Positions 1 through 64,000 of a stretch of DNA of 64,000 nucleotides are shown here, in pieces (the stretch's first letter is position 1; each line of letters opens with the position of its first letter). The stretch is from contig NZ_AVPI01000019.1 in NCBI RefSeq assembly GCF_000768675.1, forward strand, positions 1 to 64,000. Direction: 5' to 3'. The DNA is from Knoellia flava TL1 (GTDB taxonomy: Bacteria > Actinomycetota > Actinomycetes > Actinomycetales > Dermatophilaceae). A model generated the notes under the pieces. That model was not told where the DNA came from. It saw nothing but the letters and a program-made list of their open reading frames with translations, and did not search any database. The position numbers were made by a program, and so were the translations under genes.

Positions 1-393
1 CCTGCGCCCGTGGGCGAGCCCGGCCGGGCGTCCGAGGGCCCGGCCGCCGGCGACGCCGGGTCCGGCGACGTCACGTCCCGCGAGGCAGGGTCGGGCGAGA
101 GCGAGGAGCCCGAGGCGTGGCGCGCGGGCCCGAGCATCGACGACGAGGACGACCACTTCGAGCCGCCGGAGGTGCAGCTCCCGCCGGGCGAGGACATCGG
201 CTACTGGGGCGCCCTGCTCGGGCTCGTCGGCGGGCCCCTGCTCCTGCTCTGGGTCGTCGTGTCCGAGCCGTTCTACGGAGGCTGGTGGACGCTCGGCGCG
301 ATCCTGCTCTTCTTCGGGGGGTTCGGGCTGCTCGTCATGCGCCAGCCCAAGGACCGCGACCCGTTCGACGACGACAACGGCGCCCGCGTCTGA
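1..393 (+). CDS. Membrane protein with acidic N-terminus, possibly 5'-truncated by the window edge
   Basis: The frame is open from the first base, so the gene may begin upstream; a GTG at 10 is the first internal start (127 aa). The N-terminal ~50 residues are rich in Gly, Glu, Asp and Ser. A conserved-looking HFEPPEVQLPPGED stretch leads into two hydrophobic helices (about residues 66-85 and 91-108) and a short charged tail. This layout resembles small actinobacterial membrane proteins of unknown function. No catalytic motif is visible. It converges on the nuclease gene that ends at 471. Confidence 0.6.
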   Translation, partial: PAPVGEPGRASEGPAAGDAGSGDVTSREAGSGESEEPEAWRAGPSIDDEDDHFEPPEVQLPPGEDIGYWGALLGLVGGPLLLLWVVVSEPFYGGWWTLGAILLFFGGFGLLVMRQPKDRDPFDDDNGARV

Positions 394-395
394 CG

Positions 396-449
396 CGACC
401 TACCGCACCGGAAGTGCTCTGATCACAGCACTTCCCGTGCCGTAGGTCG
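396..449. terminator. Long hairpin between convergent genes
   Basis: Arms 396-418 and 427-449 pair at 21 of 23 positions around an 8-nt loop. It sits in the 77-nt gap between convergent genes, so it could terminate both transcripts. There is no long U tract, as is usual in actinobacteria. Confidence 0.7.
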
Positions 450-470
450 TCCCGTGGCCCGTGTGGGACG

Positions 471-1304
471 TCAGGTGCGGGGACCCGGGTCCGTGACCTC
501 CGGCTGAGCGGCGGCGGGGTCCTCGGCGGTCGTCTCGGCCGCCGCACCCTCCGCCTCCTGCACCATCTCCTCGGTGACGGTCTCGCTCGCCCGGGCTGAC
601 GCCTCCTCGGCCCGCTCCTGCGTCGCCGACGGCTCCCCGAGCCGGATGTCGACCCAGGTCGGCCGGTGGTCGCTGCCCGCGACGAGGTCGGCCTCGGGGA
701 TGGGGATCGGGACGTGCGGCTCGGCCTGCAGCCCCGGCGAGGCGAAGATGACATCGAGGACCCTGCGCGGCCGGGTGGCCGGGAAGGTCGGGGTCATCGG
801 CGAGACCGGTCGCATGACTCCCGCGAACGCCTGCCACGCCCGGCCCGTCTCGTTCTCGTTGAGGTCGCCGGCGAGGACGACCTCTCCCCCGACGTTGACC
901 GCCTCGAGGATGACCTGTGCGTGCGCCGCCCGCTCCCGCGCGTCGAGGCTGAGGTGGACGCTCGCCACCGCGATCGGCTCACGACCGGGCGCTGCCACGC
1001 GCGCGAGCGCGAAGCCGCGGGTCCGCTGGAGCAAGGCCACCCGCAGCCGCTGGTGTCGAGACTCGACGACGTCGACCCGCAGCGAGGTGAAGATCGTCGT
1101 CCCGCCGCTGCCGCGATGCCGCCCGGACCAGTACATCCCGCAGTTGCGGGCGAAGTTGGCGACCCGCTGGGTCGAGAAGAGCCGGCGCGGCACCTCCTGC
1201 AGGCAGAGCACGTCCGGGTCGATGGCCCGCACGACGCGCGCCGCGGCATACGGGTCCTCGAGGAAGTCGCGGGTGTTGTAGCTCGCGATCCGGATCGTCG
1301 TCAC
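471..1304 (-). CDS. Endonuclease/exonuclease/phosphatase (EEP) family protein
   Basis: 277 aa from a GTG at 1304. Longer N-terminal extensions would run into the upstream kinase gene and look non-coding. The EEP (DNase I-like) fold motifs are present in order: IASYNTRDF at the N-terminus, LQEVP (metal-binding Glu, ~residue 35), a SVHLS segment, AGDLNENE (catalytic Asp/Asn, ~140) and GSDHRPTWV (catalytic Asp-His, ~215). The last ~50 residues are an Ala/Glu-rich, low-complexity tail that is probably disordered. The substrate (nucleic acid, phospholipid or phosphoinositide) cannot be told from sequence. There is no signal peptide, so it is probably cytoplasmic. It lies 19 nt downstream of the glucokinase gene and is probably co-transcribed with it. 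Confidence 0.85.
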   Translation of the reverse strand: MTTIRIASYNTRDFLEDPYAAARVVRAIDPDVLCLQEVPRRLFSTQRVANFARNCGMYWSGRHRGSGGTTIFTSLRVDVVESRHQRLRVALLQRTRGFALARVAAPGREPIAVASVHLSLDARERAAHAQVILEAVNVGGEVVLAGDLNENETGRAWQAFAGVMRPVSPMTPTFPATRPRRVLDVIFASPGLQAEPHVPIPIPEADLVAGSDHRPTWVDIRLGEPSATQERAEEASARASETVTEEMVQEAEGAAAETTAEDPAAAQPEVTDPGPRT

Positions 1305-1323
1305 GCGGCGGGTGCCCCGGCCA

Positions 1324-2307
1324 TCACGCACGTCCCGGCCACGGCCATGGCGACGCCTCGTTGCGGGCGAGGTCGGCGGCGCCGATGAGCCCGGCCTCGT
1401 TGCCGAGCCGGGCCGCGACGACCTGCGCCTCGGGACGGTAGCCGCGCCCGGTGAGGCGCCGGCGGAAGTTCTCGCGCGCGGGACCGAGCAGCAGCTCGCC
1501 TGCGGCGGAGACGCCACCGCCGATGACGAAGGTGCCCGGGTCGAACGCCGCAGCGAGGTTGGCGATCCCGATGCCGAGCCAGTGACCGATCTCGGCGAGC
1601 AGCTCGGTGGCCGTCGCGTCCCCCTCTCGCGCTGCCTCCGTGACGATCGGTCCGGTGAGCTCGTCGGCCCGGCCGTCGACCCGTGCCGCGAGGTCGGTGG
1701 CCACCGGCGAGTTGGCCAGGATCATCGCCCGGGCCTCGCGCACGAGGGCGTTGCCCGAGGCGTACTGCTCCCAGCAGCCGCGGTTGCCGCACTCGCAGCG
1801 CTGTCCCTCGGGCACGACCTGCATGTGGCCGAACTCTCCGGCGATGCCGTAGCGGCCACGGATGAGCTCCCCGTGCATGAGGATCGCGCCCCCGATGCCG
1901 GTGCCGAGGTTGACCATGACGACGTCGGACTCGCCCTGCGCCGCACCGAAGCGCCACTCGGCCCAGCAGGCCGCGTTGGCGTCGTTCTCGACGAGGATCG
2001 GTGCGTCGATCCGCTTGCTCAGCGCGTCGCGCAGCGGTTCGTGGCGCCACGAGAGGTGCGGCGCGAAGACGACCGTGGCCCGGTCGGCGGCGACGAAGCC
2101 CGCGGCACCGATGCCGACCGCGGTGACGTCGGGACGCTGGGCGCGCAGCTCCTCGACGACGTCGACGATCGTGTCCTCGACGACGCGCGGTCGCTTGCTG
2201 CGGTGCGGGGTGTCGCGGCGGGCGCGGACGAGGACCTGACCGTCCTCGTCGACGACTCCCCCGGCGACCTTGGTCCCGCCGATGTCGATCCCGATGGCCA
2301 GGCTCAC
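1324..2307 (-). CDS. glk: ROK-family glucokinase
   Basis: 327 aa. ATP-dependent phosphorylation of glucose to glucose 6-phosphate is the expected role. The N-terminus carries the phosphate-binding motif IGIDIGGTK. The ROK zinc signature CxCGxxGCxE is present (CECGNRGCWE, ~residue 165), preceded by GEFGHM with the zinc-ligand His; the catalytic Asp lies in VENDANAAC. The GTG start at 2307 has an upstream AGGAGGA ribosome-binding site and overlaps the stop of the preceding gene by 4 nt, implying translational coupling. In Streptomyces the glkA gene sits in a similar neighbourhood and also takes part in carbon catabolite repression; that role is inference here. Confidence 0.92.
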   Translation of the reverse strand: MSLAIGIDIGGTKVAGGVVDEDGQVLVRARRDTPHRSKRPRVVEDTIVDVVEELRAQRPDVTAVGIGAAGFVAADRATVVFAPHLSWRHEPLRDALSKRIDAPILVENDANAACWAEWRFGAAQGESDVVMVNLGTGIGGAILMHGELIRGRYGIAGEFGHMQVVPEGQRCECGNRGCWEQYASGNALVREARAMILANSPVATDLAARVDGRADELTGPIVTEAAREGDATATELLAEIGHWLGIGIANLAAAFDPGTFVIGGGVSAAGELLLGPARENFRRRLTGRGYRPEAQVVAARLGNEAGLIGAADLARNEASPWPWPGRA

Positions 2308-2768
2308 GGGGTGTCCTCCTCGTCGACGACGGCGATGGGTTCGGTGCGCGGGGTCCGCTCGGCCGGTGCCGGTCGAGGGGACGTCCCGGCGCCCGATCCT
2401 TCCGTATGCCGTGTCGCCAGCTCTCCGAGCAGCGTCGCCGCCGTCGTGGCCAGGTCGGCGAGCCGGGTGAGGGTCTCGGGACTCACGGCGCGCAGCGCGG
2501 TGACCGACCGGCATACGGGGCACCACGTGCACGACTCGGCGTCACCCATGGCGACGTGGACGTGCTTTTGGTGGCCCTGCGGGCCGGCCGCGTCGCCGTC
2601 AGCGCTGGCCGCCCGCGTCTCGGCGCCGCCAGCGGCGGCGGAATCGGCGGCGTCGGTCGTCCGGGTCTGGCGGCCGAGGGCCTCGAGCAGCCTGGCCGCC
2701 TCCTCGGCGACCGAACCGACCGCGGCGTCGAGTCGCGCGTCAGCGTCCACGTGGCCACACCTCCTCAT
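2304..2768 (-). CDS. Conserved hypothetical protein with a CxxCPVC motif
   Basis: 154 aa if it starts at the ATG at 2768; a GTG at 2750 would give 148 aa. The start lies inside the end of the upstream ATPase gene (stop at 2740), an operon-type overlap. An N-terminal amphipathic helix (EEAARLLEALGRQ) is followed by a Gly/Ala-rich linker, then HVHVAMGDAESCTWCPVC, a compact Cys/His cluster that could bind zinc, and a C-terminal helix. Homologues, from memory, sit next to ArsA-like ATPases in many actinobacteria. The function is unknown. Confidence 0.75.
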   Translation of the reverse strand: MRRCGHVDADARLDAAVGSVAEEAARLLEALGRQTRTTDAADSAAAGGAETRAASADGDAAGPQGHQKHVHVAMGDAESCTWCPVCRSVTALRAVSPETLTRLADLATTAATLLGELATRHTEGSGAGTSPRPAPAERTPRTEPIAVVDEEDTP

Positions 2769-3960
2769 CACGGACGAAGCGCACCCGGAGCTCTCCGGAG
2801 CGCACCCCAGCATTCTTGACGATGCAGCGTCGCAGCACCGAGGGCAACGCGATGACCCTGCGCACACCGCCCACGTCGACGACGAGGTCGTCCGCGCGCC
2901 GGGCGAGATCGACGTCACCCGAGCGGGCGAGCGGGAGGGGCAGGACGAGGACGAACTCCTCGCCGTCGGCCTCCACACGGAGCCCGCCGACGCGCACGGG
3001 CGCGTCGAGCGGTGCGAGCTCGCCGTCGATCGCCGACGTCCGGGCAGCGAGGTCCGCGAGCGCCTCTGGCCCCGTGGGCTCGCCCGCGAGGTAGGGCGCG
3101 ACGAGGACTGGCGTGCCGTGGAACGACGTCGTGATCGTGTCGATCCCGGCGGACTGTGCGGCGTTCCAGGCCGCGCGCCACGGGTCGTCGTCGACGGGGA
3201 TGACGCGGTTGACGACGACGGCGTCGACGGCATACCCGTGCAGTGACAGGGAGGTGAGGATGCGACGGGCCTCGGCGATGACGACGTTCTCGGGGGTGAG
3301 GACGATGCGGACGCTGGCGCGCTCTGACGTGAGCAGGGCGCGGACGTCGGCCATGTGCTCACGCCAGGTCGTGATGACGTCGAGCACGTCGCCGCCGGGC
3401 ATCGGGAGGCCGGCGGCCCTGGCGGCGGCCGGGCGCATCGCCGTGAGGAGTCGGCGCTGGGCGGGAAGCAGCCGGTCGAGGTGCCAGCCGAGCACCTCGG
3501 GCAGGGCGAGCAGCCGCAGCGTCTCCGCCGTCGGGGCGCAGTCGACGACGACGACGTCCCAGTCCCCGCTCGTCGCGTGGTGGCCGAGGGTGAGCAGCGC
3601 GCTGATCTCGTCGGCGCCCGGCAGCGCCGTGAGCTCCTCGGCGACGACCGGGTCCACGCCGATCGAGTCGAGGACGGTGAGGAGGTAGTCGCGCAGCGTC
3701 GCCCAGTCGGCCGCCACGCTCGTGCGGGCGCCGACGGCCTGGGCGTGGAGGAGCTCCTCGACCGGCAGGGTCTGCTCCCAGCTCGCGGAGGTGCGCAGGT
3801 CGACGTCGAGGGCGTCACCGAGGCTGTGGGCGACGTCGGTCGACATGACGAGGGTCCGCCGGCCGGCCCGGGCCGACTCGACCGCCATCGCGGCGGCCGT
3901 CGTCGTCTTTCCTACGCCGCCCTTGCCGGTGACGAGGACGACGCGCGGGGTGTCCGCCAC
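2740..3960 (-). CDS. ArsA/GET3-type ATPase
   Basis: 406 aa from a GTG at 3960, two nucleotides after the preceding stop. The deviant Walker A of the SIMIBI class is intact (LVTGKGGVGKTTTAA), with the signature Lys near its start; STDVAH (switch I) and VVVDCAPTAETLRLL (Walker B/switch II) follow. The C-terminal ~80 residues form a beta-rich domain like that of actinobacterial ArsA homologues. There are no arsenite-binding Cys triads and no ars genes nearby, so an arsenical pump role is not supported. A chaperone or membrane-protein targeting ATPase is more likely. Its constant neighbour is an SRPBCC lipid-binding-type protein, with an acyl-CoA ligase divergent from them. Confidence 0.85.
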   Translation of the reverse strand: MADTPRVVLVTGKGGVGKTTTAAAMAVESARAGRRTLVMSTDVAHSLGDALDVDLRTSASWEQTLPVEELLHAQAVGARTSVAADWATLRDYLLTVLDSIGVDPVVAEELTALPGADEISALLTLGHHATSGDWDVVVVDCAPTAETLRLLALPEVLGWHLDRLLPAQRRLLTAMRPAAARAAGLPMPGGDVLDVITTWREHMADVRALLTSERASVRIVLTPENVVIAEARRILTSLSLHGYAVDAVVVNRVIPVDDDPWRAAWNAAQSAGIDTITTSFHGTPVLVAPYLAGEPTGPEALADLAARTSAIDGELAPLDAPVRVGGLRVEADGEEFVLVLPLPLARSGDVDLARRADDLVVDVGGVRRVIALPSVLRRCIVKNAGVRSGELRVRFVRDEEVWPRGR

Positions 3961-3962
3961 GC

Positions 3963-4415
3963 TCAGGCGAGTGACTCGACGCGCTTCTTGAGCTCCTTGA
4001 GCGCGGTGTCGATGATGAGCTTCTCGGCCTTGCGCTTGAGCATCCCGATCATCGGGATCTTGACGTCGACGGCAAGGGAGTAGTCGACCTGCGTGCCGTC
4101 GCCGACAGGGGTGAGGGTGTAGGAGCCGTCGAGCGCCTTGAGGACGCCCGCGCGGACGAGGTGCCAGGTGACGATGCCCGAGCCGTCCTCGGCGATGCCG
4201 TCCCAGTCGTACTCGAGGACGTAGGTGTCCTTGACCGCTCCCGCGTCGAGGGAGTACTCGACCTGGTCGGCCCAGCCGTCGCCGTCCTCGCTGAGGATGC
4301 TCACGCTCCTCACCTGCTCGGCCCAGTCGGGGTAGGCCTCGAAGTCGGCGATGACGTCGAGCACGGCGCCCGGCTCGGCGGCGATGGTGATCGAGGACGA
4401 CGTGCTTTCTGTCAT
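3963..4415 (-). CDS. SRPBCC (START-like/polyketide cyclase) family protein
   Basis: 150 aa. The pattern of a cupped beta sheet with a long C-terminal helix is clear: SSSITIAAEPGAVLDVIADFEAYPDWAEQ at the N-terminus and KAEKLIIDTALKELKKRVESL at the end. Such proteins bind hydrophobic ligands or act on them; the ligand here is unknown. It is the first gene of the run down to the EEP gene (ATPase, Cys protein, glucokinase). A TAGCCT hexamer at 4422-4427 stands 6 nt before the ATG, so the mRNA is probably leaderless. Confidence 0.85.
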   Translation of the reverse strand: MTESTSSSITIAAEPGAVLDVIADFEAYPDWAEQVRSVSILSEDGDGWADQVEYSLDAGAVKDTYVLEYDWDGIAEDGSGIVTWHLVRAGVLKALDGSYTLTPVGDGTQVDYSLAVDVKIPMIGMLKRKAEKLIIDTALKELKKRVESLA

Positions 4416-4421
4416 GGGCGC

Positions 4422-4427
4422 AGGCTA
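4422..4427 (-). promoter_or_regulatory. -10 element TAGCCT of the SRPBCC gene (leaderless)
   Basis: TAnnnT hexamer with a 6-nt gap to the ATG at 4415; transcription should start at or next to the start codon. Confidence 0.6.
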
Positions 4428-4445
4428 CCCAACGGGGCCTACCCC

Positions 4446-4451
4446 TAGGAT
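4446..4451 (+). promoter_or_regulatory. Candidate -10 element TAGGAT for the acyl-CoA synthetase gene
   Basis: The hexamer lies in the divergent intergenic region. It would give a leader of about 80 nt ending in the AAGGAGA ribosome-binding site before the TTG at 4540. Confidence 0.4.
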
Positions 4452-4539
4452 CGGTGCACGGCGGAACCTCGCGTCCGCCGAACGACCCGCTGGTGACCAG
4501 GCCCGACGACGCCGTCGACGGCCGGCGAAGGAGAGCACG

Positions 4540-6330
4540 TTGCACGAGAAGTCCACTCCCGCACTCGCTCCGGCGACCACCGAGGGCAGTCTCGCCGATC
4601 TTCCCGCGCGCAACCGAGCACTGACTCCGGGCAAGGCGATGTTCGCCACGCGGTCCGGGTCGGGCTGGACCGACGTGTCGGCCAAGGACTTCGCCGACCA
4701 GGTCGAGGCGCTCGCCAAGGGCTTCCTCGCCGCCGGGGTCACCCCGGGCAGCGCCGTCGGCATCATGAGCCGCACCCGCTACGAGTGGACCCTCACCGAC
4801 TTCGCCCTCTGGACCGCCGGGGCCATCCCGGTCCCGATCTACGAGACCTCCTCCCCCGACCAGGTCGAGTGGATCCTCAAGGACTCGGGCGCCGTCGGCG
4901 TCGTCCTCGAGTCCGAGAAGCACAAGAGCGCGCTCGTCGGCGTCTCCGGCAACCTGCCGTCGCTGGCCCACAGCTGGGTCATCGACAACGGCGACCTCGA
5001 CACGCTCGCCGCGTCGGGCGCCTCCACCGACGACGCCACGCTCGCCGCGGCTCGTGACGGCATCGACCGCAGCTCGACCGCGACGATCATCTACACCTCG
5101 GGCACGACCGGCCGCCCCAAGGGCGTCGAGCTCACCCACGGCAACTTCCTCGACCTCACCGAGAACACCGTCGAGAAGCTCAAGGATGTCGTGAGCAGCG
5201 AAGGCGCCGCGACGCTGCTCTTCCTCCCGCTCGCACACGTCTTCGCCCGCTTCATCGAGGTCCTCTGCGTCGCCTCCGGAGCCAAGCTCGCCCACTCGGC
5301 GGACATCAAGACGCTGCTGGACGACTTCGCGAGCTACCAGCCCACGTTCATCCTTGCGGTGCCGCGCGTCTTCGAGAAGGTCTACAACTCGGCCGAGGCC
5401 AAGGCGGTCGCCGGCGGCAAGGGCAACATCTTCGCCAAGGCCGCCGACACCGCCATCGCCTGGTCCGAGGCCCAGGAGGCCGGCTCGGTCGGCTTCGGGC
5501 TGCGCGCCAAGCACGCCGTCTTCGACAAGCTCGTCTACGGCAAGCTCCGCGACGCCATGGGCGGCAAGGTCCAGTACGCCGTGTCCGGCGGCGCGCCGCT
5601 CGGCACACGGCTCGGCCACTTCTTCCGCGGCATCGGCGTGACGATCCTCGAGGGCTACGGCCTCACCGAGACGACCGCCCCGATCACGGTCAACCTGCCC
5701 GAGCGACTCAAGGTCGGTACCGTCGGCCCGCCGCTGCCCGGTACGACCGTCCGCATCGCCGAGGACGGCGAGATCCTCGTCAAGGGCGTCAACGTCTTCG
5801 GCTCCTACCGCAACAACCCCGAGGCCTCGGCGGAGGCGATCAGGGACGGCTGGTTCCACACCGGCGACATCGGTGAGCTCGACGAGGACGGCTACCTGCG
5901 GATCACCGGCCGCAAGAAGGAGATCCTCGTGACGGCCGGTGGCAAGAACGTCGCCCCCGCCGTCCTCGAGGACCGCCTCCGCGCGCACCCGCTCGTCTCG
6001 CAGTGCATCGTCGTCGGCGACCAGAAGCCGTTCATCGCCGCGCTGCTCACGCTCGACGAGGAGATGCTCCCGATGTGGGCGGCGAACCACGGGCTCGAGG
6101 GCATCACCGCGGCCAAGGCGCGCACCGACGAGACCGTCCTCGCCGAGCTCCAGAAGGCCGTCGACGAGGCCAACACCGCCGTGTCCAAGGCCGAGTCGAT
6201 CCGCAAGTTCGCGGTGCTCGAGGCCGACTTCACCGAGGAGTCCGGCCACCTGACGCCGTCGCTCAAGCTCAAGCGCAACGTCGTCATGCGCGACTTCGCG
6301 GACGAGGTCGATGCGCTCTACGGCGGCTGA
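4540..6330 (+). CDS. Long-chain fatty-acid-CoA ligase (AMP-forming)
   Basis: 596 aa. It activates fatty acids through an acyl-AMP intermediate to acyl-CoA. Motifs seen: YTSGTTGRPKGV (A3/P-loop, ~residue 185), the FACS-type core GGAPLG...GYGLTET (~360-385), the hinge/A7 region GWFHTGDIGELDEDGYLRITGRKKE and a C-terminal lysine in the SLKLKRN context. The start is a TTG at 4540 with AAGGAGA about 6 nt upstream; longer versions would extend into the promoter region. It resembles the FadD15 group of bacterial long-chain ligases. The gene overlaps the next reading frame by 20 nt. Chain-length preference cannot be inferred. Confidence 0.92.
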   Translation: MHEKSTPALAPATTEGSLADLPARNRALTPGKAMFATRSGSGWTDVSAKDFADQVEALAKGFLAAGVTPGSAVGIMSRTRYEWTLTDFALWTAGAIPVPIYETSSPDQVEWILKDSGAVGVVLESEKHKSALVGVSGNLPSLAHSWVIDNGDLDTLAASGASTDDATLAAARDGIDRSSTATIIYTSGTTGRPKGVELTHGNFLDLTENTVEKLKDVVSSEGAATLLFLPLAHVFARFIEVLCVASGAKLAHSADIKTLLDDFASYQPTFILAVPRVFEKVYNSAEAKAVAGGKGNIFAKAADTAIAWSEAQEAGSVGFGLRAKHAVFDKLVYGKLRDAMGGKVQYAVSGGAPLGTRLGHFFRGIGVTILEGYGLTETTAPITVNLPERLKVGTVGPPLPGTTVRIAEDGEILVKGVNVFGSYRNNPEASAEAIRDGWFHTGDIGELDEDGYLRITGRKKEILVTAGGKNVAPAVLEDRLRAHPLVSQCIVVGDQKPFIAALLTLDEEMLPMWAANHGLEGITAAKARTDETVLAELQKAVDEANTAVSKAESIRKFAVLEADFTEESGHLTPSLKLKRNVVMRDFADEVDALYGG

Positions 6331-7705
6331 CCCCACCCCTTCCACGACCCGCCCCACGGGTCAGAACCCGGCGTATGCCGGCCACGCCCTCGCGGTGCTG
6401 TGGCTCGCCTGCCTCGGTGTGCTCCAGTGGAGCGTCGTGCGCTTCCGGCTCCCCATCGTCCTCACCCTCACGGTGGGCGCGGTCGGGCTCGGCGTCTGGC
6501 TGTGGCGGCGCACCGAGGTCCGCCGCGCGCCGTCGTGGCTCGCCCCTGTCGTGCTGCTCGCCTCGGTGGCGATCACGTGGGCGGTGCCGCTGTTCAGCTA
6601 CCTGCGCGGTGCCTGGCTGACGGCGGCGCTCGCCACCCTCTCCGTCGTCGGCATCGGCTCGGCCGCGCTCCTGGCGCGCCCGAGCGCGGTCCGGGCGCGG
6701 ACGGCATACGGGCTGGCGGTCCTCGGTCACGTCGTGACCGCCGCGATCACGACGGTCGGCGACCCGGGGCCGAGGATCGACGTCTGGGTGACGCTGCAGC
6801 AGGCGAGCGACGCGCTCGCGCGCGGCGAGAACTTCTACGACATGACGTGGACCGACTCCCCCGGCGTGCAGGACGCGTTCACCTACCTCCCGTGGACGGC
6901 GGTGCTCCTCGCCCCGGGTCGCTGGCTCGGCGGCGACGTGCGTTGGGCGCTGGCGTTCTGGTCGGTCGTCCTCTTCGCGGGGATCTGGGCGCTGGCTCGG
7001 CCGCTCGCCGGAGACGCGCCGAGCACCGCCCGGGCGACGGTGCTGCGTGCGGCCGTGCCGGTGGCGGCCCTCGTCGTCGCTCCCGGGACGCTCACCCAGG
7101 TCGACCAGGCGTGGACCGAGCCGCTGCTCGCCGCGGGCCTGGTCTGGTGGGCGGTGCTCGTACGGCGCGGCCACGCGTGGTGGGCCGTCGTCCCGCTCGC
7201 GCTGGCGTGCGCGAGCAAGCAGCACCTCGCGCTGCTGCTGCCGCTGCTCCTCGTCTGGCCGGCGTTCGGGCCGCGGCGGGCGGTGGCGACGGGTGCACTC
7301 ACGGGCGTCCTCATCTCGCCGTGGTTCCTCGCCTCGCCGTCGGCCTTCGTGCACGACACCGTCACGCTGCTCGTCGGCTTCCACCCGATCCGCTTCGCGA
7401 ACACGTGGTACCTCTACTTCCTCAACGAGCACGGCGTGACCCTGCCGTTCTGGGTGACGGGGCTCGTCGTGCTCGGGGCGCTCGGCCTCGCCGCGTGGGC
7501 GGTCGCCCGCCGTCGGCCGGAGGTCGACGAGCTGCTGCGGTGGTTCGCGTTCGTGCTGCTCGTGGCAAACCTCGTCAACAAGCAGGCGTTCTACAACCAG
7601 TTCTGGCTCAGCGCGGCCCTCGTCGCGATCTCGCTCGCCGTCCCCGCCCGGGCAGCGGCTCCGGTCGTCTCCGGGAGGGTCACTTCGGCGCGGCCAGCCG
7701 GTTGA
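6311..7705 (+). CDS. Multi-pass membrane protein, GT87/GT39-like glycosyltransferase candidate
   Basis: 464 aa starting inside the end of the ligase gene (20-nt overlap). About ten to twelve hydrophobic segments are visible. A DVWVTLQQASDALARGENFYDMTW stretch near residue 155 resembles the first extracytoplasmic loop of polyprenol-phosphate-mannose-dependent transferases, where an Asp is catalytic. A KQ motif (ACASKQHLALLLPLL) and a second NKQAFYNQF near the C-terminus fit the GT-C fold. Acceptor and donor are unknown; cell-wall or lipoglycan mannosylation is inference. The 3' end overlaps the convergent lipoprotein gene by 26 nt. Confidence 0.75.
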   Translation: MRSTAADPTPSTTRPTGQNPAYAGHALAVLWLACLGVLQWSVVRFRLPIVLTLTVGAVGLGVWLWRRTEVRRAPSWLAPVVLLASVAITWAVPLFSYLRGAWLTAALATLSVVGIGSAALLARPSAVRARTAYGLAVLGHVVTAAITTVGDPGPRIDVWVTLQQASDALARGENFYDMTWTDSPGVQDAFTYLPWTAVLLAPGRWLGGDVRWALAFWSVVLFAGIWALARPLAGDAPSTARATVLRAAVPVAALVVAPGTLTQVDQAWTEPLLAAGLVWWAVLVRRGHAWWAVVPLALACASKQHLALLLPLLLVWPAFGPRRAVATGALTGVLISPWFLASPSAFVHDTVTLLVGFHPIRFANTWYLYFLNEHGVTLPFWVTGLVVLGALGLAAWAVARRRPEVDELLRWFAFVLLVANLVNKQAFYNQFWLSAALVAISLAVPARAAAPVVSGRVTSARPAG

Positions 7706-8699
7706 GGTCGCTCAGCCACGCCTTCGTGAAGTCGGCACGGCTCGTGCCGAGGACGTCGCGAAACGCACGGTCCATGGCCGTGTCCGCCTGCGCCGGTGAC
7801 CCGTCGACGGTCGACGCCTCGTAGAACCGGCGGAGCGCGGGCTCACCGTGCCGGCGGGCGATGAGCTCGACGGCGAGCCACGAGGCGAGGTAGCCCGGCG
7901 CGATCTCGCCGCGGGCCGGGTCGAGGTCGCCCTGGGTCGGGAGCCGCTTCGGCCCGCCACCATCGGCGACCTTCTCGAGGAGCGGGGCGGCCAGCTCGGT
8001 GACCCGCCGGTCGGACGCGGAGTAGCCGACGTGATCGGCGTAGCCCTCGACGAGCCACAACGGCGCGACCCCGGCGAGGGACGAGCGGACGGCGACGTGG
8101 GTGCTCTCGTGGGTGAGGACGAACTGTCGGCCCTCGGCGGTCAGGCGAGCGAAGGCGTCGGGGTTGACCACGATGCGGTCGGCGGTGGCGCGTCCGTCGG
8201 GCCCGATGGGGCCGTCGGTGATGGCGGCGACCTGGCTGAGGTCGTCCGCACGACCGACCTGCTCGCGGAACTGGGTCGCGTCCTTCGGCGCGACGACCGA
8301 GACCCGTCGCGGCCACGTGCGCGTCCAGCGCGTCGAGACCTCCGCCACCGCGCGGTCCGCCATCGCCGCGTATGCCGTGAGCGTCGCCTCGTCGACGGTG
8401 CCGGTGACCGTGCTGGCCCGGCCGCGGACGGTGCGGGCATCGGGCAGCGGTGTGGACGGCTCACTCCCGGCAGGTGGCGACGCGGTGAGCGTCGGCAGCC
8501 CGCTGGGTGCCGCGGTGGGTGTCTCGGGCCCGGTCGGACCTGCCGTGGTGGGCGCGGCCGAGGGCTGCGGGGCTGTCCCGTCGCAGGCGGCCACGAGCGG
8601 CAGGGTGAGTGCGGTGACCACGGCGACGGCGGCGCGTCGCACGCGCGGGGCGCGGCACGGCATACCGGTCGTCGGGAAGGTCGGGGGCACGCGCCCCAT
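7680..8699 (-). CDS. Lipoprotein with a peptidase-MA-like zinc metalloprotease domain
   Basis: 339 aa. The N-terminal signal with lipobox LVAAC (Cys ~39) predicts export and lipid anchoring. A Pro/Thr-rich spacer (to ~90) leads to a domain with HESTH (an HExxH zinc motif, ~residue 200) and, about 20 residues later, EGYADHVGY supplying the third zinc ligand Glu, as in gluzincin-like peptidase-MA families. The annotated GTG/ATG choice is uncertain: an internal ATG at 8663 would also place the signal peptide well. It lies 15 nt after the Cys-rich small gene, so probably one transcript. It converges with and overlaps the membrane transferase gene. Confidence 0.82.
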   Translation of the reverse strand: MGRVPPTFPTTGMPCRAPRVRRAAVAVVTALTLPLVAACDGTAPQPSAAPTTAGPTGPETPTAAPSGLPTLTASPPAGSEPSTPLPDARTVRGRASTVTGTVDEATLTAYAAMADRAVAEVSTRWTRTWPRRVSVVAPKDATQFREQVGRADDLSQVAAITDGPIGPDGRATADRIVVNPDAFARLTAEGRQFVLTHESTHVAVRSSLAGVAPLWLVEGYADHVGYSASDRRVTELAAPLLEKVADGGGPKRLPTQGDLDPARGEIAPGYLASWLAVELIARRHGEPALRRFYEASTVDGSPAQADTAMDRAFRDVLGTSRADFTKAWLSDLNRLAAPK

Positions 8700-8714
8700 C
8701 GTGTCAGGCGCGGC

Positions 8715-8972
8715 TCAGCCGACGGCACGCCCGATGCTCAGCGGGGCGCGCTGCGCCCGGACGGTCGCGGCGGACTCGGCCGTGATGAGGCCGGCGCGCA
8801 CGCACGCCGTCACCGCGGCCCGCTCGTCGGCGTCGAGGGGCAGGTCGTCCCCCATGTGCAGGGAGTCGGGGTCGAGCAGGGCGGTGACCATGCAGTCACC
8901 GCAGTGGAGGTCGCGCACCGGGCATCGCGAGCAGACGATGGTCAGGCTGTCGTGGGTCAGGTCGTGGGTCAT
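8715..8972 (-). CDS. Small Cys-rich protein (85 aa), putative zinc-binding
   Basis: The ATG at 8972 is preceded by AAAGAGGTGAG, the strongest ribosome-binding site in this region. The N-terminal half holds CSRCPVRDLHCGDC, i.e. two CxxC pairs separated by six residues, which look like a zinc knuckle. The C-terminal half (DERAAVTACVRAGLI) is helical and resembles a short winged-helix or DNA-binding segment. Similar small actinobacterial proteins are of unknown function. It is the leading gene of a pair with the lipoprotein metalloprotease. Confidence 0.75.
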   Translation of the reverse strand: MTHDLTHDSLTIVCSRCPVRDLHCGDCMVTALLDPDSLHMGDDLPLDADERAAVTACVRAGLITAESAATVRAQRAPLSIGRAVG

Positions 8973-9092
8973 GTCTCACCTCTTTCTCGGGTCACGACCA
9001 CGCTAGGGGGGCCCACTGACAGCCCTCTCCGTGGAGCCTTCGCGCGGGGCGCCGCGCCGGGCTGCCTCCGCCCGGCTGTCGGACCCCGCGCC

Positions 9093-9098
9093 TAGCCT
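9093..9098 (+). promoter_or_regulatory. -10 element TAGCCT of the DnaQ/GIY-YIG gene (leaderless)
   Basis: TAnnnT hexamer 7 nt before the ATG at 9106. Confidence 0.6.
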
Positions 9099-9105
9099 CC
9101 CTCGC

Positions 9106-10821
9106 ATGCGGATGGTCCAGGGCACGCTCGACGACCTCGGCACCCCCCTGTCCGACGTGACGTTCGTCGTCGTCGACCTCGAGACCACGGGCGGCAGCCC
9201 GAGCGAGTGCGGCATCACCGAGATCGGCGCCGTCAAGGTGCGCGGCGGCGAGGTGCTCGGTGAGTTCCAGACCTTCGTCAACCCGGGCGAGCCGATCCCC
9301 GCGTTCATCTCGGTCCTCACCGGCATCACCGACGCGATGGTGCGCGACGCCCCCCGCGTCGAGCCGGCCCTCGTCGCCTTCCTGGAGTTCGCCGCCGGCT
9401 CCGTCCTCGTCGCCCACAACGCCGGCTTCGACATCTCCTTCCTCAAGGCGGCGTGCGCGAGGGCCGAGCGCGACTGGCCGCGCTTCCCCGTCGTCGACAC
9501 CGTGCACCTCGCCCGCCAGCTCGTGACGCGTGACGAGGTGCCCAACCACCGCCTCGCCTCGCTCGCCCGGCTCTTCGGCGCGACGACCACCCCGGACCAC
9601 CGGGCGCTGCACGACGCCCGCGCCACCGTCGACGTCCTCCACGGGCTCATCGCCCGGGTCGGCTCGCTCGGCGTGCACTCGCTCGAGGAGCTCAAGGCCT
9701 ACTCCGCCAAGGTCCCGGCGGCCACCCGCCGCAAGCGCCACCTCGCCGATGGCCTGCCCGAAGCACCTGGCGTCTACCTCTTCAAGGACGGCTTCGGCAA
9801 GGTCCTCTACGTCGGCACGTCGGTCTCGATCCGCACCCGCGTCCGCAGCTACTTCACCGCCTCGGAGCAGCGTCGCCGGATGGCCGAGATGGTCCGCATC
9901 GCCGAGTCGGTGACACCGATCGTCTGCGCGACGGCGCTCGAGGCCGAGGTCCGCGAGCTCCGGCTCATCGCCGAGCACAAGCCGCGCTACAACCGCCGCT
10001 CGCGCCACCCGGAGCGCAGCTGGTGGGTCAAGCTCACCGTCGAGCCGTTCCCGCGGCTGTCGATCGTGCGCGACGTCGCCGCCGACGGCACCCGCTACAT
10101 CGGTCCGTTCGCCTCGCGCGGCTCCGCCGACGACGCCGTCGCCGGTGTCCACGAGCTCGTCCCGCTGCGCCAGTGCCTCGAGCGGCTCTCGGCCACGAAG
10201 CCCCGGTCGGCGTGCGCCCTCGCCGACATGGGGCGCTGCGGTGCGCCCTGCACCGGCGCCCAGAGCGTCGAGGACTACGCCGCCGTCGTCGCCGAGGCGG
10301 TCGAGCTGCTCGCCGGCGACGCCTCGCGGGCGGTGACGACGTGGCGCGAGCGGATGGACCGGCTCGCCGAGCAGGAGCGGTTCGAGGACGCCGGCGTCGT
10401 CCGCGACCGGATGATCAGCCTCGTGCGCGGCGCCTCACGGGCCCAGCGTCTCGACCCCCTCGCCCGCACCGCCGAGCTCGTCGCCGCCCGTCGGAGCGAA
10501 ACCGGCGGGTGGGAGGTCATGTGCATCCGTCACGGTCGCCTCGCCGGCAGCACCGTCGCGCCCCGCGGCGCCGACCCGATGCCCTACGTCGACGCCCTGC
10601 GCGCCAGCGCCGAGGTCGTGCCCGCCCCGCTGCCTCCCTCGACGGCGGCGACCCCCGAGGAGAGCGAGCGCATCCTGCGCTGGCTCGACGCCCCCGGCGT
10701 GCGCATCGTCGACATCGACGGCGAGTGGACCTGCCCGGTCGGCGGCGCCACCGGCGTCCGCCACGTCCTCGAACCCGTCGAGACCTCGCGACGCCTCGCC
10801 CCGGGCTTCCGCTCGGCCTAG
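9106..10821 (+). CDS. DEDD exonuclease fused to a UvrC-like GIY-YIG nuclease
   Basis: 571 aa. The N-terminal DnaQ-like 3'-5' exonuclease domain (~residues 12-185) has the DEDDh residues: VVDLETTGG (D, E), HNAGFDISFL (D) and HRALHDARAT (H...D). A GIY-YIG domain follows (~215-300), with GVYLFKDGFGKVLYVGTS. The remaining part resembles UvrC, including a CALADMGRCGAPC cysteine segment and a UVR-like EQERFEDAGVVRDR helix. Actinobacterial homologues (UvrC-like, sometimes called Cho-like) are linked to nucleotide excision repair. The start at 9106 is chosen from the TAGCCT box 7 nt upstream; an ATG at 9112 is the alternative. Confidence 0.9.
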   Translation: MRMVQGTLDDLGTPLSDVTFVVVDLETTGGSPSECGITEIGAVKVRGGEVLGEFQTFVNPGEPIPAFISVLTGITDAMVRDAPRVEPALVAFLEFAAGSVLVAHNAGFDISFLKAACARAERDWPRFPVVDTVHLARQLVTRDEVPNHRLASLARLFGATTTPDHRALHDARATVDVLHGLIARVGSLGVHSLEELKAYSAKVPAATRRKRHLADGLPEAPGVYLFKDGFGKVLYVGTSVSIRTRVRSYFTASEQRRRMAEMVRIAESVTPIVCATALEAEVRELRLIAEHKPRYNRRSRHPERSWWVKLTVEPFPRLSIVRDVAADGTRYIGPFASRGSADDAVAGVHELVPLRQCLERLSATKPRSACALADMGRCGAPCTGAQSVEDYAAVVAEAVELLAGDASRAVTTWRERMDRLAEQERFEDAGVVRDRMISLVRGASRAQRLDPLARTAELVAARRSETGGWEVMCIRHGRLAGSTVAPRGADPMPYVDALRASAEVVPAPLPPSTAATPEESERILRWLDAPGVRIVDIDGEWTCPVGGATGVRHVLEPVETSRRLAPGFRSA

Positions 10822-10890
10822 GGTCGGTCTGGTCGCGGCGTCGCTCACGTCGCGCCCCGTCGTGCAGCCCGAGCCAGAGGAGTGGTGCTG

Positions 10891-11382
10891 GTGTCCTATC
10901 CCCCGCGTCTCTACACCGGAGCGACAGGTGAGCGCTCGGCCTGGGTCACTCCCGGCGACCGCGAGCCCGACCTCGTCTACCCCAACGGCAACCGCGTGCA
11001 CTACGTGGCGCGCGGCGAGTCGACTGGCGGGTTGTTCGGGCTCTACCGCTGGGAGTTCGCCGGGCCGCCCAGTGGTCCGGGCGCTCACTTCCACCGGACG
11101 ATGTCCGAGTCGTTCTACGTCCTCGACGGCACGGTGACGATCTACGACGGCGACGCGTGGGTCAAGGCACGGTCGGGCGACTTCCTCCACGTCCCACCCG
11201 GCGGCCTGCACGGCTTCCGCAACGAGGACGGTCCGGCGACGATGCTCCTGCACTTCGCCCCCGGCGCCCCGCGCGAGCCCTACTTCGAGGGGCTCGCCCG
11301 TCCCGGTGGCGTCGCGGCGATGTCGGACGACGAGCGCGACGCGTTCATGGCCGAGCACGACAACTTCTGGGTCGAGGAGTGA
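10891..11382 (+). CDS. Cupin-domain protein
   Basis: 163 aa from a GTG at 10891, preceded by AGAGGA nine nucleotides upstream; an earlier GTG at 10882 adds three residues. The cupin core is clear: GAHFHRTMSESFYVLDGTVTI (motif 1 with His, His, Glu) and PPGGLHGFRNEDG (motif 2 with His). The metal site therefore looks complete, but the fold is used for many reactions and for sugar or hormone binding, so no substrate is assigned. Confidence 0.85.
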   Translation: MSYPPRLYTGATGERSAWVTPGDREPDLVYPNGNRVHYVARGESTGGLFGLYRWEFAGPPSGPGAHFHRTMSESFYVLDGTVTIYDGDAWVKARSGDFLHVPPGGLHGFRNEDGPATMLLHFAPGAPREPYFEGLARPGGVAAMSDDERDAFMAEHDNFWVEE

Positions 11383-11388
11383 GCCGAC

Positions 11389-11394
11389 TACGCT
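11389..11394 (+). promoter_or_regulatory. -10 element TACGCT of the Lrp-ligand-domain gene (leaderless)
   Basis: TAnnnT hexamer 7 nt before the GTG at 11402; it begins 6 nt after the cupin stop codon. Confidence 0.6.
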
Positions 11395-11401
11395 GCGAGT
11401 C

Positions 11402-11680
11402 GTGATCACTGCCATCGTCCTCATCACCGCCGACGTCGACCGGATCCCCGAGGTGGCCCAGGAGGTCGCCGAGCTCGATGGCGTGAGCGAGGTCTACTCG
11501 GTCGCCGGCGACGCCGACCTCATCGCCATGGTGCGGGTGCGCCAGCACGACGAGCTGGCCAGCGTCATCGCCGACCGCCTCAACAAGGTCCAGGGCGTCA
11601 CCGGCACGGCGACGCACATCGCCTTCCAGACCTACTCCAAGCACGACCTCGAGGCCGCCTTCAGCCTCGGCCTCGAGTAG
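11402..11680 (+). CDS. Stand-alone Lrp/AsnC ligand-binding (RAM) domain protein
   Basis: 92 aa. It is the alpha-beta sandwich of Lrp/AsnC regulators without the helix-turn-helix: VITAIVLITADVDRIPEVAQ, then GVSEVYSVAGDADLIAMVRV (the conserved G-D-x-D ligand turn) and GVTGTATHIAFQTY. Such small proteins bind amino acids and form dimers or octamers. They are regularly found next to trpD and the cytochrome oxidase genes in actinobacteria. It cannot bind DNA itself, so it presumably acts as a sensor or partner subunit. Confidence 0.88.
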   Translation: MITAIVLITADVDRIPEVAQEVAELDGVSEVYSVAGDADLIAMVRVRQHDELASVIADRLNKVQGVTGTATHIAFQTYSKHDLEAAFSLGLE

Positions 11681-11703
11681 CCCGACCCCGCACCCCGCCT
11701 CCC

Positions 11704-11788
11704 CTTTTGCTCCCCATGGGCGGAACTTGAGGGTCCGGAGGGATCTTTTCCCTCCGGACCATCAACGTTCCCTCATGGGGAGCAAGAG
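11704..11788. repeat. Dispersed long hairpin element, copy 1
   Basis: Arms 11704-11744 and 11749-11788 form a nearly continuous ~38-bp stem around TCTTTT. The inner stem is GGTCCGGAGGGA. A second copy lies at 58102-58173 with the same left arm (TTTTGCTCCCCATG...). Both follow the stop of a plus-strand gene and are followed by a GTATGCCGTCC sequence. It lies between convergent genes and probably also terminates transcription. Confidence 0.85.
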
Positions 11789-11839
11789 TTGAGACGGGCC
11801 GGTATGCCGTCCGGCTCGGGAAAGCTGGGGCGATCGGGA

Positions 11840-12910
11840 TCAGGCCGAGACGGCCGCGTGGCTCGCGCTGACCCAGCGGTCGAGCCGAGCGGCGGCATCG
11901 CCGGAGTCGATGGCCCGCCGGGCCGTGTCGATCCCGAGCCGGATCGCCTCGTGGACGTCGCCCGCCGTCGTGCCGGAGGCGCCCGCCGCGACGGCCAGCG
12001 CCGTGCCGGCGTTGAGGAGGACGGCGTCGCGCGCCGGCCCGGGGTTCCCCGCGAGCACTCGGCGAGCCACCTCGGCGTTCTCGTCGGCGAGCCCGCCCTT
12101 GATGCTGTCGATGGTCGAGACCGGGAGCCCGACGTCGTCAGGATGGACGGTCACCTCGGAGACCTCGCCGTCGCGGACCCAGAGCAGGGTCGTCGGGCCC
12201 GCGATCGACATCTCGTCCAGGCCCTCGTCGCCACGGAAGACCGCAGCCGTCGTCCCGCGGTCCGCGAAGACACCGGCGATGACCGAGAGGAAGCGCGGGT
12301 CCGCGACGCCGACCGCGGCATACGTCGGCTGGGCCGGGTTGGTGAGCGGGCCGAGGAGGTTGAACGCCGTGGCGATGCCGAGCTCGGCACGGGCGGGACC
12401 GGCATACCTCATCGACGGGTGGAAGGTCTGCGCGAAGCAGAAGGTGATGCCCGCGTCGAGCGCGACCCGCCTCACCTGTTCGGGGGTCAACGTGAGGTTG
12501 ACCCCGAGGCTCTCGAGGACGTCGGCCGACCCCGACTTCGACGACGCGGCGCGGTTGCCGTGCTTGACGACCTGCAGGCCCGTCGACGCGATGACGACCG
12601 ACGACATCGTCGAGATGTTGACGGTGCCGAAGCGGTCACCGCCGGTGCCGACGATGTCGATGCTCTCGCCGGGGACCTCGATCCGCCGGGCGTGCTCGAG
12701 CATGACGTCGGCGAGACCGCGCACCTCGGCGACGGACTCGACCTTGGAGCGCAGCGCGACGAGGAAGCCCGCCACCTGGGCGACGCTCGCCTCCCCGCTC
12801 ATGATCTGGTCCATCGCCCACCGCGACTCGGCGAGCGAGAGGTCCTCGCGGGCCATGAGGCGGGTCAGGAGGTCGGGCCACGTCGGGCCCGCGGGGACCG
12901 TGGCCGACAC
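11840..12910 (-). CDS. trpD: Anthranilate phosphoribosyltransferase
   Basis: 356 aa. It transfers the phosphoribosyl group of PRPP to anthranilate in tryptophan synthesis. Signature elements: [15 protein letters not shown] (PRPP-binding glycine-rich loop), [18 protein letters not shown] (second conserved motif) and [16 protein letters not shown]. It starts at the GTG at 12910, one nucleotide after the stop of the receiver-like gene, so the two are one unit. No other trp gene is in the window, which is common for actinobacterial trpD located beside the cytochrome oxidase genes. Confidence 0.95.
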
Positions 12911-12911
12911 G

Positions 12912-13382
12912 TCAGCTCGCCGAGACGCGCCGGCGCGCCAGACCCGCGATCGCCTCGGCGACCTTGATCGGGTCGAGCGGGTGCGGCACGGCGTCGTCGG
13001 CGAGCGACCACGCGGCAAGCCAGCCGTCCTGCGGGCGCCCGGTGAGGACGAGGACGGGCGGGCAGTCGTAGATCTCGTTCTTGAGCTCGCGGCAGAGGCC
13101 GAGACCGCCGTTCTTGGCCGCCTCGCCGTCGAGGACGACGACGTCCCAGCCACCGGCGTCGAGGGCCTCGGTGACGGCGAAGGAGGTCGCGCACTCGAGC
13201 CACCGGGTGACCTCGACGTCACGGGCCGGGCGACGGCCCGCAGCGGCGCGGACCGCGTCTCGCGTCGTGATGTCGTCGCTGTAGAGCAGAACCGAGACCC
13301 GGTGGAGACCGGGACCGCCGGAGGGGGTCGTGCCGGCCTTCTCGACGGAGTCCGCGTGAGGGGCCGCGTGCGCAGAGGTCAT
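12912..13382 (-). CDS. Degenerate receiver-domain (response-regulator-like) protein
   Basis: 156 aa: a ~25-residue disordered N-terminus, then one receiver fold. The acidic pair (LLYSDD), the phosphoacceptor-position Asp ([13 protein letters not shown]) and the switch Thr (VLVLTGR) are present. The conserved Lys of the beta5 loop is replaced: the KP motif position reads PHP. There is no output domain and no histidine kinase nearby. It is transcribed with trpD and divergently from ctaE. Homologues in this position are common in actinobacteria; regulation of the oxidase cluster by protein-protein contact is only a guess. Confidence 0.8.
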
Positions 13383-13388
13383 GGCGTC

Positions 13389-13394
13389 ATCCTA
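13389..13394 (-). promoter_or_regulatory. -10 element TAGGAT of the receiver-trpD unit (leaderless)
   Basis: TAnnnT hexamer 6 nt before the ATG at 13382. Confidence 0.6.
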
Positions 13395-13465
13395 GCCACG
13401 GGGCATTCTGCGATCCGACACCACCGAACCCGGGGGTCGGTGCAGCGCATGTCAGGGAATGACGC

Positions 13466-13471
13466 CATAAT
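13466..13471 (+). promoter_or_regulatory. -10 element CATAAT of ctaE
   Basis: A near-consensus hexamer 7 nt before the GTG at 13479. It overlaps the alternative ATG at 13470, which argues for the GTG as the true start. Confidence 0.55.
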
Positions 13472-13478
13472 GGCGCTC

Positions 13479-14138
13479 GTGGCGACAGCAGAAGCAACGA
13501 CTCGAGTGTCCGGTCCGGTTCCCAGCATCCCGGACTACGGTCCGGCGACCCGCCCCAACATGGTCGCGGTCGGCACGATGGTCTGGCTCGCGAGCGAGCT
13601 GATGTTCTTCGCAGCGCTCTTCGCGTTCTACTTCTCGCTCCGTGGCCACCTGCCCGAGCTGTGGGACGAGCGCACGGCGCAGCTCAACGTCCCCTTCGCG
13701 TTCGCCAACACCGTCGTCCTCGTCATCTCCTCGGTGTGGTGCCAGCTGGGCGTCTGGAAGGCCGAGGCCGGGCAGGTCGCGCGCACCGGCACCCTGGCCA
13801 ACGTCAAGGAGTGGGGCATGCGTGAGTGGTACGTCCTCACGTACGTCTTCGGCTCGATCTTCATCGCCGGCCAGGTCTACGAGTACGCCCACCTCGTCCA
13901 CGAGGGCATCTCCCTGAGCACTGACTCCTACGCGTCGATCTTCTACCTCGCCACCGGCTTCCACGGCATGCACGTCACCGGCGGCCTCATCGCCTTCCTG
14001 CTCATCATCGGGCGCACCTTCACGACCCGCCGATACACCCACCTCCAGGAGACGGGTGCGGTCGTGACCTCCTACTACTGGCACTTCGTCGACGTCGTGT
14101 GGATCGCGCTCTTCGCGATGATCTACCTGCTGAAGTGA
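13479..14138 (+). CDS. ctaE: Cytochrome c oxidase subunit III
   Basis: 219 aa, about the usual length of the actinobacterial subunit. Five transmembrane helices are visible, beginning with [22 protein letters not shown], and ending with [20 protein letters not shown]. The conserved [12 protein letters not shown] segment (helix IV region) and the Glu in YEYAHL are present. It supports the aa3 oxidase core in the plasma membrane. It is followed by qcrC, qcrA and qcrB in the classical ctaE-qcrCAB order of actinobacteria, where bc1 and aa3 form a supercomplex. An ATG at 13470 would add three residues. Confidence 0.95.
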
Positions 14139-14213
14139 GGTGGCCGCGCTGACCACTAGCCTGACCAGCTCCCCCGCCCCACACATCCCCGAGACCCCGA
14201 CAGGACACACGTC

Positions 14214-15017
14214 GTGAACGCACTGGCCGCCCGCCGCCGCCACCCGGCTGCGATCGCCATCCTGCTCATGCTCGGCCTCCTCGTGACCGGCTTCGCGTAT
14301 GCCGCGGTCGCACCGCAGCCCGCGAAGGCCGAGACCAGCTCGGCCGAGGACGTCGCCGCCGGCAAGCAGCTCTTCCAGGCCAACTGCGCCTCGTGCCACG
14401 GCGTCAACGCCGAGGGCCGCGCGACCGGCAACGGCGACAAGATCGCCGGACCCGCCCTCGCCGGCGTGGGTGCCGCCGCTGTCGACTTCCAGATGGGCAC
14501 CGGCCGCATGCCGATGCGCGCCCCGGCCGTCCAGGCGCCGCGCGGGGAGACGCAGTTCACGCAGGAGGAGATCGACAAGGTCGGTGCCTACATCGCCTCG
14601 CTCGCTCCCGGTCCGGCAGTCCCATCCGAGGAGGACGTCGACCCCACCAAGGGTGACCCCGCCAAGGGCGGCGAGCTCTTCCGCGTCAACTGCGCCATGT
14701 GCCACAACTTCGCCGGCTCCGGTGGCGCCCTCACCCGTGGCAAGTACGCCCCGTCGCTCGAGGGCGTCTCGGGCAAGCACATCTACGAGGCCATGGAGAC
14801 CGGCCCGCAGTCGATGCCGGTCTTCAACGACGGCAACATCGCACCCGAGGACAAGCGCGACATCATCGCCTTCCTCAAGACCATCGAGGACGCACCCCAG
14901 CAGGGCGGTCACGCGCTCGGCTCGCTGGGACCGGTGACGGAGGGCTGGTTCGCCTGGTTCTTCGGCCTGGGCATCCTCGTCGCCGCCGCCGTCTGGCTCG
15001 GGCAGAAGTCCGCCTGA
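14214..15017 (+). CDS. qcrC: Di-haem cytochrome c subunit of the bc1 complex
   Basis: 267 aa. It carries an N-terminal membrane segment (IAILLMLGLLVTGFAYAA), two haem-c motifs (CASCHG ~residue 62 and CAMCHN ~162) each with downstream Met ligand candidates, and a C-terminal anchor (GWFAWFFGLGILVAAAVWLG). The two haem domains replace the soluble cytochrome c that this group lacks, passing electrons directly to CtaC. The start is a GTG with a modest AGGAC upstream. It lies 75 nt after ctaE and 49 nt before qcrA. Confidence 0.95.
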   Translation: MNALAARRRHPAAIAILLMLGLLVTGFAYAAVAPQPAKAETSSAEDVAAGKQLFQANCASCHGVNAEGRATGNGDKIAGPALAGVGAAAVDFQMGTGRMPMRAPAVQAPRGETQFTQEEIDKVGAYIASLAPGPAVPSEEDVDPTKGDPAKGGELFRVNCAMCHNFAGSGGALTRGKYAPSLEGVSGKHIYEAMETGPQSMPVFNDGNIAPEDKRDIIAFLKTIEDAPQQGGHALGSLGPVTEGWFAWFFGLGILVAAAVWLGQKSA

Positions 15018-15066
15018 GCATGCCGGCCACCGCTTCCCACTCTCCGTCGACAGGATCGATCATCCG

Positions 15067-16197
15067 ATGAACGAGCAGGACAGCACGCCCACCGGAGGCG
15101 AGGTCACCCGCACGGGTGAGTTCGGCTCCGGTGCCGTTCGCCTCGACCAGGGCCACATCGTCGGTGACGGTGGGATCCCCGAGAGGTTCCAGAACCCCGG
15201 GTTCCCCCCGCACGCCGTGCGTGGCGCCGACCTCGACGAGGCCGCCGCCAAGCGTGCCGAGCGCATCGTCGGTGGCCTCTTCGTCATGTCGATCCTCGGC
15301 ACCCTGGGCTTCATCGTCGCCTACTTCGCGATCGACTCCGAGGCGACGATCTTCATCCCCGGCACCGGTAGCACCAACGCCGTCCACGCCGTCCTCGGCA
15401 TCTGCATGGCGCTCTCGCTGCTCGGCATCGGCCTCGGCGCGGTCCAGTGGGCCAAGACCCTCATGAACGACCACGAGGCCGTCGAGGAGCGCCACCCGCA
15501 GCGCTCCGCCGACGCCGACCGGGCGAAGTTCGTCGAGATCATGTCCGACGGCGACCGCGAGTCGCAGCTCTCCCGCCGCCCGCTCATCAAGTACGCCCTC
15601 GGTGGCGCGCTCGGCCTCTTCGCCGTGCCCGTCGTCCTCCCCCTCATCGGCGGCCTCGGACCGCTGCCGGGCGACGACCTGTCGGTGAGCTTCTGGAACG
15701 GCGAGCAGGAGGAGGACGGCTCCTACCCCAACGAGCCGCTCCGCCTCATGCGCGACCCGCAGAACACGCCGATCAAGGCCAGCGAGGTCACGATCGGCTC
15801 CGTCTTCCACGTCATGCCCGAGGGCCTCCTCGACCTCGAGGAGCACATCCTCGAGGCCAAGGCCAAGGCCGCGGTCATCGTCATGCGCCTCGACCCCGAC
15901 GACATCAAGTCCCAGAAGGAGAAGGACTGGGGCCACCAGGGCATCGTCGCGTACTCCAAGATCTGCACCCACGTCGGATGCCCGGTCGGTCTCTACGAGC
16001 AGCAGACGCACCACCTGCTCTGCCCGTGCCACCAGTCGACCTTCGACGTGACGCAGGACTGCAAGGTGATCTTCGGACCGGCCAAGCGCCCCCTTCCGCA
16101 ACTTCCGATCACCGTCGATGATGAGGGTTATCTCATCTCCAAGGGCCCGTTCAGGGAAGCCACCGGGCCGAGCTTCTGGGAGCGTGGTTCCGCATGA
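15067..16197 (+). CDS. qcrA: Rieske iron-sulfur subunit of the bc1 complex
   Basis: 376 aa, with the three N-terminal transmembrane helices typical of actinobacterial QcrA (~residues 68-90, 105-125, 175-195) before the Rieske domain. The 2Fe-2S ligands are in CTHVGC and CPCHQS (~300-325). It accepts electrons from menaquinol at the Qo site of QcrB and passes them to QcrC. Its stop overlaps the start of qcrB by 4 nt (ATGA), indicating coupled translation. Confidence 0.96.
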   Translation: MNEQDSTPTGGEVTRTGEFGSGAVRLDQGHIVGDGGIPERFQNPGFPPHAVRGADLDEAAAKRAERIVGGLFVMSILGTLGFIVAYFAIDSEATIFIPGTGSTNAVHAVLGICMALSLLGIGLGAVQWAKTLMNDHEAVEERHPQRSADADRAKFVEIMSDGDRESQLSRRPLIKYALGGALGLFAVPVVLPLIGGLGPLPGDDLSVSFWNGEQEEDGSYPNEPLRLMRDPQNTPIKASEVTIGSVFHVMPEGLLDLEEHILEAKAKAAVIVMRLDPDDIKSQKEKDWGHQGIVAYSKICTHVGCPVGLYEQQTHHLLCPCHQSTFDVTQDCKVIFGPAKRPLPQLPITVDDEGYLISKGPFREATGPSFWERGSA

Positions 16198-18008
16198 GCA
16201 CCGAGAGCATCCCCGCCGGTCGCCCGGCGGACCGTCTGCGCGACGGTGACACCCCCGTGACCCACGCCCCGAGCGCCGCCGCGCGCAAGGTCGGTGGCGT
16301 CGCCGGGTGGATCGACGACCGCACCAACGGCGCGAGGGGCATCAACTACCTCCTGCGCAAGGTGTTCCCGCACCACTGGTCGTTCATGCTCGGCGAGATC
16401 GCCATGTACTCGCTCATCATCTGTCTGCTCTCCGGCGCGCTCCTGACGATCTGGTTCGTCCCCAGCGCCGGGCACACCGTCTACGACGGCTCCTACGTCC
16501 CGCTTCGTGGCACGCAGATGTCCGAGGCCTATGCCTCGACGCTCGACATCTCGTTCGACGTCAAGGGCGGCCTGCTCATCCGGCAGATCCACCACTGGGC
16601 CGCGCTCATGTTCCTCGTCGGCCTGACGGTGCACATGTTCCGCGTCTTCTTCACCGGCGCCTTCCGCAAGCCGCGTGAGCTCAACTGGGTCATCGGCACC
16701 GTCCTGGCCCTGCTCGCGGCCATCGAGGGCTTCGCGGGCTACTCCCTCCCGGACGACCTGCTCTCGGGCACCGGCATCCGAGCCATGGAGGGCTTCGTCC
16801 AGACAGCCCCGGTCATCGGCTCCTACCTCGCCTACGCGATCTTCGGTGGACCCTTCCCGGGTGAGGCGATCATTCCCCGCCTGTATGCCGCGCACGTGCT
16901 GCTCATCCCGGCGATCCTCGTCGGCCTGTTCATCGCGCACATCGTGCTCGTCGCGGTCCACAAGCACACCCAGTACCCCGGCCCGGGCCGGACCAACGAC
17001 AACGTCGTCGGCCACCGCGTCATGCCGGTCTACGCCGCGACCGCCGGCGGTTTCTTCTTCATCGTGTTCGGCGTCATCACGCTCATCTCGGCGCTCTTCA
17101 CCATCAACCCGATCTGGGCCTACGGTCCCTACGACCCGTCGCCCGTCACCGCCGGCTCGCAGCCGGACTGGTACATGGGCGCCTACGACGGTGCGCTCCG
17201 CCTCCTTCCCGGCTGGCTCGAGTTCCAGATCGGCGGCAACACGCTGTCGCTCAACATCGCGCTCGGCGCGCTCGTCCTGCTGCCCCTCGTCTACATCGTC
17301 CTGGGTTCCTACCCGTTCGTGGAGAAGTGGGTCACCGGTGACGACCGCGAGCACCACCTGCTCGACCGGCCGCGCAACAACCCGACGCGCACCGGCATCG
17401 GCATGGCCGGCATCGTCGCCTACTCGGTGTTCATGTTCGCGGCGGGCAACGACATCATGGCGATCAAGCTCGGGATGTCGATCAACGACATCACGTGGGT
17501 CTTCCGCATCGGGCTGTTCGTCCTGCCCCCCCTCGCCTTCTGGGTGACGAAGCGGATCTGCCTCAGCCTCCAGCGTCGTGACCGCGACCTCGCCCTGCAC
17601 GCCCGCGAGTCGGGTCGCATCATCCGGGGCGCCGACGGGTCCTTCCACGAGCGCCACGACGACCTCACCGACTACGAGCGGTGGATCCTCGTCCAGCACG
17701 AGCCGGTGGCCCCGCTCCAGCTCGAGCCGGAGTACGACGAGAACGGCGTCGCACGCCCGGCGGCCCGCAAGGACCGCCTGCGCGCCAAGCTGTCGCACTT
17801 CTACTTCAAGGACGCCGTCAACCCGGTCACCCCGGCCGAGCTGGCCGCCGCCCACCACGACGGCCAGCAGGCCGAGGCCATCGAGGCACCCTTCGACTAC
17901 GAGGGCATCGAGGGCGACTCCGACCACACCCCCGGCAACGGTGGCGTGGGCGCCGACACCAACGCGGGTCGTGGCGGCATCGGCAGCGCGAGCCGTCTGC
18001 GGGAGTGA
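16194..18008 (+). CDS. qcrB: Cytochrome b subunit of the bc1 complex
   Basis: 604 aa. The N-terminal cytochrome b6-like half has the four-helix bundle with haem-ligand His residues (QIHHWAALMFLVGLTVHMFRVFFTGAF and later RLYAAHVLLIPAILVGLFIAHIVLV). The Qo-site motif here reads DPSPVTAGSQPDWY, the PDWY form of PEWY found in high-GC Gram-positives. An extra ~120-residue hydrophilic C-terminal extension, also actinobacterial, ends in Gly-rich sequence. It oxidises menaquinol in the plasma membrane. Confidence 0.96.
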   Translation: MSTESIPAGRPADRLRDGDTPVTHAPSAAARKVGGVAGWIDDRTNGARGINYLLRKVFPHHWSFMLGEIAMYSLIICLLSGALLTIWFVPSAGHTVYDGSYVPLRGTQMSEAYASTLDISFDVKGGLLIRQIHHWAALMFLVGLTVHMFRVFFTGAFRKPRELNWVIGTVLALLAAIEGFAGYSLPDDLLSGTGIRAMEGFVQTAPVIGSYLAYAIFGGPFPGEAIIPRLYAAHVLLIPAILVGLFIAHIVLVAVHKHTQYPGPGRTNDNVVGHRVMPVYAATAGGFFFIVFGVITLISALFTINPIWAYGPYDPSPVTAGSQPDWYMGAYDGALRLLPGWLEFQIGGNTLSLNIALGALVLLPLVYIVLGSYPFVEKWVTGDDREHHLLDRPRNNPTRTGIGMAGIVAYSVFMFAAGNDIMAIKLGMSINDITWVFRIGLFVLPPLAFWVTKRICLSLQRRDRDLALHARESGRIIRGADGSFHERHDDLTDYERWILVQHEPVAPLQLEPEYDENGVARPAARKDRLRAKLSHFYFKDAVNPVTPAELAAAHHDGQQAEAIEAPFDYEGIEGDSDHTPGNGGVGADTNAGRGGIGSASRLRE

Positions 18009-18044
18009 CGTCCCGCGGGCACCACGCTCGCTGACCCTCTCGCC

Positions 18045-18075
18045 TGCGGCCCCCGGACCTCGTCCGGGGGCCGCA
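18045..18075 (+). terminator. Terminator hairpin after qcrB
   Basis: A perfect 13-bp GC-rich stem (18045-18057 with 18063-18075) with a 5-nt loop, about 37 nt after the qcrB stop. It probably ends the ctaE-qcrCAB transcript. Confidence 0.8.
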
Positions 18076-18161
18076 GCCGTTCTCCGTGGCGCACAGACCC
18101 GTGACGGCCGGACGTCGCACCCCGGTCCTCCCCCACCCACGGCGCATGACAGGCTGGGCGC

Positions 18162-18515
18162 GTGCAGCCCGTCCCCCCGGAGGAGTTCGAGTCGATCGTC
18201 GAGGAGGCCCTCGACGACGTGCCCGAGGAGCTCATGGGCATGCTCGACAACGTCGTCTTCCTCGTCGAGGACGAGCCCCCCGCCGACGACCCCGAGCTCC
18301 TCGGCGTCTACGACGGGATCCCGCTCACCGAGCGCGACTCCGGCTGGGGTCTGGGCAACCTCCCGGACCGCATCACGCTCTTCCGCGGCCCGCTCACGCG
18401 AATGTGCGACGACCTCGACGACCTGCGCGAGGAGATCGCGGTGACGGTCGTCCACGAGATCGCCCACCACTTCGGCATCGACGACGCCACCCTGCACGAG
18501 CTCGGCTGGGGCTGA
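18162..18515 (+). CDS. Small zincin-like metallopeptidase family protein
   Basis: 117 aa. It has the compact fold of the DUF1025/possible-zinc-metallopeptidase family: an acidic N-terminal helix (PPEEFESIVEEALDDVPEEL), a beta region with YDGIPL, and a C-terminal HEIAHHFGID motif. This is HExxHxxGxxD, i.e. a metzincin-type motif with Asp in the third position. It is complete in length for the family. The substrate is unknown. It lies between the bc1 operon terminator and the ThrE-like gene. Confidence 0.85.
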   Translation: MQPVPPEEFESIVEEALDDVPEELMGMLDNVVFLVEDEPPADDPELLGVYDGIPLTERDSGWGLGNLPDRITLFRGPLTRMCDDLDDLREEIAVTVVHEIAHHFGIDDATLHELGWG

Positions 18516-18534
18516 GCCCTGCGGCGCCTGCCGC

Positions 18535-18540
18535 TACCGT
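18535..18540 (+). promoter_or_regulatory. -10 element TACCGT of the ThrE-like exporter (leaderless)
   Basis: TAnnnT hexamer 6 nt before the GTG at 18547. Confidence 0.6.
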
Positions 18541-18546
18541 GCTCGG

Positions 18547-19848
18547 GTGAGCCACCCCGCCGCCCCCGATTCGCACGCGACGCATGAGGACCGAGACCGC
18601 CGCGTGCTCTCGTGGATCGGGGCCGGCCTCCTTGCCGGCGGCATGCCGGTCCACGAGGTCGAGGAGGACATCCGGGACGTGGCACGATCCCTCGGCCACC
18701 CAGGGGCACAGGTGGCCTGCTCACCCACCGGGCTGCTCGTCTCGCTGACGTCCGGGGGGCCGTCGACCTTCGAGCAGGTCGACGGTGGGCTGCGCCTCGA
18801 CCAGCTCGCGGACGTCCTCGCCCTCGAGGCCGCCCTGCGGGCCGGGCACCTGGATCCGGACGAGTGCCTGTCAACGCTCGCGGGACTGCGGGCACAGCCG
18901 CACCGCTACCGCACCGCCGGGTTCGTGGTGGGCGCCATACTCTCGGGCGTCGGCATCGGGCTGGTCCTCGCGCCGTCAGCAGCCTCACTCCTCTTCACGC
19001 TCGTCGTGGCGCCGTTGACGCCGCTCTTCGTGCTGCTCGTGGCGCGCGACCGCGCGCTTCGCACCCTCACGCCCTTCCTCGCGGGCTTCGTCGTGGCCCT
19101 GCTGGCCTTCTTCGCTGCCGAGGCTGGCTGGGTGGACGCGCCCCTGCGGACGCTGGTGGCACCCATCGCCGTGCTGCTTCCGGGGGCCCTCATCGTCACC
19201 GGCCTCACTGAGCTGGCCGCCGGGGCGATGGTGGCGGGCAGCTCACGTCTCGCCTTCGGTCTCGTGCAGCTGTTGCTCTTCGTCCTCGGCGTCGGAGCCG
19301 CCCTGGCTGTGACGGACGGGGGCGCCGACCTCCTCGACACGGCCTCTCCGGGGGCCCTGGGCTGGTGGGCCCCGCTCGTCGGTCTTGCCGTCGTCACCGT
19401 CGCGATCGCCCTCCTGGAGTCGGTCCCCATCCGTCAGGCACCCTGGCTGGCGACGGGCATCCTCGTCACCTTCAGCGCCCAGTCCCTCACTCTGGCGGTC
19501 GTCGAGGCGAGGTGGGCCGGAGCGTTCGCCGGAGCCGTCGTGGCAGCCCTGTTCTCGACGCTGCTGGAGTACGTGCGGCCCGAGCTGCCCCGGATGGTGG
19601 CCTTCCTCCCGAGCTTCTGGCTGCTCGTGCCTGGCTCGTTGGGACTCATCTCGATGGCGCAGTTCGAGGTCGGACCCGGAGAGGCCGCGATCGCGCTCGT
19701 CGACGTCGTGGTCGTCGTCGCCGCCATCGCCCTCGGAGTCATCGTCGGGGCAGCGCTCGCGGCCCCGTTGAGGCGGTTGGCGCGGCCGCTGGGCCTTCCG
19801 CACCTCCGTAGGCTCATGACAGCCCGGCGCCGTCGCCGGAGCGCCTGA
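18547..19848 (+). CDS. Threonine/serine exporter (ThrE) family membrane protein
   Basis: 433 aa. The N-terminal ~120 residues are a soluble ThrE/DUF1212-type domain (GAGLLAGGMPVHEVEEDIRDVARSLG). About ten hydrophobic helices follow, in the order of the two ThrE membrane modules. The PGALIVTGLTELAAG segment is characteristic of the first membrane module. The predicted role is proton-driven export of threonine/serine, as for Corynebacterium ThrE; the specific substrate is inference. It is monocistronic, with its own leaderless promoter and a hairpin downstream. Confidence 0.85.
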   Translation: MSHPAAPDSHATHEDRDRRVLSWIGAGLLAGGMPVHEVEEDIRDVARSLGHPGAQVACSPTGLLVSLTSGGPSTFEQVDGGLRLDQLADVLALEAALRAGHLDPDECLSTLAGLRAQPHRYRTAGFVVGAILSGVGIGLVLAPSAASLLFTLVVAPLTPLFVLLVARDRALRTLTPFLAGFVVALLAFFAAEAGWVDAPLRTLVAPIAVLLPGALIVTGLTELAAGAMVAGSSRLAFGLVQLLLFVLGVGAALAVTDGGADLLDTASPGALGWWAPLVGLAVVTVAIALLESVPIRQAPWLATGILVTFSAQSLTLAVVEARWAGAFAGAVVAALFSTLLEYVRPELPRMVAFLPSFWLLVPGSLGLISMAQFEVGPGEAAIALVDVVVVVAAIALGVIVGAALAAPLRRLARPLGLPHLRRLMTARRRRRSA

Positions 19849-19894
19849 GAGCCTCCGAGTGAGCGTCCCGGACCGCGCCCGGGCGACAGACGAC

Positions 19895-19928
19895 GGAGCC
19901 GGTCACCTCGGATGAGGTGACCGGCTCC
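19895..19928. terminator. Bidirectional hairpin between the ThrE-like gene and ctaF
   Basis: A perfect 15-bp stem with a 4-nt GGAT loop between convergent genes. Confidence 0.8.
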
Positions 19929-19949
19929 CGACGATGCTGCGGACCCGCG

Positions 19950-20354
19950 TCAGAGTGCGTGCGGCCCGCGCCAGTACTCGAAGACCCAGCCGATGAGGGC
20001 GGGGATGGCGAGGGCGGCGCCGAGGGCGACGATCCACCAGCCGATCGCGAGACCGAGGAAGATCAGCGCCGAGGCGCCGGCGAGGAAGAGCGGCTGCCAG
20101 CTGTGCGGGCTGAAGAAGCCGTAGTCACCGGCGATGTCGCTGATCTCGCCGAGCGGGTCGTCCTCCGGCGGGACCCCCTCGAGCTTGCGACGGGTGATGT
20201 TGAGGTAGCCGGCGATCATGAAGCCGAGCAGGGCGCCGAGGACGAGCCCCGTGACGCCGACCGGCTCGGAGAAGTCGTTCCACAGGCCGTAGATGACCGC
20301 CATGAGGGCCGCGAAGCCACCGAAGAGGTAGCCGATCCGTTCCATCGCGACCAT
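19950..20354 (-). CDS. ctaF: Cytochrome c oxidase subunit IV (actinobacterial type)
   Basis: 134 aa with four hydrophobic segments and the conserved SPHSWQPLFLA motif of the actinobacterial subunit IV family. It lies 3 nt after ctaD on the same strand, forming ctaC-ctaD-ctaF. It is a small structural subunit of the aa3 oxidase. The length and the central EDDPLGEISDIAGDYGFFSP stretch match the family well. Confidence 0.93.
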   Translation of the reverse strand: MVAMERIGYLFGGFAALMAVIYGLWNDFSEPVGVTGLVLGALLGFMIAGYLNITRRKLEGVPPEDDPLGEISDIAGDYGFFSPHSWQPLFLAGASALIFLGLAIGWWIVALGAALAIPALIGWVFEYWRGPHAL

Positions 20355-20357
20355 GGG

Positions 20358-22109
20358 TCAGTGCTCCTGCTTCTTCGTGTTGGACATCGCGTCGTCGCCG
20401 AGGTCGGCAGGACCGAGCGCCTTGACGAGCCCCGTGCGCTCGTAGCCGGCCGGGGCCGCCTCCGGGTGGTTGAGGTCGAAGGCGGGGCGCTCCGAGCGGA
20501 TCCGCGGGATCGAGTCGAAGTTGTGCCGCGGCGGCGGGCACGAGGTCGCCCACTCCAGCGAGGCGCCGTAGCCCCACGGGTCGTCGGTCTCGACGAGCGG
20601 CGCGTGGCGCCACGTCTTCCACACGTTGTAGAAGAACGGGATCATCGAGGCGCCGAGGAGGAAGGCACCGGTGGTCGACACCTGGTTGGCGAAGGTGAAG
20701 CCGTCCTCGGGGAGGTAGTCGGCGTAGCGGCGGGGCATGCCCCAGATGCCGAGGAGGTGCTGGATGAGGAAGGTCGTGTGGAAGCCGATGAAGAGCATCC
20801 AGAAGTGGACCTTGCCGAGCTTCTCGTCAAGCATGCGGCCGGTGAGCTTGGGCCACCAGAAGTAGAACCCGCCGAACATCGCGAAGACGACCGTGCCGAA
20901 CACGACGTAGTGGAAGTGCGCCACGACGAAGTAGCTGTCGGTGAGGTGGAAGTCGAGCGCCGGGCTGGCGAGGATGACGCCGGTGAGGCCACCGAAGAGG
21001 AAGGTGACGAGGAAGCCGAGCGCCCAGAGCATCGGCGTCTCGAAGCTGAGCTTGCCGCCCCACATCGTGCCGATCCAGTTGAAGAACTTCACGCCGGTCG
21101 GCACGGCGATGAGCATCGTCATGATCGCGAAGAAGGGCAGGAGGACCTGTCCGGTGCCGTACATGTGGTGCGCCCAGACCGAGACCGACAGCGCCGCGAT
21201 GGCGATCGTCGCGTAGACGAGGGTCTTGTAGCCGAAGACCGGCTTGCGCGAGAACACCGGGATGATCTCGGAGATGATCCCGAAGAAGGGCAGCGCGATG
21301 ACATAGACCTCGGGGTGGCCGAAGAACCAGAAGATGTGCTGCCAGAGCATCACTCCCCCGCTGTCGGGGTCGAAGATGTGCGCCCCGAAGCGTCGGTCGG
21401 CGCCGAGTGCGAAGAGAGCGGCGGCCAGGGCCGGGAAGATGAGCAGGACGAGGATCGACGTGATGAGCACGGTCCACACGAAGATCGGCATCCGGAACAT
21501 CGTCATGCCGGGGGCGCGCATCGTGAGGATCGTCGTGATGAAGTTGACCGACCCGAGGATGGTGCCGAAGCCGGCGAGGGCGAGGCCGAAGACCCAGAGG
21601 TCGCCACCGTGGCCGGGGCTGTAGGACGCGTCGGACAGCGGCGTGTAGGCGAACCAGCCGAACGCAGCGGCACCACCGGGGGTGAGGAAGCCACCGGCGG
21701 CGATGAGACCGCCGAAGAGGTAGAGCCAGTACGCGAACATGTTGAGGCGCGGGAACGACACGTCCGGCGCACCGATCTGCAGCGGCATGAGCGCGTTGGC
21801 GAACGCGGCGAAGAGCGGCGTCGCGAAGAGCAGCAGCATGATCGTGCCGTGCATGGTGAACAGCTGGTTGAACTGGTCGGGGTTGTCGACGACCTGCATG
21901 CCCGGCTGCATGAGCTCGGCGCGGATGATGAGCGCCATGAGGCCGCCCAGCAGGAACCACGCGAACGAGGTGATGAAGTAGAGGTTGCCGATGACCTTGT
22001 GGTCGGTCGTCGTCATCCACTTGACGACCGTGGCACCCGGGGCCACCCGCGGGTGACGGACGGTCTCGCGCTCACGGAGCATCGTGCGGGATTCGGTTGC
22101 GGCGCTCAT
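20358..22109 (-). CDS. ctaD: Cytochrome c oxidase subunit I
   Basis: 583 aa with twelve transmembrane helices. It binds haem a and the haem a3-CuB centre where O2 is reduced. Seen: the CuB/haem region [19 protein letters not shown] (His and the cross-linking-type Tyr), HHMYGTG (CuB His pair), and the C-terminal [12 protein letters not shown] with both haem-ligand His residues. It lies 4 nt after ctaC and directly before ctaF, so one operon. No GTATGCC motif occurs across this gene. Confidence 0.97.
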
Positions 22110-22113
22110 GGGT

Positions 22114-23007
22114 TCAGTTCCTCAGTTCCTCGGGCAGGAGCTCGTCCTCGCCGGGCACGAGGCCCGAGCCGTCGCGGTTCAGTTCGGTGCCGAGCATGCC
22201 GGTCTGGCCCCGCGACTTGAGGTCGGCGATGTGCGCGTCGTACTCGGCGCGCGGGACGACCTTGACGTTGAACAGCATCTGGGAGTGGTAGGCGCCGCAG
22301 AGCTCGGCGCACTTGCCCTTGAAGGTCCCCTCCTCGGTCGGCACGACCTGGAACTTGTTGACCTTGCCCGGGATCATGTCGAGCTTCTGGAGGAACTGCG
22401 GCACCCAGAAGGAGTGGATGACGTCGCGCGACGTGAGGACGAACTCGACGCGCTCGTCGACGGGGAGGTAGAGCGTCGGGATCGTCTCCTCGGCGCCCGG
22501 CTGGCCGGTCATGATGGCCTGCGTGCCGACCTCGTGGACGTCGTCCTCGACGTAGTTGAAGTCCCAGGACCACTGCTTGCCGACGACGTTGACCGTCACG
22601 GCGGGGTCCTCGCTCGTGTCGAGCAGGGCGGTCTGGTCCTTGGCGGTGAAGAAGAAGAAGGTCGCGACCATGAAGATCGGGACGATCGTGTAGAGGATCT
22701 CGAGCGGCACGTTGTAGCGCAGCTGGACCGGGAGCTCGTTGTCGTCACGGCGACGGCGGTAGGCCACGACGCACCACGCGGTGAGTCCCCAGACGAGGAC
22801 GCCGACGGCGAGGCACGCGATCCACGCGCCGATCCACAGGTCACGCACGCGCTCGGAGTTCTCGGTGACGCCGCGGGGCAGGAAGCCGTCCTCGAACTTG
22901 CCCAGCTCACACCCGCTGAGCGCCACCATCGCGCCCACGGCCAGGACGGACCAGAGGGCCAGTCGCCGACCCCGGGAACGGGGGTTGAGTTGGTCGTGCT
23001 GAGGCAC
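22114..23007 (-). CDS. ctaC: Cytochrome c oxidase subunit II (lipoprotein)
   Basis: 297 aa from the GTG at 23007, which has CAGGAGG eight nucleotides upstream; in-frame codons before it look like leader. The signal ends in a lipobox (LSGC), so the mature protein is lipid-anchored. Two transmembrane helices follow, then the periplasm-facing cupredoxin domain with the CuA ligands in [12 protein letters not shown]. It receives electrons from QcrC. It is the first gene of ctaC-ctaD-ctaF and diverges from the desulfurase-like gene with about 90 nt between the starts. Confidence 0.95.
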
Positions 23008-23087
23008 CGCGGCACCCTCCTGCGTCGTCTGCTGGAACACGACAAACAGTAGTGCATGCTGCGGAACTCGCCGGGGACGGGGGGCGT

Positions 23088-23093
23088 TACGGT
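23088..23093 (+). promoter_or_regulatory. -10 element TACGGT of the desulfurase-like gene (leaderless)
   Basis: TAnnnT hexamer 6 nt before the GTG at 23100. Confidence 0.6.
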
Positions 23094-23099
23094 CGAGGC

Positions 23100-24227
23100 G
23101 TGCTGGACGCCACCCGGAGCCCTCTCCACCCCGCTGCCCGGGAGACCCTTCTCGCCGCCCTCGACGCCGGCTGGGCCGACCCCCGGCGCCTGCACCGCGA
23201 GGGGCGTCAGGCGCGCCTCCTGCTCGACCGGGCCCGCGAGAGCATCGCCGCCTCCCTCGGCGCGCGTCCCGACGAGGTCTCCTTTCACCCGAGCGGCACA
23301 CACGCGCTGCGCACGGGCGTGGCCGGGCTCCGCCACGCCCGGCGGAGGGCCGCCTCGCGCATGCTCACGTCGGCCGTCGACCGGGCCGTCCTGCTCCTCG
23401 ATGCCCACGAGGCCGACCCCGACGCCGAGCCCCTGCCCGTCGACCGTCTGGGTCGGCTCTCCCCCGCGACCCTCCGCGAGGCGCTTGTGACCCACCCAGC
23501 GGCCCTCGTCGCGGTCCAGCACGCCAACGGTGAGGTCGGGACCGTCCAGCCCGTGACCGACCTCCATGACGTATGCCGTGCGGCCGACCTCCCGCTGCTC
23601 GTCGACGGCACCGCGTCGCTGGGCCGGATGGAGAGCCCGGGGGCGTGGGACGCGCTCGCCGGCGACGCGGCCACCGTCGCCGGTCCCCCGGTCGGCGTCC
23701 TCGCCGTGCGGACCGGCACCCGCTTCGACCTGCCGGGTCCGCGGTGGGAGCCCGAGCACGGCCGCGAGGTGGAGGACCCGTGGGTGCCGCTCGTGCTCGC
23801 CGCCGCCGAGGCCTGGCAGCACGCCGTTCACGAGCGGCCCGCGGAGGAAGCCGCCGCCAGGGCGCTCACCGACCGCATCCGCGCTGCCGCGGCGGCCGTG
23901 CCCGACGTCGAGGTGGCCGGCGACCCCGCCGACCGGCTCCCGCACGTCGTCACCTTCAGCGCGCTCTACGTCGACGGCGAGAGCATCGTCGGCGAGCTCG
24001 ACCGGCGTGGGATCGAGGTGGCCTCGGGATCGGCCTGCACGTCGAGCCGGCTCGAGCCCAGCCACGTCCTCGCCGCCATGGGCGCGCTCACCCACGGCAA
24101 CGTCCGGGTCACCCTGCCGCTGGCCGCCGTCCGGTCCGAGCGTGCCGACGACGTCGACGCTCTGTGCCGCGAGCTCCCGACGGTGGTCGCAGAGCTGCGG
24201 GCCCGCCTCGGGGTCGACGACCTGTGA
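23100..24227 (+). CDS. Cysteine-desulfurase-like (NifS/IscS fold) protein lacking the PLP lysine
   Basis: 375 aa, a full-length class V aminotransferase fold. The catalytic cysteine loop is kept (ASGSACTSSRLEPSHVLAAMG). Three PLP-site residues are not: the Schiff-base Lys expected in the SAHK-GGP segment is replaced (DAATVAGPPVGVLAVR, Lys to Val), the ring-stacking His of the SAVEH motif is Arg (SAVDRAVLL), and the Gln of VDGVQ is Ala (VDGTASLG); the Asp of VDG is kept. As a classical desulfurase it should therefore be inactive. It overlaps by 4 nt with a TusA-like sulfur carrier, so a role as persulfide acceptor or scaffold is possible. It diverges from ctaC. Confidence 0.88.
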   Translation: MLDATRSPLHPAARETLLAALDAGWADPRRLHREGRQARLLLDRARESIAASLGARPDEVSFHPSGTHALRTGVAGLRHARRRAASRMLTSAVDRAVLLLDAHEADPDAEPLPVDRLGRLSPATLREALVTHPAALVAVQHANGEVGTVQPVTDLHDVCRAADLPLLVDGTASLGRMESPGAWDALAGDAATVAGPPVGVLAVRTGTRFDLPGPRWEPEHGREVEDPWVPLVLAAAEAWQHAVHERPAEEAAARALTDRIRAAAAAVPDVEVAGDPADRLPHVVTFSALYVDGESIVGELDRRGIEVASGSACTSSRLEPSHVLAAMGALTHGNVRVTLPLAAVRSERADDVDALCRELPTVVAELRARLGVDDL

Positions 24228-24448
24228 ACGAGAGCCCTGACCTCGACGCGCGCGGCCTCCTGTGCCCGCTGCCCGTCATCCGGCTCGCCCGCCTCGCCCG
24301 CGACCTGCCGCCGGGCTCCGCACTGCTCGTCCTCGCCGACGACCCGGCCGCCGAGTCGGACATCCCCGCCTGGGCGCGGATGCGCGGACACGAGGTGAGG
24401 CTCGAGCGCAGGGGTGGGCACACGGCATACACGGTCGTGCTGGGGTGA
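24224..24448 (+). CDS. TusA-family sulfurtransferase/sulfur carrier
   Basis: 74 aa. The N-terminal signature LDARGLLCPLPVIRLARL contains the CPxP motif whose Cys carries persulfide in TusA proteins. The GTG start overlaps the stop of the desulfurase-like gene (GTGA), suggesting a fixed 1:1 partnership. It ends 7 nt before the convergent aat gene. Sulfur relay for tRNA thiolation, molybdopterin or other targets are options; nothing nearby decides. Confidence 0.9.
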   Translation: MNESPDLDARGLLCPLPVIRLARLARDLPPGSALLVLADDPAAESDIPAWARMRGHEVRLERRGGHTAYTVVLG

Positions 24449-24455
24449 GCTCCGC

Positions 24456-25142
24456 TCAGCAGAAGCGGAGGTCCGGGGCCTCGAGGGCCACGGCGAGCGC
24501 CTCGAGGTAGCGCCGGCGCGGCCACTCGACGACGCCGAGGCGCTCGAGGTGGCCGGTGCTCCACTGGACGTCGATGATCCGGCGCTCGTCGCCGTCGGCA
24601 CGCACCAGGTCGACGAGCGCGGCGAGGGCCACCTTCGACGCGTCGCGCTCGAGGTGGAACATCGACTCGCCCGCGAAGAGGCCGCCGACCGCGATGCCGT
24701 AGAGCCCGCCGACGAGGCGGCCGTCGAGCCACGTCTCGACACTGTGCGCCCAGCCGAGGCGGTGCATCTCGGTGTATGCCGTGACGATCTCGTCGGTGAT
24801 CCAGCGTCCCACGCGCTCGGGGTCGCCACACAGGCGCATGACGTCGGGAAAGGCCGTGTCGACCCGGACCTCGAACCGCGACCGGGCCTTGCGCAGCGAG
24901 CGGCTCTCGCGGAAGTTCGCGGGCACGAGGACGCCGCGCGGCTCAGGCGACCACCAGCCGATGGGGCGCGCACCGTGGTCGCCGAGGCCCATCGGGAAGA
25001 GGCCGACGCGGTAGGCAGCGAGCAGCGTCCCGGGCGAGAGGTCGGCCCCGGCGGCGACGAGGTCCTCGTCCTCGGTGGGACGCAGTCGGCCCATCGCCCA
25101 CTCACCGGGTGGCGGCTCGACCGGCGGGAAGGGGACGGTCAC
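24456..25142 (-). CDS. aat: Leucyl/phenylalanyl-tRNA-protein transferase
   Basis: 228 aa, normal length. It adds Leu or Phe to N-terminal Arg/Lys of proteins, creating an N-degron for ClpS/ClpAP. Conserved segments: GLFPMG, IGWWSPEPRGVL, GWAHSVETWLDGRLVGGLYGIAVGGLFAGESMF and DVQWSTGHLERLG. The start is the GTG at 25142, 10 nt after the PfkB-kinase stop, so the pair is probably co-transcribed. Confidence 0.94.
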   Translation of the reverse strand: MTVPFPPVEPPPGEWAMGRLRPTEDEDLVAAGADLSPGTLLAAYRVGLFPMGLGDHGARPIGWWSPEPRGVLVPANFRESRSLRKARSRFEVRVDTAFPDVMRLCGDPERVGRWITDEIVTAYTEMHRLGWAHSVETWLDGRLVGGLYGIAVGGLFAGESMFHLERDASKVALAALVDLVRADGDERRIIDVQWSTGHLERLGVVEWPRRRYLEALAVALEAPDLRFC

Positions 25143-25152
25143 GACCGCGGCA

Positions 25153-26133
25153 TCAGGGCCGGGCGCAGGTGATGTGCGGCTCGACGTCGGCGGCCGAGTC
25201 GTCACCGTAGGCCTGTGCGAGCCGGTCGAGGAACGCCGACTTGTCGAGGACGTACTCCTGGGTGCCGACGGTCTCGAGGACGTAGGTGGCGAGGAGGGAG
25301 CCGATCTCGGCGCAGCGACGGTGCTCGAGGCCGGCGGACAGCCCGGTGAGGAAGCCGGCGCGGAAGGCGTCGCCGACACCCGTCGGGTCGGCGCGGCGGG
25401 CCTCGAGGGCGATCGGCACCTCGATCGGCTCCTCACCGCGGGTCTTGATGACCGCCCCGTCCTTGCCCTTGGTGATGACCCGGGTCGTCACCTGGGCGTC
25501 GATGTCGGCCTCGCTCCAGCCGGTCTTCTGCTCGGTGAGGTGGGCCTCGTACTCGTTGGTGAAGAGGTAGTCCGCGCCCTCGATGAGCGTGCGGATGAAG
25601 GGGCCGTCGGCGAAGGCGAGCTGCTGCGACGGGTCGGCGACGAAGGTGAGCCCGCGGGTCCGGCACTCGTCGGTGTGCCGCAGCATCGCCTCGGGGTCGT
25701 TGGCCCCGATGAGGACGAGGTCGAGACCCGTGGCCGCGATCGGGCCGAGCTCGATGAGCCGTGCCTCGCTCATGGCGCCGGCATAGAAGGTCGCCATCTG
25801 CGCCATGTCGTCGTCGGTCGTGCACACGAAGCGGGCGGTGTGCTTGGAGTCCGAGATGTGCACGTGGTCGCAGTCGACACCGTGCCGGGTCAGCCAGCTG
25901 CGGTAGTCGGCGAAGTCCTCGCCCGCGGCGCCGACGAGGATCGGGCGCTGACCGAGGGCGGCCATGCCGAAGCAGATGTTGCCGGCGACTCCCCCACGGC
26001 GGATCTCGAGCGAGTCGGCGAGGAACGACACCGAGATCTTGTCGAGCTGCTCGACGACGAGGGAGTCGGCGAACCGGCCCCTGAACGTCATGAGGTGGTC
26101 GGTCGCGATGGACCCGGTGACTGCGATACGCAC
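25153..26133 (-). CDS. PfkB-family carbohydrate kinase
   Basis: 326 aa. The ribokinase-fold signatures are present: RRGGVAGNICFGMAALG near residue 46 and the C-terminal DPTGVGDAFRAGFLTG with the catalytic Asp (GVGD form of the GAGD anion hole). Homologues next to ctaC/erpA in actinobacteria are annotated as adenosine kinase-like or sugar kinase; the substrate (adenosine, ribose, fructose 1-phosphate) is not decidable by eye. It is transcribed with aat. Confidence 0.9.
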   Translation of the reverse strand: MRIAVTGSIATDHLMTFRGRFADSLVVEQLDKISVSFLADSLEIRRGGVAGNICFGMAALGQRPILVGAAGEDFADYRSWLTRHGVDCDHVHISDSKHTARFVCTTDDDMAQMATFYAGAMSEARLIELGPIAATGLDLVLIGANDPEAMLRHTDECRTRGLTFVADPSQQLAFADGPFIRTLIEGADYLFTNEYEAHLTEQKTGWSEADIDAQVTTRVITKGKDGAVIKTRGEEPIEVPIALEARRADPTGVGDAFRAGFLTGLSAGLEHRRCAEIGSLLATYVLETVGTQEYVLDKSAFLDRLAQAYGDDSAADVEPHITCARP

Positions 26134-26139
26134 CCCGGC

Positions 26140-26145
26140 AACCTA
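26140..26145 (-). promoter_or_regulatory. -10 element TAGGTT of the PfkB-aat unit (leaderless)
   Basis: TAnnnT hexamer 6 nt before the GTG at 26133. Confidence 0.6.
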
Positions 26146-26215
26146 CCCCGTCCCGTGCGGTCGCAGGTCGTCGCACCGGTGACCCAGGCACCTCGCCGCA
26201 CGTCTGCCTAATTTC

Positions 26216-26248
26216 GACATCGCAAGGTACTTGACATCGCATAGTACT
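26216..26248 (+). promoter_or_regulatory. Tandem 17-nt direct repeat, probable PadR operator over a TTGACA -35
   Basis: Two copies of GACATCGCAnnGTACT start at 26216 and 26233, a 17-nt period with 14 of 16 identical positions. The second contains a perfect -35 hexamer TTGACA (26231-26236). An 18-nt gap leads to CATCGT (26255-26260), a weak -10 placed 6 nt before the padR ATG. Binding here would block RNA polymerase, as expected for PadR autoregulation. Confidence 0.75.
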
Positions 26249-26266
26249 GGGCGTCATCGTTGAGCC

Positions 26267-26614
26267 ATGCCCGCACACGACCCGCAGATGCTCAAGGGAG
26301 TCCTCGGGCTCCTCCTCCTGAGCATGCTGGCGACCGGCGACAACTACGGCTACGGCCTCGTTACGCAGCTGCGCGCCGCCGGGTTCGACGACCTCGCCGA
26401 GGGGACCGTCTACCCCGGGCTCACCCGCCTCGAGTCCGCCGGCCTGCTCGAGTCGCACCTCGTCCGCAGCGACTCCGGCCCGGCCCGCAAGTACTACCGC
26501 CTCACGCCTGCTGGGCACGCCGAGCTCGCAGCCCGGCGCACCGCGTGGGAGCACCTCGTCCAGTCCGTCCACACCGCCACCGCCACCGCGCTCATCACAG
26601 GGGAGACCGCATGA
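26267..26614 (+). CDS. PadR-family transcriptional regulator
   Basis: 115 aa. A winged helix with the PadR hallmarks: LLLLSMLATGDNYGYGLVTQLR, EGTVYPGLTRLESAGLLESHLV (recognition helix and wing) and RKYYRLTPAGHAEL, then a short dimerisation helix. It lacks a long C-terminal domain (PadR-s1 type). It overlaps the following membrane-protein gene by 4 nt (ATGA), the usual pairing of PadR-s1 regulators with HAAS/DUF1700-type membrane proteins. The signal that releases the repressor is unknown. Confidence 0.92.
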   Translation: MPAHDPQMLKGVLGLLLLSMLATGDNYGYGLVTQLRAAGFDDLAEGTVYPGLTRLESAGLLESHLVRSDSGPARKYYRLTPAGHAELAARRTAWEHLVQSVHTATATALITGETA

Positions 26615-27156
26615 ACATCGTCGACCGCGTCCGGATCGAGTCCGCGATCCTCCGCTACGACTTCTGGCTCGAGATGCGAGGGCTCCGAGGCTCACGACGC
26701 CGGGAGCTGAGGCGTGAGCTGCGGGCGAACCTCGCCGAGGCGGCGACCGACGTGGGGACCACTCGAGCCCTCTTCGGCATCGGCTCGCCCAAGCAGCTCG
26801 CGTATGCCGCGACCGACACCGACCCGTCCAGGCCGCGGTGGTCGCAGGGCGCGCTGTGGGCGGCCCTCGTCTTCGGTCTCGTGATCTTCGGCTGCATGTT
26901 CACCGCGATCGCCTTCACCGCCGGCGTGGAGGCGAGCGGAGTCGAGGGACGCAGGGTCCACGGCTTCGTCTTCCCGTGGTTCGGCGTGGACTTCGCGGCC
27001 CAGGTCGAACCGGGTCGCAGCTACGCCGCCGGCGCCGGGGGCGTCGGGGCCTACTTCCTCGGGCTCCCCCTGCTGACGTTCCTCCTCGTGGCGCAGCCGT
27101 GGCGGTTGCTCCGTCGGGAGCGGCACGCGCCCGCAGCGACCAGCGACCGCGCCTGA
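26611..27156 (+). CDS. PadR-associated membrane protein (HAAS/DUF1700-like)
   Basis: 181 aa. The N-terminal helical segment (LRYDFWLEMRGLRGSRRRELRRELRANLAEAA) resembles the HAAS domain that precedes the membrane part in proteins paired with PadR. Two strong transmembrane helices follow (~80-102 and ~145-167), separated by an extracytoplasmic loop. Function is not established; in related pairs the protein is thought to sense or respond to the membrane. Confidence 0.78.
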   Translation: MNIVDRVRIESAILRYDFWLEMRGLRGSRRRELRRELRANLAEAATDVGTTRALFGIGSPKQLAYAATDTDPSRPRWSQGALWAALVFGLVIFGCMFTAIAFTAGVEASGVEGRRVHGFVFPWFGVDFAAQVEPGRSYAAGAGGVGAYFLGLPLLTFLLVAQPWRLLRRERHAPAATSDRA

Positions 27157-27228
27157 CGCACTCCCCCGGTCCGGGTCGGCCCGCGCGGACCCTTGTCGAT
27201 GTCGGTGCGACCGAGCAGAGTGCGCTGC

Positions 27229-27954
27229 ATGGATACTCCCCGCTGGCAGGACGCCGACTTCACAGGGCTCAAGGCCTTCGTCTTCAACTGCACCCTCAAG
27301 CGCTCGCCCGAGACGAGCAACACCCAGGGCCTCATCGACGTGAGCACCGCGATCATGGAGAAGCACGGGGTCGAGGTCGAGGTGCTGCGCGCCGTCGACC
27401 ACGACATCGCGACCGGCGTCTACCCGGACATGACGGAGCACGGCTGGGAGAGCGACGAGTGGCCCGAGATCTGGAAGCGCGTCGAGGCCAGCGACATCAT
27501 CGTCATCGCCGGGCCCATCTGGCTCGGTGACAACTCCAGCGTGACCAAGCAGGTCATCGAGCGCCTCTACGCCATGAGCGGGATGCACAACGACAAGGGC
27601 CAGTACATCTACTACGGCAAGGTCGGCGGCGCGATCATCACCGGCAACGAGGACGGCATCAAGCACTGCGCCTCCAACATCCTCTACAGCCTCCAGCACC
27701 TCGGCTGCACGGTCCCGCCCAACGCCGACGCCGGCTGGATCGGCGAGGCCGGACCCGGCCCCTCCTACCTCGACGAGGGCAGCGGTGGGCCCGAGAACGA
27801 GTTCACCCAGCGCAACACCACCTTCATGACGTGGAACCTCATGCACCTCGCCTGGCTTCTCAAGGAGCAGGGCGGCTTCCCTGCCGGCGGCAACGAGCGC
27901 ACCAAGTGGGACCAGGGCGCGAACTTCGACCACCCCAACCCCGAGTACCGCTGA
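27229..27954 (+). CDS. Flavodoxin-family NAD(P)H-dependent oxidoreductase
   Basis: 241 aa. The flavodoxin-like fold of FMN reductases is seen: FVFNCTLKRSPETSNTQGLID (FMN phosphate loop), SDIIVIAGPIWLGDNSSVTKQVIERL (second FMN contact, with the PxW-G-xxS pattern) and GKVGGAIITGNEDG. The C-terminal ~60 residues extend beyond the minimal domain. Electron donor and acceptor are unknown. It converges with erpA across a strong hairpin. Confidence 0.85.
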   Translation: MDTPRWQDADFTGLKAFVFNCTLKRSPETSNTQGLIDVSTAIMEKHGVEVEVLRAVDHDIATGVYPDMTEHGWESDEWPEIWKRVEASDIIVIAGPIWLGDNSSVTKQVIERLYAMSGMHNDKGQYIYYGKVGGAIITGNEDGIKHCASNILYSLQHLGCTVPPNADAGWIGEAGPGPSYLDEGSGGPENEFTQRNTTFMTWNLMHLAWLLKEQGGFPAGGNERTKWDQGANFDHPNPEYR

Positions 27955-27985
27955 GCCGCGGCGCCCCACAACGAAATGGGGGCGG

Positions 27986-28043
27986 ACGGCATACGGCGAA
28001 GGGCCCCTCACCGGGAGTGGTGAGGGGCCCTTCGGTATGCCGT
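27986..28043. terminator. Bidirectional terminator hairpin flanked by inverted GTATGCCGT motifs
   Basis: The core stem pairs GAAGGGCCCCTCACC with its complement. The outer arms are ACGGCATAC on the left and GTATGCCGT on the right, with a 3-nt bulge, so the 9-mer motif extends the hairpin to a nearly 25-bp stem. It lies between convergent genes. Confidence 0.85.
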
Positions 28044-28051
28044 GGTGCGGC

Positions 28052-28432
28052 TCAGCTGAAGGAGTCGCCGCAGGCGCACGAGCTGCCCGCGTTGGGGTTG
28101 TCGATGGTGAAGCCCTGCTTCTCGATGGTGTCGGAGAAGTCGATCGTGGCGCCCTCGAGGTAGGGGCTGCTCATCCGGTCGACGACGACCTCGACACCGT
28201 CGAAGTCGCGCACGAGGTCACCGTCGAGGGAGCGCTCGTCGAAGTAGAGCTGGTAGATGAGGCCCGAGCAGCCACCGGGCTGCACGCCCACGCGCAGGCG
28301 GAGGTCGTCGCGACCCTCCTGCTCGAGGAGGGACTTGACCTTGCCGGCCGCGAGGTCGGTGAGGAGGACGCCGTGCGCCGGGGTCGCCTCGGTCTCGGTC
28401 GTGGTCTCGGGCTTGGTGTCGAGCTCGCTCAT
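28052..28432 (-). CDS. erpA: Iron-sulfur cluster insertion protein (A-type carrier)
   Basis: 126 aa. The A-type carrier cysteines are present: GVQPGGCSGLIYQLYF and the C-terminal GSSCACGDSF (CxC). A ~20-residue Thr/Glu-rich N-terminal tail precedes the fold. It transfers Fe-S clusters to apoproteins; NadA, LipA and QcrA, all encoded in this window, are plausible clients (inference). The ATG at 28432 has CAGGAGT upstream. Confidence 0.93.
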   Translation of the reverse strand: MSELDTKPETTTETEATPAHGVLLTDLAAGKVKSLLEQEGRDDLRLRVGVQPGGCSGLIYQLYFDERSLDGDLVRDFDGVEVVVDRMSSPYLEGATIDFSDTIEKQGFTIDNPNAGSSCACGDSFS

Positions 28433-28550
28433 GGGTGACTCCTGTGATGCGTCGGGGCTCGGGTGGTCTGTGGTCCTGCAGGAGGTCGCAACCGTGTGCG
28501 GCCTCGATCTGTTCCCGGGCGTGACCTCAGGATACGTCGCCCTCGGCGGA

Positions 28551-29714
28551 TCACCGACCAGCGGACCACGTTCTGGCGACACGCGCCGCACGCGCCCGCA
28601 GGGTTCCCACCGGGTCGAGGAAGGCCGCGTCGACCTCCTCGGGGGTCTCGGCGACGGCATACGTGCCGCTGATCCCCAGCCCCATCGTCTCGCGACGGCC
28701 GACGAGGACCTGGCCGGCGAGGACGACGCTCGGCAGGCCCTCCTCGAGGGCCGCGGCGGCGACGCCGGCGGCGACCTTGCCGTGCAGGCTCTGCCAGTCG
28801 AAGGTGCCCTCCCCCGTGACGACGAGGTCGCTGCCGCGCACGACGTCGCGGAAGCCGACGGCGTCGAGGACGAGGTCGACTCCGCTCACCCGCCGCCCGC
28901 CGAGGAGGAAGAGGGCGTAGCCGAGCCCGCCCGCCGCACCCGCGCCCGGCTCGCGGTCGAGCCGCCTCGGTGCGCCGGTGAGCAGGTCGAGCGGTGCGTC
29001 GAGGGTCCGGCCGACGATCTCGGTGAAGCGGCCGAGGGCGCCCTCGAGCTCCTGGGCGACCTCCGGCGTCGCACCCTTCTGCGGGCCGAAGACGGCGCTC
29101 GCCCCCTTGAAGCCGAGGAGCGGGTTGTCGACGTCGGTCGCGACGACGAGGTCGACGCCGTCGAAGGGGCCGCGGGCCGCGAGCAACCCGGACAGGACGT
29201 CGTCGGGTGCGGCGGCGAGGGCGCGGCCGCCGCGCGCCAGCTGCTCTGCCGGCCCGGCGCCGAGCGCCGAGAGCATTCCCGCGCCGGCGTCGTTGGTGCC
29301 GCTGCCCCCGAGACCCACGACGATGCGGTCGGGCTCGGACTCGAGGGCGGCGAGGAGGAGCTCGCCGACTCCCCACGTGCTCGTGAGGGCCGGGTCACGC
29401 TCGTCGGCGGCGAGCAGGTGCAACCCCGCGGCCTGGGCCGACTCGACGTATGCCGTCCGCTCGCCGTCGCGTGTGACGACGAGGACCGCGCCCGGCACCT
29501 CGCGCCCGAGCGGGTCACTCACCGTGAGGGCCACCGTGTCGCCGTCGAGGGCGCGGCCGAGCACGTCGAGGAAGCCCGGGCCACCGTCGGACAGGGGCAG
29601 CAGCGTCAGCGCGTCGCGCGGGGCGGTGTCGTGCCAGCCGGCGGCCATCGCCTCGGCCGCCTGGGTCGCGGTGAGGGTTCCGGTGAAGCAGTCCGGGGCG
29701 ATGACGACGTGCAC
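28551..29714 (-). CDS. Glycerate kinase (GarK/GlxK family)
   Basis: 387 aa. It phosphorylates glycerate with ATP. The family N-terminus HVVIAPDCFTGTLTATQAAEAMAAGW and the signatures GLGGSGTNDAGAGML, GASAVFGPQKGA and DLVVTGEGTFDWQSLHGK are intact. The start is the GTG at 29714: a TACCGT box lies 7 nt upstream and overlaps the earlier GTG at 29723, which excludes the latter. Whether the product is 2- or 3-phosphoglycerate is not visible. It is 118 nt upstream of erpA on the same strand. Confidence 0.92.
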   Translation of the reverse strand: MHVVIAPDCFTGTLTATQAAEAMAAGWHDTAPRDALTLLPLSDGGPGFLDVLGRALDGDTVALTVSDPLGREVPGAVLVVTRDGERTAYVESAQAAGLHLLAADERDPALTSTWGVGELLLAALESEPDRIVVGLGGSGTNDAGAGMLSALGAGPAEQLARGGRALAAAPDDVLSGLLAARGPFDGVDLVVATDVDNPLLGFKGASAVFGPQKGATPEVAQELEGALGRFTEIVGRTLDAPLDLLTGAPRRLDREPGAGAAGGLGYALFLLGGRRVSGVDLVLDAVGFRDVVRGSDLVVTGEGTFDWQSLHGKVAAGVAAAALEEGLPSVVLAGQVLVGRRETMGLGISGTYAVAETPEEVDAAFLDPVGTLRARAARVARTWSAGR

Positions 29715-29721
29715 GGCACGC

Positions 29722-29727
29722 ACGGTA
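29722..29727 (-). promoter_or_regulatory. -10 element TACCGT of the glycerate kinase gene (leaderless)
   Basis: TAnnnT hexamer 7 nt before the GTG at 29714; decides the start codon. Confidence 0.6.
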
Positions 29728-29755
29728 TCGGGTCGTCGCGCTCCCCCGGAACGGG

Positions 29756-29791
29756 CCGAGGGCCGGCCACCGTGCGGTGACCGGCCCTCGG
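29756..29791 (-). terminator. Terminator hairpin after the M28 peptidase gene
   Basis: 17-nt arms with one mismatch (29756-29772 with 29775-29791), 17 nt downstream of the peptidase stop. Confidence 0.75.
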
Positions 29792-29807
29792 AACGTGCGG
29801 GCGGGGC

Positions 29808-31421
29808 TCAGGAGAGGTCGCCGCCATCGTGGTCGTGATCGTCGTGCAGGCCACCACCGCTGGTCGTGCCGGCACCGACGGGCTTGCCGTCGACGTGCTG
29901 GCCGGGGGGCGAGGCCGGACGGCCCTTGCCTCCGTTGACGGCCGCCGTGCTCATCGCGTAGGTGACGACGGCGTGGGCCATGGCGTCGGAGTTCTCGTCG
30001 ATGGCCTTGGTGTTGACGTTGGCGATCGTGTCGCACGCCTGGTGGTAGCAGACGTCGTAGGCCACGCCGGCCTGGCCGCCGAAGACCGCCGCCTGCTGAG
30101 CGGTCTTGACGCCTTCGGCGCCGGTGAAGAGACCACCGGCGGGGATGCCCTCGGCGATGAACGGCCCGTAGTCGCTGCGACCCGAGAACGGCGTCTCCTC
30201 CGAGGGCAGGTTCTGCGAGGCGAAGTAGTCGTGGAAGAGGTCCTCGATCGCGCCCGAGCCCTCGGGACCCTCGGCGGCGCTGGGGCCGACGGGGAAGCGT
30301 GAGTTGTCGCCGTCGTAGACGAACCGGACGTAGTTGGGCGAGCCCACCATGTCGAAGTTCAGGTAGAGGCCGATGTCGGCCAGGCCCTCGGGGTCGTTGG
30401 CGACGAGGTCGGCGACGTAGTGCTCGGAGCCGAGGAGTCCCAGCTCCTCGGCACCCCACCAGCCGAACCGGACCTTGTTCTTGGGCGCGACCTTGGCGAA
30501 CTGCTCGGCGACCTCGAGGAGCGCACCGCTGCCGCTGCCGTTGTCGTTGATGCCGGGGCCCGCGACGACGCTGTCGAGGTGTGCGCCGGCCATGACGATG
30601 TTGTCGGCGTTGCCCTTCTCGGTCTCGGCGAGGACGTTCCAGGTCTGGCGGATGGCCGACTCGGTGCTCGTCTTGACGTGGAGCACGGTGCCCGGCTGGG
30701 AGAGCTCGACACCGTTGGCGTAGCTCGTGCCGAGGACCGGGATGGTGACGAGCGGCGCGCCGAGGGTGCCGGCGATGACGTCGGTGCGACCGGGCTGTCC
30801 CTCGTTCATGATGACGACCGCGGACGCGCCGGCTTCCTGGGCGTTGAGCGCCTTCTCGCCGAACGTGCAGGTGCCGCGCTGGATGAGCGCGATGTTGCCG
30901 GGCGTGAAGCCGGCGAACTCGGCGTCCGCGCAGCCCGAGACGGTGGTGCCCGCGGGGTTGGTCTGCGGGATGGACAGGCTGACGTTCGTCACTGGTGCGG
31001 TGACCTCACCCGAGCCCGAGTATGTCATCGACGCGAAGTCCGTGCCGACCGTGTAGGGCTTGGGCGTCGGGGCGACGCGGTCCATCTGGGCCGCAGCGAG
31101 CTCGCGGTAGAAGGGGAAGTCGAACTCCTGGACCGTGGGCGAGTAGCCCGCAGCCTCGAGGCGGTCGACGACGTAGTCGCGCGACGCCGCATAGCCCGGG
31201 GTGCCGGAGGCGCGGGTGCCACCGTTGGCGTCCGCGATGCCCTGGAGGTTCTGGAGGTGCTCCATGACGCCGGCCGAGGTGACGGCCTTGCGGAGCTTGG
31301 CGGAGGTGTTGTTGGCGGGGTCCGCGCCGGCCGGCGCCGAGGCCGCCAGGACGAGGGCTGTACCGCCGGCCGCTGCTCCGATGCGGAGCCACAGGGCACG
31401 GGTGAGGTCCTGTCGAATCAC
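29808..31421 (-). CDS. Secreted M28-family aminopeptidase with PA domain
   Basis: 537 aa. A signal peptide (LVLAASAPAGA) predicts secretion. A PA domain (~145-255; NIALIQRGTCTFGEKALNAQEAGASAVVIMNE) interrupts the M28 catalytic domain. Metal and catalytic residues: GAHLDSV (His, Asp), GINDNGSGSG (bridging Asp), WWGAEELGLLG (Glu pair), YLNFDMVGSPN (Asp) and YHQACDT (last His ligand). The C-terminal tail is Gly-rich and ends with a DDHDHDGG His/Asp cluster that could bind metal. It resembles Streptomyces-type aminopeptidases that prefer hydrophobic N-termini. GTG start with AAAGG upstream. Confidence 0.92.
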   Translation of the reverse strand: MIRQDLTRALWLRIGAAAGGTALVLAASAPAGADPANNTSAKLRKAVTSAGVMEHLQNLQGIADANGGTRASGTPGYAASRDYVVDRLEAAGYSPTVQEFDFPFYRELAAAQMDRVAPTPKPYTVGTDFASMTYSGSGEVTAPVTNVSLSIPQTNPAGTTVSGCADAEFAGFTPGNIALIQRGTCTFGEKALNAQEAGASAVVIMNEGQPGRTDVIAGTLGAPLVTIPVLGTSYANGVELSQPGTVLHVKTSTESAIRQTWNVLAETEKGNADNIVMAGAHLDSVVAGPGINDNGSGSGALLEVAEQFAKVAPKNKVRFGWWGAEELGLLGSEHYVADLVANDPEGLADIGLYLNFDMVGSPNYVRFVYDGDNSRFPVGPSAAEGPEGSGAIEDLFHDYFASQNLPSEETPFSGRSDYGPFIAEGIPAGGLFTGAEGVKTAQQAAVFGGQAGVAYDVCYHQACDTIANVNTKAIDENSDAMAHAVVTYAMSTAAVNGGKGRPASPPGQHVDGKPVGAGTTSGGGLHDDHDHDGGDLS

Positions 31422-31622
31422 GAGTGGTGCCTTTCAGGGAGGGCCACCTGCCCCATTGCAGGTGGTCACGATGACCCACCCCGAGGGGTGGGCCAAGGGT
31501 CACCGTAGGGGCGGGAGGCGCCGCGCGCCAGACCCCGGAGCCCACGAGATCGGGAACTGTGGGACTCACACGACCCCCGCACCGGGAGGGTGCACCGGCG
31601 TCGAGTGCCCAGCGCACCGGCA

Positions 31623-31628
31623 TACGAT
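31623..31628 (+). promoter_or_regulatory. -10 element TACGAT of nadA (leaderless)
   Basis: Hexamer 6 nt before the GTG at 31635. It overlaps a GGCATAC motif (31619-31625). Confidence 0.6.
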
Positions 31629-31634
31629 CGTGTC

Positions 31635-32828
31635 GTGACGATGACGCCTGCCGCTCCGCTCCCGCTCCTCGTGCTCGGCCAGGGCCGCGACCTTCACTCC
31701 GAGCGAGGCGTCGAGTGCCCCGGCGACCTTCCCTCGCCGTCCGACCCCGACCTCGTCGCACGGGCGCGCGCAGCCAAGGAGGCCCTCGGCGACAAGGTCT
31801 TCGTGCTCGGTCACCACTACCAGCGCAACGAGGTCATCGAGCTCGCCGATGTCACCGGCGACTCCTTCAAGCTCGCGAAGGAGGCGGCCGCCCGCCCGGA
31901 CGCGCCGTGGATCGTCTTCTGCGGGGTCCACTTCATGGCGGAGTCGGCCGACATCCTCACGAGCGACGAGCAGACGGTGATCCTCCCCGACCTCGCCGCG
32001 GGCTGCTCGATGGCCGACATGGCAGCGATCGCGCAGGTCGAGGACTGCTGGGACGAGCTCGTCGCGGCCGGGGTCGCCGACGACACCGTGCCGGTGACCT
32101 ACATGAACTCGTCCGCTGCGATCAAGGCGTTCACCGGCCGGTACGGCGGCACGATCTGCACCTCGTCGAACGCCAGGACCGCGCTCACCTGGGCGCTCGA
32201 CCGGACCGGCGGCGTCGACGGCACGGGCAAGGTGCTCTTCCTCCCCGACCAGCACCTCGGGCGCAACACCTGGGCCCGCGACCTCGGCCGCTCGCTCGAC
32301 GACTGCGTCGTGTGGGACCCGCACCGCCCCATGGGCGGGCTCACGGTCGAGCAGCTGCGCGACGCGCGGATGATCCTGTGGCGCGGGCACTGCTCGGTGC
32401 ACGGACGGTTCACCACCGAGGCCGTCGCCGCGGCCCGCGCCGAGATCCCCGGGGTCAAGGTCATCGTCCACCCCGAGTGCCGGCACGAGGTCGTCGAGCT
32501 GGCCGACGAGGTTGGCTCGACCGAGAAGATCATCCAGACGATCGCCGCGGCTCCGGCGGGCACCGCGTGGGCGGTCGGCACCGAGCTCAACCTCGTGCAG
32601 CGCCTCGCGCAGATGTTCCCCGAGCAGCGGATCGCCTTCCTGGAGAAGAACGTCTGCTACTGCTCGACGATGAACCGGATCGACCTGCCTCACCTCGTGT
32701 GGGCGCTCGAGTCCCTCGTCGAGGGTCGCGTCGTCAACCCGATCCGGGTCGACGAGCAGGTCGCCGCCGACGCGCGGCGTGCGCTGGACCAGATGCTCGC
32801 GCTCCCCGGAGAGACCTCCAAGGACTGA
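31635..32828 (+). CDS. nadA: Quinolinate synthase
   Basis: 397 aa. A 4Fe-4S enzyme that condenses iminoaspartate with dihydroxyacetone phosphate in de novo NAD synthesis. Seen: VFVLGHHYQRNEV (substrate His pair), FCGVHFMAESADIL (cluster Cys 1 and FMAE), TYMNSSAAIKA, CTSSNA (Cys 2), HPECRHEV and EKNVCYCSTMNRI (Cys 3). It is the longer form, with ~60 residues before the HHYQ motif. The start is GTG 31635 (or ATG 31641). No nadB or nadC is in the window, so this is a solitary nadA. Confidence 0.95.
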   Translation: MTMTPAAPLPLLVLGQGRDLHSERGVECPGDLPSPSDPDLVARARAAKEALGDKVFVLGHHYQRNEVIELADVTGDSFKLAKEAAARPDAPWIVFCGVHFMAESADILTSDEQTVILPDLAAGCSMADMAAIAQVEDCWDELVAAGVADDTVPVTYMNSSAAIKAFTGRYGGTICTSSNARTALTWALDRTGGVDGTGKVLFLPDQHLGRNTWARDLGRSLDDCVVWDPHRPMGGLTVEQLRDARMILWRGHCSVHGRFTTEAVAAARAEIPGVKVIVHPECRHEVVELADEVGSTEKIIQTIAAAPAGTAWAVGTELNLVQRLAQMFPEQRIAFLEKNVCYCSTMNRIDLPHLVWALESLVEGRVVNPIRVDEQVAADARRALDQMLALPGETSKD

Positions 32829-32837
32829 TCCCTCACG

Positions 32838-32925
32838 ACGACGAGGCTCGCGAGCCTGACTACTGCTCGCAAGCCTCGTTGTCCAGGCTCGGGAGTGGGA
32901 ACAGGGCTCGCGAGCCTCGTCGTCA
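32838..32925. repeat. Complex palindromic repeat between convergent genes
   Basis: A perfect 20-bp inverted pair (32838-32857 and 32906-32925) contains AGGCTCGCGAGCCT, itself self-complementary. A third, diverged half (CTCGCAAGCCTCGT at 32867-32880) lies between them. Several alternative stems are possible. It may act as a bidirectional terminator. Confidence 0.75.
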
Positions 32926-32946
32926 GCGTCGTTCGCGCGCCGGGGC

Positions 32947-33999
32947 TCAGACCTCGACGAGGCCGTTCGCGCCGACGTGCGGGTTGTGCGCCGTCGGGAC
33001 CCGTTCCCCCTCCGGCGGCGGGCCCGGCGGGGTGCCGTCGCCGAAGGGGCGCCCGCCCAGCGACTCGCGCCCGTGAGGCGTGACCCAGCCGGAGAGGTCC
33101 GGCCCGGCCGGCACGACGCCGGTCGGGTTGATGTCCTGGTGGACCTCGTAGTAGTGGCTCTTGATGTGGGTGAAGTCGGTCGTGTCGCCGAACCCCGGCG
33201 TCTGGAAGAGGTCGCGGGCGTAGGCCCACAGCACCGGCATCTCGGTGAGCTTGCTCCGGTTGCACTTGAAGTGGCCGTGGTAGACCGCGTCGAAGCGAGC
33301 CAGCGTCGTGAAGAGACGCACGTCGGCCTCGGTGATCGTCTCGCCGACGAGGTAGCGCCGGGTCGACAGCCGCTCCTCGAGCCAGTCGAGCGCGGTGAAC
33401 AGCCGCTCGTAGGCCGCGTCGTAGGACTTCTGCGTCCCGGCGAACCCGCACCGGTAGACCCCGTTGTTGACCTCGGTGTAGACCCGTTCGTTGACCTCGT
33501 CGATCTCGTCGCGCAGGGCCTCCGGGTAGAGGTCGGGCGCACCCTTGCGGTGGTGCTCGGTCCACTCCCCCGAGAGGTCGAGGGTGATCTGCGGGAAGTC
33601 GTTGGTGACCACCTTGCCGCTCGGCACGTCGACGATGGCCGGCACCGTGATGCCCTTGGGGTAGTCGGGGAACCGCGCGAGGTAGGCGTCCTTGATCCGC
33701 GGGATCCGCAGCACCGGGTCGAGCCCGCCCTCGTCGAGGTCGAAGGTCCACGAGTCCGAGTCGTGCGTCGGGCCGCAGATGCCCATGGAGATCGCGTCCT
33801 CGAGCCCGAGCAGGCGACGCACGATGATCGCGCGGTTGGCCCACGGGCAGGCCCGCGCGACGATGAGCCGGTAGCGCCCCGCCTCGACGGGCCACTGCTC
33901 ACTTCCGCGCGTGATCCGGTCCTCGATGTATGCCGTGTCGCGGTTGTAGTCGTCCTCGACGTAGGTGCCCTGCCGGGATCCGCTCGTGTCCTCGCTCAT
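32947..33999 (-). CDS. Xi-class glutathione S-transferase-like (S-glutathionyl-hydroquinone reductase family) protein
   Basis: 350 aa. Seen: ARACPWANRAIIVRRLLGLED, the CPW(A/H) active-site Cys of glutathionyl-hydroquinone reductases, then the GST C-terminal helical domain with ETITEADVRLFTTLARFDAVYHGHFKCN. Actinobacteria use mycothiol rather than glutathione, so the natural thiol is probably mycothiol (inference from the phylum). The ATG at 33999 has AAGGAG upstream and lies 2 nt after the M20 peptidase stop. A ~45-residue Pro/Gly-rich C-terminal tail is present. Confidence 0.9.
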   Translation of the reverse strand: MSEDTSGSRQGTYVEDDYNRDTAYIEDRITRGSEQWPVEAGRYRLIVARACPWANRAIIVRRLLGLEDAISMGICGPTHDSDSWTFDLDEGGLDPVLRIPRIKDAYLARFPDYPKGITVPAIVDVPSGKVVTNDFPQITLDLSGEWTEHHRKGAPDLYPEALRDEIDEVNERVYTEVNNGVYRCGFAGTQKSYDAAYERLFTALDWLEERLSTRRYLVGETITEADVRLFTTLARFDAVYHGHFKCNRSKLTEMPVLWAYARDLFQTPGFGDTTDFTHIKSHYYEVHQDINPTGVVPAGPDLSGWVTPHGRESLGGRPFGDGTPPGPPPEGERVPTAHNPHVGANGLVEV

Positions 34000-34001
34000 C
34001 G

Positions 34002-35375
34002 TCAGCTCCTTCCCATCGCGCCGAGCCGCGCGAAGAGCGCGGCCTCGGCGACGCAGACCTTCTCGAACTCGCCGAGGTGGAGCGACTCGTTGGCCCCGTG
34101 CGCCCGGGTGTCGGGGTCCTCGACGCCGGTCACGAGGATGGCCGCGTCGGGGAAGCGCTCCGCGAAGGCGGCGACGAACGGGATGGAGCCACCGACGCCG
34201 ATGTCGACCGGTTCGGTGCCCCACGCGTCGGCGAACGCGGCCCGCGCCTGGTCGTAGACCGGACCGCTCGCGTCGGCGGCGAACCCGGCGCCCTGGTCGT
34301 CGAGCGTGACCTCGACCTTCGCCCCCCACGGGGCGTGCTCGCGCAGGTGCTCCTCGAGGGCGGCGAAGGCGTCCATCGGGGCCTCGTCGGCGGCGATGCG
34401 CATCGAGAGCTTGGCGGAGGCCGTGGGGACGAGCGTGTTGGACGACTTCTCGACCGACGGCGCGTTGATGCCGATCGTCGTGAGCGAGGGCTTGGTCCAC
34501 ATCCGCGAGAGCAGGGATCCCGAGCCGATCGTCGAGACACCGTCGAGCAGGCCGGACTCCTCGCGCAGCCGCTCCTCCGAGAAGTCGAGGTCCGCGGCCT
34601 CACCGGCCTTGAGACCGGCGACCGCGACGTTGCCCTCGTCGTCGTGCAGGGTCGAGATGAGCCGGACGAGGGCGGAGATGGCGTCGGGGACGGCACCGCC
34701 GAACATCCCGGAGTGGACACCGTGGTCGAGCGTCGACACCGTGACGACGACACGGATGAGGCCGCGCAGCGTCGTCGTGAGCGCGGGCGTGCCGATGTCC
34801 CAGTTCATCGAGTCGGCGAGCACGATGGCGTCGGCGGCGAGCTTGTCGCCGTGGCGCTCGAGGATCGTCATGAGCGAGTCGGAGCCGACCTCCTCCTCGC
34901 CCTCGACGAAGACGGTGACGCCGACCGGCAGCGCTCCCTTGTGGGCGCGCAGGGCGGCGATGTGCGCCATGATCCCGGCCTTGTCGTCGGCCGCGCCGCG
35001 ACCGTAGAGGCGCCCTGCGCGCTCGGTCGGCTCGAAGGGCGCACTGTCCCAGTCGGCGTCGTCACCGGGGGGCTGCACGTCGTGGTGGGCGTAGAGCAGG
35101 ACGGTCGGCGCACCCTCGGGTCCGTCGATGTGCCCGATGACCGCGGGTGCACCGCCCTCGCGGACGATCTCGACCTCGAGCCCCTCGGCGCGCAGCAGCT
35201 CGGCCGTCGCCAGCGCCGAGGCGTCCACGTGGGTCTGGTCGAAGGCCGGCAGCGAGACGCTCGGGATGCGGGTCAGGGCCTCGAGGTCGCTGCGCAGCCC
35301 GGGCATGAGCCCACGGACGGTGTCGCGGAGGGAGGACAGCTCGGGCAGGTCGGTGGTGGTGCTCGCATCGGTCAC
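34002..35375 (-). CDS. M20-family dipeptidase
   Basis: 457 aa. A di-zinc peptidase: YAHHDVQPPGDDADWDSAPFEP (His, catalytic Asp), GRGAADDKAGIMAH (bridging Asp), FVEGEEEVGS (catalytic Glu pair) and a C-terminal ANESLHLGEF His. The dimerisation (lid) domain lies between about 220 and 340. The group includes CNDP-like dipeptidases; the exact peptide preference is unknown. The start is the GTG at 35375 with TAGGGT 7 nt upstream. It leads the GST gene in one transcript. Confidence 0.92.
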   Translation of the reverse strand: MTDASTTTDLPELSSLRDTVRGLMPGLRSDLEALTRIPSVSLPAFDQTHVDASALATAELLRAEGLEVEIVREGGAPAVIGHIDGPEGAPTVLLYAHHDVQPPGDDADWDSAPFEPTERAGRLYGRGAADDKAGIMAHIAALRAHKGALPVGVTVFVEGEEEVGSDSLMTILERHGDKLAADAIVLADSMNWDIGTPALTTTLRGLIRVVVTVSTLDHGVHSGMFGGAVPDAISALVRLISTLHDDEGNVAVAGLKAGEAADLDFSEERLREESGLLDGVSTIGSGSLLSRMWTKPSLTTIGINAPSVEKSSNTLVPTASAKLSMRIAADEAPMDAFAALEEHLREHAPWGAKVEVTLDDQGAGFAADASGPVYDQARAAFADAWGTEPVDIGVGGSIPFVAAFAERFPDAAILVTGVEDPDTRAHGANESLHLGEFEKVCVAEAALFARLGAMGRS

Positions 35376-35382
35376 GCTCCCG

Positions 35383-35388
35383 ACCCTA
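35383..35388 (-). promoter_or_regulatory. -10 element TAGGGT of the M20 dipeptidase gene (leaderless)
   Basis: TAnnnT hexamer 7 nt before the GTG at 35375. Confidence 0.6.
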
Positions 35389-35427
35389 CTCAGCGGTGGG
35401 CGGGCAGGAGGACCCAGCCGGACGGCA

Positions 35428-35433
35428 TACACT
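35428..35433 (+). promoter_or_regulatory. -10 element TACACT of the DUF3043 gene (leaderless)
   Basis: Hexamer 6 nt before the GTG at 35440; it overlaps a GGCATAC motif (35424-35430). Confidence 0.6.
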
Positions 35434-35439
35434 TCGCGC

Positions 35440-36021
35440 GTGTTCGGACGCAGCAGGACCACCAACGAAGAGCTCGCGGAGCAGGCCGCCTCGCCAGTGC
35501 GCGAGGGCGCGAAGAACCGCCCCACCCCGAAGCGCCGGGAGCAGGAGGCCGCACGCCGGCGGCCGCTCGTCGAGACCGACCGCAAGGCCGCCCGCAACGC
35601 GGACCGCGCCAAGCGCCGCGAGCAGATGGCCAAGCAGCGTCAGGCGATGCTCACCGGCGACGAGGCGCACCTGCCGGCCCGCGACAAGGGCCCGGTGAAG
35701 CGCTTCATCCGCGACTACGTCGACGCCCGCTGGGGCATCGCCGAGTTCATGCTGCCCGTCATGCTCGTCGTCCTCGCGCTCTCGTTCATCCGCCAGCCGT
35801 GGGCGATGCTCCTCGTCTTCATCCTCGTCTACGGCCTCATCGCCGCGGCGGTCGTCGACACGTTCCTCATGTGGCGTCGGGTGAGGAAGAAGCTCACCGC
35901 GAAGTTCGGCGAGGACGCCGTGCAGCGCGGCGACGGCTTCTACACCGCGATGCGCGCCTTCCAGATGCGACGCACGCGCATGCCGCGCCCGACCGTCGCG
36001 CGGGGCGACTACCCCGGCTGA
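35440..36021 (+). CDS. DUF3043 family membrane protein
   Basis: 193 aa. A long, highly basic N-terminal cytoplasmic part (TPKRREQEAARRRPLVETDRK) is followed by the family motif YVDARWGIAEFMLPVMLV, two transmembrane helices (~105-125 and ~130-150) and a basic C-terminal helix. The family is found in actinobacteria and its function is unknown. Confidence 0.9.
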   Translation: MFGRSRTTNEELAEQAASPVREGAKNRPTPKRREQEAARRRPLVETDRKAARNADRAKRREQMAKQRQAMLTGDEAHLPARDKGPVKRFIRDYVDARWGIAEFMLPVMLVVLALSFIRQPWAMLLVFILVYGLIAAAVVDTFLMWRRVRKKLTAKFGEDAVQRGDGFYTAMRAFQMRRTRMPRPTVARGDYPG

Positions 36022-36037
36022 CCTCCGGGCCGGCTGC

Positions 36038-36253
36038 TCAGACGGAGGGGTCGAGCCGCATCGGCCCGTAGACCTTGTCGCCGTCACGGTGCAGGGTCAC
36101 GGCCGCGACGCCGGCGTCGGCGAGCTCGCGCCAGACCTCGCCGAACCAGTTCTCGGCGTCGGACTGCGTCGGGAACGCGGTCTCCGACGTGGGCTCACCC
36201 GTGACGGCGCCGCCGTCGGCGTCCTCGTAGGTCCAGGTCCAGGCCTCGGTCAT
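36038..36253 (-). CDS. Conserved small hypothetical protein (71 aa)
   Basis: Starts MTEAWTWTYEDADG and contains FPTQSDAENWFGEVWRELADAGV, a pattern of small actinobacterial proteins of unknown function. Its ATG overlaps the stop of the OsmC-like gene (ATGA), so translation is probably coupled. Composition is acidic and soluble, and there are no Cys residues. Confidence 0.7.
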   Translation of the reverse strand: MTEAWTWTYEDADGGAVTGEPTSETAFPTQSDAENWFGEVWRELADAGVAAVTLHRDGDKVYGPMRLDPSV

Positions 36254-36747
36254 GACGTCCTCTCCTCTGCTGCGGTCCGGTGCTCTGCCACACGGACGGT
36301 CGGCTCGAGCACGACCTCCGAGGTGAGCGAGCTGGCGATGAAGCAGCCCTCGTGGGCCTCGTGCATGAGCTCGTCGAACCGGCTCACGTCGCTGCCGGCG
36401 GCCACGGTCACGGTGGGGCGCAACGTGATCCGGGTGATCCGCATCGGCCGGTCGCGCCCCGGCATGAGGCCCTCGGCGTCGTCGTCGTAGGCGAGGACGT
36501 CGAGCCCGGCGGTGGCGGCCACGTGGAGGAACGAGAGCATCTGGCACGAGCTCGCGGCGAGGACGAGAAGCTGCTCCGGGTTGGCCCGGCTCGCGTCACC
36601 GCGGAAGTGCGGGTCGGCGCTCAGCGCGAACGCGCCCTCGGCGGGCGGCACGCTGCCGACGTGGTTCCTCGTGTATGCCGTGTAGCCGCCACCGGTCGAC
36701 CCCGCCGAGCCGTCCCACGACAGCGTGGCGCGGTAGGTGTGGTCCAT
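36250..36747 (-). CDS. OsmC-family (organic hydroperoxide reductase-like) protein
   Basis: 165 aa. Both redox Cys residues of the OsmC/Ohr fold are visible: LVLAASSCQMLSFLHVAA (central helix) and HEGCFIASSL. The N-terminal YRATLSWDGS strand and NPEQLLVLA preceding the first Cys are typical. It reduces organic peroxides using a dithiol partner; OsmC-subgroup versus YhfA-type is not resolved. It lies 20 nt after gcvT on the same strand. Confidence 0.9.
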   Translation of the reverse strand: MDHTYRATLSWDGSAGSTGGGYTAYTRNHVGSVPPAEGAFALSADPHFRGDASRANPEQLLVLAASSCQMLSFLHVAATAGLDVLAYDDDAEGLMPGRDRPMRITRITLRPTVTVAAGSDVSRFDELMHEAHEGCFIASSLTSEVVLEPTVRVAEHRTAAEERTS

Positions 36748-36767
36748 GGTCGCGTCGGTCCGGGGCC

Positions 36768-37880
36768 TCAGGCCTCGCGGACGCCGACCTCGACGAAGGG
36801 CGGCTTCGTCACCGTCGCCGGGACCTCGCGGCCGCGGACGTCGATGACGACCTCGTCGCCGATCGAGACCGAGCGCTCGAGCTGGGCGAGGGCGATGCCC
36901 TCCTTGCGGGTCGGGCTGAAGGTCCCCGAGGTCACCTCGCCGACGACCTCGCCGTCCTTGCGCACGGAGCAGTGGGCGCGCGGGATGCCGCGGCCGGTGA
37001 CGACGAGGCCCCTGTTGAGCCGCGACGTCTTGGCGGCGCGCTGCTCGGTGAGCGCCTCCTTGCCCCAGAACGCGTCCTTGTCCCAGCCCACGGCCCAGGC
37101 CGCCCCGGCCATGACCGGCGTGATCTCGGTGCTGAGGTCGTTGCCGTGCAGCGGGTAGCCCATCTCGGTGCGGAGTGTGTCGCGCGCACCGAGACCGGCC
37201 GGCTTCCCACCCTGGTCGGCGACGGCCGACGCGAGGGCGTCCCACAGCGGACCGGCGGCGGACCAGGTCGGCACGAGCTCGTAGCCGCGCTCGCCGGTGT
37301 AGCCGGTGCGGCAGACGATGACCGGCTGCCCATCCCACTCGGCCTCGGCGAAGGACATGTAGTCGTGGTCCACGGGCAGGCCGAGGGAGGTGAGCACCTC
37401 GTCGCTGAGCGGGCCCTGGACGGCGAAGACGGCATACGCGTCGTGGAGGTTCTCGACCTCGATGCCCTCGGGGGCGGCGGCGCGGAGCATCTCGACGACC
37501 GCCGAGGTGTTCGCCGCGTTGGGGATGAGGAAGACGTCGTCCTCGCTGCGGACGTAGGCGATGAGGTCGTCGACGACGCCGCCGTCGTCCTGGCAGCACA
37601 TCGTGTACTGGGCCTGGCCCGGGCCGATGCGGCGCAGGTCGTTGGTGAGGCAGCTGTTGACGAAGTCGACCGCGCTGACGTCGCCGGCACGACCGCTCAC
37701 CCGTGCCTTGCCGAGGTGGCTGACGTCGAAGAGACCGACCCGCTCGCGCACCGAGGTGTGCTCGGCGACGACGCCGCCGCCGGGGTACTCGATCGGCATC
37801 TCCCAGCCCCCGAAGTCGGCCATCTTGGCGCCGAGGGCGACGTGCCGGTCGTGGACGGGAGAGTGCAGCAGTTCGGTCAT
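36768..37880 (-). CDS. gcvT: Aminomethyltransferase (glycine cleavage system T protein)
   Basis: 370 aa, typical length. It transfers the methylene group from the lipoyl-H protein to tetrahydrofolate, releasing ammonia. Seen: [49 protein letters not shown] and the folate-contact [17 protein letters not shown]. gcvP and gcvH are not in the window, so the gene stands apart from the rest of the system. A TACCGT box 6 nt before the ATG predicts a leaderless mRNA, leaving no space for a glycine riboswitch. Confidence 0.95.
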
Positions 37881-37886
37881 GTGGGC

Positions 37887-37892
37887 ACGGTA
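37887..37892 (-). promoter_or_regulatory. -10 element TACCGT of gcvT (leaderless)
   Basis: TAnnnT hexamer 6 nt before the ATG at 37880. Confidence 0.6.
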
Positions 37893-37980
37893 TCGCGCGG
37901 CCCGAAGGACCGGCGCGGCTAGGGTGCCACGCGAAGGGGTGACGACCTCGCCCGCCAGCAACGACGCCAGGAGTGACGCA

Positions 37981-39498
37981 GTGCCCAGCCTCAACCTCAC
38001 CACCCGTGACCTCGCGAGCCTCAAGGTCGACGCCCTCGTCGTCGGCTCCGTCTCCTCCGGCAGCGGCGCCGAGCTCGCCCCCGGCCACGGCCTGCCCAAG
38101 GGCGCCGCGAAGCACCTCGCCGCCGTCCTCACCGACCTCGAGGCGAAGGCGAAGCCGGGTGAGGTCGTGCGGGTCGTCGCCGTCCCCGACGTCTCCGCGA
38201 CCGCCGTCGTCGTCACCGGTCTCGGCTCCGCCGACGACGTCACCGCCGACATCCTGCGCTCCGCCGCGGGCGCCGCGCTGCGCTCGGTCGCGACCAAGGC
38301 CACCGTCGCCGTCGCCCTCCCGGCGGAGGACGAGGCGGCGCTCGCCGCCGTCGCCGACGGTGCGTATGCCGGCTGCTACACCTTCGACGCGTCCACCACC
38401 CGCGCGACCGGCTCGAAGAAGGCGTCCGCCCCCGCGAAGGGCGACGGTCCCAAGATCTCCGTCGTGTCGACGCAGGGCTCGGGCAAGAACCTCAAGGCCG
38501 CCGTCGAGCGCGCCGCCGTCATCGGCTCCGCCCGTGACCTCGCGCGCGACCTCGTCAACACCCCCCCGAACCTCCTCACGCCGCAGGCCTTCGTCGACCG
38601 CGTCAAGGCGGCCGTCTCGGCGTCGTCGGGCAAGGTGAGCGTCTCCGTGCTCGACGAGAAGGCCCTCGCCAAGGGCGGCTTCGGCGGCATCGTCGGCGTC
38701 GGCCAGGGCTCGGCCAACCCGCCGCGCATCGTCACGATGTCCTACTCCCCCAGCGGTCGTGGCAAGGGTGGCTCGGTTGCCCTCGTCGGCAAGGGCATCA
38801 CCTTCGACTCGGGCGGCCTGTGCATCAAGCCGGCAGCGGGCATGCTCACGATGAAGTCCGACATGGCCGGTGCCGCCGCGGTGGCGGCCACGGTCCTCGC
38901 CGCCGCGGAGCTCGGTGGCTCGGTCGCCGTCACCGGCTACCTCTGCCTCGCCGAGAACATGCCGAGCGGCACGGCCCAGCGCCCCGGCGACGTCGTGACG
39001 ATGCGCAACGGCACCACGGTCGAGATCATCGACACCGACGCCGAGGGTCGCATGGTCCTCGGTGACGGCATCTGCCTGGCCAGCGAGAGCAAGCCCGACG
39101 TCATCGTCGACATCGCCACCCTCACGGGCGCCCAGATGGTCGCGCTCGGCGCCCGGGTCGCCGGCGTCATGGGCAACGACGACGACTTCCGCACCGCGGT
39201 CGTCGACGCGGGTGCCGCGGCGGGCGAGGACTCGTGGGCGATGCCGCTGCCGCGCGAGCTGCGCGCCGGCCTCGACTCGACCGTCGCCGACCTCGCGCAC
39301 AAGGCCGACCGCTGGGGCGGCATGCTCACCGCCGGTCTCTTCCTCCAGGAGTTCGTCGCCGACGGCATCCCGTGGGCGCACGTCGACATCGCTGGCCCCT
39401 CGTTCAACGAGAAGGGCGCCGACGGCGCGATCCCCAAGGGCGGCACCGGCTACGGCGTCGCGACCCTCGTGAAGCTCGTCGAGTCGCACACCGCCTGA
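37981..39498 (+). CDS. pepA: Leucyl aminopeptidase (M17)
   Basis: 505 aa. A cytoplasmic di-zinc aminopeptidase. Seen: [33 protein letters not shown] (Lys, Asp and catalytic Lys) and [14 protein letters not shown], where the usual NTDAEGR signature reads DTDAEGR as in other actinobacteria; the metal Asp and Glu and the catalytic Arg remain. The start is the GTG at 37981 with CAGGAG eight nucleotides upstream. It is placed near lpd and the E2 gene, an order common in actinobacteria. Confidence 0.95.
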
Positions 39499-39504
39499 CC
39501 CCAG

Positions 39505-39570
39505 ACGCACTGATTGCCCGTACGCGACACCTCGCCGGCGCTCGGCGTCGCATGCGGGCAATCAGTGCGT
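39505..39570. terminator. Long hairpin between pepA and the DUF5302 gene
   Basis: 24-nt arms (39505-39528, 39547-39570) pair at 22 of 24 positions; the loop contains a smaller CGCC/GGCG stem. It lies between convergent genes and differs in sequence from the other junction hairpins. Confidence 0.8.
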
Positions 39571-39575
39571 GGTTC

Positions 39576-39767
39576 TCAGCCGGACTTGCGGCGGAACATC
39601 TGCTCGCGCCCGGACGTCTCCGGACCGTGTCGGTGGTCGACCTTGGACCGGTCGGAGTGGTCGGACACGTCGGCCCCACCGTGCGCGTGCTTCTTGTCCA
39701 GGGCCTCTCGGAACTTCTTCTTCATGTCCTCGCTCGGCGTCGGACGTGGACTCTTGGACTCGGACAC
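39576..39767 (-). CDS. DUF5302 family small protein
   Basis: 63 aa. The GTG at 39767 has an AGGAGG site upstream. The pattern is characteristic: EDMKKKFREALDKKHAH, a His/Asp/Gly-rich middle, and the conserved C-terminus GREQMFRRKSG. It is highly charged and likely disordered. Homologues are common in actinobacteria and of unknown function. Confidence 0.85.
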   Translation of the reverse strand: MSESKSPRPTPSEDMKKKFREALDKKHAHGGADVSDHSDRSKVDHRHGPETSGREQMFRRKSG

Positions 39768-39890
39768 GGTGCCTCCTGGGTCGGTGGTGCGGTCGTCCTC
39801 ACTCTCGCACGCAGCGTCGTGCGCTGCCACGGCGTTTCCGGCGCGGACCTCGCCGACCGCCGGACGGGGCGAGGGTCGGGATGAGACCGT

Positions 39891-40853
39891 GTGCGGGTGT
39901 CGGCGGGAGCATGGTGGGACCGGGTGACGCTGGGGCCCCGACGCCGCCGGCGCGACATGCTGCGCCGTCTCGCCGAGCTCGACCGGCTCGACGCCTCCTC
40001 CCCTCCCTTCGGCTCGTCCGCCTGGCGACAACCCCTCCCGTATGCCGTCGCCGCGCCTCCGCGCCGCCGTCGCGGCGCGCTTCTGCCCCTTCTCGTCACG
40101 ATCGCCGTGACGGCCGGTCTGCTGTGGGTGCGCACCACCGCGACCGAGCAGGTCGACCACGTCGCCACCCTGCTGTCGGCCTCGGACACCCGGCCACCCG
40201 CGTCCGTCGACGCCGCACCCTCACGCCTCGTGCCGCAGCCCATCTCGCCCGGAGGCTCCGGCGGCTTCACGTTCATGGCCGAGAACGCGCTCGGCCCCGC
40301 GACCCACGACCCGTGCCGCCCGCTGCACCTCGTCGTCAACGGTGAGGCCGCACCCGAGGGGGCGGACGCGATCCTGCGTGACGCGATCGGGATCGTCGCG
40401 CCGGCGGCCGGGCTCCGCGTCGTCGTCGACGGGCCGACGGACGAGCGCGCGCGAGAGGGCCGTCCCGCCATGGACCGAAGCCGATACGGCGACCGGTGGT
40501 CTCCGGCCCTCGTCGCCTGGACGACGCCGTCGCGCGACGCGCGTCTCGACGGTGACACGGCCGGCATCGCCGGGCCGATCTCGGTCGCGGACGCGACCGG
40601 GCACCTGCGCAACGTCTCGGGGATCGTCCACCTCGACGGTCCGGCGTTCACCGAGATCCTGCGCGAGCCGGGGGGCCGGCAGGCTGCCGTGGCCATCGTC
40701 GTCCACGAGCTCGTGCACCTCGTCGGCCTGGGTCACGTCGACGACTCCGCCCAGCTCATGCACCCGTCCAACGAGGGTCAGGTCGGTCTCGGCGACGGCG
40801 ACCGGCGCGGGCTGGCGCGGCTCGCGGACACGTCCTGCGCCCGCGGCATCTGA
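39891..40853 (+). CDS. Membrane-anchored matrixin-like zinc metalloprotease
   Basis: 320 aa. One N-terminal transmembrane helix (~63-80, GALLPLLVTIAVTAGLLWV) places the rest outside the membrane. The catalytic motif HELVHLVGLGHV is a full metzincin HExxHxxGxxH (~residue 270), followed by SAQLMHPSN, the Met-turn. This set defines a metzincin of the matrixin/reprolysin type; the substrate is unknown. The start (GTG 39891) has no clear ribosome-binding site, so it is tentative. Confidence 0.85.
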   Translation: MRVSAGAWWDRVTLGPRRRRRDMLRRLAELDRLDASSPPFGSSAWRQPLPYAVAAPPRRRRGALLPLLVTIAVTAGLLWVRTTATEQVDHVATLLSASDTRPPASVDAAPSRLVPQPISPGGSGGFTFMAENALGPATHDPCRPLHLVVNGEAAPEGADAILRDAIGIVAPAAGLRVVVDGPTDERAREGRPAMDRSRYGDRWSPALVAWTTPSRDARLDGDTAGIAGPISVADATGHLRNVSGIVHLDGPAFTEILREPGGRQAAVAIVVHELVHLVGLGHVDDSAQLMHPSNEGQVGLGDGDRRGLARLADTSCARGI

Positions 40854-40927
40854 CCGTCGAATCCGACTCGCCGAGTCCGCCCCACCTCCTCCTGCCCATC
40901 GGCCTCGGGCCGATGCGCTGCCGGCGC

Positions 40928-41260
40928 CTACCTGCCGCGGCGCTGCCGCGAGTTCCAGTCGCGCATGCGCTGCGGGTAGCCGGTCTGGTTGACGTCGTAG
41001 GTCGGCAGCTGCAGCTCCGTGGCGAGGCGGAACCCGTCCTCACGGGTCGGCACGGCCCGGCGCATCCACTCACCGTCGTGGGCGATGAGGATGACCGTCG
41101 TCGCGGTGACGTTGGTCGCGGGCTCCACGTAGGCCTCGACGCCCCGACGGCTCTTCGCGAAGTCGGTGAAGTGGGCCCGGGCCCGGCGCAGGTCGTCCTT
41201 GGAGGGCGCCGCCGCACCCGGTGCGGGAGCAGCCCGCTTCCCTCGCCTCCACCACGCCAT
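40928..41260 (-). CDS. Conserved actinobacterial protein (110 aa) near pepA and lpd
   Basis: Conserved pattern: a basic N-terminus (MAWWRRGKR), then SRRGVEAYVEPATNVTATTVILIAHDGEWMRRAVP and a C-terminal YDVNQTGYPQRMRDWNSR. Homologues are often mis-labelled oxidoreductase, but no cofactor motif is seen. There is no known function. A TATCGT box lies 6 nt before the ATG (leaderless). Confidence 0.82.
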   Translation of the reverse strand: MAWWRRGKRAAPAPGAAAPSKDDLRRARAHFTDFAKSRRGVEAYVEPATNVTATTVILIAHDGEWMRRAVPTREDGFRLATELQLPTYDVNQTGYPQRMRDWNSRQRRGR

Positions 41261-41266
41261 GGCGAC

Positions 41267-41272
41267 ACGATA
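41267..41272 (-). promoter_or_regulatory. -10 element TATCGT of the 110-aa conserved gene (leaderless)
   Basis: TAnnnT hexamer 6 nt before the ATG at 41260. Confidence 0.6.
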
Positions 41273-41322
41273 CGGGCGAGGGCTGGGCGGCGGCTGGGGG
41301 TCGGCTGTGACGCGCGGGGACG

Positions 41323-41357
41323 GGCGCAGGTCCCACGCCGTGCGTGGGCCGGCATAC
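41323..41357 (-). repeat. 35-nt dispersed hairpin element with GTATGCC, copy A
   Basis: Read on the minus strand it begins GTATGCCGGCCCACGCA and continues into a CCCACGC...GTGGG hairpin ending GCGCC. It matches 52867-52901 at 31 of 35 positions; the differences include three positions of the loop. It lies in the 231-nt gap upstream of lpdA, which otherwise holds only promoters. Confidence 0.75.
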
Positions 41358-41491
41358 GAAGGCCTGTGGAGTCGCGACGACCTCGTGTGACGGTCGCCAC
41401 GACGCAGTGACAGGATGGGCCGGAACCGGCGCGCGGTCGACGAGACCCGATCGACCCGCGCCCCCTGACCCATCGCAAGGGAGCAGCCTTC

Positions 41492-42871
41492 ATGCCGGCC
41501 ACCGCCGAGGACAGCTACGACATCGTCATCCTGGGAGGCGGCAGCGGCGGCTACGCGTGCGCCTTCCGCGCCGCCGAGCTCGGCCTCACGGTGGCCCTCG
41601 TCGAGAAGGGCAAGCTGGGCGGCACCTGCCTGCACGTCGGCTGCATCCCCACCAAGGCGCTCCTGCACGCGGCCGAGGTCGCCGACACCGCCCGCGAGGG
41701 TGCGCAGTTCGGCGTCAACACGACCCTCGAGTCGATCGACATGTCCGGCGTCAACGCCTACAAGGACGGCGTCATCGCCCGGCTGCACAAGGGCCTGCTC
41801 GGCCTGGCCAAGGCGCACAAGGTCGAGCTCGTCGAGGGCGCCGGTCGCCTCGTCGACCGCACCACCGTCGAGGTCGACGGGCGCCGCCTCACCGGCAAGC
41901 ACGTCGTCCTTGCGACCGGCTCCTACCCGCGGACGCTGCCCGGCCTGGAGATCGGCGGTCGGATCATGACGAGTGAGCAGGCGCTGCAGCTCGACCACGT
42001 GCCCGACCGTGTCGTCGTCCTCGGTGGCGGCGTCATCGGTGTCGAGTTCGCGTCGGTCTTCCGCTCGTTCGGCTCCGAGGTCACCGTCGTCGAGGCCCTC
42101 CCCCGGCTCGTCGCCGCCGAGGACGAGGCCGTCTCCAAGGTCCTCGAGCGCGCCTTCCGCAAGCGCAAGATCGCGGCGAAGACAGGCGTGAAGTTCACCG
42201 GCGCCACGCAGGACGGCGACGTCGTCACCGTCTCGCTCGAGGACGGCACGAGCATCGAGGCCGACCTCCTTCTCGTCGCCGTCGGCCGCGGCCCGGTCAC
42301 CGACGGGCTCGGCTACGAGGAGGCCGGCGTCACCCTCGACCGCGGCTTCGTCACGACCGACGAGCGCCTGCGCACGAGCGCCGAGGGCGTGTATGCCGTG
42401 GGCGACATCGTTCCCGGCCTCCAGCTCGCGCACCGCGGGTTCCAGCAGGGCATCTTCGTCGCCGAGGACATCGCCGGACTCGCACCGGCCGTCATCGACG
42501 AGAACACGATCCCGCGCGTCACCTACTGCGACCCAGAGATCGCGTCGGTCGGCCTCACCGAGGCGCAGGCCCGTGAGGCGCACGGCGAGGTCGAGACCTA
42601 CGAGTACAACCTCGGCGGCAACGGCAAGTCGCAGATCCTCCAGACCCAGGGCTTCGTCAAGCTCGTCCGCACCAAGGACGGGCCCGTCGTCGGTGTCCAC
42701 ATGGTCGGTGCGCGCATGGGCGAGCAGATCGGCGAGGCCCAGCTCATCGTCGGCTGGGAGGCCCACGCCGAGGACGTCGCACCTCTCATCCACGCACACC
42801 CCACCCAGAACGAAGCCCTCGGTGAAGCCCACCTGGCGCTCGCCGGCAAACCTCTGCACGCTCACAACTAG
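41492..42871 (+). CDS. lpdA: Dihydrolipoyl dehydrogenase (E3)
   Basis: 459 aa. Reoxidises dihydrolipoyl groups of 2-oxoacid dehydrogenases and the glycine cleavage H protein. FAD motif [23 protein letters not shown], redox disulfide [20 protein letters not shown] motif [17 protein letters not shown], the FAD-contact [14 protein letters not shown] and the catalytic His-Glu dyad [14 protein letters not shown] are all complete. The ATG has AAGGGAGC upstream. It lies 38 nt before the E2 gene, so an E3-E2 operon. Confidence 0.96.
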
Positions 42872-42909
42872 AGTTGACGCACGCCGCCGTCGATAGGAGA
42901 ACAGACACC

Positions 42910-44895
42910 ATGTCCGAACGTGTGACCATGCCCGCCCTCGGCGAGTCCGTGACCGAGGGCACCGTCACCCGGTGGCTCAAGAACGTCGGCGACCAGGTCG
43001 AGGTGGACGAGCCCCTGCTCGAGGTGTCGACCGACAAGGTCGACACCGAGATCCCCTCCCCCGTCGCGGGAACCCTCCAGGAGATCCTTGCCGAGGAGGA
43101 CGAGACCGTCGCCGTCGGCGCCGACCTCGCCGTCATCGGTGACGGCGCCGCGTCGGGCGGCGACTCGGGCGCGCCCGCCGAGCAGTCCACCGAGCAGCCG
43201 TCCCAGGAGTCCTCGGACGCCTCGGACCAGGCACCGTCGGACGACGCCTCGGGCCAGTCCGGCGACGGCGACGCGATCGACTCCCCCCAGCAGCAGGACG
43301 AGGTGGCGCAGGCCGGCGACGAGGGCGGGCAGGAGCCTGCCGCCCCACAGGCTGACGCGTCCTCGGACTCGGCCCCTTCCTCCTCCGGTGGTGGCGGTGG
43401 CGGTGGCGGTACGACCGTGACGATGCCCGCACTCGGCGAGTCGGTCACCGAGGGCACGATCACGCGCTGGCTCAAGGCCGAGGGTGACGAGGTCGCCGTC
43501 GACGAGCCGCTCCTCGAGGTCTCGACCGACAAGGTCGACACCGAGATCCCCTCGCCGGTCGCCGGCACCCTGAGCAAGATCCTCGTCCAGGAGGACGAGA
43601 CCGTGCCGGTGGGTGCCGACCTGGCCGTCGTCGGCGGCGGCGACGGTGGCGAGCAGCAGGCCCCCGCCGCGGAGTCCGCCCCGGCGGAGAAGCCGGCCGA
43701 GACCGAGAAGCCCGCGGAGCAGGCAAAGCCCGCCGAGCAGGAGAAGCCCGACCAGGCCGCCGAGGCAGCCCAGTCCGAGGCGCCCTCCGAGAAGCCGGCC
43801 CAGCAGGAGCAGCCCCAGGGCGGCTCCAGCGAGCAGCAGGCCGCGCCCGACGAGCCCAGCGCCTCCCAGGGCGAGGTCGCCCAGGCCGCGGCTCCCGCCC
43901 CTGCCCAGTCCGCCCCGCAGCAGTCGGACTCCGAGGGTAGCCAGGACGCGTCGGCCTACGTCACGCCGCTCGTCCGCAAGATCGCGTCCGAGAACGGCAT
44001 CGACCTCGCCGACGTCAAGGGCACCGGCGTCGGTGGCCGCATCCGCAAGCAGGACGTCCTCGCCGCGGCCGAGGCAGCGAAGGCTGTGGCCGAGGCACCG
44101 GCGGCTCCGGCGGCGTCGGCACCTGCCGCCTCGACCTCCGCGCCTGCGGCTTCCCGGGCGGCTTCGGCCGACACCAGCCTGCGCGGCACGACGCAGCCGA
44201 TGACGCGCCTGCGCAAGATGATCGCCAAGCGGATGGTGGAGTCGCTCCAGACCTCGGCGCAGCTCACCACCGTGGTCGAGGTCGACGTCACGAAGATCGC
44301 CCGCCTGCGCGACCGTGCCAAGGGAGACTTCCAGCGTCGCGAGGGCACCAAGCTCAGCTTCCTGCCCTTCTTCACCCTCGCCGCCATCGAGGCGCTCAAG
44401 GTGCACCCGACGGTCAACGCGAGCATCGAGGGCGACAACGTCACCTATCACGGCACCGAGAACGTCGGCATGGCCGTCGACACCGACAAGGGTCTCATCG
44501 TGCCCGTCGTGAAGAACGCCGGCGACCTCAACATCGCCGGTCTCTCGCGCAGCATCGCCGACCTCGCGGAGCGCACCCGGACCAACAAGATCATGCCCGA
44601 CGACCTCGCCGGCGGGACGTTCACGATCACCAACACCGGGTCGCGTGGCGCGCTCTTCGACACGCCGATCATCAACCAGCCGCAGGTCGCCATCCTCGGC
44701 ACCGGCGCCGTCGTCAAGCGCCCCGTCGTCGTCAAGGACAGCGACGGAGGCGAGACCATCGCCATCCGCTCGATGGTCTACCTCGCGCTGTCCTACGACC
44801 ACCGGATCGTCGACGGCGCGGACGCCGCGCGGTTCCTGACGACGGTCAAGGAGCGGCTCGAGGAAGGCGCGTTCGAGGCCGACCTGGGTCTCTGA
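42910..44895 (+). CDS. sucB: Dihydrolipoamide acyltransferase E2 with two lipoyl domains
   Basis: 661 aa. Two lipoyl domains (~1-80 and ~172-250), each with the lipoylated Lys in [12 protein letters not shown], are joined by long Gln/Ser/Ala/Glu/Pro linkers. An E3-binding domain follows (~350-390; [38 protein letters not shown]) and then the catalytic domain with the active-site [19 protein letters not shown] (HxxxD). It is usually named SucB. In actinobacteria this protein serves as E2 of pyruvate dehydrogenase, because 2-oxoglutarate dehydrogenase uses the fused Kgd/OdhA. ATG with AGGAGA upstream. Confidence 0.94.
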
Positions 44896-44900
44896 CTTCC

Positions 44901-45800
44901 ATGACACAGCGCATCGCCGTCACCGGCTCGTCCGGCCTGATCGGGGGTGCGCTGTGTCGTTCCCTGCGCGCCCGGGGCGACGAGGTCGTCCGGCTCGTCC
45001 GGCGCCCGCCGGAGCACGCCGAGGAGGTGCAGTGGGACCCGGCCTCACGCCACCTCGACCCGGCGGTCCTCGACGGGGTCGACGCGGTCGTCAACCTCGC
45101 CGGCGCCTCGATCGGTGAGAAGCGGTGGTCCCCGGAGTTCAAGGCGCTCCTCATCTCGTCACGCACCCACGGCACGACCGCGCTCGCCGAGGCGATCGCA
45201 GCGACGGGGCGGCAGGTCCACCTCGTCAACGGGTCGGCCGTCGGCTACTACGGTGACCGCGGAGACGAGGTCCTCACCGAGGAGAGCCCGGGCGGCTCGG
45301 GGTTCCTCGCCGAGCTCGTGCGTGCCTGGGAGGGTGCGACAGAGCCGGCCCGCGCGGCCGGCGCCCCCGTCGCCTGCGTGCGCACGGGCATCGTCATGGC
45401 ACCCAAGGGCGACGCGTTCAAGCCGCTCCTGCTGCTCACCCGGCTCGGTCTCGGCGGGCCCCTGGGCAACGGGCGGCACTACTGGCCGTGGATCACGCTG
45501 CCCGACGAGGTGCGCGGCATCCTCCACGTCCTCGACCAGCGACTCGAGGGCCCGGTCAACCTCACCGGACCCGACCCGGCGCCACAGCGCGAGATCGTCG
45601 CCGAGATGGGCCGTCAGCTGCACCGGCCGACGCTGCTGCCGGCGCCGGCCTTTGCGCTGAGAGCCGTCCTCGGTGAGATGTCGAGCGACATCCTGGCGAG
45701 CCAGCGCGCGCTCCCCCAGCGGCTGCTCGAGAGCGGCTTCGAGCACGAGCACGCGACCCTGCCCGACGCGGTGCGCTGGCTCGTCTCCGACCCCTCCTAG
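44901..45800 (+). CDS. TIGR01777-type NAD-dependent epimerase/dehydratase-like protein
   Basis: 299 aa, 5 nt after the E2 gene. N-terminal Rossmann motif IAVTGSSGLIGGALCRSL, then GASIGEKRWSPEFKALLISSRTHGT and the SAVGYYGDRG active-site Tyr region, and the C-terminal DUF1731-like tail (RALPQRLLESGFEHEH). This is the YfcH/SDR39U1 family, whose substrate is not known. The linkage with lpd/E2 is frequent in actinobacteria. Confidence 0.9.
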   Translation: MTQRIAVTGSSGLIGGALCRSLRARGDEVVRLVRRPPEHAEEVQWDPASRHLDPAVLDGVDAVVNLAGASIGEKRWSPEFKALLISSRTHGTTALAEAIAATGRQVHLVNGSAVGYYGDRGDEVLTEESPGGSGFLAELVRAWEGATEPARAAGAPVACVRTGIVMAPKGDAFKPLLLLTRLGLGGPLGNGRHYWPWITLPDEVRGILHVLDQRLEGPVNLTGPDPAPQREIVAEMGRQLHRPTLLPAPAFALRAVLGEMSSDILASQRALPQRLLESGFEHEHATLPDAVRWLVSDPS

Positions 45801-45809
45801 GCGCAACGG

Positions 45810-47402
45810 CTACTGGGCCGCCCTCACCTCGGCGACCCGCCATCCGGAGGCGGTGTGGACGAGGTCGAGGAGCAGCGGTGCCCCGGTGACGGCAGGGCGG
45901 CGCAGGTCGCCCAGCGGACCGCGCACGACGTGGGCCGAGGTGTCGATCGCGGCGAGCAGGGTGGCCCGATCTTCGGAGGCGGACTCGAGCCGTGCGTCGC
46001 GCACGACGAACGACAGGCCGACGTATCGTCGGCCGGAGCGCTGAACCTCGCTCAGGACCTCGGTGTCGCGGGCGTGTGCCGGCGACCGGGGTGCGTCGAC
46101 CTCGACGAGCCGCGCGGCCACGCCCGACGACCACGCCTCCGCCCGCGCGTCCGCGAGGGCCTGCGCGAGCGCCTTCGGGTCACGTCGCGGCGCGTCACCG
46201 AGCACGCGCGCGTCCGTCCCGCCCTGGCTCCCCCACGCCACGGACGATTCCTCGCCTCGCTTCCCCTCGGACGCCACCCCGGTGGCGGTCGACGACACCC
46301 GAGCCGGGTGCGTCGCCGCCCGCGCCTCGTCCCGCAGGCCGTGCCACGCGAGGAGACCCCCAGCGAGGGTCGTGACGAGCACCGCGGCGACCCACGGCCC
46401 CACCCGACGCCACTCGAGCCGTCGCCACTCGATCCCCCGCAGCCCGAGCCTGCGCCTCTGCGGCCGTCGCCACTCGGGCCAGCGCCGCGAGACAGGGCTC
46501 GCGGCCACCTCGTCGGAGGTCGACCTCGCCGCTGCACGGATCCTGCGGGTGAGCAGCGCGAGCTCCTCGTCGCCCTGGTGTGCGGCGAGCTCGAGCGGCT
46601 GGGCCGTCGTGCTCTCGAAGAGGGCGAGGGCGAGCTCGTCGGCGTCGGGCCGGTCCTCGTTGGACGTGCGCAGTGCACCCTCGACAGCGGCGACGACGGC
46701 GTCCGGCACACCGGGTGCGTGGTCGGCCAGCCGCCCGCGCAGCCCTGCGGGACCGGGAGGACTGCCCGTGAGGCAGAACCACGCCAACGCCCCCAGGGCG
46801 TGGACGTCGGCGGCAGCACTCGGCCACTGGCCGGCGAGCACCTCGGGCGCGACGAAGCCCTCGGTCCCCCACACCTCGTCGGCCCGCCCGCCGACGAGTC
46901 CCGCAACCCCGAGGTCCGCGACGAATGGGCGTCCGTCGTGGTCGAGCAGGACGTTGTCGGGCGAGAGGTCACCGTGCACGACACCCGAGGCGTGCAGCCG
47001 GCCAAGCGTCGAGGCGACCGGGCTGAGCACGGTGACGAGCTCGCCCGGGGACAGGTGTCCGCGGGTGCGGACGAGCGAGCCCAGCGTGCCCCCGGTCAGG
47101 AGGCCGAGGACGAGCGCCACCTCGCCCGAGGGCAGGGCCAGCGCCTCGTGGAACCGCACGAGGTGCGGGTCCCTGATCCTGGCGAGCACGGCGAGCTCCA
47201 CGAGCGCGTCGTCGGCATCCGCCACGGGCACCACCTTGACGGCGACGTCGCAGCCGGCCTCGGACGTCGCCGACCAGACGGACCCGGAGCCGCCCCGGCC
47301 GAGCAGGCCGGTCACGGCGTAGCCGGGGATGCTCGGGGTCGAGGCGTCCACGGAACGGTGGCGGCCGGCATACGAGGGGGTCGTGCGCTCCGCGGTGTCC
47401 AT
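45810..47402 (-). CDS. Membrane serine/threonine protein kinase-like protein
   Basis: 530 aa. Kinase domain ~27-270: glycine loop LLGRGGSGSVW, VAVKVV (ATP Lys), VVHGDLSPDNVLL (HRD replaced by HGD, catalytic Asp and Asn kept), DLGVAG (DFG as DLG) and APEVLAG. A basic Trp-Arg-rich stretch (~305-335, PEWRRPQRRR) precedes one transmembrane helix (~340-360) and a ~165-residue extracytoplasmic part without PASTA repeats. The motif changes are unusual but keep the key Asp residues, so activity is plausible. It converges with the SDR gene at 9 nt. Confidence 0.85.
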   Translation of the reverse strand: MDTAERTTPSYAGRHRSVDASTPSIPGYAVTGLLGRGGSGSVWSATSEAGCDVAVKVVPVADADDALVELAVLARIRDPHLVRFHEALALPSGEVALVLGLLTGGTLGSLVRTRGHLSPGELVTVLSPVASTLGRLHASGVVHGDLSPDNVLLDHDGRPFVADLGVAGLVGGRADEVWGTEGFVAPEVLAGQWPSAAADVHALGALAWFCLTGSPPGPAGLRGRLADHAPGVPDAVVAAVEGALRTSNEDRPDADELALALFESTTAQPLELAAHQGDEELALLTRRIRAAARSTSDEVAASPVSRRWPEWRRPQRRRLGLRGIEWRRLEWRRVGPWVAAVLVTTLAGGLLAWHGLRDEARAATHPARVSSTATGVASEGKRGEESSVAWGSQGGTDARVLGDAPRRDPKALAQALADARAEAWSSGVAARLVEVDAPRSPAHARDTEVLSEVQRSGRRYVGLSFVVRDARLESASEDRATLLAAIDTSAHVVRGPLGDLRRPAVTGAPLLLDLVHTASGWRVAEVRAAQ

Positions 47403-47458
47403 GCCGCCACTGTCGCGGAGATGCAGGAACGCGCCGCAGGCTTTTCCACAGCTGCCGC

Positions 47459-47464
47459 TAGGGT
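47459..47464 (+). promoter_or_regulatory. -10 element TAGGGT of the S51 peptidase gene (leaderless)
   Basis: TAnnnT hexamer 6 nt before the ATG at 47471. Confidence 0.6.
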
Positions 47465-47470
47465 CGCTGG

Positions 47471-48202
47471 ATGCCAGCCCAGAGCCGAACGATCCTCGCC
47501 ACGTCCGGGGGCTACCGCCCCGCGACCCGCACCTACCTCGAGTTCGACGCCCTCGTGCACCATGCGGTCGAGCTCTCGGGGGCCGAGGGCCGGCCGAAGG
47601 TCACCTTCATGGGGACCGCGAGCGGTGACCAGAGGTTCTTCAACGACCACGTCCATCAGGCCGGTCGCGTCGCCGGCTTCGACATCTCGACGCTCGACCT
47701 CTTCCCCATGCCCAACGTCGAGGACGTCGCCGGGCACCTGCTCGAGCAGGACGTCGTCTGGGTCAACGGCGGCTCCGTCGCCAACCTCCTCGCCGTCTGG
47801 GCGGTCCACGACCTCGGCCCGGCCATGCGGGCCGCGTGGGAGGCGGGCGTCGTCCTCTCGGGCGTCTCGGCCGGGTCGATCTGCTGGTATGCCGGTGGCA
47901 CGACCGACTCCTTCGGTCCCGAGCTCCGGGCGGTCACCAACGGCCTCGCCCTGCTGCCCTGGGGCAACGGCGTCCACTACGACAGCGAGGAACGCCGTCG
48001 ACCGCTCGTCCACCGGCTGGTGGCCGACGGCACCCTGCCAGAGACGCACTGCACCGACGACGGCGTGGGCCTTGTCTACGACGGCACCGAGCTCGTCGAG
48101 GCCGTCTCCGAGCGCGACGGCAAGGGCGCCTATGTCGTGCGGCTCGAGGACGGGCGCGCGGTCGAGGAGCGCATCGAGCCGCGGCGCCTGCGCAACCCCT
48201 GA
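47471..48202 (+). CDS. Peptidase E-like S51 family protein
   Basis: 243 aa. The flavodoxin-like S51 fold with the nucleophile elbow GVSAGSICWY (Ser), preceded by VWVNGGSVANLLAVW, and a later His/Glu region. This is the group of alpha-aspartyl dipeptidase/cyanophycinase relatives. No cyanophycin genes are nearby, so a dipeptidase is more likely. The start is supported by the TAGGGT box 6 nt upstream. Diverges from the kinase gene. Confidence 0.88.
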   Translation: MPAQSRTILATSGGYRPATRTYLEFDALVHHAVELSGAEGRPKVTFMGTASGDQRFFNDHVHQAGRVAGFDISTLDLFPMPNVEDVAGHLLEQDVVWVNGGSVANLLAVWAVHDLGPAMRAAWEAGVVLSGVSAGSICWYAGGTTDSFGPELRAVTNGLALLPWGNGVHYDSEERRRPLVHRLVADGTLPETHCTDDGVGLVYDGTELVEAVSERDGKGAYVVRLEDGRAVEERIEPRRLRNP

Positions 48203-48215
48203 CCGGGCCCGTGGC

Positions 48216-48815
48216 TCAGCGGAACCGGTCGGCCGTCTCCTGCAGGCGCTGCCGGTGGGCCGCCCACCACTCCTCGTCCTGCTGGGGCAGGTTCGGCGCC
48301 TCGGCCCGCATCCCGGTCGCCCCGTCGACGAGCTCGCGGACGATGTCCATCTGGCCCGCGTGCCGGTTGGTCTCGGCGATCATGTGCACGAGGAGCACGT
48401 GCACGGGCACCGTCTCGCCACCCTCGCCCCACCACGACACGGTGCCGGTGGCGTCGAGATCGAGGTCGGCAAGCACCTCGTCGGCGTGCGCGGACGCCCT
48501 GCCATAGAGACCCAGGATCGACTCACGTGACTCGTCGGCGGTCGCCCACATGTCACCGTTGTCCTCGAGGGTGTCGTCCATGAGGGCGGCATACCAGTCG
48601 GGCAGGTCCGGGAGCGGCCGGCCGAGGCAGTCCCCGAAGTAGCCGGCCTCCATCGCGGCGAGGTGCTTGACGACGCCGAGCAGGTTGGTGCCGGTCGGCG
48701 TCAGGGGACGCCGCACGTCGTGCTCGGAGAGCCCGTCGAGCTTCCAGAGGACGGCCTCGCGTGCCCTCGCGAGGTATCGCACCAGGACCGCCTTGGGGTC
48801 CTCGTACATCGTCAT
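48216..48815 (-). CDS. DinB/YfiT-like four-helix protein (DUF664-like)
   Basis: 199 aa. The DinB-like bundle has three His ligands for a metal at the expected places: VVKHLAAMEAGYF, HVLLVHMIAETNRHAGQMDIVREL. Some members are thiol-dependent S-transferases that use mycothiol or bacillithiol; mycothiol is expected here (inference). The ATG at 48815 overlaps the stop of the upstream oxidoreductase gene (ATGA); an ATG at 48809 is better spaced from the GAGGAGG site. Confidence 0.86.
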   Translation of the reverse strand: MTMYEDPKAVLVRYLARAREAVLWKLDGLSEHDVRRPLTPTGTNLLGVVKHLAAMEAGYFGDCLGRPLPDLPDWYAALMDDTLEDNGDMWATADESRESILGLYGRASAHADEVLADLDLDATGTVSWWGEGGETVPVHVLLVHMIAETNRHAGQMDIVRELVDGATGMRAEAPNLPQQDEEWWAAHRQRLQETADRFR

Positions 48816-49864
48816 GCCTCCTCGGGGCGCGGCCGGGTGCCCTGCGTGACGACCTCGACGACCCGCCCGTCCTGGGCGCTCACGCGGGCAGCGTCGATGA
48901 CGGCGAGGACGTGGACGGCGTCGGACGGGTCCACGGGCATGGCCGCCTGCACGTCCTCGGCACCGACTGCGGCTCCCACGGCGCGGTAGAAGTCCACCTG
49001 GGTCGACGGTGTCGTGGGCACGGGCTCGCGCTCGTCGGCGCGGTAGAGCCAGCCGCAGTGCTCGTCGTCGGCGTCCGCGGTGTCGGGGAAGACGTTGACG
49101 TCGCTCTCGAAGTCGTTCTGGACGTATGCCGCGTCGCGACCGAGCAGGCGCACCCGCGGACCCGGGGCGCCGGCAACGGACGTGGCACCGAGGTGCGTCG
49201 TCACGCCGGACGCGTGACGGCATACGAGGAAGGCGTCGTCCTCGGCGGGGGTCGTGTGGGACTCGACGGTCGCGAAGACCGTCTCGACCGGGCCGAAGAG
49301 CTGGACCGCCATGTCGACGAGGTGCGAGTGGAGGTCGAGCAGGATGCCGCCGCCCTCGGCCGGTGGGGCATTCTCGCGCCAGCGGTCCTTGGCGACCGGG
49401 CGCCACCGCTCCCAGCGCAGCTCGCAGCGGAACGGCTCCCCGACGAGCCGGTCGGCGACGACGGTGGCCAGTGTCGTGAACTGCGGGTCGTAGCGCCGGT
49501 TCTGGAAGACCGTGAGCGCGACCCCCTCGTGGCGCGCGACGTCGACGAGCTCGAGGGCGCCGTCGGCGTCGACGGCGAGCGGCTTGTCGACGACGCACGG
49601 AAGGCCGGCCTCGAGCACCGTCCGGGTGTGCGCGAGGTGGCTGCCGCTCGGCGTCGCGAGGACGACGACGTCGAGGCCCTCGACCGCCAGGAGCGCGTCG
49701 AGGTCGTCGACGACGAGGGCGTCGGGGAAGTCCTGCGCCACCTCGGCACGACGCTCGGGGTTGGACGTGGCCACGGCGGCGAGCTCGAGCCCGGCGTCAC
49801 GGATCAGCGGGGCGTGGATGCCCCGTCCTGCGGATGCATAGCCTGCGAGTCCGACTCTCACCAT
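48812..49864 (-). CDS. Gfo/Idh/MocA-family oxidoreductase
   Basis: 350 aa. N-terminal Rossmann motif VGLAGYASAGRGIHAPLI, then VVLATPSGSHLAHTRTVLEAGLPCVVDKPLAVD (the EKP-type motif here reads DKP, Lys catalytic) and GGILLDLHSHLVDMAVQLFG with the conserved Asp/His. NAD(P)-dependent oxidation of a sugar or cyclitol is expected, substrate unknown. TAGGGT lies 7 nt before the ATG and overlaps the end of the MMPL gene, so it may be transcribed both alone and by read-through. Confidence 0.9.
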   Translation of the reverse strand: MVRVGLAGYASAGRGIHAPLIRDAGLELAAVATSNPERRAEVAQDFPDALVVDDLDALLAVEGLDVVVLATPSGSHLAHTRTVLEAGLPCVVDKPLAVDADGALELVDVARHEGVALTVFQNRRYDPQFTTLATVVADRLVGEPFRCELRWERWRPVAKDRWRENAPPAEGGGILLDLHSHLVDMAVQLFGPVETVFATVESHTTPAEDDAFLVCRHASGVTTHLGATSVAGAPGPRVRLLGRDAAYVQNDFESDVNVFPDTADADDEHCGWLYRADEREPVPTTPSTQVDFYRAVGAAVGAEDVQAAMPVDPSDAVHVLAVIDAARVSAQDGRVVEVVTQGTRPRPEEA

Positions 49865-49871
49865 CCTCCGG

Positions 49872-49877
49872 ACCCTA
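49872..49877 (-). promoter_or_regulatory. -10 element TAGGGT of the Gfo/Idh/MocA gene (leaderless)
   Basis: TAnnnT hexamer 7 nt before the ATG at 49864; it overlaps the MMPL stop codon at 49875-49877. Confidence 0.6.
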
Positions 49878-52118
49878 GTGGGCCACGGTGTCAGCGGCCT
49901 CCCCCGCCTCGACCGCGGGGTCGGCCACGCGGCTCGGCGCCCGCTCACCTCGCAGCCTCGCCGGCCACCACACCTTCGGTCCGATGTCGTGGGCGAGCGC
50001 CGGGACGAGCAGGCTGCGGACGACGAAGGTGTCGAGGATGACGCCGAACGCGACGATGAAGGCCACCTGGACGAGGAAGACGAGCGGCAGCACGGTGAGC
50101 GACGAGAAGGTCGCAGCGAGGACGATACCCGCGCTGGTGATGACGCCACCAGTGACCGCGAGGCCGACGAGGATCCCGGGCCTCGTCCCCCGACGGACCG
50201 ACTCCTCGCGCACGCGGGTCATGAGGAAGATCGAGTAGTCGATGCCGAGAGCCACGAGGAAGACGAACCCGTAGAGCGGGATCGCCGGGTCGCTGCCACC
50301 GAAGCCGAGCACGTGGTTGAAGACGAGCGCCGAGACGCCGATGGTCGCGGCGAACGAGACGACGTTGGCGACGACGAGCAGCAGCGGTGCGACGAGGGAC
50401 CGCAGCAGGACGCAGAGCACGAGGAAGATGACGACGAGGATCGCGGGCACGATGACCCGCAGGTCGCGCCCGCTGGCCTCGAGCACGTCGAGGTTGATCG
50501 CCGCCTGCCCGCCCACGTGCGCGTCCGGGCTCACGTCGTCGAGGGCCACCCGCAGCCGACGCACGGTCTCCTCGGCCTCGGGGCTGTCGGCCGCGCCGGT
50601 CGCCGTTCCCTGGACGAGCTGGAGGCCGTCGACGGGTGCGGCCTCGGGGGCCGGCTGGCCGGGGACGGGCGGCTGGACGCCGATCCACGCGGACTCGATG
50701 CCCGGGTCGTCCTCGAGCACCGACCGCACCGCCTCGGCTCGGTCCTCGGGCACGACGACCTGGACCGGGCTCCCGGCGCCGGCGGCGAAGTGGCGCTCGA
50801 GCGCCTCCTGCGCGTCGACGGAGTCGGTGGCGACGAGGAAGGTGTCCTTGATGGTCACCCCCTCCGCCCTGAACGTTGGCGCGAACGCGGCGGCGGCGAG
50901 CAGCACCGCGAGGGTGACGACCCAGGTCCGGCGGGGGTGGCGGCCGACTAGCCCGGAGACGCGACCCCAGAGCGAGCGGGTGCCGACGGCGTCCTCGGCG
51001 TGGTGGTGGTCGACGCGGGGAGCGAACGGCCAGAACGCCTTGCGCCCGAAGAGGAGCAGCACGGCCGGCAGGAACGTCAGCGACGCGAGCAGCGCGCCGG
51101 CGACCCCGAACGCACCCACGGGTCCCAGCCCGGCGGTGTTGCGCAGCGAGGCGAGCATGAGGCACAGCAGGCCGAGGATGACGGTCGCGGCCGAGGCGAC
51201 GATGGGCTCGACCGACCCGCGCCACGCCCGGCGCAGGGCCGTCCACGTGTTGTCGTGCTCGTGCAGCTCCTCGCGGAACCGGCTCACGAGCAGCAGGGCG
51301 TAGTCGGTGGCGGCGCCGACGACGAGGATGAACATGATCCCCTGCGACTGGCCGGAGAGCTCGATGGCGCCGTTCTCGGCGAGCGGCCTCACGACGAGCA
51401 CGGCCAAGGCGAGTCCGAAGACCGCGCTGAGCAGCACCGCGATCGGCAGGATCGGGCTGCGGTAGACGACGAGCAGGATGACGAGCACGACCGCGAGCGC
51501 GACGAGCAGCAGCACGCCGTCGATGCCCGCGAAGGCCGCGGAGAAGTCGGCGACGAGCCCGCCGGGTCCACCGACACTCGTCGTCATCCCGGTCCCGCTG
51601 AGCGCGACGCGGGCCTTGGTCCGCACCTCCTCGGCGGCGGCGACGATCGGTGCCTCGCCCTCGATGACGTCGGAGACGGCCGCTTCGGTGAGCGGGATGA
51701 CGACGAGGGCGGCCTTGCGGTCCTCGCTCGGCACCGGCACGATCTGCGCGCCCTCGACGAGATAGTCACCCAGCGTGCGGTCGAGCCCCGGGAGCGGGAT
51801 CGACGGCAGCTCCTTGCCGAGCTGGAGCAGGGCGAAGGCGTCACGCTCGTCGAGCTCGCCCCCGTCCCGGTCCTCGGCGACGAGGAAGAGCGGGATCTCC
51901 TCGTCGTCGCTGAAGCGCCCCACCGCCTCGAGGACGGCGGTCGACTCGGCGTCGGTCGGCAGGAAGGACGCGTTGTCGTTCTTCTGCACCTCCGAGAGCC
52001 GCCCGGTCGCGGGGCCCCCGACGGCTCCCACCGCCAGCCAGGCGACGAGGACGACGAGCGCCCCGAGGATGACCCGTCGTGGCCGGCGGGACTCCGGCGC
52101 TCCCCTGCGATGCGTCAC
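49875..52118 (-). CDS. MMPL-family (RND superfamily) transporter
   Basis: 747 aa. Two homologous halves, each with a first helix, a large extracytoplasmic loop and five clustered helices. The family segments are seen in both halves: MFILVVGAATDYALLLVSRFREEL and FLVALGIDYSIFLMTRVREES, with the GxxxDY proton-relay Asp and Tyr. It may export lipids, pigments or drugs; no biosynthetic partner gene is adjacent. The start is the GTG at 52118 with TACGCT 7 nt upstream; longer N-termini are excluded by that promoter. Confidence 0.93.
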   Translation of the reverse strand: MTHRRGAPESRRPRRVILGALVVLVAWLAVGAVGGPATGRLSEVQKNDNASFLPTDAESTAVLEAVGRFSDDEEIPLFLVAEDRDGGELDERDAFALLQLGKELPSIPLPGLDRTLGDYLVEGAQIVPVPSEDRKAALVVIPLTEAAVSDVIEGEAPIVAAAEEVRTKARVALSGTGMTTSVGGPGGLVADFSAAFAGIDGVLLLVALAVVLVILLVVYRSPILPIAVLLSAVFGLALAVLVVRPLAENGAIELSGQSQGIMFILVVGAATDYALLLVSRFREELHEHDNTWTALRRAWRGSVEPIVASAATVILGLLCLMLASLRNTAGLGPVGAFGVAGALLASLTFLPAVLLLFGRKAFWPFAPRVDHHHAEDAVGTRSLWGRVSGLVGRHPRRTWVVTLAVLLAAAAFAPTFRAEGVTIKDTFLVATDSVDAQEALERHFAAGAGSPVQVVVPEDRAEAVRSVLEDDPGIESAWIGVQPPVPGQPAPEAAPVDGLQLVQGTATGAADSPEAEETVRRLRVALDDVSPDAHVGGQAAINLDVLEASGRDLRVIVPAILVVIFLVLCVLLRSLVAPLLLVVANVVSFAATIGVSALVFNHVLGFGGSDPAIPLYGFVFLVALGIDYSIFLMTRVREESVRRGTRPGILVGLAVTGGVITSAGIVLAATFSSLTVLPLVFLVQVAFIVAFGVILDTFVVRSLLVPALAHDIGPKVWWPARLRGERAPSRVADPAVEAGEAADTVAH

Positions 52119-52125
52119 GCACCTC

Positions 52126-52131
52126 AGCGTA
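52126..52131 (-). promoter_or_regulatory. -10 element TACGCT of the MMPL gene (leaderless)
   Basis: TAnnnT hexamer 7 nt before the GTG at 52118. Confidence 0.6.
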
Positions 52132-52177
52132 GGTGCCCGCTCCCGCGAGGGGAGGCGGGACGGGCGACGAGACCGGG

Positions 52178-52204
52178 CCCCACGCTCTGCGTGGGACGTC
52201 ATAC
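52178..52204 (+). repeat. Diverged copy C of the GTATGCC hairpin element, at the lipB promoter
   Basis: CCCACGC-TC-TGCGTGGG followed by CATAC resembles the minus-strand form of copy A (41323-41357) with several mismatches. Its CATAC end supplies the first bases of the lipB -10 TACGGT (52202-52207). Confidence 0.4.
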
Positions 52205-52207
52205 GGT
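52202..52207 (+). promoter_or_regulatory. -10 element TACGGT of lipB (leaderless)
   Basis: TAnnnT hexamer 6 nt before the ATG at 52214. Confidence 0.6.
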
Positions 52208-52213
52208 GGGGGC

Positions 52214-52846
52214 ATGCGTTTCGTGCACCTCGGCTTCGCCCCCGACTTCGTCGACTACCTCGACGGCTGGGAGAAGCAGCGCGAGGTCCACGCCGCCGTC
52301 GCCGAGGAGCGCGAGCCGGACACGACGCTGCTGCTCGAGCACGCGGCGGTCTACACCGCGGGCAAACGCACGCAGCCCGAGCAGCGTCCCTTCGACGGCA
52401 CGCCCGTCGTCGACGTCGACCGCGGCGGCCTCATCACGTGGCACGGCCCCGGCCAGCTCGTCGGCTACCCCATCGTGCGGCTGCCCGAGGTGCCCGTCGA
52501 CGTCGTCGCGCACGTGCGCCGGCTCGAGGAGGCGATGATGCGGATGACGCGCGAGTTCGGCGTCGAGACGGTGCGCGTCGAGGGACGCAGCGGCGTGTGG
52601 GTGCTCGCTGACGACCGGGGCCCGGACCGCAAGCTGGGCGCGATCGGCGTGCGGGTGAGCAGGCGGACGACGATGCACGGCTTCGCGCTCAACTGCGACG
52701 CCGACCTCTCGTGGGCCGACAACATCATCGCGTGCGGCATCGCCGACGCCGGTGTCTCGTCGATCAGCCGCGAGGCCGGCCAGACCGTCACCGTCCAGGA
52801 CCTCCTCCCCTACGCCGAGAAGCACCTGACCGACGTCCTCGGCTGA
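52214..52846 (+). CDS. lipB: Octanoyl-ACP:protein N-octanoyltransferase
   Basis: 210 aa. It moves octanoyl from ACP to the lipoyl-domain Lys of E2 and GcvH, the first step of lipoate synthesis. Seen: [19 protein letters not shown] (substrate pocket), [32 protein letters not shown] (catalytic Lys) and IIACGI (catalytic Cys). It is followed by lipA 123 nt downstream, the normal lipB-lipA pairing. Its products modify the E2 encoded at 42.9 kb. Confidence 0.95.
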
Positions 52847-52866
52847 GTCCGCGTCACGACGGACCC

Positions 52867-52901
52867 GTATGCCGGCCCACGCAGATCGTGGGACCCGCGC
52901 C
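52867..52901 (+). repeat. 35-nt dispersed hairpin element with GTATGCC, copy B
   Basis: Begins GTATGCCGGCCCACGCA, with a CCCACG...CGTGGG stem, and matches copy A (41323-41357, opposite orientation) at 31 of 35 positions. It lies 20 nt after the lipB stop and before the lipA promoter. Confidence 0.75.
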
Positions 52902-52956
52902 TCCTTCCGGGGCCGCCTCACGTCGGCCGGATGTGGGGGGTGTCTCATCGCGGGCG

Positions 52957-52962
52957 TACTCT
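52957..52962 (+). promoter_or_regulatory. -10 element TACTCT of lipA (leaderless)
   Basis: TAnnnT hexamer 7 nt before the GTG at 52970. Confidence 0.6.
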
Positions 52963-52969
52963 GGAGCGC

Positions 52970-53992
52970 GTGACTGTCGCACCCGAAGGACGTCGTCTCC
53001 TGCGCGTCGAGGCGCGCAACGCCGAGACCCCGATCGAGCGCAAGCCCGAGTGGATCCGCACCACCGCCAAGATGGGCCCGGAGTACACCCAGCTCCACGG
53101 CATGGTGAAGCGCGAAGGGCTCCACACCGTCTGCCAGGAAGCCAGCTGTCCCAACATCTTCGAATGCTGGGAGGACAAGGAAGCCACCTTCCTCATCGGC
53201 GGTGACGTCTGCACCCGTCGCTGCGACTTCTGCGACATCGCCACCGGACGCCCCACCGCGCTCGACCTCGACGAACCGCGGCGCGTCGCCGAGTCGGTCC
53301 AGCAGATGGGTCTGCGCTACTCCACCGTCACCGGCGTCGCCCGCGACGACCAGCCCGACGGCGCTGCCGGGCTCTACGCCGAGACGATCCGGCAGATCCA
53401 CGCGCTCAACCCCAACACCGGCGTCGAGATCCTGCCGCCCGACTTCGGCGCGAAGCCCGAGCTCGTGGGCCAGGTCTTCAGCGCGCGCCCCGAGGTGTTC
53501 GCGCACAACCTCGAGACGGTGCCGCGGATCTTTCGCCAGATCCGTCCGGCGTTCACCTACGAGAAGTCGCTCAAGGTCCTCTCGATGGCCCGCGACGCCG
53601 AGCTCGTCACGAAGTCCAACCTCATCCTCGGCATGGGCGAGGAGGACCACGAGGTCGAGCAGGCCATCGCCGACCTCCACGACGCGGGCTGCGACATCCT
53701 CACGATCACGCAGTACCTCCGTCCCTCGAAGCTGCACCACCCGATCGACCGGTGGGTCAAGCCCGAGGAGTTCGTCCACTGGAGCACCGTGGCCGAGGAC
53801 ATGGGCTTCAAGGGCGTCATGGCCGGACCGCTCGTCCGCTCGTCCTACCGCGCCGGCCGCCTCTGGGCGACCGCGATGACGAAGTGGGGCCGCCCCATCC
53901 CCGAGCACCTCACCCACCTCGCCCGGGCCGCCGGCGACCCCGCCCGGCAGGAGGCTGCCTCGCTCGTCGCCCGTGCCGCGGCCACCGCGTGA
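52970..53992 (+). CDS. lipA: Lipoyl synthase (radical SAM)
   Basis: 340 aa. It inserts two sulfurs into the octanoyl chain. The auxiliary 4Fe-4S cluster Cys set [12 protein letters not shown] and the radical-SAM motif CTRRCDFC are both present, with the C-terminal RSSYRAG whose Ser ligates the auxiliary cluster. The start is GTG 52970 (TACTCT 7 nt upstream); an ATG at 52931 lies before that promoter. It has its own promoter although it follows lipB. Confidence 0.96.
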
Positions 53993-54088
53993 GCCGTATC
54001 CTGATTCTCTGGCACCGGCGCGCCGACGCCCGCCGAGCCTGACCAGCACGACCCCAGCACCACCCACCGACGCAGGAGCACCCACCCC

Positions 54089-54826
54089 GTGGCCAAGGCC
54101 AAAGAGACCACCGCCGAGAAGAAGCCCGGACGGTTCGCCGAGATCCGCCAGGGCTACCGCGCCGTCAAGCAGCTCGACCCGAAGATCGGGTGGGCCATGC
54201 TGGCGGCCGCCCTGGTGACGTTCGCCGTCATCGTCGGCATCGGCTTCCTCCTCGGTGGGCTGTGGCGCTTCTACCTCATCCTCATCGCCATCCCGGCCGC
54301 CCTGCTCGCCGCCACGTTCGTCATGAACCGTCGTGGCAACAAGGCCATGTACGGCATGCTCGAGGGCCAGGCCGGCGCCGCCGGTGCCGCCCTCCAGAGC
54401 ATGGGCCGCCGCGGCTGGTACGCGTCGACCGAGCCCGTCGCCGTCGACGCCAACCGTGCCTCGAAGCCGAGCGACCTCGCCGGCTCGGCCATGGTCTTCC
54501 GGGCCCTCGGTCGCCCCGGCGTCGTCCTCATCGGCGAGGGCCCGAAGCAGCGCGCCCTCAAGCTGCTCAAGGCCGAGGAGAAGAAGGTCAACCGCGTCGC
54601 CCCCGGCGTCCCCGTGCACCTCTGGGTCGTCGGCGACGGCGACGACGAGGTCAAGGTGAGCAAGATCAGCTCGAAGCTCACCCGGATGCGCCCGGTGCTC
54701 ACCAAGGACGAGGCGTCGGTCGTCAACAAGCGGCTCAAGTCGCTCGGCGGCCTGCGCACCGGCGTCCCGGCCGGCATGGACCCGACCCGCGCCCGTGTCG
54801 ACCGCAAGGCCATGCGCGGCAAGTGA
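54089..54826 (+). CDS. DUF4191 family membrane protein
   Basis: 245 aa. A basic N-terminus (AEIRQGYRAVKQLDPKIGW) leads to two adjacent transmembrane helices (~32-52 and ~56-75). The remainder is a soluble domain with RRGWYASTEPVAVD and VFRALGRPGVVLIGEGP. The family is actinobacterial, of unknown function, and usually located between lipA and glnA as here. CAGGAG lies 11 nt before the GTG; a TATCCT box at 53997-54002 could be its promoter. Confidence 0.9.
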   Translation: MAKAKETTAEKKPGRFAEIRQGYRAVKQLDPKIGWAMLAAALVTFAVIVGIGFLLGGLWRFYLILIAIPAALLAATFVMNRRGNKAMYGMLEGQAGAAGAALQSMGRRGWYASTEPVAVDANRASKPSDLAGSAMVFRALGRPGVVLIGEGPKQRALKLLKAEEKKVNRVAPGVPVHLWVVGDGDDEVKVSKISSKLTRMRPVLTKDEASVVNKRLKSLGGLRTGVPAGMDPTRARVDRKAMRGK

Positions 54827-54905
54827 CACTGCCGGGGTCGCTGCGCCCCGCTCGCCTGCCGGAATCCTCTCGCCTCGGGCGGTCGCTCGGGTCCACCATG
54901 TCCGT

Positions 54906-55562
54906 ATGCCATCCGCTCCCACCCTCGCCGCCTTCGCCGGCGCGTCGGTCCTGCTCATCCTCTTCCCCGGCCCGGCCATGCTCTTCCTCGTCGCCCGGGG
55001 TGCCGCGGGTGGGCGGCGCGTCGGTGTCATGTCGGCCGTCGGCGTCGAGTCCGCGAACGCGACGTTCGTCGTGGCCACCGCCCTCGGGCTGACCGCCGTC
55101 CTCGCGACGTCGGCGCTGGCCCTGTCGGTCGTCCGCTACGTCGGTGCCGGCTACCTCGTCTGGCTCGGCATCTCGGTGCTCCGCAGCCGCGGCGCGACGG
55201 CTCCGGTCGAGATACCGACGGTGGGGCGCTCGGCGCGGCAGAGCGACTGGACGAGCTGGCGCCAGGGCTACCTCGTGGGCATCGCCAACCCGAAGGTGGC
55301 GCTGTTCTTCCTCGCCTTCTTCCCGCAGTTCCTCGACCCTGCCCGCGGCTCGATGACCTCCCAGATCATCGTGCTCGGTGCGGTCTTCGTCGCGATCGGC
55401 ATGGTCTTCGACGCGAGCTACGGCGCCCTCGCCGGAACCATCTCGACCCGGATGGCCCGACGCCGCGGCGGCAGGAGGTCGGCCAGGGGCAAGGTCGCCA
55501 TCGGCCTCACCTACATCGGGCTCGGCGGCTTCACCGCCGCCACGGGGTCACGCACCCTCTGA
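54906..55562 (+). CDS. LysE/RhtB-family exporter
   Basis: 218 aa with six hydrophobic segments. N-terminal FAGASVLLILFPGPAMLFLVARGAAGG with the family PGP(A/N) motif, GAGYLVWLGISVLRS, and YLVGIANPKVALFFLAFFPQFLDP (the conserved NPK). It exports amino acids or derivatives; the substrate is unknown. The start ATG lies inside a GTATGCC motif (54904-54910), and no clear ribosome-binding site is seen. Confidence 0.9.
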   Translation: MPSAPTLAAFAGASVLLILFPGPAMLFLVARGAAGGRRVGVMSAVGVESANATFVVATALGLTAVLATSALALSVVRYVGAGYLVWLGISVLRSRGATAPVEIPTVGRSARQSDWTSWRQGYLVGIANPKVALFFLAFFPQFLDPARGSMTSQIIVLGAVFVAIGMVFDASYGALAGTISTRMARRRGGRRSARGKVAIGLTYIGLGGFTAATGSRTL

Positions 55563-55584
55563 GTCCGGGGGTCGCCGCTCGGCG

Positions 55585-56025
55585 TCAGGTGCCGCTGGCA
55601 CGCGGCAGGTCGGCCATGCCGTAGGCCTGCGTCGGCGTGATCGTGAGGACCACGCGCCTCTCCTCGACCATCGCGCGGCGGTAGGCGTCCCAGTCCTCGT
55701 GCTCACCGGCGAGCGCGCGGTAGAGGTCGACGAGCGCGTCGGCCACCTCGTCGTCGGGGCTCGACGCGGGTTCGGTGACGGAGGCCGTCCCCTCGAGGAC
55801 GGCATACGAGAAGAAGGAGCTGCCGTTGACGTGGAGCGCGGTCCACGGCTCGCGCGCGACGTTCTTGACCTTGGCGCGGCCGGCGGTCGTCGAGATCGCG
55901 ATCGTGCCGTCCTCGCCGACGTGGTGCAGCACGTTGGACAGCTGCGGCCTCCCGTCCCGGCGGATCGTCGTGAGCACGGACTCGCGTCCGCTGCGGGCGA
56001 AGGCCAATGCCTCGTCGATGTCCAT
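55585..56025 (-). CDS. PPOX-class F420-dependent (flavin reductase-like) protein
   Basis: 146 aa. The split-barrel fold of pyridoxamine-phosphate-oxidase-like proteins: [47 protein letters not shown] and [15 protein letters not shown]. This pattern matches the F420-binding PPOX group of actinobacteria, which reduce or bind F420 or flavin. The actual substrate is unknown. It converges with the LysE gene at 22 nt. Confidence 0.88.
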
Positions 56026-56087
56026 GCCTGCACCAACAGCCCCTCGTTCGACGCTGTTCCGTGGGTCAGGGGCGGATCACGGCTCGC

Positions 56088-56504
56088 TCAGCGGCGGACG
56101 ATGACGGTGCCGGCGAGGGCGTCGTGGAAGCCGCGGCCGTCGCGCGCGCTGAGGACGGCCGGGACGAAGAGGCAGAGCAGCAGCGTGCGGACGACGACCT
56201 GAAGCGGGAACGAGCCCGGCTTGACCTGCAGCACCTGCAGCCGCATGAGGGCGTGGCCCGGAGTCGCGGCGAACGCCGTGACCGTGAGGATGTTGAGCAC
56301 GGCGAGCAGGCCGAGCGGCACGAACGCCTGCGCCCCCCCGGCGCCGAGGTCGGCCCCGAAGGCGAAGCGGGCGAGGACCTGGACCAGCACCCAGTCGACG
56401 AGCAGACCCAGGGCCCGGCGCCACAACGGAGCCATCGACCCGGGTCCGCCGGCCGGGAGGCCGAGCTGTTCGCCGGCATACGACGGCTCGTGTTCGGTGC
56501 TCAC
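56088..56504 (-). CDS. RDD-family membrane protein
   Basis: 138 aa. The RDD domain opens with [21 protein letters not shown] (the Arg and Asp of the name), with further helices (~62-82, ~105-122) and [14 protein letters not shown] at the end. Its divergent position next to glnA is conserved in actinobacteria. Ion transport has been proposed for some RDD proteins; not shown here. GTG start with TACAGT 6 nt upstream. Confidence 0.9.
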
Positions 56505-56510
56505 ACGAGG

Positions 56511-56516
56511 ACTGTA
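56511..56516 (-). promoter_or_regulatory. -10 element TACAGT of the RDD gene (leaderless)
   Basis: TAnnnT hexamer 6 nt before the GTG at 56504. Confidence 0.6.
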
Positions 56517-56568
56517 TGCGGCGCCACTCTGGACGCCTCGGACGGGTCGTCGAGGTGTCTGGCAGGGT

Positions 56569-56606
56569 GTAACACCGGTGAAACATTCGGGTCATGGACG
56601 GGAAAC
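56569..56606 (+). promoter_or_regulatory. GlnR-type box upstream of glnA
   Basis: GTAAC-N6-GAAAC-N6-GTCAT-N6-GAAAC at 56569-56606: two complete half-site pairs with exact 6-nt spacing, matching the GlnR consensus gTnAc-n6-GaAAc-n6-GtnAc-n6-GAAAc in all but one base of the third element. A TAGGGT -10 lies at 56617-56622, so the second pair overlaps the -35 region. It marks glnA as under nitrogen control. No glnR gene is in the window. Confidence 0.85.
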
Positions 56607-56616
56607 CGCACGCCTC

Positions 56617-56622
56617 TAGGGT
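56617..56622 (+). promoter_or_regulatory. -10 element TAGGGT of glnA
   Basis: Predicts a start near 56629 and a leader of about 47 nt that carries the TAGGAGG ribosome-binding site (56662-56668). Confidence 0.6.
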
Positions 56623-56675
56623 TCTCGACATGTCCGGGCACCGCCCGCCGTTCCCTTTGCCTAGGAGGCCCCACG

Positions 56676-58100
56676 TTGTTCAGCTCTGCTGACGAGGTCC
56701 TGTCGTTCATCAAGGACGAGGACGTCAAGTTCGTCGACATCCGTTTCTGCGACCTCCCCGGTGTCATGCAGCACTTCAACGTGCCGGCCGAGACCGTCGA
56801 CGAGGACTTCTTCACCAACGGCCAGGCCTTCGACGGCTCGTCGATCCGCGGCTTCCAGGCGATCCACGAGTCCGACATGAAGCTCATCCCGGACCCGTCC
56901 TCGGCGTACCTCGACCCGTTCCGTGAGCACAAGACGCTCATCATGAACTTCTCGATCGTCGACCCGTTCACCGACGAGCCCTACAGCCGCGACCCGCGCA
57001 ACATCGCCGCCAAGGCCGAGGCCTACCTCGTCTCGACGGGCATCGCGGACACCGCCTACTTCGGCGCCGAGGCCGAGTTCTACGTCTTCGACGACGTCCG
57101 CTTCGAGACCAAGGCCAACGCCGGCTACTACTTCATCGACTCCGTCGAGGCCGCGTGGAACACCGGTCGCGAGGAGGAGGGCGGCAACAAGGGCTACAAG
57201 ACCCGTTACAAGGGCGGCTACTTCCCCGTCCCGCCGGTCGACCACTTCGCCGACGTCCGCGACAACATCTGCCTCAACCTCGACAAGGTCGGCATCAAGG
57301 TCGAGCGCAGCCACCACGAGGTCGGCACCGCGGGCCAGCAGGAGATCAACTACCGCTTCGACACGCTGCTCGCCTCCGGCGACGACATGATGAAGTTCAA
57401 GTACGTCGTCAAGAACTCGGTGTGGCAGGGGGGCAAGACCGCGACCTTCATGCCGAAGCCGATCTTCGGTGACAACGGCTCGGGCATGCACACCCACCAG
57501 TCGCTCTGGAAGGACGGCGAGCCGCTCTTCTACGACGAGCGCGGCTACGGCGGTCTGTCCGACATCGCGCGCTGGTACATCGGTGGCCTGCTCAAGCATG
57601 CCCCCGCCGTCCTCGCGTTCACGAACCCGACGGTGAACTCCTACCACCGCCTGGTCCCGGGCTACGAGGCGCCGGTCAACCTCGTCTACTCGGCGCGCAA
57701 CCGCTCCGCCTGCGTCCGCATCCCGATCGCCGGTGACTCGCCCAAGGCCAAGCGCATCGAGTTCCGCATCCCGGACCCTTCGTGCAACCCGTACCTCGCG
57801 TTCGCGGCGCAGCTCATGGCCGGTCTCGACGGCATCCGCAACCGCATCGAGCCGCCGGAGCCGGTGGACAAGGACCTCTACGAGCTCCCGCCGGAGGAGC
57901 ACGAGGCCATCGAGCAGGTCCCCGGCTCGCTGCCCGCCGTCCTCGACGCGCTCGAGGCCGACCACGAGTTCCTCCTCGAGGGTGACGTCTTCACCAAGGA
58001 CCTCATCGAGACCTGGATCGAGTGGAAGCGCAAGAACGAGGTCGACCCGATCCGCTTCCGCCCGCACCCGCACGAGTTCGAGATGTACTTCGACATCTGA
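56676..58100 (+). CDS. glnA: Glutamine synthetase type I
   Basis: 474 aa. Makes glutamine from glutamate, ammonia and ATP. Seen: the beta-grasp start, [10 protein letters not shown] (latch/D-loop), [10 protein letters not shown] (metal Glu), [23 protein letters not shown] and [35 protein letters not shown]. The adenylylation Tyr is present in [10 protein letters not shown]. This is the GSI-beta form. It starts at a TTG with a strong TAGGAGG site 7 nt upstream. GlnR-type control is seen upstream and a long hairpin follows the stop. Confidence 0.97.
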
Positions 58101-58101
58101 G

Positions 58102-58173
58102 CTTTTGCTCCCCATGAGGGAACGTTGAGGGTCCGGAGGGAACATTTCCCTCCGGACCCTCGGTCTTTCCTCC
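58102..58173. repeat. Dispersed long hairpin element, copy 2
   Basis: Left arm 58102-58141 begins TTTTGCTCCCCATGAGGG as in copy 1 (11704-11788). The inner stem GAGGGTCCGGAGGG with its complement is a perfect 14 bp. The outer right arm is lost: it diverges after CGGACCCTC and runs into TCCGTATGCCGTCC. It probably terminates glnA. Confidence 0.85.
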
Positions 58174-58198
58174 GTATGCCGTCCGCCCAGGGCCTGGG

Positions 58199-58720
58199 GA
58201 CCTCACCAGGAGCACGAGACGGCGGCGGCGGTTGGCGGTCGTCTGCGTGAGCAGGGGTTCGACGTCTCCGAGGGTGTCGGCGGCACCGGCGTCGTGGGCG
58301 TCCTGCGCAACGGTCACGGACCGTCCGGCTGCTGCGCACCGACATGGACGCGCTGCTGGCGTGCGGGGACACCGGGCTCGACTGCGCCAGCACGGTGACG
58401 GCGCCCTCGAGCGGCGCTGAGGGTGCCGACCGGGTTCCGGTCATGCGCGCCTGCGGGCACGACGCCACGTCACCTGCCTCGACGAGGTCGTGGGCGCGGT
58501 CGACGTCGCGATGGCCCAACATGTCCTGCCGGGAGTCGAGTGAACCGTGGTGACGCGCACCGGACCGGTGCTTTCGGCGTCGGACAGCATGCGGGTCACC
58601 GTCCACGGCCGAGGCGCACCTAGGTCCATGCCCTCCGAGGTGGGTGTCGCCGAGCTCGTCGCCGGCGTGTGCTTCGGCATCCGGGTCGCCGGCATCCGGT
58701 TCGACCTCAATGCTCCATGA
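58199..58720 (+). pseudogene. Decayed M20D-type amidohydrolase
   Basis: Fragments of one amidohydrolase appear in order but in different frames: HQEHETAAAVGGRLREQGFDV...VVGVLRNGHGP (58204-58320), a shift to RLLRTDMDALL (to ~58360), RVPVMRACGHDA (with the catalytic His-Asp, to ~58465), then another shift to HVTCL joined directly to DEVVGAVDVAMAQHVLPG by a deletion, a stop, and TRTGPVLSASDSMRVTVHGRGA (~58555-58615). The N-terminal methionine and C-terminal third are missing. This region separates glnA from the DUF1918 gene and holds no intact gene. Confidence 0.85.
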
Positions 58721-58828
58721 GCGCCCGGGGCCGCGCGCGAGTGACGCCCTTCGCGCGGGACCTTCGACCCCTCCGCGGCGCCCGTCAACGGAGGATGCTG
58801 AAGGTCTCGGACGGAGAAGGAGGACGCC

Positions 58829-59365
58829 ATGCGAGCGCTGCCCGGAGACCACATCATCCTTGCGACCCCGACCATCGAGGGAGCCCTGCGGGAGGGGGAG
58901 GTGGTCGAGACCCGCGGCGCCGACGGCCAGCCTCCCTACCTCGTGCGGTGGACCGACGGCCACGAGGGGCTGCTCTATCCCGGACCGGGTTCGGTCCTGC
59001 GGATCGACCCGGCCCACGGCGAGGCCCCCGCCCCCACCACGGCCGCGAGGGCGGCGGAGCCGACACCCGGCCACAACCCGTCGGGGGTGCACCTGCACGC
59101 CCGCGACTGGACGGTGCGCATCAGCATCCTCGGTGACGACGACGACGCCGAGGCGCGGGTCGTCCTCATCGCCGACTCACCGCGCCACCTCACGGCGCAC
59201 GGACACAGCCACCGAAGCACCGACGACGACCCCGTGCCCGAGATCGGTGACGAGGTCGCCGTGGCGCGGGCGCTTCGCCGGCTCGCCGACCGGCTGCTCG
59301 ACACCGCCGCCGATGACATCGAGGGAGCCACCGGGGAGCACGACGTCACGCTGCGCTCCCGCTGA
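58829..59365 (+). CDS. DUF1918-DUF1876 fusion protein
   Basis: 178 aa. The N-terminal ~57 residues match DUF1918 (GALREGEVVETRGADGQPPYLVRWTDGHEGLLYPG). After a Pro/Ala linker the C-terminal part matches DUF1876 (DWTVRISILGDDDDAEARVVL...VPEIGDEVAVARALRRLADRLLDTAADDIE). DUF1876 is often a separate small protein in actinobacteria, and both families are associated with stress or dormancy (from memory). ATG with an AAGGAGGA site upstream. Confidence 0.88.
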   Translation: MRALPGDHIILATPTIEGALREGEVVETRGADGQPPYLVRWTDGHEGLLYPGPGSVLRIDPAHGEAPAPTTAARAAEPTPGHNPSGVHLHARDWTVRISILGDDDDAEARVVLIADSPRHLTAHGHSHRSTDDDPVPEIGDEVAVARALRRLADRLLDTAADDIEGATGEHDVTLRSR

Positions 59366-59407
59366 CCGAACCCTGCGCTCCGGCTGACCCGGAAGCCGGC
59401 GTCGAGG

Positions 59408-60430
59408 TCAGTCCTCGAAGAGGTCCTGGCCGTCGATGGTCTCGGCGGTCTCGTCGATCGCCTCGACGAGCGCCGTCGGCTCCGCCTCGGCCGTCGGCCG
59501 GCGGTCGAGGTGGACGCCGGCGATCATGCAGCGCACCGAGCCGCCCGCGAGCTCGATCGTCGGGATGTCGACCGCGACGATCTCGCACGACTCCTCGATC
59601 GCGGCCACCTGCTCGGGCCGCAGGCTCCGACGGGCGCGCGCCGACATCGCCATGACGTAGCGACGCTTGCCCTCCGGGGTCCGACCGCACAGCTCGACGG
59701 CGTTGCCCGCGAACTCGCGGATCTGGTCCTCGGTGAGCTCGACGATCGTGCGGCCGGTCACCGAGAGCCGCTCGCGCACCTGCTCGCGGCGCACCGCGTC
59801 GGGGATCATCTCGAGGGCGATCATCGCGACGTCGGTGCCGATGCAGGCGATGACGTTGGTGTGGTAGACCGGCACGCCCTCGGAGTCGACGGCGTCGAAG
59901 GCCATCGGCTCGTAGCCGAAGTCCGTGCAGAACCGCTCGAGCACGGCGATGTCGGCCCGGTGGCTGCGCGCCGTGTAGGCGACGCGCGACACGTGGTCGA
60001 GGACCATCGCGCCGGTCCCCTCGAGGAAGATCCCGTCGGGCTCGAGCCCGGAGTAGTCGACGATCGCCTGGACGCGGTAGTCCGACTTGAGCATCTCGAG
60101 GACGTCGGCACGCCGCTCGTGCCGCCGGTTCGAGGCATACATCGGGTAGACCGCCACGTAGCCGCCGGCGTGCGTCGAGAGCCAGTTGTTGGGGAAGACG
60201 CTGTCGGGGCGGGTGTGGTCCTCGTCGGCGAAGACGTGCACCCGGACACCGGCCTGCCTCAGGGCGTCGGCGAGGGCATCCATCTCGGCCAGCGCCGTCG
60301 CCGACACCGCCTCGTCGCTCTGCCCGGACGGGACATCGCGCTGGAACGCGTTGTCGGCGGCCGTCGCGGGGTTGGGCAGGAACTTCTCGGCGCGGACGAG
60401 GATGACAGCAGAAGGGGCCTGAGCACTCAC
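59408..60430 (-). CDS. ctlX: Arginine-deiminase-fold hydrolase (CtlX-like)
   Basis: 340 aa. A guanidino-group hydrolase fold with ILVRAEKFLPNP, the VFPNNWLSTH (substrate Asn region), LEGTGAMVLDH (catalytic Glu context), YHTNVIACIGTDVAMI (His) and a C-terminal GSVRCMIAGVH with the nucleophilic Cys. It matches citrulline-utilisation hydrolase CtlX, which forms ornithine, CO2 and ammonia from citrulline. The GTG start at 60430 is fixed by TACATT 6 nt upstream, removing 14 residues of a longer open frame. Confidence 0.85.
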   Translation of the reverse strand: MSAQAPSAVILVRAEKFLPNPATAADNAFQRDVPSGQSDEAVSATALAEMDALADALRQAGVRVHVFADEDHTRPDSVFPNNWLSTHAGGYVAVYPMYASNRRHERRADVLEMLKSDYRVQAIVDYSGLEPDGIFLEGTGAMVLDHVSRVAYTARSHRADIAVLERFCTDFGYEPMAFDAVDSEGVPVYHTNVIACIGTDVAMIALEMIPDAVRREQVRERLSVTGRTIVELTEDQIREFAGNAVELCGRTPEGKRRYVMAMSARARRSLRPEQVAAIEESCEIVAVDIPTIELAGGSVRCMIAGVHLDRRPTAEAEPTALVEAIDETAETIDGQDLFED

Positions 60431-60436
60431 GGACGG

Positions 60437-60442
60437 AATGTA
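60437..60442 (-). promoter_or_regulatory. -10 element TACATT of the ctlX gene (leaderless)
   Basis: TAnnnT hexamer 6 nt before the GTG at 60430; decides the start. Confidence 0.6.
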
Positions 60443-60557
60443 GTGCATCCCGAACGCGGCCCCGAAGCGCACCCGCTCCCGTCACCCGACGAGCCGGTAT
60501 GCCGTCCCGTCACCTCGGTGGGAGCCGCCGGGCCGGGCGCCCGGAGGCGAAGCGGCG

Positions 60558-61328
60558 TCAGAACCCGCCGAAGTCCCCTCCGCCACCGAAGTCCCCTCCG
60601 CCACCGAAGTCGCCTCCGCCACCGAAGTCCCCGCCGGCGAAGTCTCCGCCGCCGAAGTCGCTTCCACCGACGTCACCTCCGGCGGCCTCGTCCCCGGCGC
60701 CGCCGGCCTCGCTCTCGGCGTCACCACCACCATCACCACCGGCATCCGACCCTGCGTCACCCGTCGCCTCGCCGGCCTCGGCCGCCTCGGGCGAGGAGCC
60801 GTAGTCGTCGAAGAGGGCGTCTGCGATGGCGCTGCCGACGACCACGCCGGCGATCGTGCCCATCATCGAGCCCATGAGCGTGCCGCCCATGCCCATGCCG
60901 CCGCGGCCGCCGAAGGTGCGCTCGAGCGTGCCGGGCTGACGCATCTCCGCACGGGTCGCCGCCCGGGCGAGGTCCTGCGGCTCGGCGCTGCGCGGCGCCT
61001 CACCCTGCGGGGCGTCCTGCGAGAGCCCGGTGAGGACCTGCTGCCGCTGCTCTGGGGTGAGCTTGGCGAAGGCCTCGGCGTGGACCTGCTCGAGCGTCTC
61101 GGGAGGCGCGGTGCGGAGCAGGTAGCGGTAGCGCGCGATCGCCCGCGCGTCCTCGCCCTGCTCCCCACCCGAGCCCTGGAACCGTTGCCCGACTCCGGCA
61201 GATCCGGGGCCGGCGGGAACCGCGGACGGTCCGCCCTGCGCACCCCATGACCCGCCGCCGGACCCAGGCGCTCCGTGCTGGTCCTGCATCCGCGGCTCAC
61301 GCCCGAGGAGCCTGTCGAGGAAACCCAT
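60558..61328 (-). CDS. Glycine-rich protein with C-terminal GGDFGGG repeats
   Basis: 256 aa. An N-terminal basic segment (MGFLDRLLGRE), a Gly/Ser-rich linker, a helical core (~60-135: RAIARYRYLLRTAPPETLEQVHAEAFAKLTPEQRQQVLTGLS), a Gly-zipper-like hydrophobic helix (~150-175, MGGTLMGSMMGTIAGVVVG), an acidic linker, and repeats of GGGGDF to the end. The DNA encoding the tail is a 15-18-bp tandem repeat (60560-60680). Similar Gly-Asp-Phe tails occur in actinobacterial surface- or aggregation-type proteins of unknown function. AGGAGGAC precedes the ATG. Confidence 0.7.
   Translation of the reverse strand: MGFLDRLLGREPRMQDQHGAPGSGGGSWGAQGGPSAVPAGPGSAGVGQRFQGSGGEQGEDARAIARYRYLLRTAPPETLEQVHAEAFAKLTPEQRQQVLTGLSQDAPQGEAPRSAEPQDLARAATRAEMRQPGTLERTFGGRGGMGMGGTLMGSMMGTIAGVVVGSAIADALFDDYGSSPEAAEAGEATGDAGSDAGGDGGGDAESEAGGAGDEAAGGDVGGSDFGGGDFAGGDFGGGGDFGGGGDFGGGGDFGGF
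60560..60680 (+). repeat. Coding tandem repeat (CCACCGAAGTCNCCTCCG-type units)
   Basis: Consecutive 15-18-bp units encode GGGGDFG on the minus strand. Unit gain or loss would stay in frame and could change tail length. Confidence 0.8.
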
Positions 61329-61393
61329 GGTCCGTCCTCCGTCCTGTCGCGTCCGATGACGCGGCGTGCTCCCAGCATGCCCCAGCGGCACGG

Positions 61394-62158
61394 TCATCGG
61401 GTGAGCGCGAGCGACCCCAGTGCGACGAGCCAGCTGACGAAGCTGCCGACGAGGAAGTACTCGGTGACCTGGTCGATCCCGTCGCCCTTGACCGTGCCGT
61501 CGTCCTTGGCGGACTGGAGCTCGGGGAAGCGGATGAGTCCCTTGGCAGCGATGACGATGCTCGCCGCGGTCACCTGACCGGCGAGCCCGAGCCCGAGGAT
61601 GAAGGCGCGCTCCATCGGACCGAGGAGCCGCCCACCCTTGAGCCTCTCGGACGGCTCGCCCTCACGCTCGGCTGGAGCGCGGGACGACGGACGCATCGCG
61701 CCGACGCTCACGAGCACGAGCCGGACGATGACGTTGCCGGTGGCGAGGTTGGCCACGAAGAGCCCGGCGACGAGCAGCACATGGTCGAGCGGGCCGTCGG
61801 CGGCGAGCGGCAGGTCTGCCCACGCGAACCAGTCCCTCAGGGGTCCGTCGGCAGGAGACGCGAAGCCCGACGTCGCCACGAGCGCCGCTGCGGTCCCACC
61901 GAGGACGAGCAGCGCCTGCGCGTGCCCGCCCCCACGGCGCAGTGACCGCTCCGAGAGCGCGACCCACCCGACGAGAGGGGCCACCGACGCGAGAAGGGCG
62001 ACGAGGTCGGCAACCCCTGTGAGGTCCGCGAGGAGCCCGACGCCGACGACCGTCACGGCGCCCACGGGCACGGCCACGCGGCGGACGGGCCGAGCGTCGA
62101 CGGCCCGGAGCAGGTCGGTGACACCCACCCCCAGCAGCCACACCGCGAGCCACGTCAC
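61394..62158 (-). CDS. SatD-associated multi-pass membrane protein
   Basis: 254 aa with about seven hydrophobic helices separated by a basic cytoplasmic loop (~150-175, SSRAPAEREGEPSERLKGGR). The later segment PMERAFILGLGLAGQVTAASIVIAAKGLIRFPEL matches the recurring membrane partner of SatD. Its ATG overlaps the satD stop by 4 nt (ATGA), so they are one operon. Function unknown. Confidence 0.8.
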   Translation of the reverse strand: MTWLAVWLLGVGVTDLLRAVDARPVRRVAVPVGAVTVVGVGLLADLTGVADLVALLASVAPLVGWVALSERSLRRGGGHAQALLVLGGTAAALVATSGFASPADGPLRDWFAWADLPLAADGPLDHVLLVAGLFVANLATGNVIVRLVLVSVGAMRPSSRAPAEREGEPSERLKGGRLLGPMERAFILGLGLAGQVTAASIVIAAKGLIRFPELQSAKDDGTVKGDGIDQVTEYFLVGSFVSWLVALGSLALTR

Positions 62159-62808
62159 GGCAGCGTCCTCAACAGCTCGTGGCAGCGCAGGATGACGGCG
62201 AGACCATCGGTCCTCACCCTCTGCGACACCGCGGACGGGGTGATCCCCTCCGCGGCGGCCAGCTCCTTCTGCGTCATCCCCTCGAGCAGTCCTCTCAACA
62301 GCCGTCCCGACCTCTCCGACAACGAGCCAACCATGTGGTCCTGACAGTGCAGCGCCGCGTCGACGGCCACCGATGTGCCGAGGTCGTCGGGCTCACCCTC
62401 CGCCAACCGGTATGCCGTGTGCACGTGGCCCAGCGCCGCCCGCCGGGCCTCCTCCTCGACCGCGACGATGGCCTCGCGGGCGGCCCACCAGGCGGGACCG
62501 TCCTTGATCCCCCGCTTCGCGTCGAGTGTCGTCGTCGCGCCCCGGCCGATTCCATAGCGCGTCTCGGCCCGCTCCCGGAGAGCGACCCGCGTGCGCAGCG
62601 CCGCCTCGAGCGCCGCACCGAGGTGCGTGTAGACACCCTGGAACTCGTCACCCACCGTGACCTCGAGGGGCTCGACGTGGTCGACCCGAGCGTTGGTGTC
62701 CGCGAGCGCCGACTCGAGGGCGCGGTGCAGCCCGCGGCGGTCGGCGCTCGACCGGGAACGGACGATGTCGCCGATGAGGACGACAGGTGAGAGCTGAACT
62801 CGTGACAT
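62155..62808 (-). CDS. satD: SatD-family protein with C-terminal helix-turn-helix
   Basis: 217 aa. N-terminal SatD domain (VVLIGDIVRSRSSADRRGLHRALESALAD, TVGDEFQGVY), a middle helical part with GPAWWAAREAIVAVEEEARRA, and a C-terminal HTH (LLRGLLEGMTQKELAAAEGITPSAVSQRVRTDG). The latter suggests DNA binding and autoregulation at the dyad upstream. SatD was named in Streptococcus for secretion and acid tolerance; the role here is unknown. TATGAT 6 nt upstream of the ATG indicates a leaderless mRNA. Confidence 0.85.
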   Translation of the reverse strand: MSRVQLSPVVLIGDIVRSRSSADRRGLHRALESALADTNARVDHVEPLEVTVGDEFQGVYTHLGAALEAALRTRVALRERAETRYGIGRGATTTLDAKRGIKDGPAWWAAREAIVAVEEEARRAALGHVHTAYRLAEGEPDDLGTSVAVDAALHCQDHMVGSLSERSGRLLRGLLEGMTQKELAAAEGITPSAVSQRVRTDGLAVILRCHELLRTLP

Positions 62809-62848
62809 ATCCAGATCATACCTTCATTCGACCATAATGCAGATATGT
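62805..62848. promoter_or_regulatory. AT-rich dyad at the satD promoter
   Basis: The half-sites ACATATC (62805-62811) and GATATGT (62842-62848) lie 30 nt apart in inverted orientation around the satD start and its TATGAT -10 (62815-62820). A CATAAT at 62833-62838 points the other way. The segment is distinctly AT-rich compared with its surroundings, and may be the operator of the SatD HTH domain. Confidence 0.55.
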
Positions 62849-63034
62849 ACTTCATCCACGGTCAATGAAGCCCTCGCCTCAACTCCGGCCGGGCCGATGC
62901 GCGCGTCGGGCGGCGCGGCCTCGTCCCGTGGGTCCAGAATGAGGGGTACGGACCGACGAGGTCCGCGACGACGGGACCACGGTCCCCGGGCCCGAGGGTT
63001 CCCGCCGCCTGACCACCGAGTTCGTGGAGGCGTC

Positions 63035-63922
63035 ATGAGCGGCATCACTTCCCCCACCCCCAGCGCGCGCATCGTCGTCGGCATCGACGGCTCGGCGCAC
63101 GGCTGGGCGGCCCTTGCGTGGGCCGCCGAACGGGCGTCGCGGATGTCGTCCCCGCTGCACCTCATCCATGCCTTCGCACCGGACATCCCGATGCTCGGGT
63201 TCGGCAGCACCGACCAGAGTTCGCTCAAGGAGGAGGGCGAGCGCCTGCTCGCGACCGCACGCGCCCGGGCCCACGCGGTCGACAGCTCGCTGACGGTGAC
63301 CACCTCGCTTCCCCCGGGGTTCGCCTCCCCCGCCCTCGTCAAGGCCTCGCACGACGCCGCGATGGTCGTCCTCGGCGCCGTCGGCCACGGCCTCCTCAGC
63401 CGCGCCACCATCGGTGCCGTCGCGCAGCAGGTCGCCGCGCACGCCACCTGCCCCGTCGTCATCGTCGGCCACGAGGGGCACAGCGAGCCACCGCACCACC
63501 GCGTCGTCGTCGGGGTCGACGGGTCGAGCGCCTCGTCGGCCGCCCTCCACGCCGCCTTCGACTACGCGGCCTCGCAGGAGGCCGAGCTCGTCGTCGTCCA
63601 CGCCTGGGAGGCGAAGGGACCCGAGGACCCGACGTTGTCCACGGACTCGAGCTGGCCGGCATACGAGAGCGAGCTGGAGCAACGCGTGGGTCGCGAGATC
63701 GCGTCGAGCAGCATCCAGCACCCGGCCGTCAAGGTCCACCACGAGGTCGTGCGCAGCTCTCCGGTCGCCGCGCTCATCCAGGCCGCCGACACCGCCGACC
63801 TCGTCGTCGTGGGGGCGCGGGGCACGGGGGGCTTCCCGGGGCTACACCTCGGGTCGGTCTCGAGCCGGCTCCTCGGCCGCACCGCCTGCCCGCTCGTCCT
63901 CGTGCACCCGCGGGAGCCGTGA
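63035..63922 (+). CDS. Universal stress protein with two USP domains
   Basis: 295 aa. Two tandem USP domains (~10-145, ~153-292), each with the ATP-binding pattern: IVVGIDGSAHGWAAL / MVVLGAVGHGLLSRATIGAVAQQVAAHATCPVVIV, and VVVGVDGSSASSAAL / LVVVGARGTGGFPGLHLGSVSSRLLGRTACPLVLV. The first domain carries G-2x-G-9x-type residues and the second reads GARGTGGFPG. ATG with GTGGAGG upstream. Monocistronic, preceded by a 226-nt region shared with the satD promoter. Confidence 0.93.
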   Translation: MSGITSPTPSARIVVGIDGSAHGWAALAWAAERASRMSSPLHLIHAFAPDIPMLGFGSTDQSSLKEEGERLLATARARAHAVDSSLTVTTSLPPGFASPALVKASHDAAMVVLGAVGHGLLSRATIGAVAQQVAAHATCPVVIVGHEGHSEPPHHRVVVGVDGSSASSAALHAAFDYAASQEAELVVVHAWEAKGPEDPTLSTDSSWPAYESELEQRVGREIASSSIQHPAVKVHHEVVRSSPVAALIQAADTADLVVVGARGTGGFPGLHLGSVSSRLLGRTACPLVLVHPREP

Positions 63923-64000
63923 GGTCGCGCCGAGCTGGTCGAGGACGAAGGCCCACTCCCAGGCGACCTGCTCCCACGCGGCGTAGCGCCCGCTGCGTCC
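63842..64000 (-). CDS. C-terminal part of an unknown minus-strand gene (truncated by the window edge)
   Basis: From the window end the minus strand reads GRSGRYAAWEQVAWEWAFV and continues into LDQLG, a Trp-rich sequence that looks like real protein. The first in-frame stop is at 63842-63844, so if the frame continues the gene overlaps the 3' end of the USP gene by about 80 nt. The family was not recognised. Confidence 0.4.
   Translation of the reverse strand, partial: GRSGRYAAWEQVAWEWAFVLDQLGATSRLPRVHEDERAGGAAEEPARDRPEV

Follow-up and report, generated by a model that had tools for sequence, protein, structure and literature searches.

The window, a stretch of 64,000 nucleotides from Knoellia flava TL1 (contig NZ_AVPI01000019.1), carries a pair of genes coding for a NifS/IscS-like protein and a TusA-like carrier, situated next to the divergently oriented ctaC. 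Both frames, and the GTGA overlap between them, are located where the earlier note had put them; the NifS-like gene also has an in-frame GTG upstream, at 23052. The genes and features of the locus are:

22114..23010, minus strand: ctaC, aa3 oxidase subunit II, divergent and conserved neighbor (NF050117, 351.5 bits, cut-off 250)
23100..24227, plus strand: NifS/IscS-like protein of 375 aa lacking the Schiff-base Lys (PF00266, 89.1 bits, cut-off 21.5)
23382..23384, plus strand: Arg95 at the PLP-stacking His site (alignment)
23613..23615, plus strand: Ala172 at the Gln site, IscS Gln183 (alignment)
23673..23675, plus strand: Thr192 (ACC) at the Schiff-base Lys site, IscS Lys206 (alignment)
24036..24038, plus strand: Cys313 (TGC) at the persulfide-carrying Cys site, IscS Cys328 (alignment)
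24224..24448, plus strand: TusA-like carrier of 74 aa with a CPLP motif, overlapping the preceding gene (PF01206, 68.1 bits, cut-off 28.6)
24459..25130, minus strand: aat, leucyl/phenylalanyl-tRNA-protein transferase (TIGR00667, 171.5 bits, cut-off 143.55)
25156..26133, minus strand: sugar/nucleoside kinase-like gene, here termed "pfkB", conserved neighbor (matches to several kinase models, none reaching its cut-off)
28064..28363, minus strand: HesB/ErpA-type Fe-S carrier domain (PF01521), the sole such match in the genome
31590..32828, plus strand: gene that we take, by eye, to code for a NadA-like quinolinate synthase, presumably with an Fe-S cluster; the HesB gene lies a few kb away

The active-site positions were mapped by aligning the NifS-like protein of the window to Lys-bearing IscS paralogs and orthologs; the IscS residue numbers and roles are partly background knowledge and partly drawn from passages of PMC9978102. 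Several defining elements of a cysteine desulfurase are present, namely the class-V aminotransferase fold (PF00266 above its cut-off and the predicted structure), the Asp directed to the pyridine N (Asp169), the Asn (Asn143), and the catalytic Cys loop, where Cys313 lies within SGSAC and aligns with the mobile Cys, in line with the earlier note, which had held this residue to be kept. Arg336 and Thr67, the third phosphate-site residue, are likewise retained. The Schiff-base Lys, the stacking His, and the pyridine-side Gln are all missing. The reported loss of the PLP Lys stands, but its replacement by Val does not: the site is occupied by Thr192, with Val193 one residue later. The reported substitutions of the stacking His by Arg and of the Gln by Ala agree with the alignment (Arg95 and Ala172), whereas the tally of three altered cofactor residues was too low, since the phosphate-site Ser and His are also changed, to Asp189 and Ala191, respectively. 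As the entire chain contains zero lysines, a displaced Lys filling the vacated site is impossible in this protein. The best NCBIfam NifS equivalog model reaches 188.9 bits against a cut-off of 530.75; the Lys-bearing IscS-like paralog of the same genome (L003) also remains under that cut-off (361.4 bits).

An AlphaFold2 model of the window protein (mean pLDDT 91.4, pTM 0.91) predicts an intact IscS-type fold, with the sole segment of at least three residues having a pLDDT below 50 corresponding to the Cys loop (residues 312-315). A Foldseek search with this model recovered Mycobacterium tuberculosis IscS as the top match (TM 0.87), along with entries of Archaeoglobus fulgidus IscS (TM 0.86-0.88). 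The model of a natural Lys-less fusion to TusA (L064) has a comparable pLDDT of 89.9 and pTM of 0.89.

We assembled homologs from relatives, from contigs of named genomes, and from broader samples across the phylum, obtaining 242 proteins (241 loci and the window), of which 212 are distinct. This sample is not a census and leans to close relatives: one search contributed the best 80 of its 581 confirmed places, further searches contributed the loci of no more than 30 matches apiece, and additional places were picked by hand. One locus (L047) was left out as an N-terminal fragment, and another (L048) ends at its contig end with the Cys site not covered. The Schiff-base Lys is present in 76 of the 212 distinct sampled proteins and absent from 136, in which its site is occupied by Asp (56), Ser (54), Thr (11), Ala (10), Gly (2), or Leu, Val, or His (one each). 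The Cys313 site is a Cys in 76/76 Lys-bearing proteins and in 135/135 Lys-less proteins covering it (window counted). The stacking His is found in all 76 Lys-bearing proteins, and the 136 Lys-less ones have Arg (70), His (54), Gln (8), or another residue or a gap (4) at that site. The Gln is found in 51/76 Lys-bearing vs 0/136 Lys-less proteins; its site is Ala in each of the 21 Lys-bearing Nocardioidaceae, and four other Lys-bearing rows are also without it. Within the phosphate site, the Lys-less proteins show Asp in place of Ser in 110/136 cases and mostly Ala, Arg, or Gly in place of His; Thr67 is retained in 39/136, the window among them. Zero lysines are seen over the matched stretch in 99/136 Lys-less sequences, and no alignment column has a Lys in more than 5 of the 136, so that no relocated Lys takes over the site. 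The earlier argument against a sequencing error is borne out by 135 further distinct proteins devoid of the Lys; with the window included, these 136 rule out chance or sequencing error.

All 105 Lys-less loci with group codes belong to the window's order, which is absent among the Lys-bearing loci, and none of the sequences fetched from this order keeps the Lys, where the earlier note had allowed that relatives might all retain SAHK. The other Lys-less proteins come from Intrasporangiaceae (14), Cellulomonadaceae (8), Promicromonosporaceae (4), Jonesiaceae (1), Nocardioides (1), the window, and two metagenome-assembled genomes (MAGs) lacking a family label. A copy on contig JAKBFW010000005.1 (L119), from a MAG labeled Proteobacteria, groups with those of Cellulomonadaceae and is adjoined by ctaD, ctaC, and tusA; this MAG is probably a mislabeled or mixed bin. 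The Lys-bearing orthologs, among which those of Streptomyces, Nonomuraea, Nocardioides, and Micromonosporaceae retain the Lys, are distributed across Streptomycetaceae, Streptosporangiaceae, Micromonosporaceae, Nocardioidaceae, and more distant members of the phylum. Four other full-length class-V paralogs in the window's own genome (L001-L004) also retain it.

For the phylogenetic analysis, 148 of 217 rows (the 212 proteins and five IscS outgroup sequences) remained after filtering at 80% identity and requiring at least 300 residues, and the active-site columns were blanked. In the resulting tree, which is of a "quick" type computed without bootstraps and has two rows on long branches, 102 of the 103 Lys-less rows form a single clade (SH-aLRT 97) that is sister to the Lys-bearing Nocardioidaceae. 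The remaining row, from Nocardioides sp. AX2bis (L097), has a His at the Lys site and represents a separate loss. On this topology, a single loss of the Lys took place deep in the window's order, with one additional, separate loss in Nocardioides. Loss of the Gln probably preceded that of the Lys because 21/21 Lys-bearing Nocardioidaceae already have Ala at its site. This Ala puts the desulfurase activity of the Lys-bearing Nocardioidaceae orthologs themselves (e.g., L082 and L113) in doubt.

Parsimony reconstruction within the Lys-less clade (total branch length 38.2) gave a mean of 20.8 changes per site and 17 changes in the Lys column, with zero changes at Cys313, Asn143, Asp169, His282, Gly310, Gly333, and Arg336. 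The unchanged sites amount to 22/375, eight of which lie at the two ends of the protein (the first four positions and the last few), where presumably few rows are filled. Codon-model dN/dS values for the Lys-less gene are 0.055 in the window's genus (nine sequences) and 0.064 in a second group (eight sequences), and those for its Lys-bearing counterparts are 0.072 in Streptomyces, 0.042 in Nocardioides, and 0.059 in Nonomuraea; as synonymous sites in these GC-rich genes are likely near saturation, the values serve as a comparison only. Neighboring genes in the same groups range from 0.011 to 0.135, the estimates for aat coming from two Lys-less groups only. By this measure, the Lys-less gene is under purifying selection like that acting on its Lys-bearing relatives.

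The TusA-like protein of the window is the sole PF01206 match in its genome at E ≤ 0.001, and it contains a TusA domain with the CPxP cysteine, though it misses the NCBIfam TusA equivalog model (49.5 bits vs a cut-off of 78). Coupling of the NifS-like protein to TusA, as proposed in the earlier note, is a recurrent feature: among the rows with enough flank to be scored (134/136 Lys-less and 76/76 Lys-bearing), a TusA gene is adjacent in 106/134 Lys-less loci, three of them fused (L035, L064, and L225; a fourth, L209, runs off its stretch), and in 70/76 Lys-bearing loci, 19 of them fused. The CPxP cysteine is present in the adjacent TusA of 105/106 Lys-less and 70/70 Lys-bearing loci (the window's CPLP uncounted). 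The sole exception is L235, whose Cys loop is remodeled too. It is one of two diverged NifS-like copies (L234 and L235) in genome G719 of family f10; its loop is Cys-rich, and a joint decay of L235 and its TusA, or a new function for them, is possible.

The 28/134 Lys-less loci devoid of a neighboring TusA, such as that of Janibacter limosus (L083), indicate that TusA is not the only partner. Cys313 is kept in all 28, and Thr314, Ser316, Leu318, and His332, which follow the Cys, are less conserved in these loci; as the rows concerned fall in few clades, this apparent loosening of the post-Cys stretch in the alignment is suggestive only. In family f10, a TusA domain is found elsewhere in nine of 12 searched genomes whose Lys-less locus has no adjacent TusA, within an open frame of 833-911 residues, and no TusA match was detected in the other three (G630, G654, and G680). 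Frames of this kind were noted in G056, G616, G776, G867, G875, G891, G850, G642, G719, and G074, and their length suggests a large TusA-containing fusion protein. Ten g38 and six f9 genomes without an adjacent TusA yielded only weak TusA matches (E 2.4e-8 or weaker), and genome G611, which has a Lys-less locus of this type, yielded no TusA match.

With respect to the wider neighborhood, a divergent ctaC is found in 130/133 Lys-less and 59/72 Lys-bearing loci (counting rows with enough flank, 133/136 and 72/76, respectively), the 13 Lys-bearing loci without it being from distant members of the phylum. The placement beside ctaC pointed out in the earlier note is thus real, but it carries little weight as a functional clue because the closer Lys-bearing relatives have ctaC too. 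The NifS-like gene is recovered at E ≤ 1e-100 from 102/396 genomes sampled from the order and from 90/186 genomes of the window's family, and is accordingly dispensable for many relatives. In 20 family genomes without it, tblastn (E ≤ 1e-3) found no trace of the NifS-like gene or tusA within 1.5 kb of ctaC, with aat beside ctaC in 19 of the 20; 17 of these genomes have no TusA match anywhere, indicating that members of this family without the NifS-like protein seldom have TusA. Among loci for which 6 kb or more is available on the relevant side, an A-type Fe-S carrier gene is found nearby in 38/38 Lys-bearing and 28/29 Lys-less cases. We rejected this HesB/ErpA neighborhood as a functional clue: the linkage is real, but the HesB gene is also no more than about 6 kb from ctaC in 19 of the 20 genomes lacking the pair, the two genes being on different contigs in the 20th. 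We also rejected a link to sulfuration of the molybdenum cofactor/formate dehydrogenase, as FdhD (42/45) and MoaE (45/45) occur in family genomes whether or not these carry the NifS-like gene, with no correlation.

The replaced cofactor residues make it very likely, as judged from the alignments, that PLP-dependent desulfurase chemistry has been lost in these proteins, while the conservation of the Cys strongly implies that a Cys-dependent function has been retained. We somewhat favor the interpretation that the family derives from a desulfurase and now acts, independently of PLP, as a Cys-based persulfide relay or scaffold. Such a pseudo-desulfurase would preserve the IscS/NifS fold with the PLP chemistry gone and the mobile cysteine as its working residue: Cys313 might take sulfane sulfur from the genome's own IscS or SufS, both with the Lys, from a rhodanese, or from free polysulfide and pass it to the cysteine of TusA. 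A persulfide relay to TusA is plausible and our best single guess as opposed to a result; we infer the absence of desulfurase activity, the persulfide loading, and the direction of transfer. As Cys313 is kept in 28/28 Lys-less proteins without an adjacent TusA, transfer to TusA would not be the whole role. To a more specific scenario we accord a little less than even weight, namely an ancient, stepwise conversion of the whole clade to a PLP-free sulfur hub, wherein the Gln would have gone first (as already in Nocardioidaceae), then the Lys together with the greater part of the phosphate cup, leaving a dedicated relay that is loaded by other enzymes and feeds TusA or, where TusA has been lost, another acceptor. 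Three residues of the PLP/substrate pocket that do not change, Asp169, Asn143, and Arg336, do not seem obviously needed by a pure relay and, together with the approximately one-fifth of loci lacking a TusA neighbor, leave room for another partner or ligand.

One alternative is that, as in Archaeoglobus, the mobile Cys ligates a nascent Fe-S cluster or metal center on a scaffold, with no sulfur being moved. We regard this as unlikely, even though the best PDB sequence matches of the window protein are those of A. fulgidus IscS, the native form of which carries Asp in place of the Lys and Ala in place of the Gln, and which, according to passages of PMC7585200, supplies a Cys ligand to the [2Fe-2S] cluster on IscU. 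It would also account for the survival of the family without TusA, and the A-type Fe-S carrier gene near almost all loci of both kinds would fit; however, this linkage is unspecific, persisting in 19/20 relatives without the NifS-like gene, and the protein is coupled to the sulfur carrier TusA rather than to IscU. A role as a non-catalytic partner or regulator, which might set sulfur flow by forming a heterodimer with a genuine IscS or by capping TusA, would be compatible with the full predicted fold and with the Lys-bearing IscS-like and SufS paralogs of the same genome. Such a role would render the invariant Cys needless, the heterodimer is purely hypothetical, and the gene is missing in about half of the family genomes; hence, we consider it rather unlikely.

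The invariance of Asp169, Asn143, and Arg336 in the clade and the retention of Thr67 in the window and part of the family raise the further alternative that PLP or another ligand is still used non-covalently, in a different reaction; in passages of PMC9978102, the K206A variant of Escherichia coli IscS is described as still holding some PLP. The Asp at the phosphate-site Ser position, the mostly Ala, Arg, or Gly at the phosphate-site His position, and the lack of any lysine in the majority of the sequences weigh against it and render it distinctly unlikely. Least probable by far is that the locus is what remains of a desulfurase-TusA pair in decay. Roughly one in two family genomes lacks the gene, internal TGA codons occur in G510 (one of 90 matches listed) and G654 (one of 103 matches listed), and L235 combines an altered Cys loop with a TusA devoid of CPxP. 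Nevertheless, the dN/dS values resemble those of Lys-bearing relatives, Cys313 shows no change within a Lys-less clade that extends over many families, and no remnants are seen at the 20 ctaC loci without the gene. The early stage of decay entertained in the earlier note is contradicted by a single deep loss of the Lys with purifying selection since, and the dN/dS and site-change counts likewise rule out a pseudogene.

Sequence similarity makes these Lys-less genes resemble cysteine desulfurases; as a result, models of sulfur flow in the actinobacteria carrying them would count a desulfurase that is probably non-working. More generally, the family offers a natural experiment separating PLP-dependent persulfide making from its hand-on via the mobile Cys. 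The Lys-bearing and Lys-less orthologs share a locus and a TusA partner, and the sister Nocardioidaceae have lost one cofactor residue only, which makes the Cys loop as a stand-alone relay or ligand directly testable. The precedent that we found for a stand-alone role of the Cys loop is archaeal. A literature search (titles and abstract openings of the papers listed, with few subscription journals) did not recover a bacterial group of Lys-less, TusA-linked proteins, which is weak evidence for novelty.

Among the closest known systems is this archaeal one, A. fulgidus IscS (PDB 4eb5, 4eb7, and 4hvk; D199K variant 4r5f), the chains of which are about 30% identical to the window protein. The alignment reveals in both a replaced Lys, an Ala at the Gln site, and a kept Cys; passages of PMC7585200 describe the Lys-to-Asp replacement as the reason why this enzyme lacks desulfurase activity, and Methanosarcina acetivorans IscS1 as likewise devoid of the Lys. 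The archaeal protein is partnered with IscU, whereas the window protein is bacterial, is partnered with TusA, has two phosphate-site residues altered, and belongs to a pattern conserved over an actinobacterial clade. The Lys-bearing desulfurase-TusA pairs and fusions of Streptomyces, Nonomuraea, Nocardioides, and Micromonosporaceae are orthologous by synteny and tree, with the ctaC locus and the TusA partner in common, but they keep the Lys and, except for Nocardioidaceae and the four other rows, the Gln. The own-genome paralogs L003 (IscS-like; below all NCBIfam cut-offs listed) and L001 (above the cut-off of the SufS model) are of the same superfamily and differ by a kept Lys, within SAHK and SGHK, respectively. 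In the E. coli IscS-TusA complex (PDB 3lvj), the fold is shared (TM 0.86-0.88), and passages of PMC2854127 place the two Cys sulfurs about 4 Å apart, with the Cys loop facing the TusA Cys, which provides the model for transfer. E. coli IscS differs in that it generates a persulfide itself, from cysteine, by means of PLP bound to Lys206, and desulfurase activity is absent from its K206A, H104Q, and Q183E variants according to passages of PMC9978102, these being the three positions at which the window protein has Thr192, Arg95, and Ala172.
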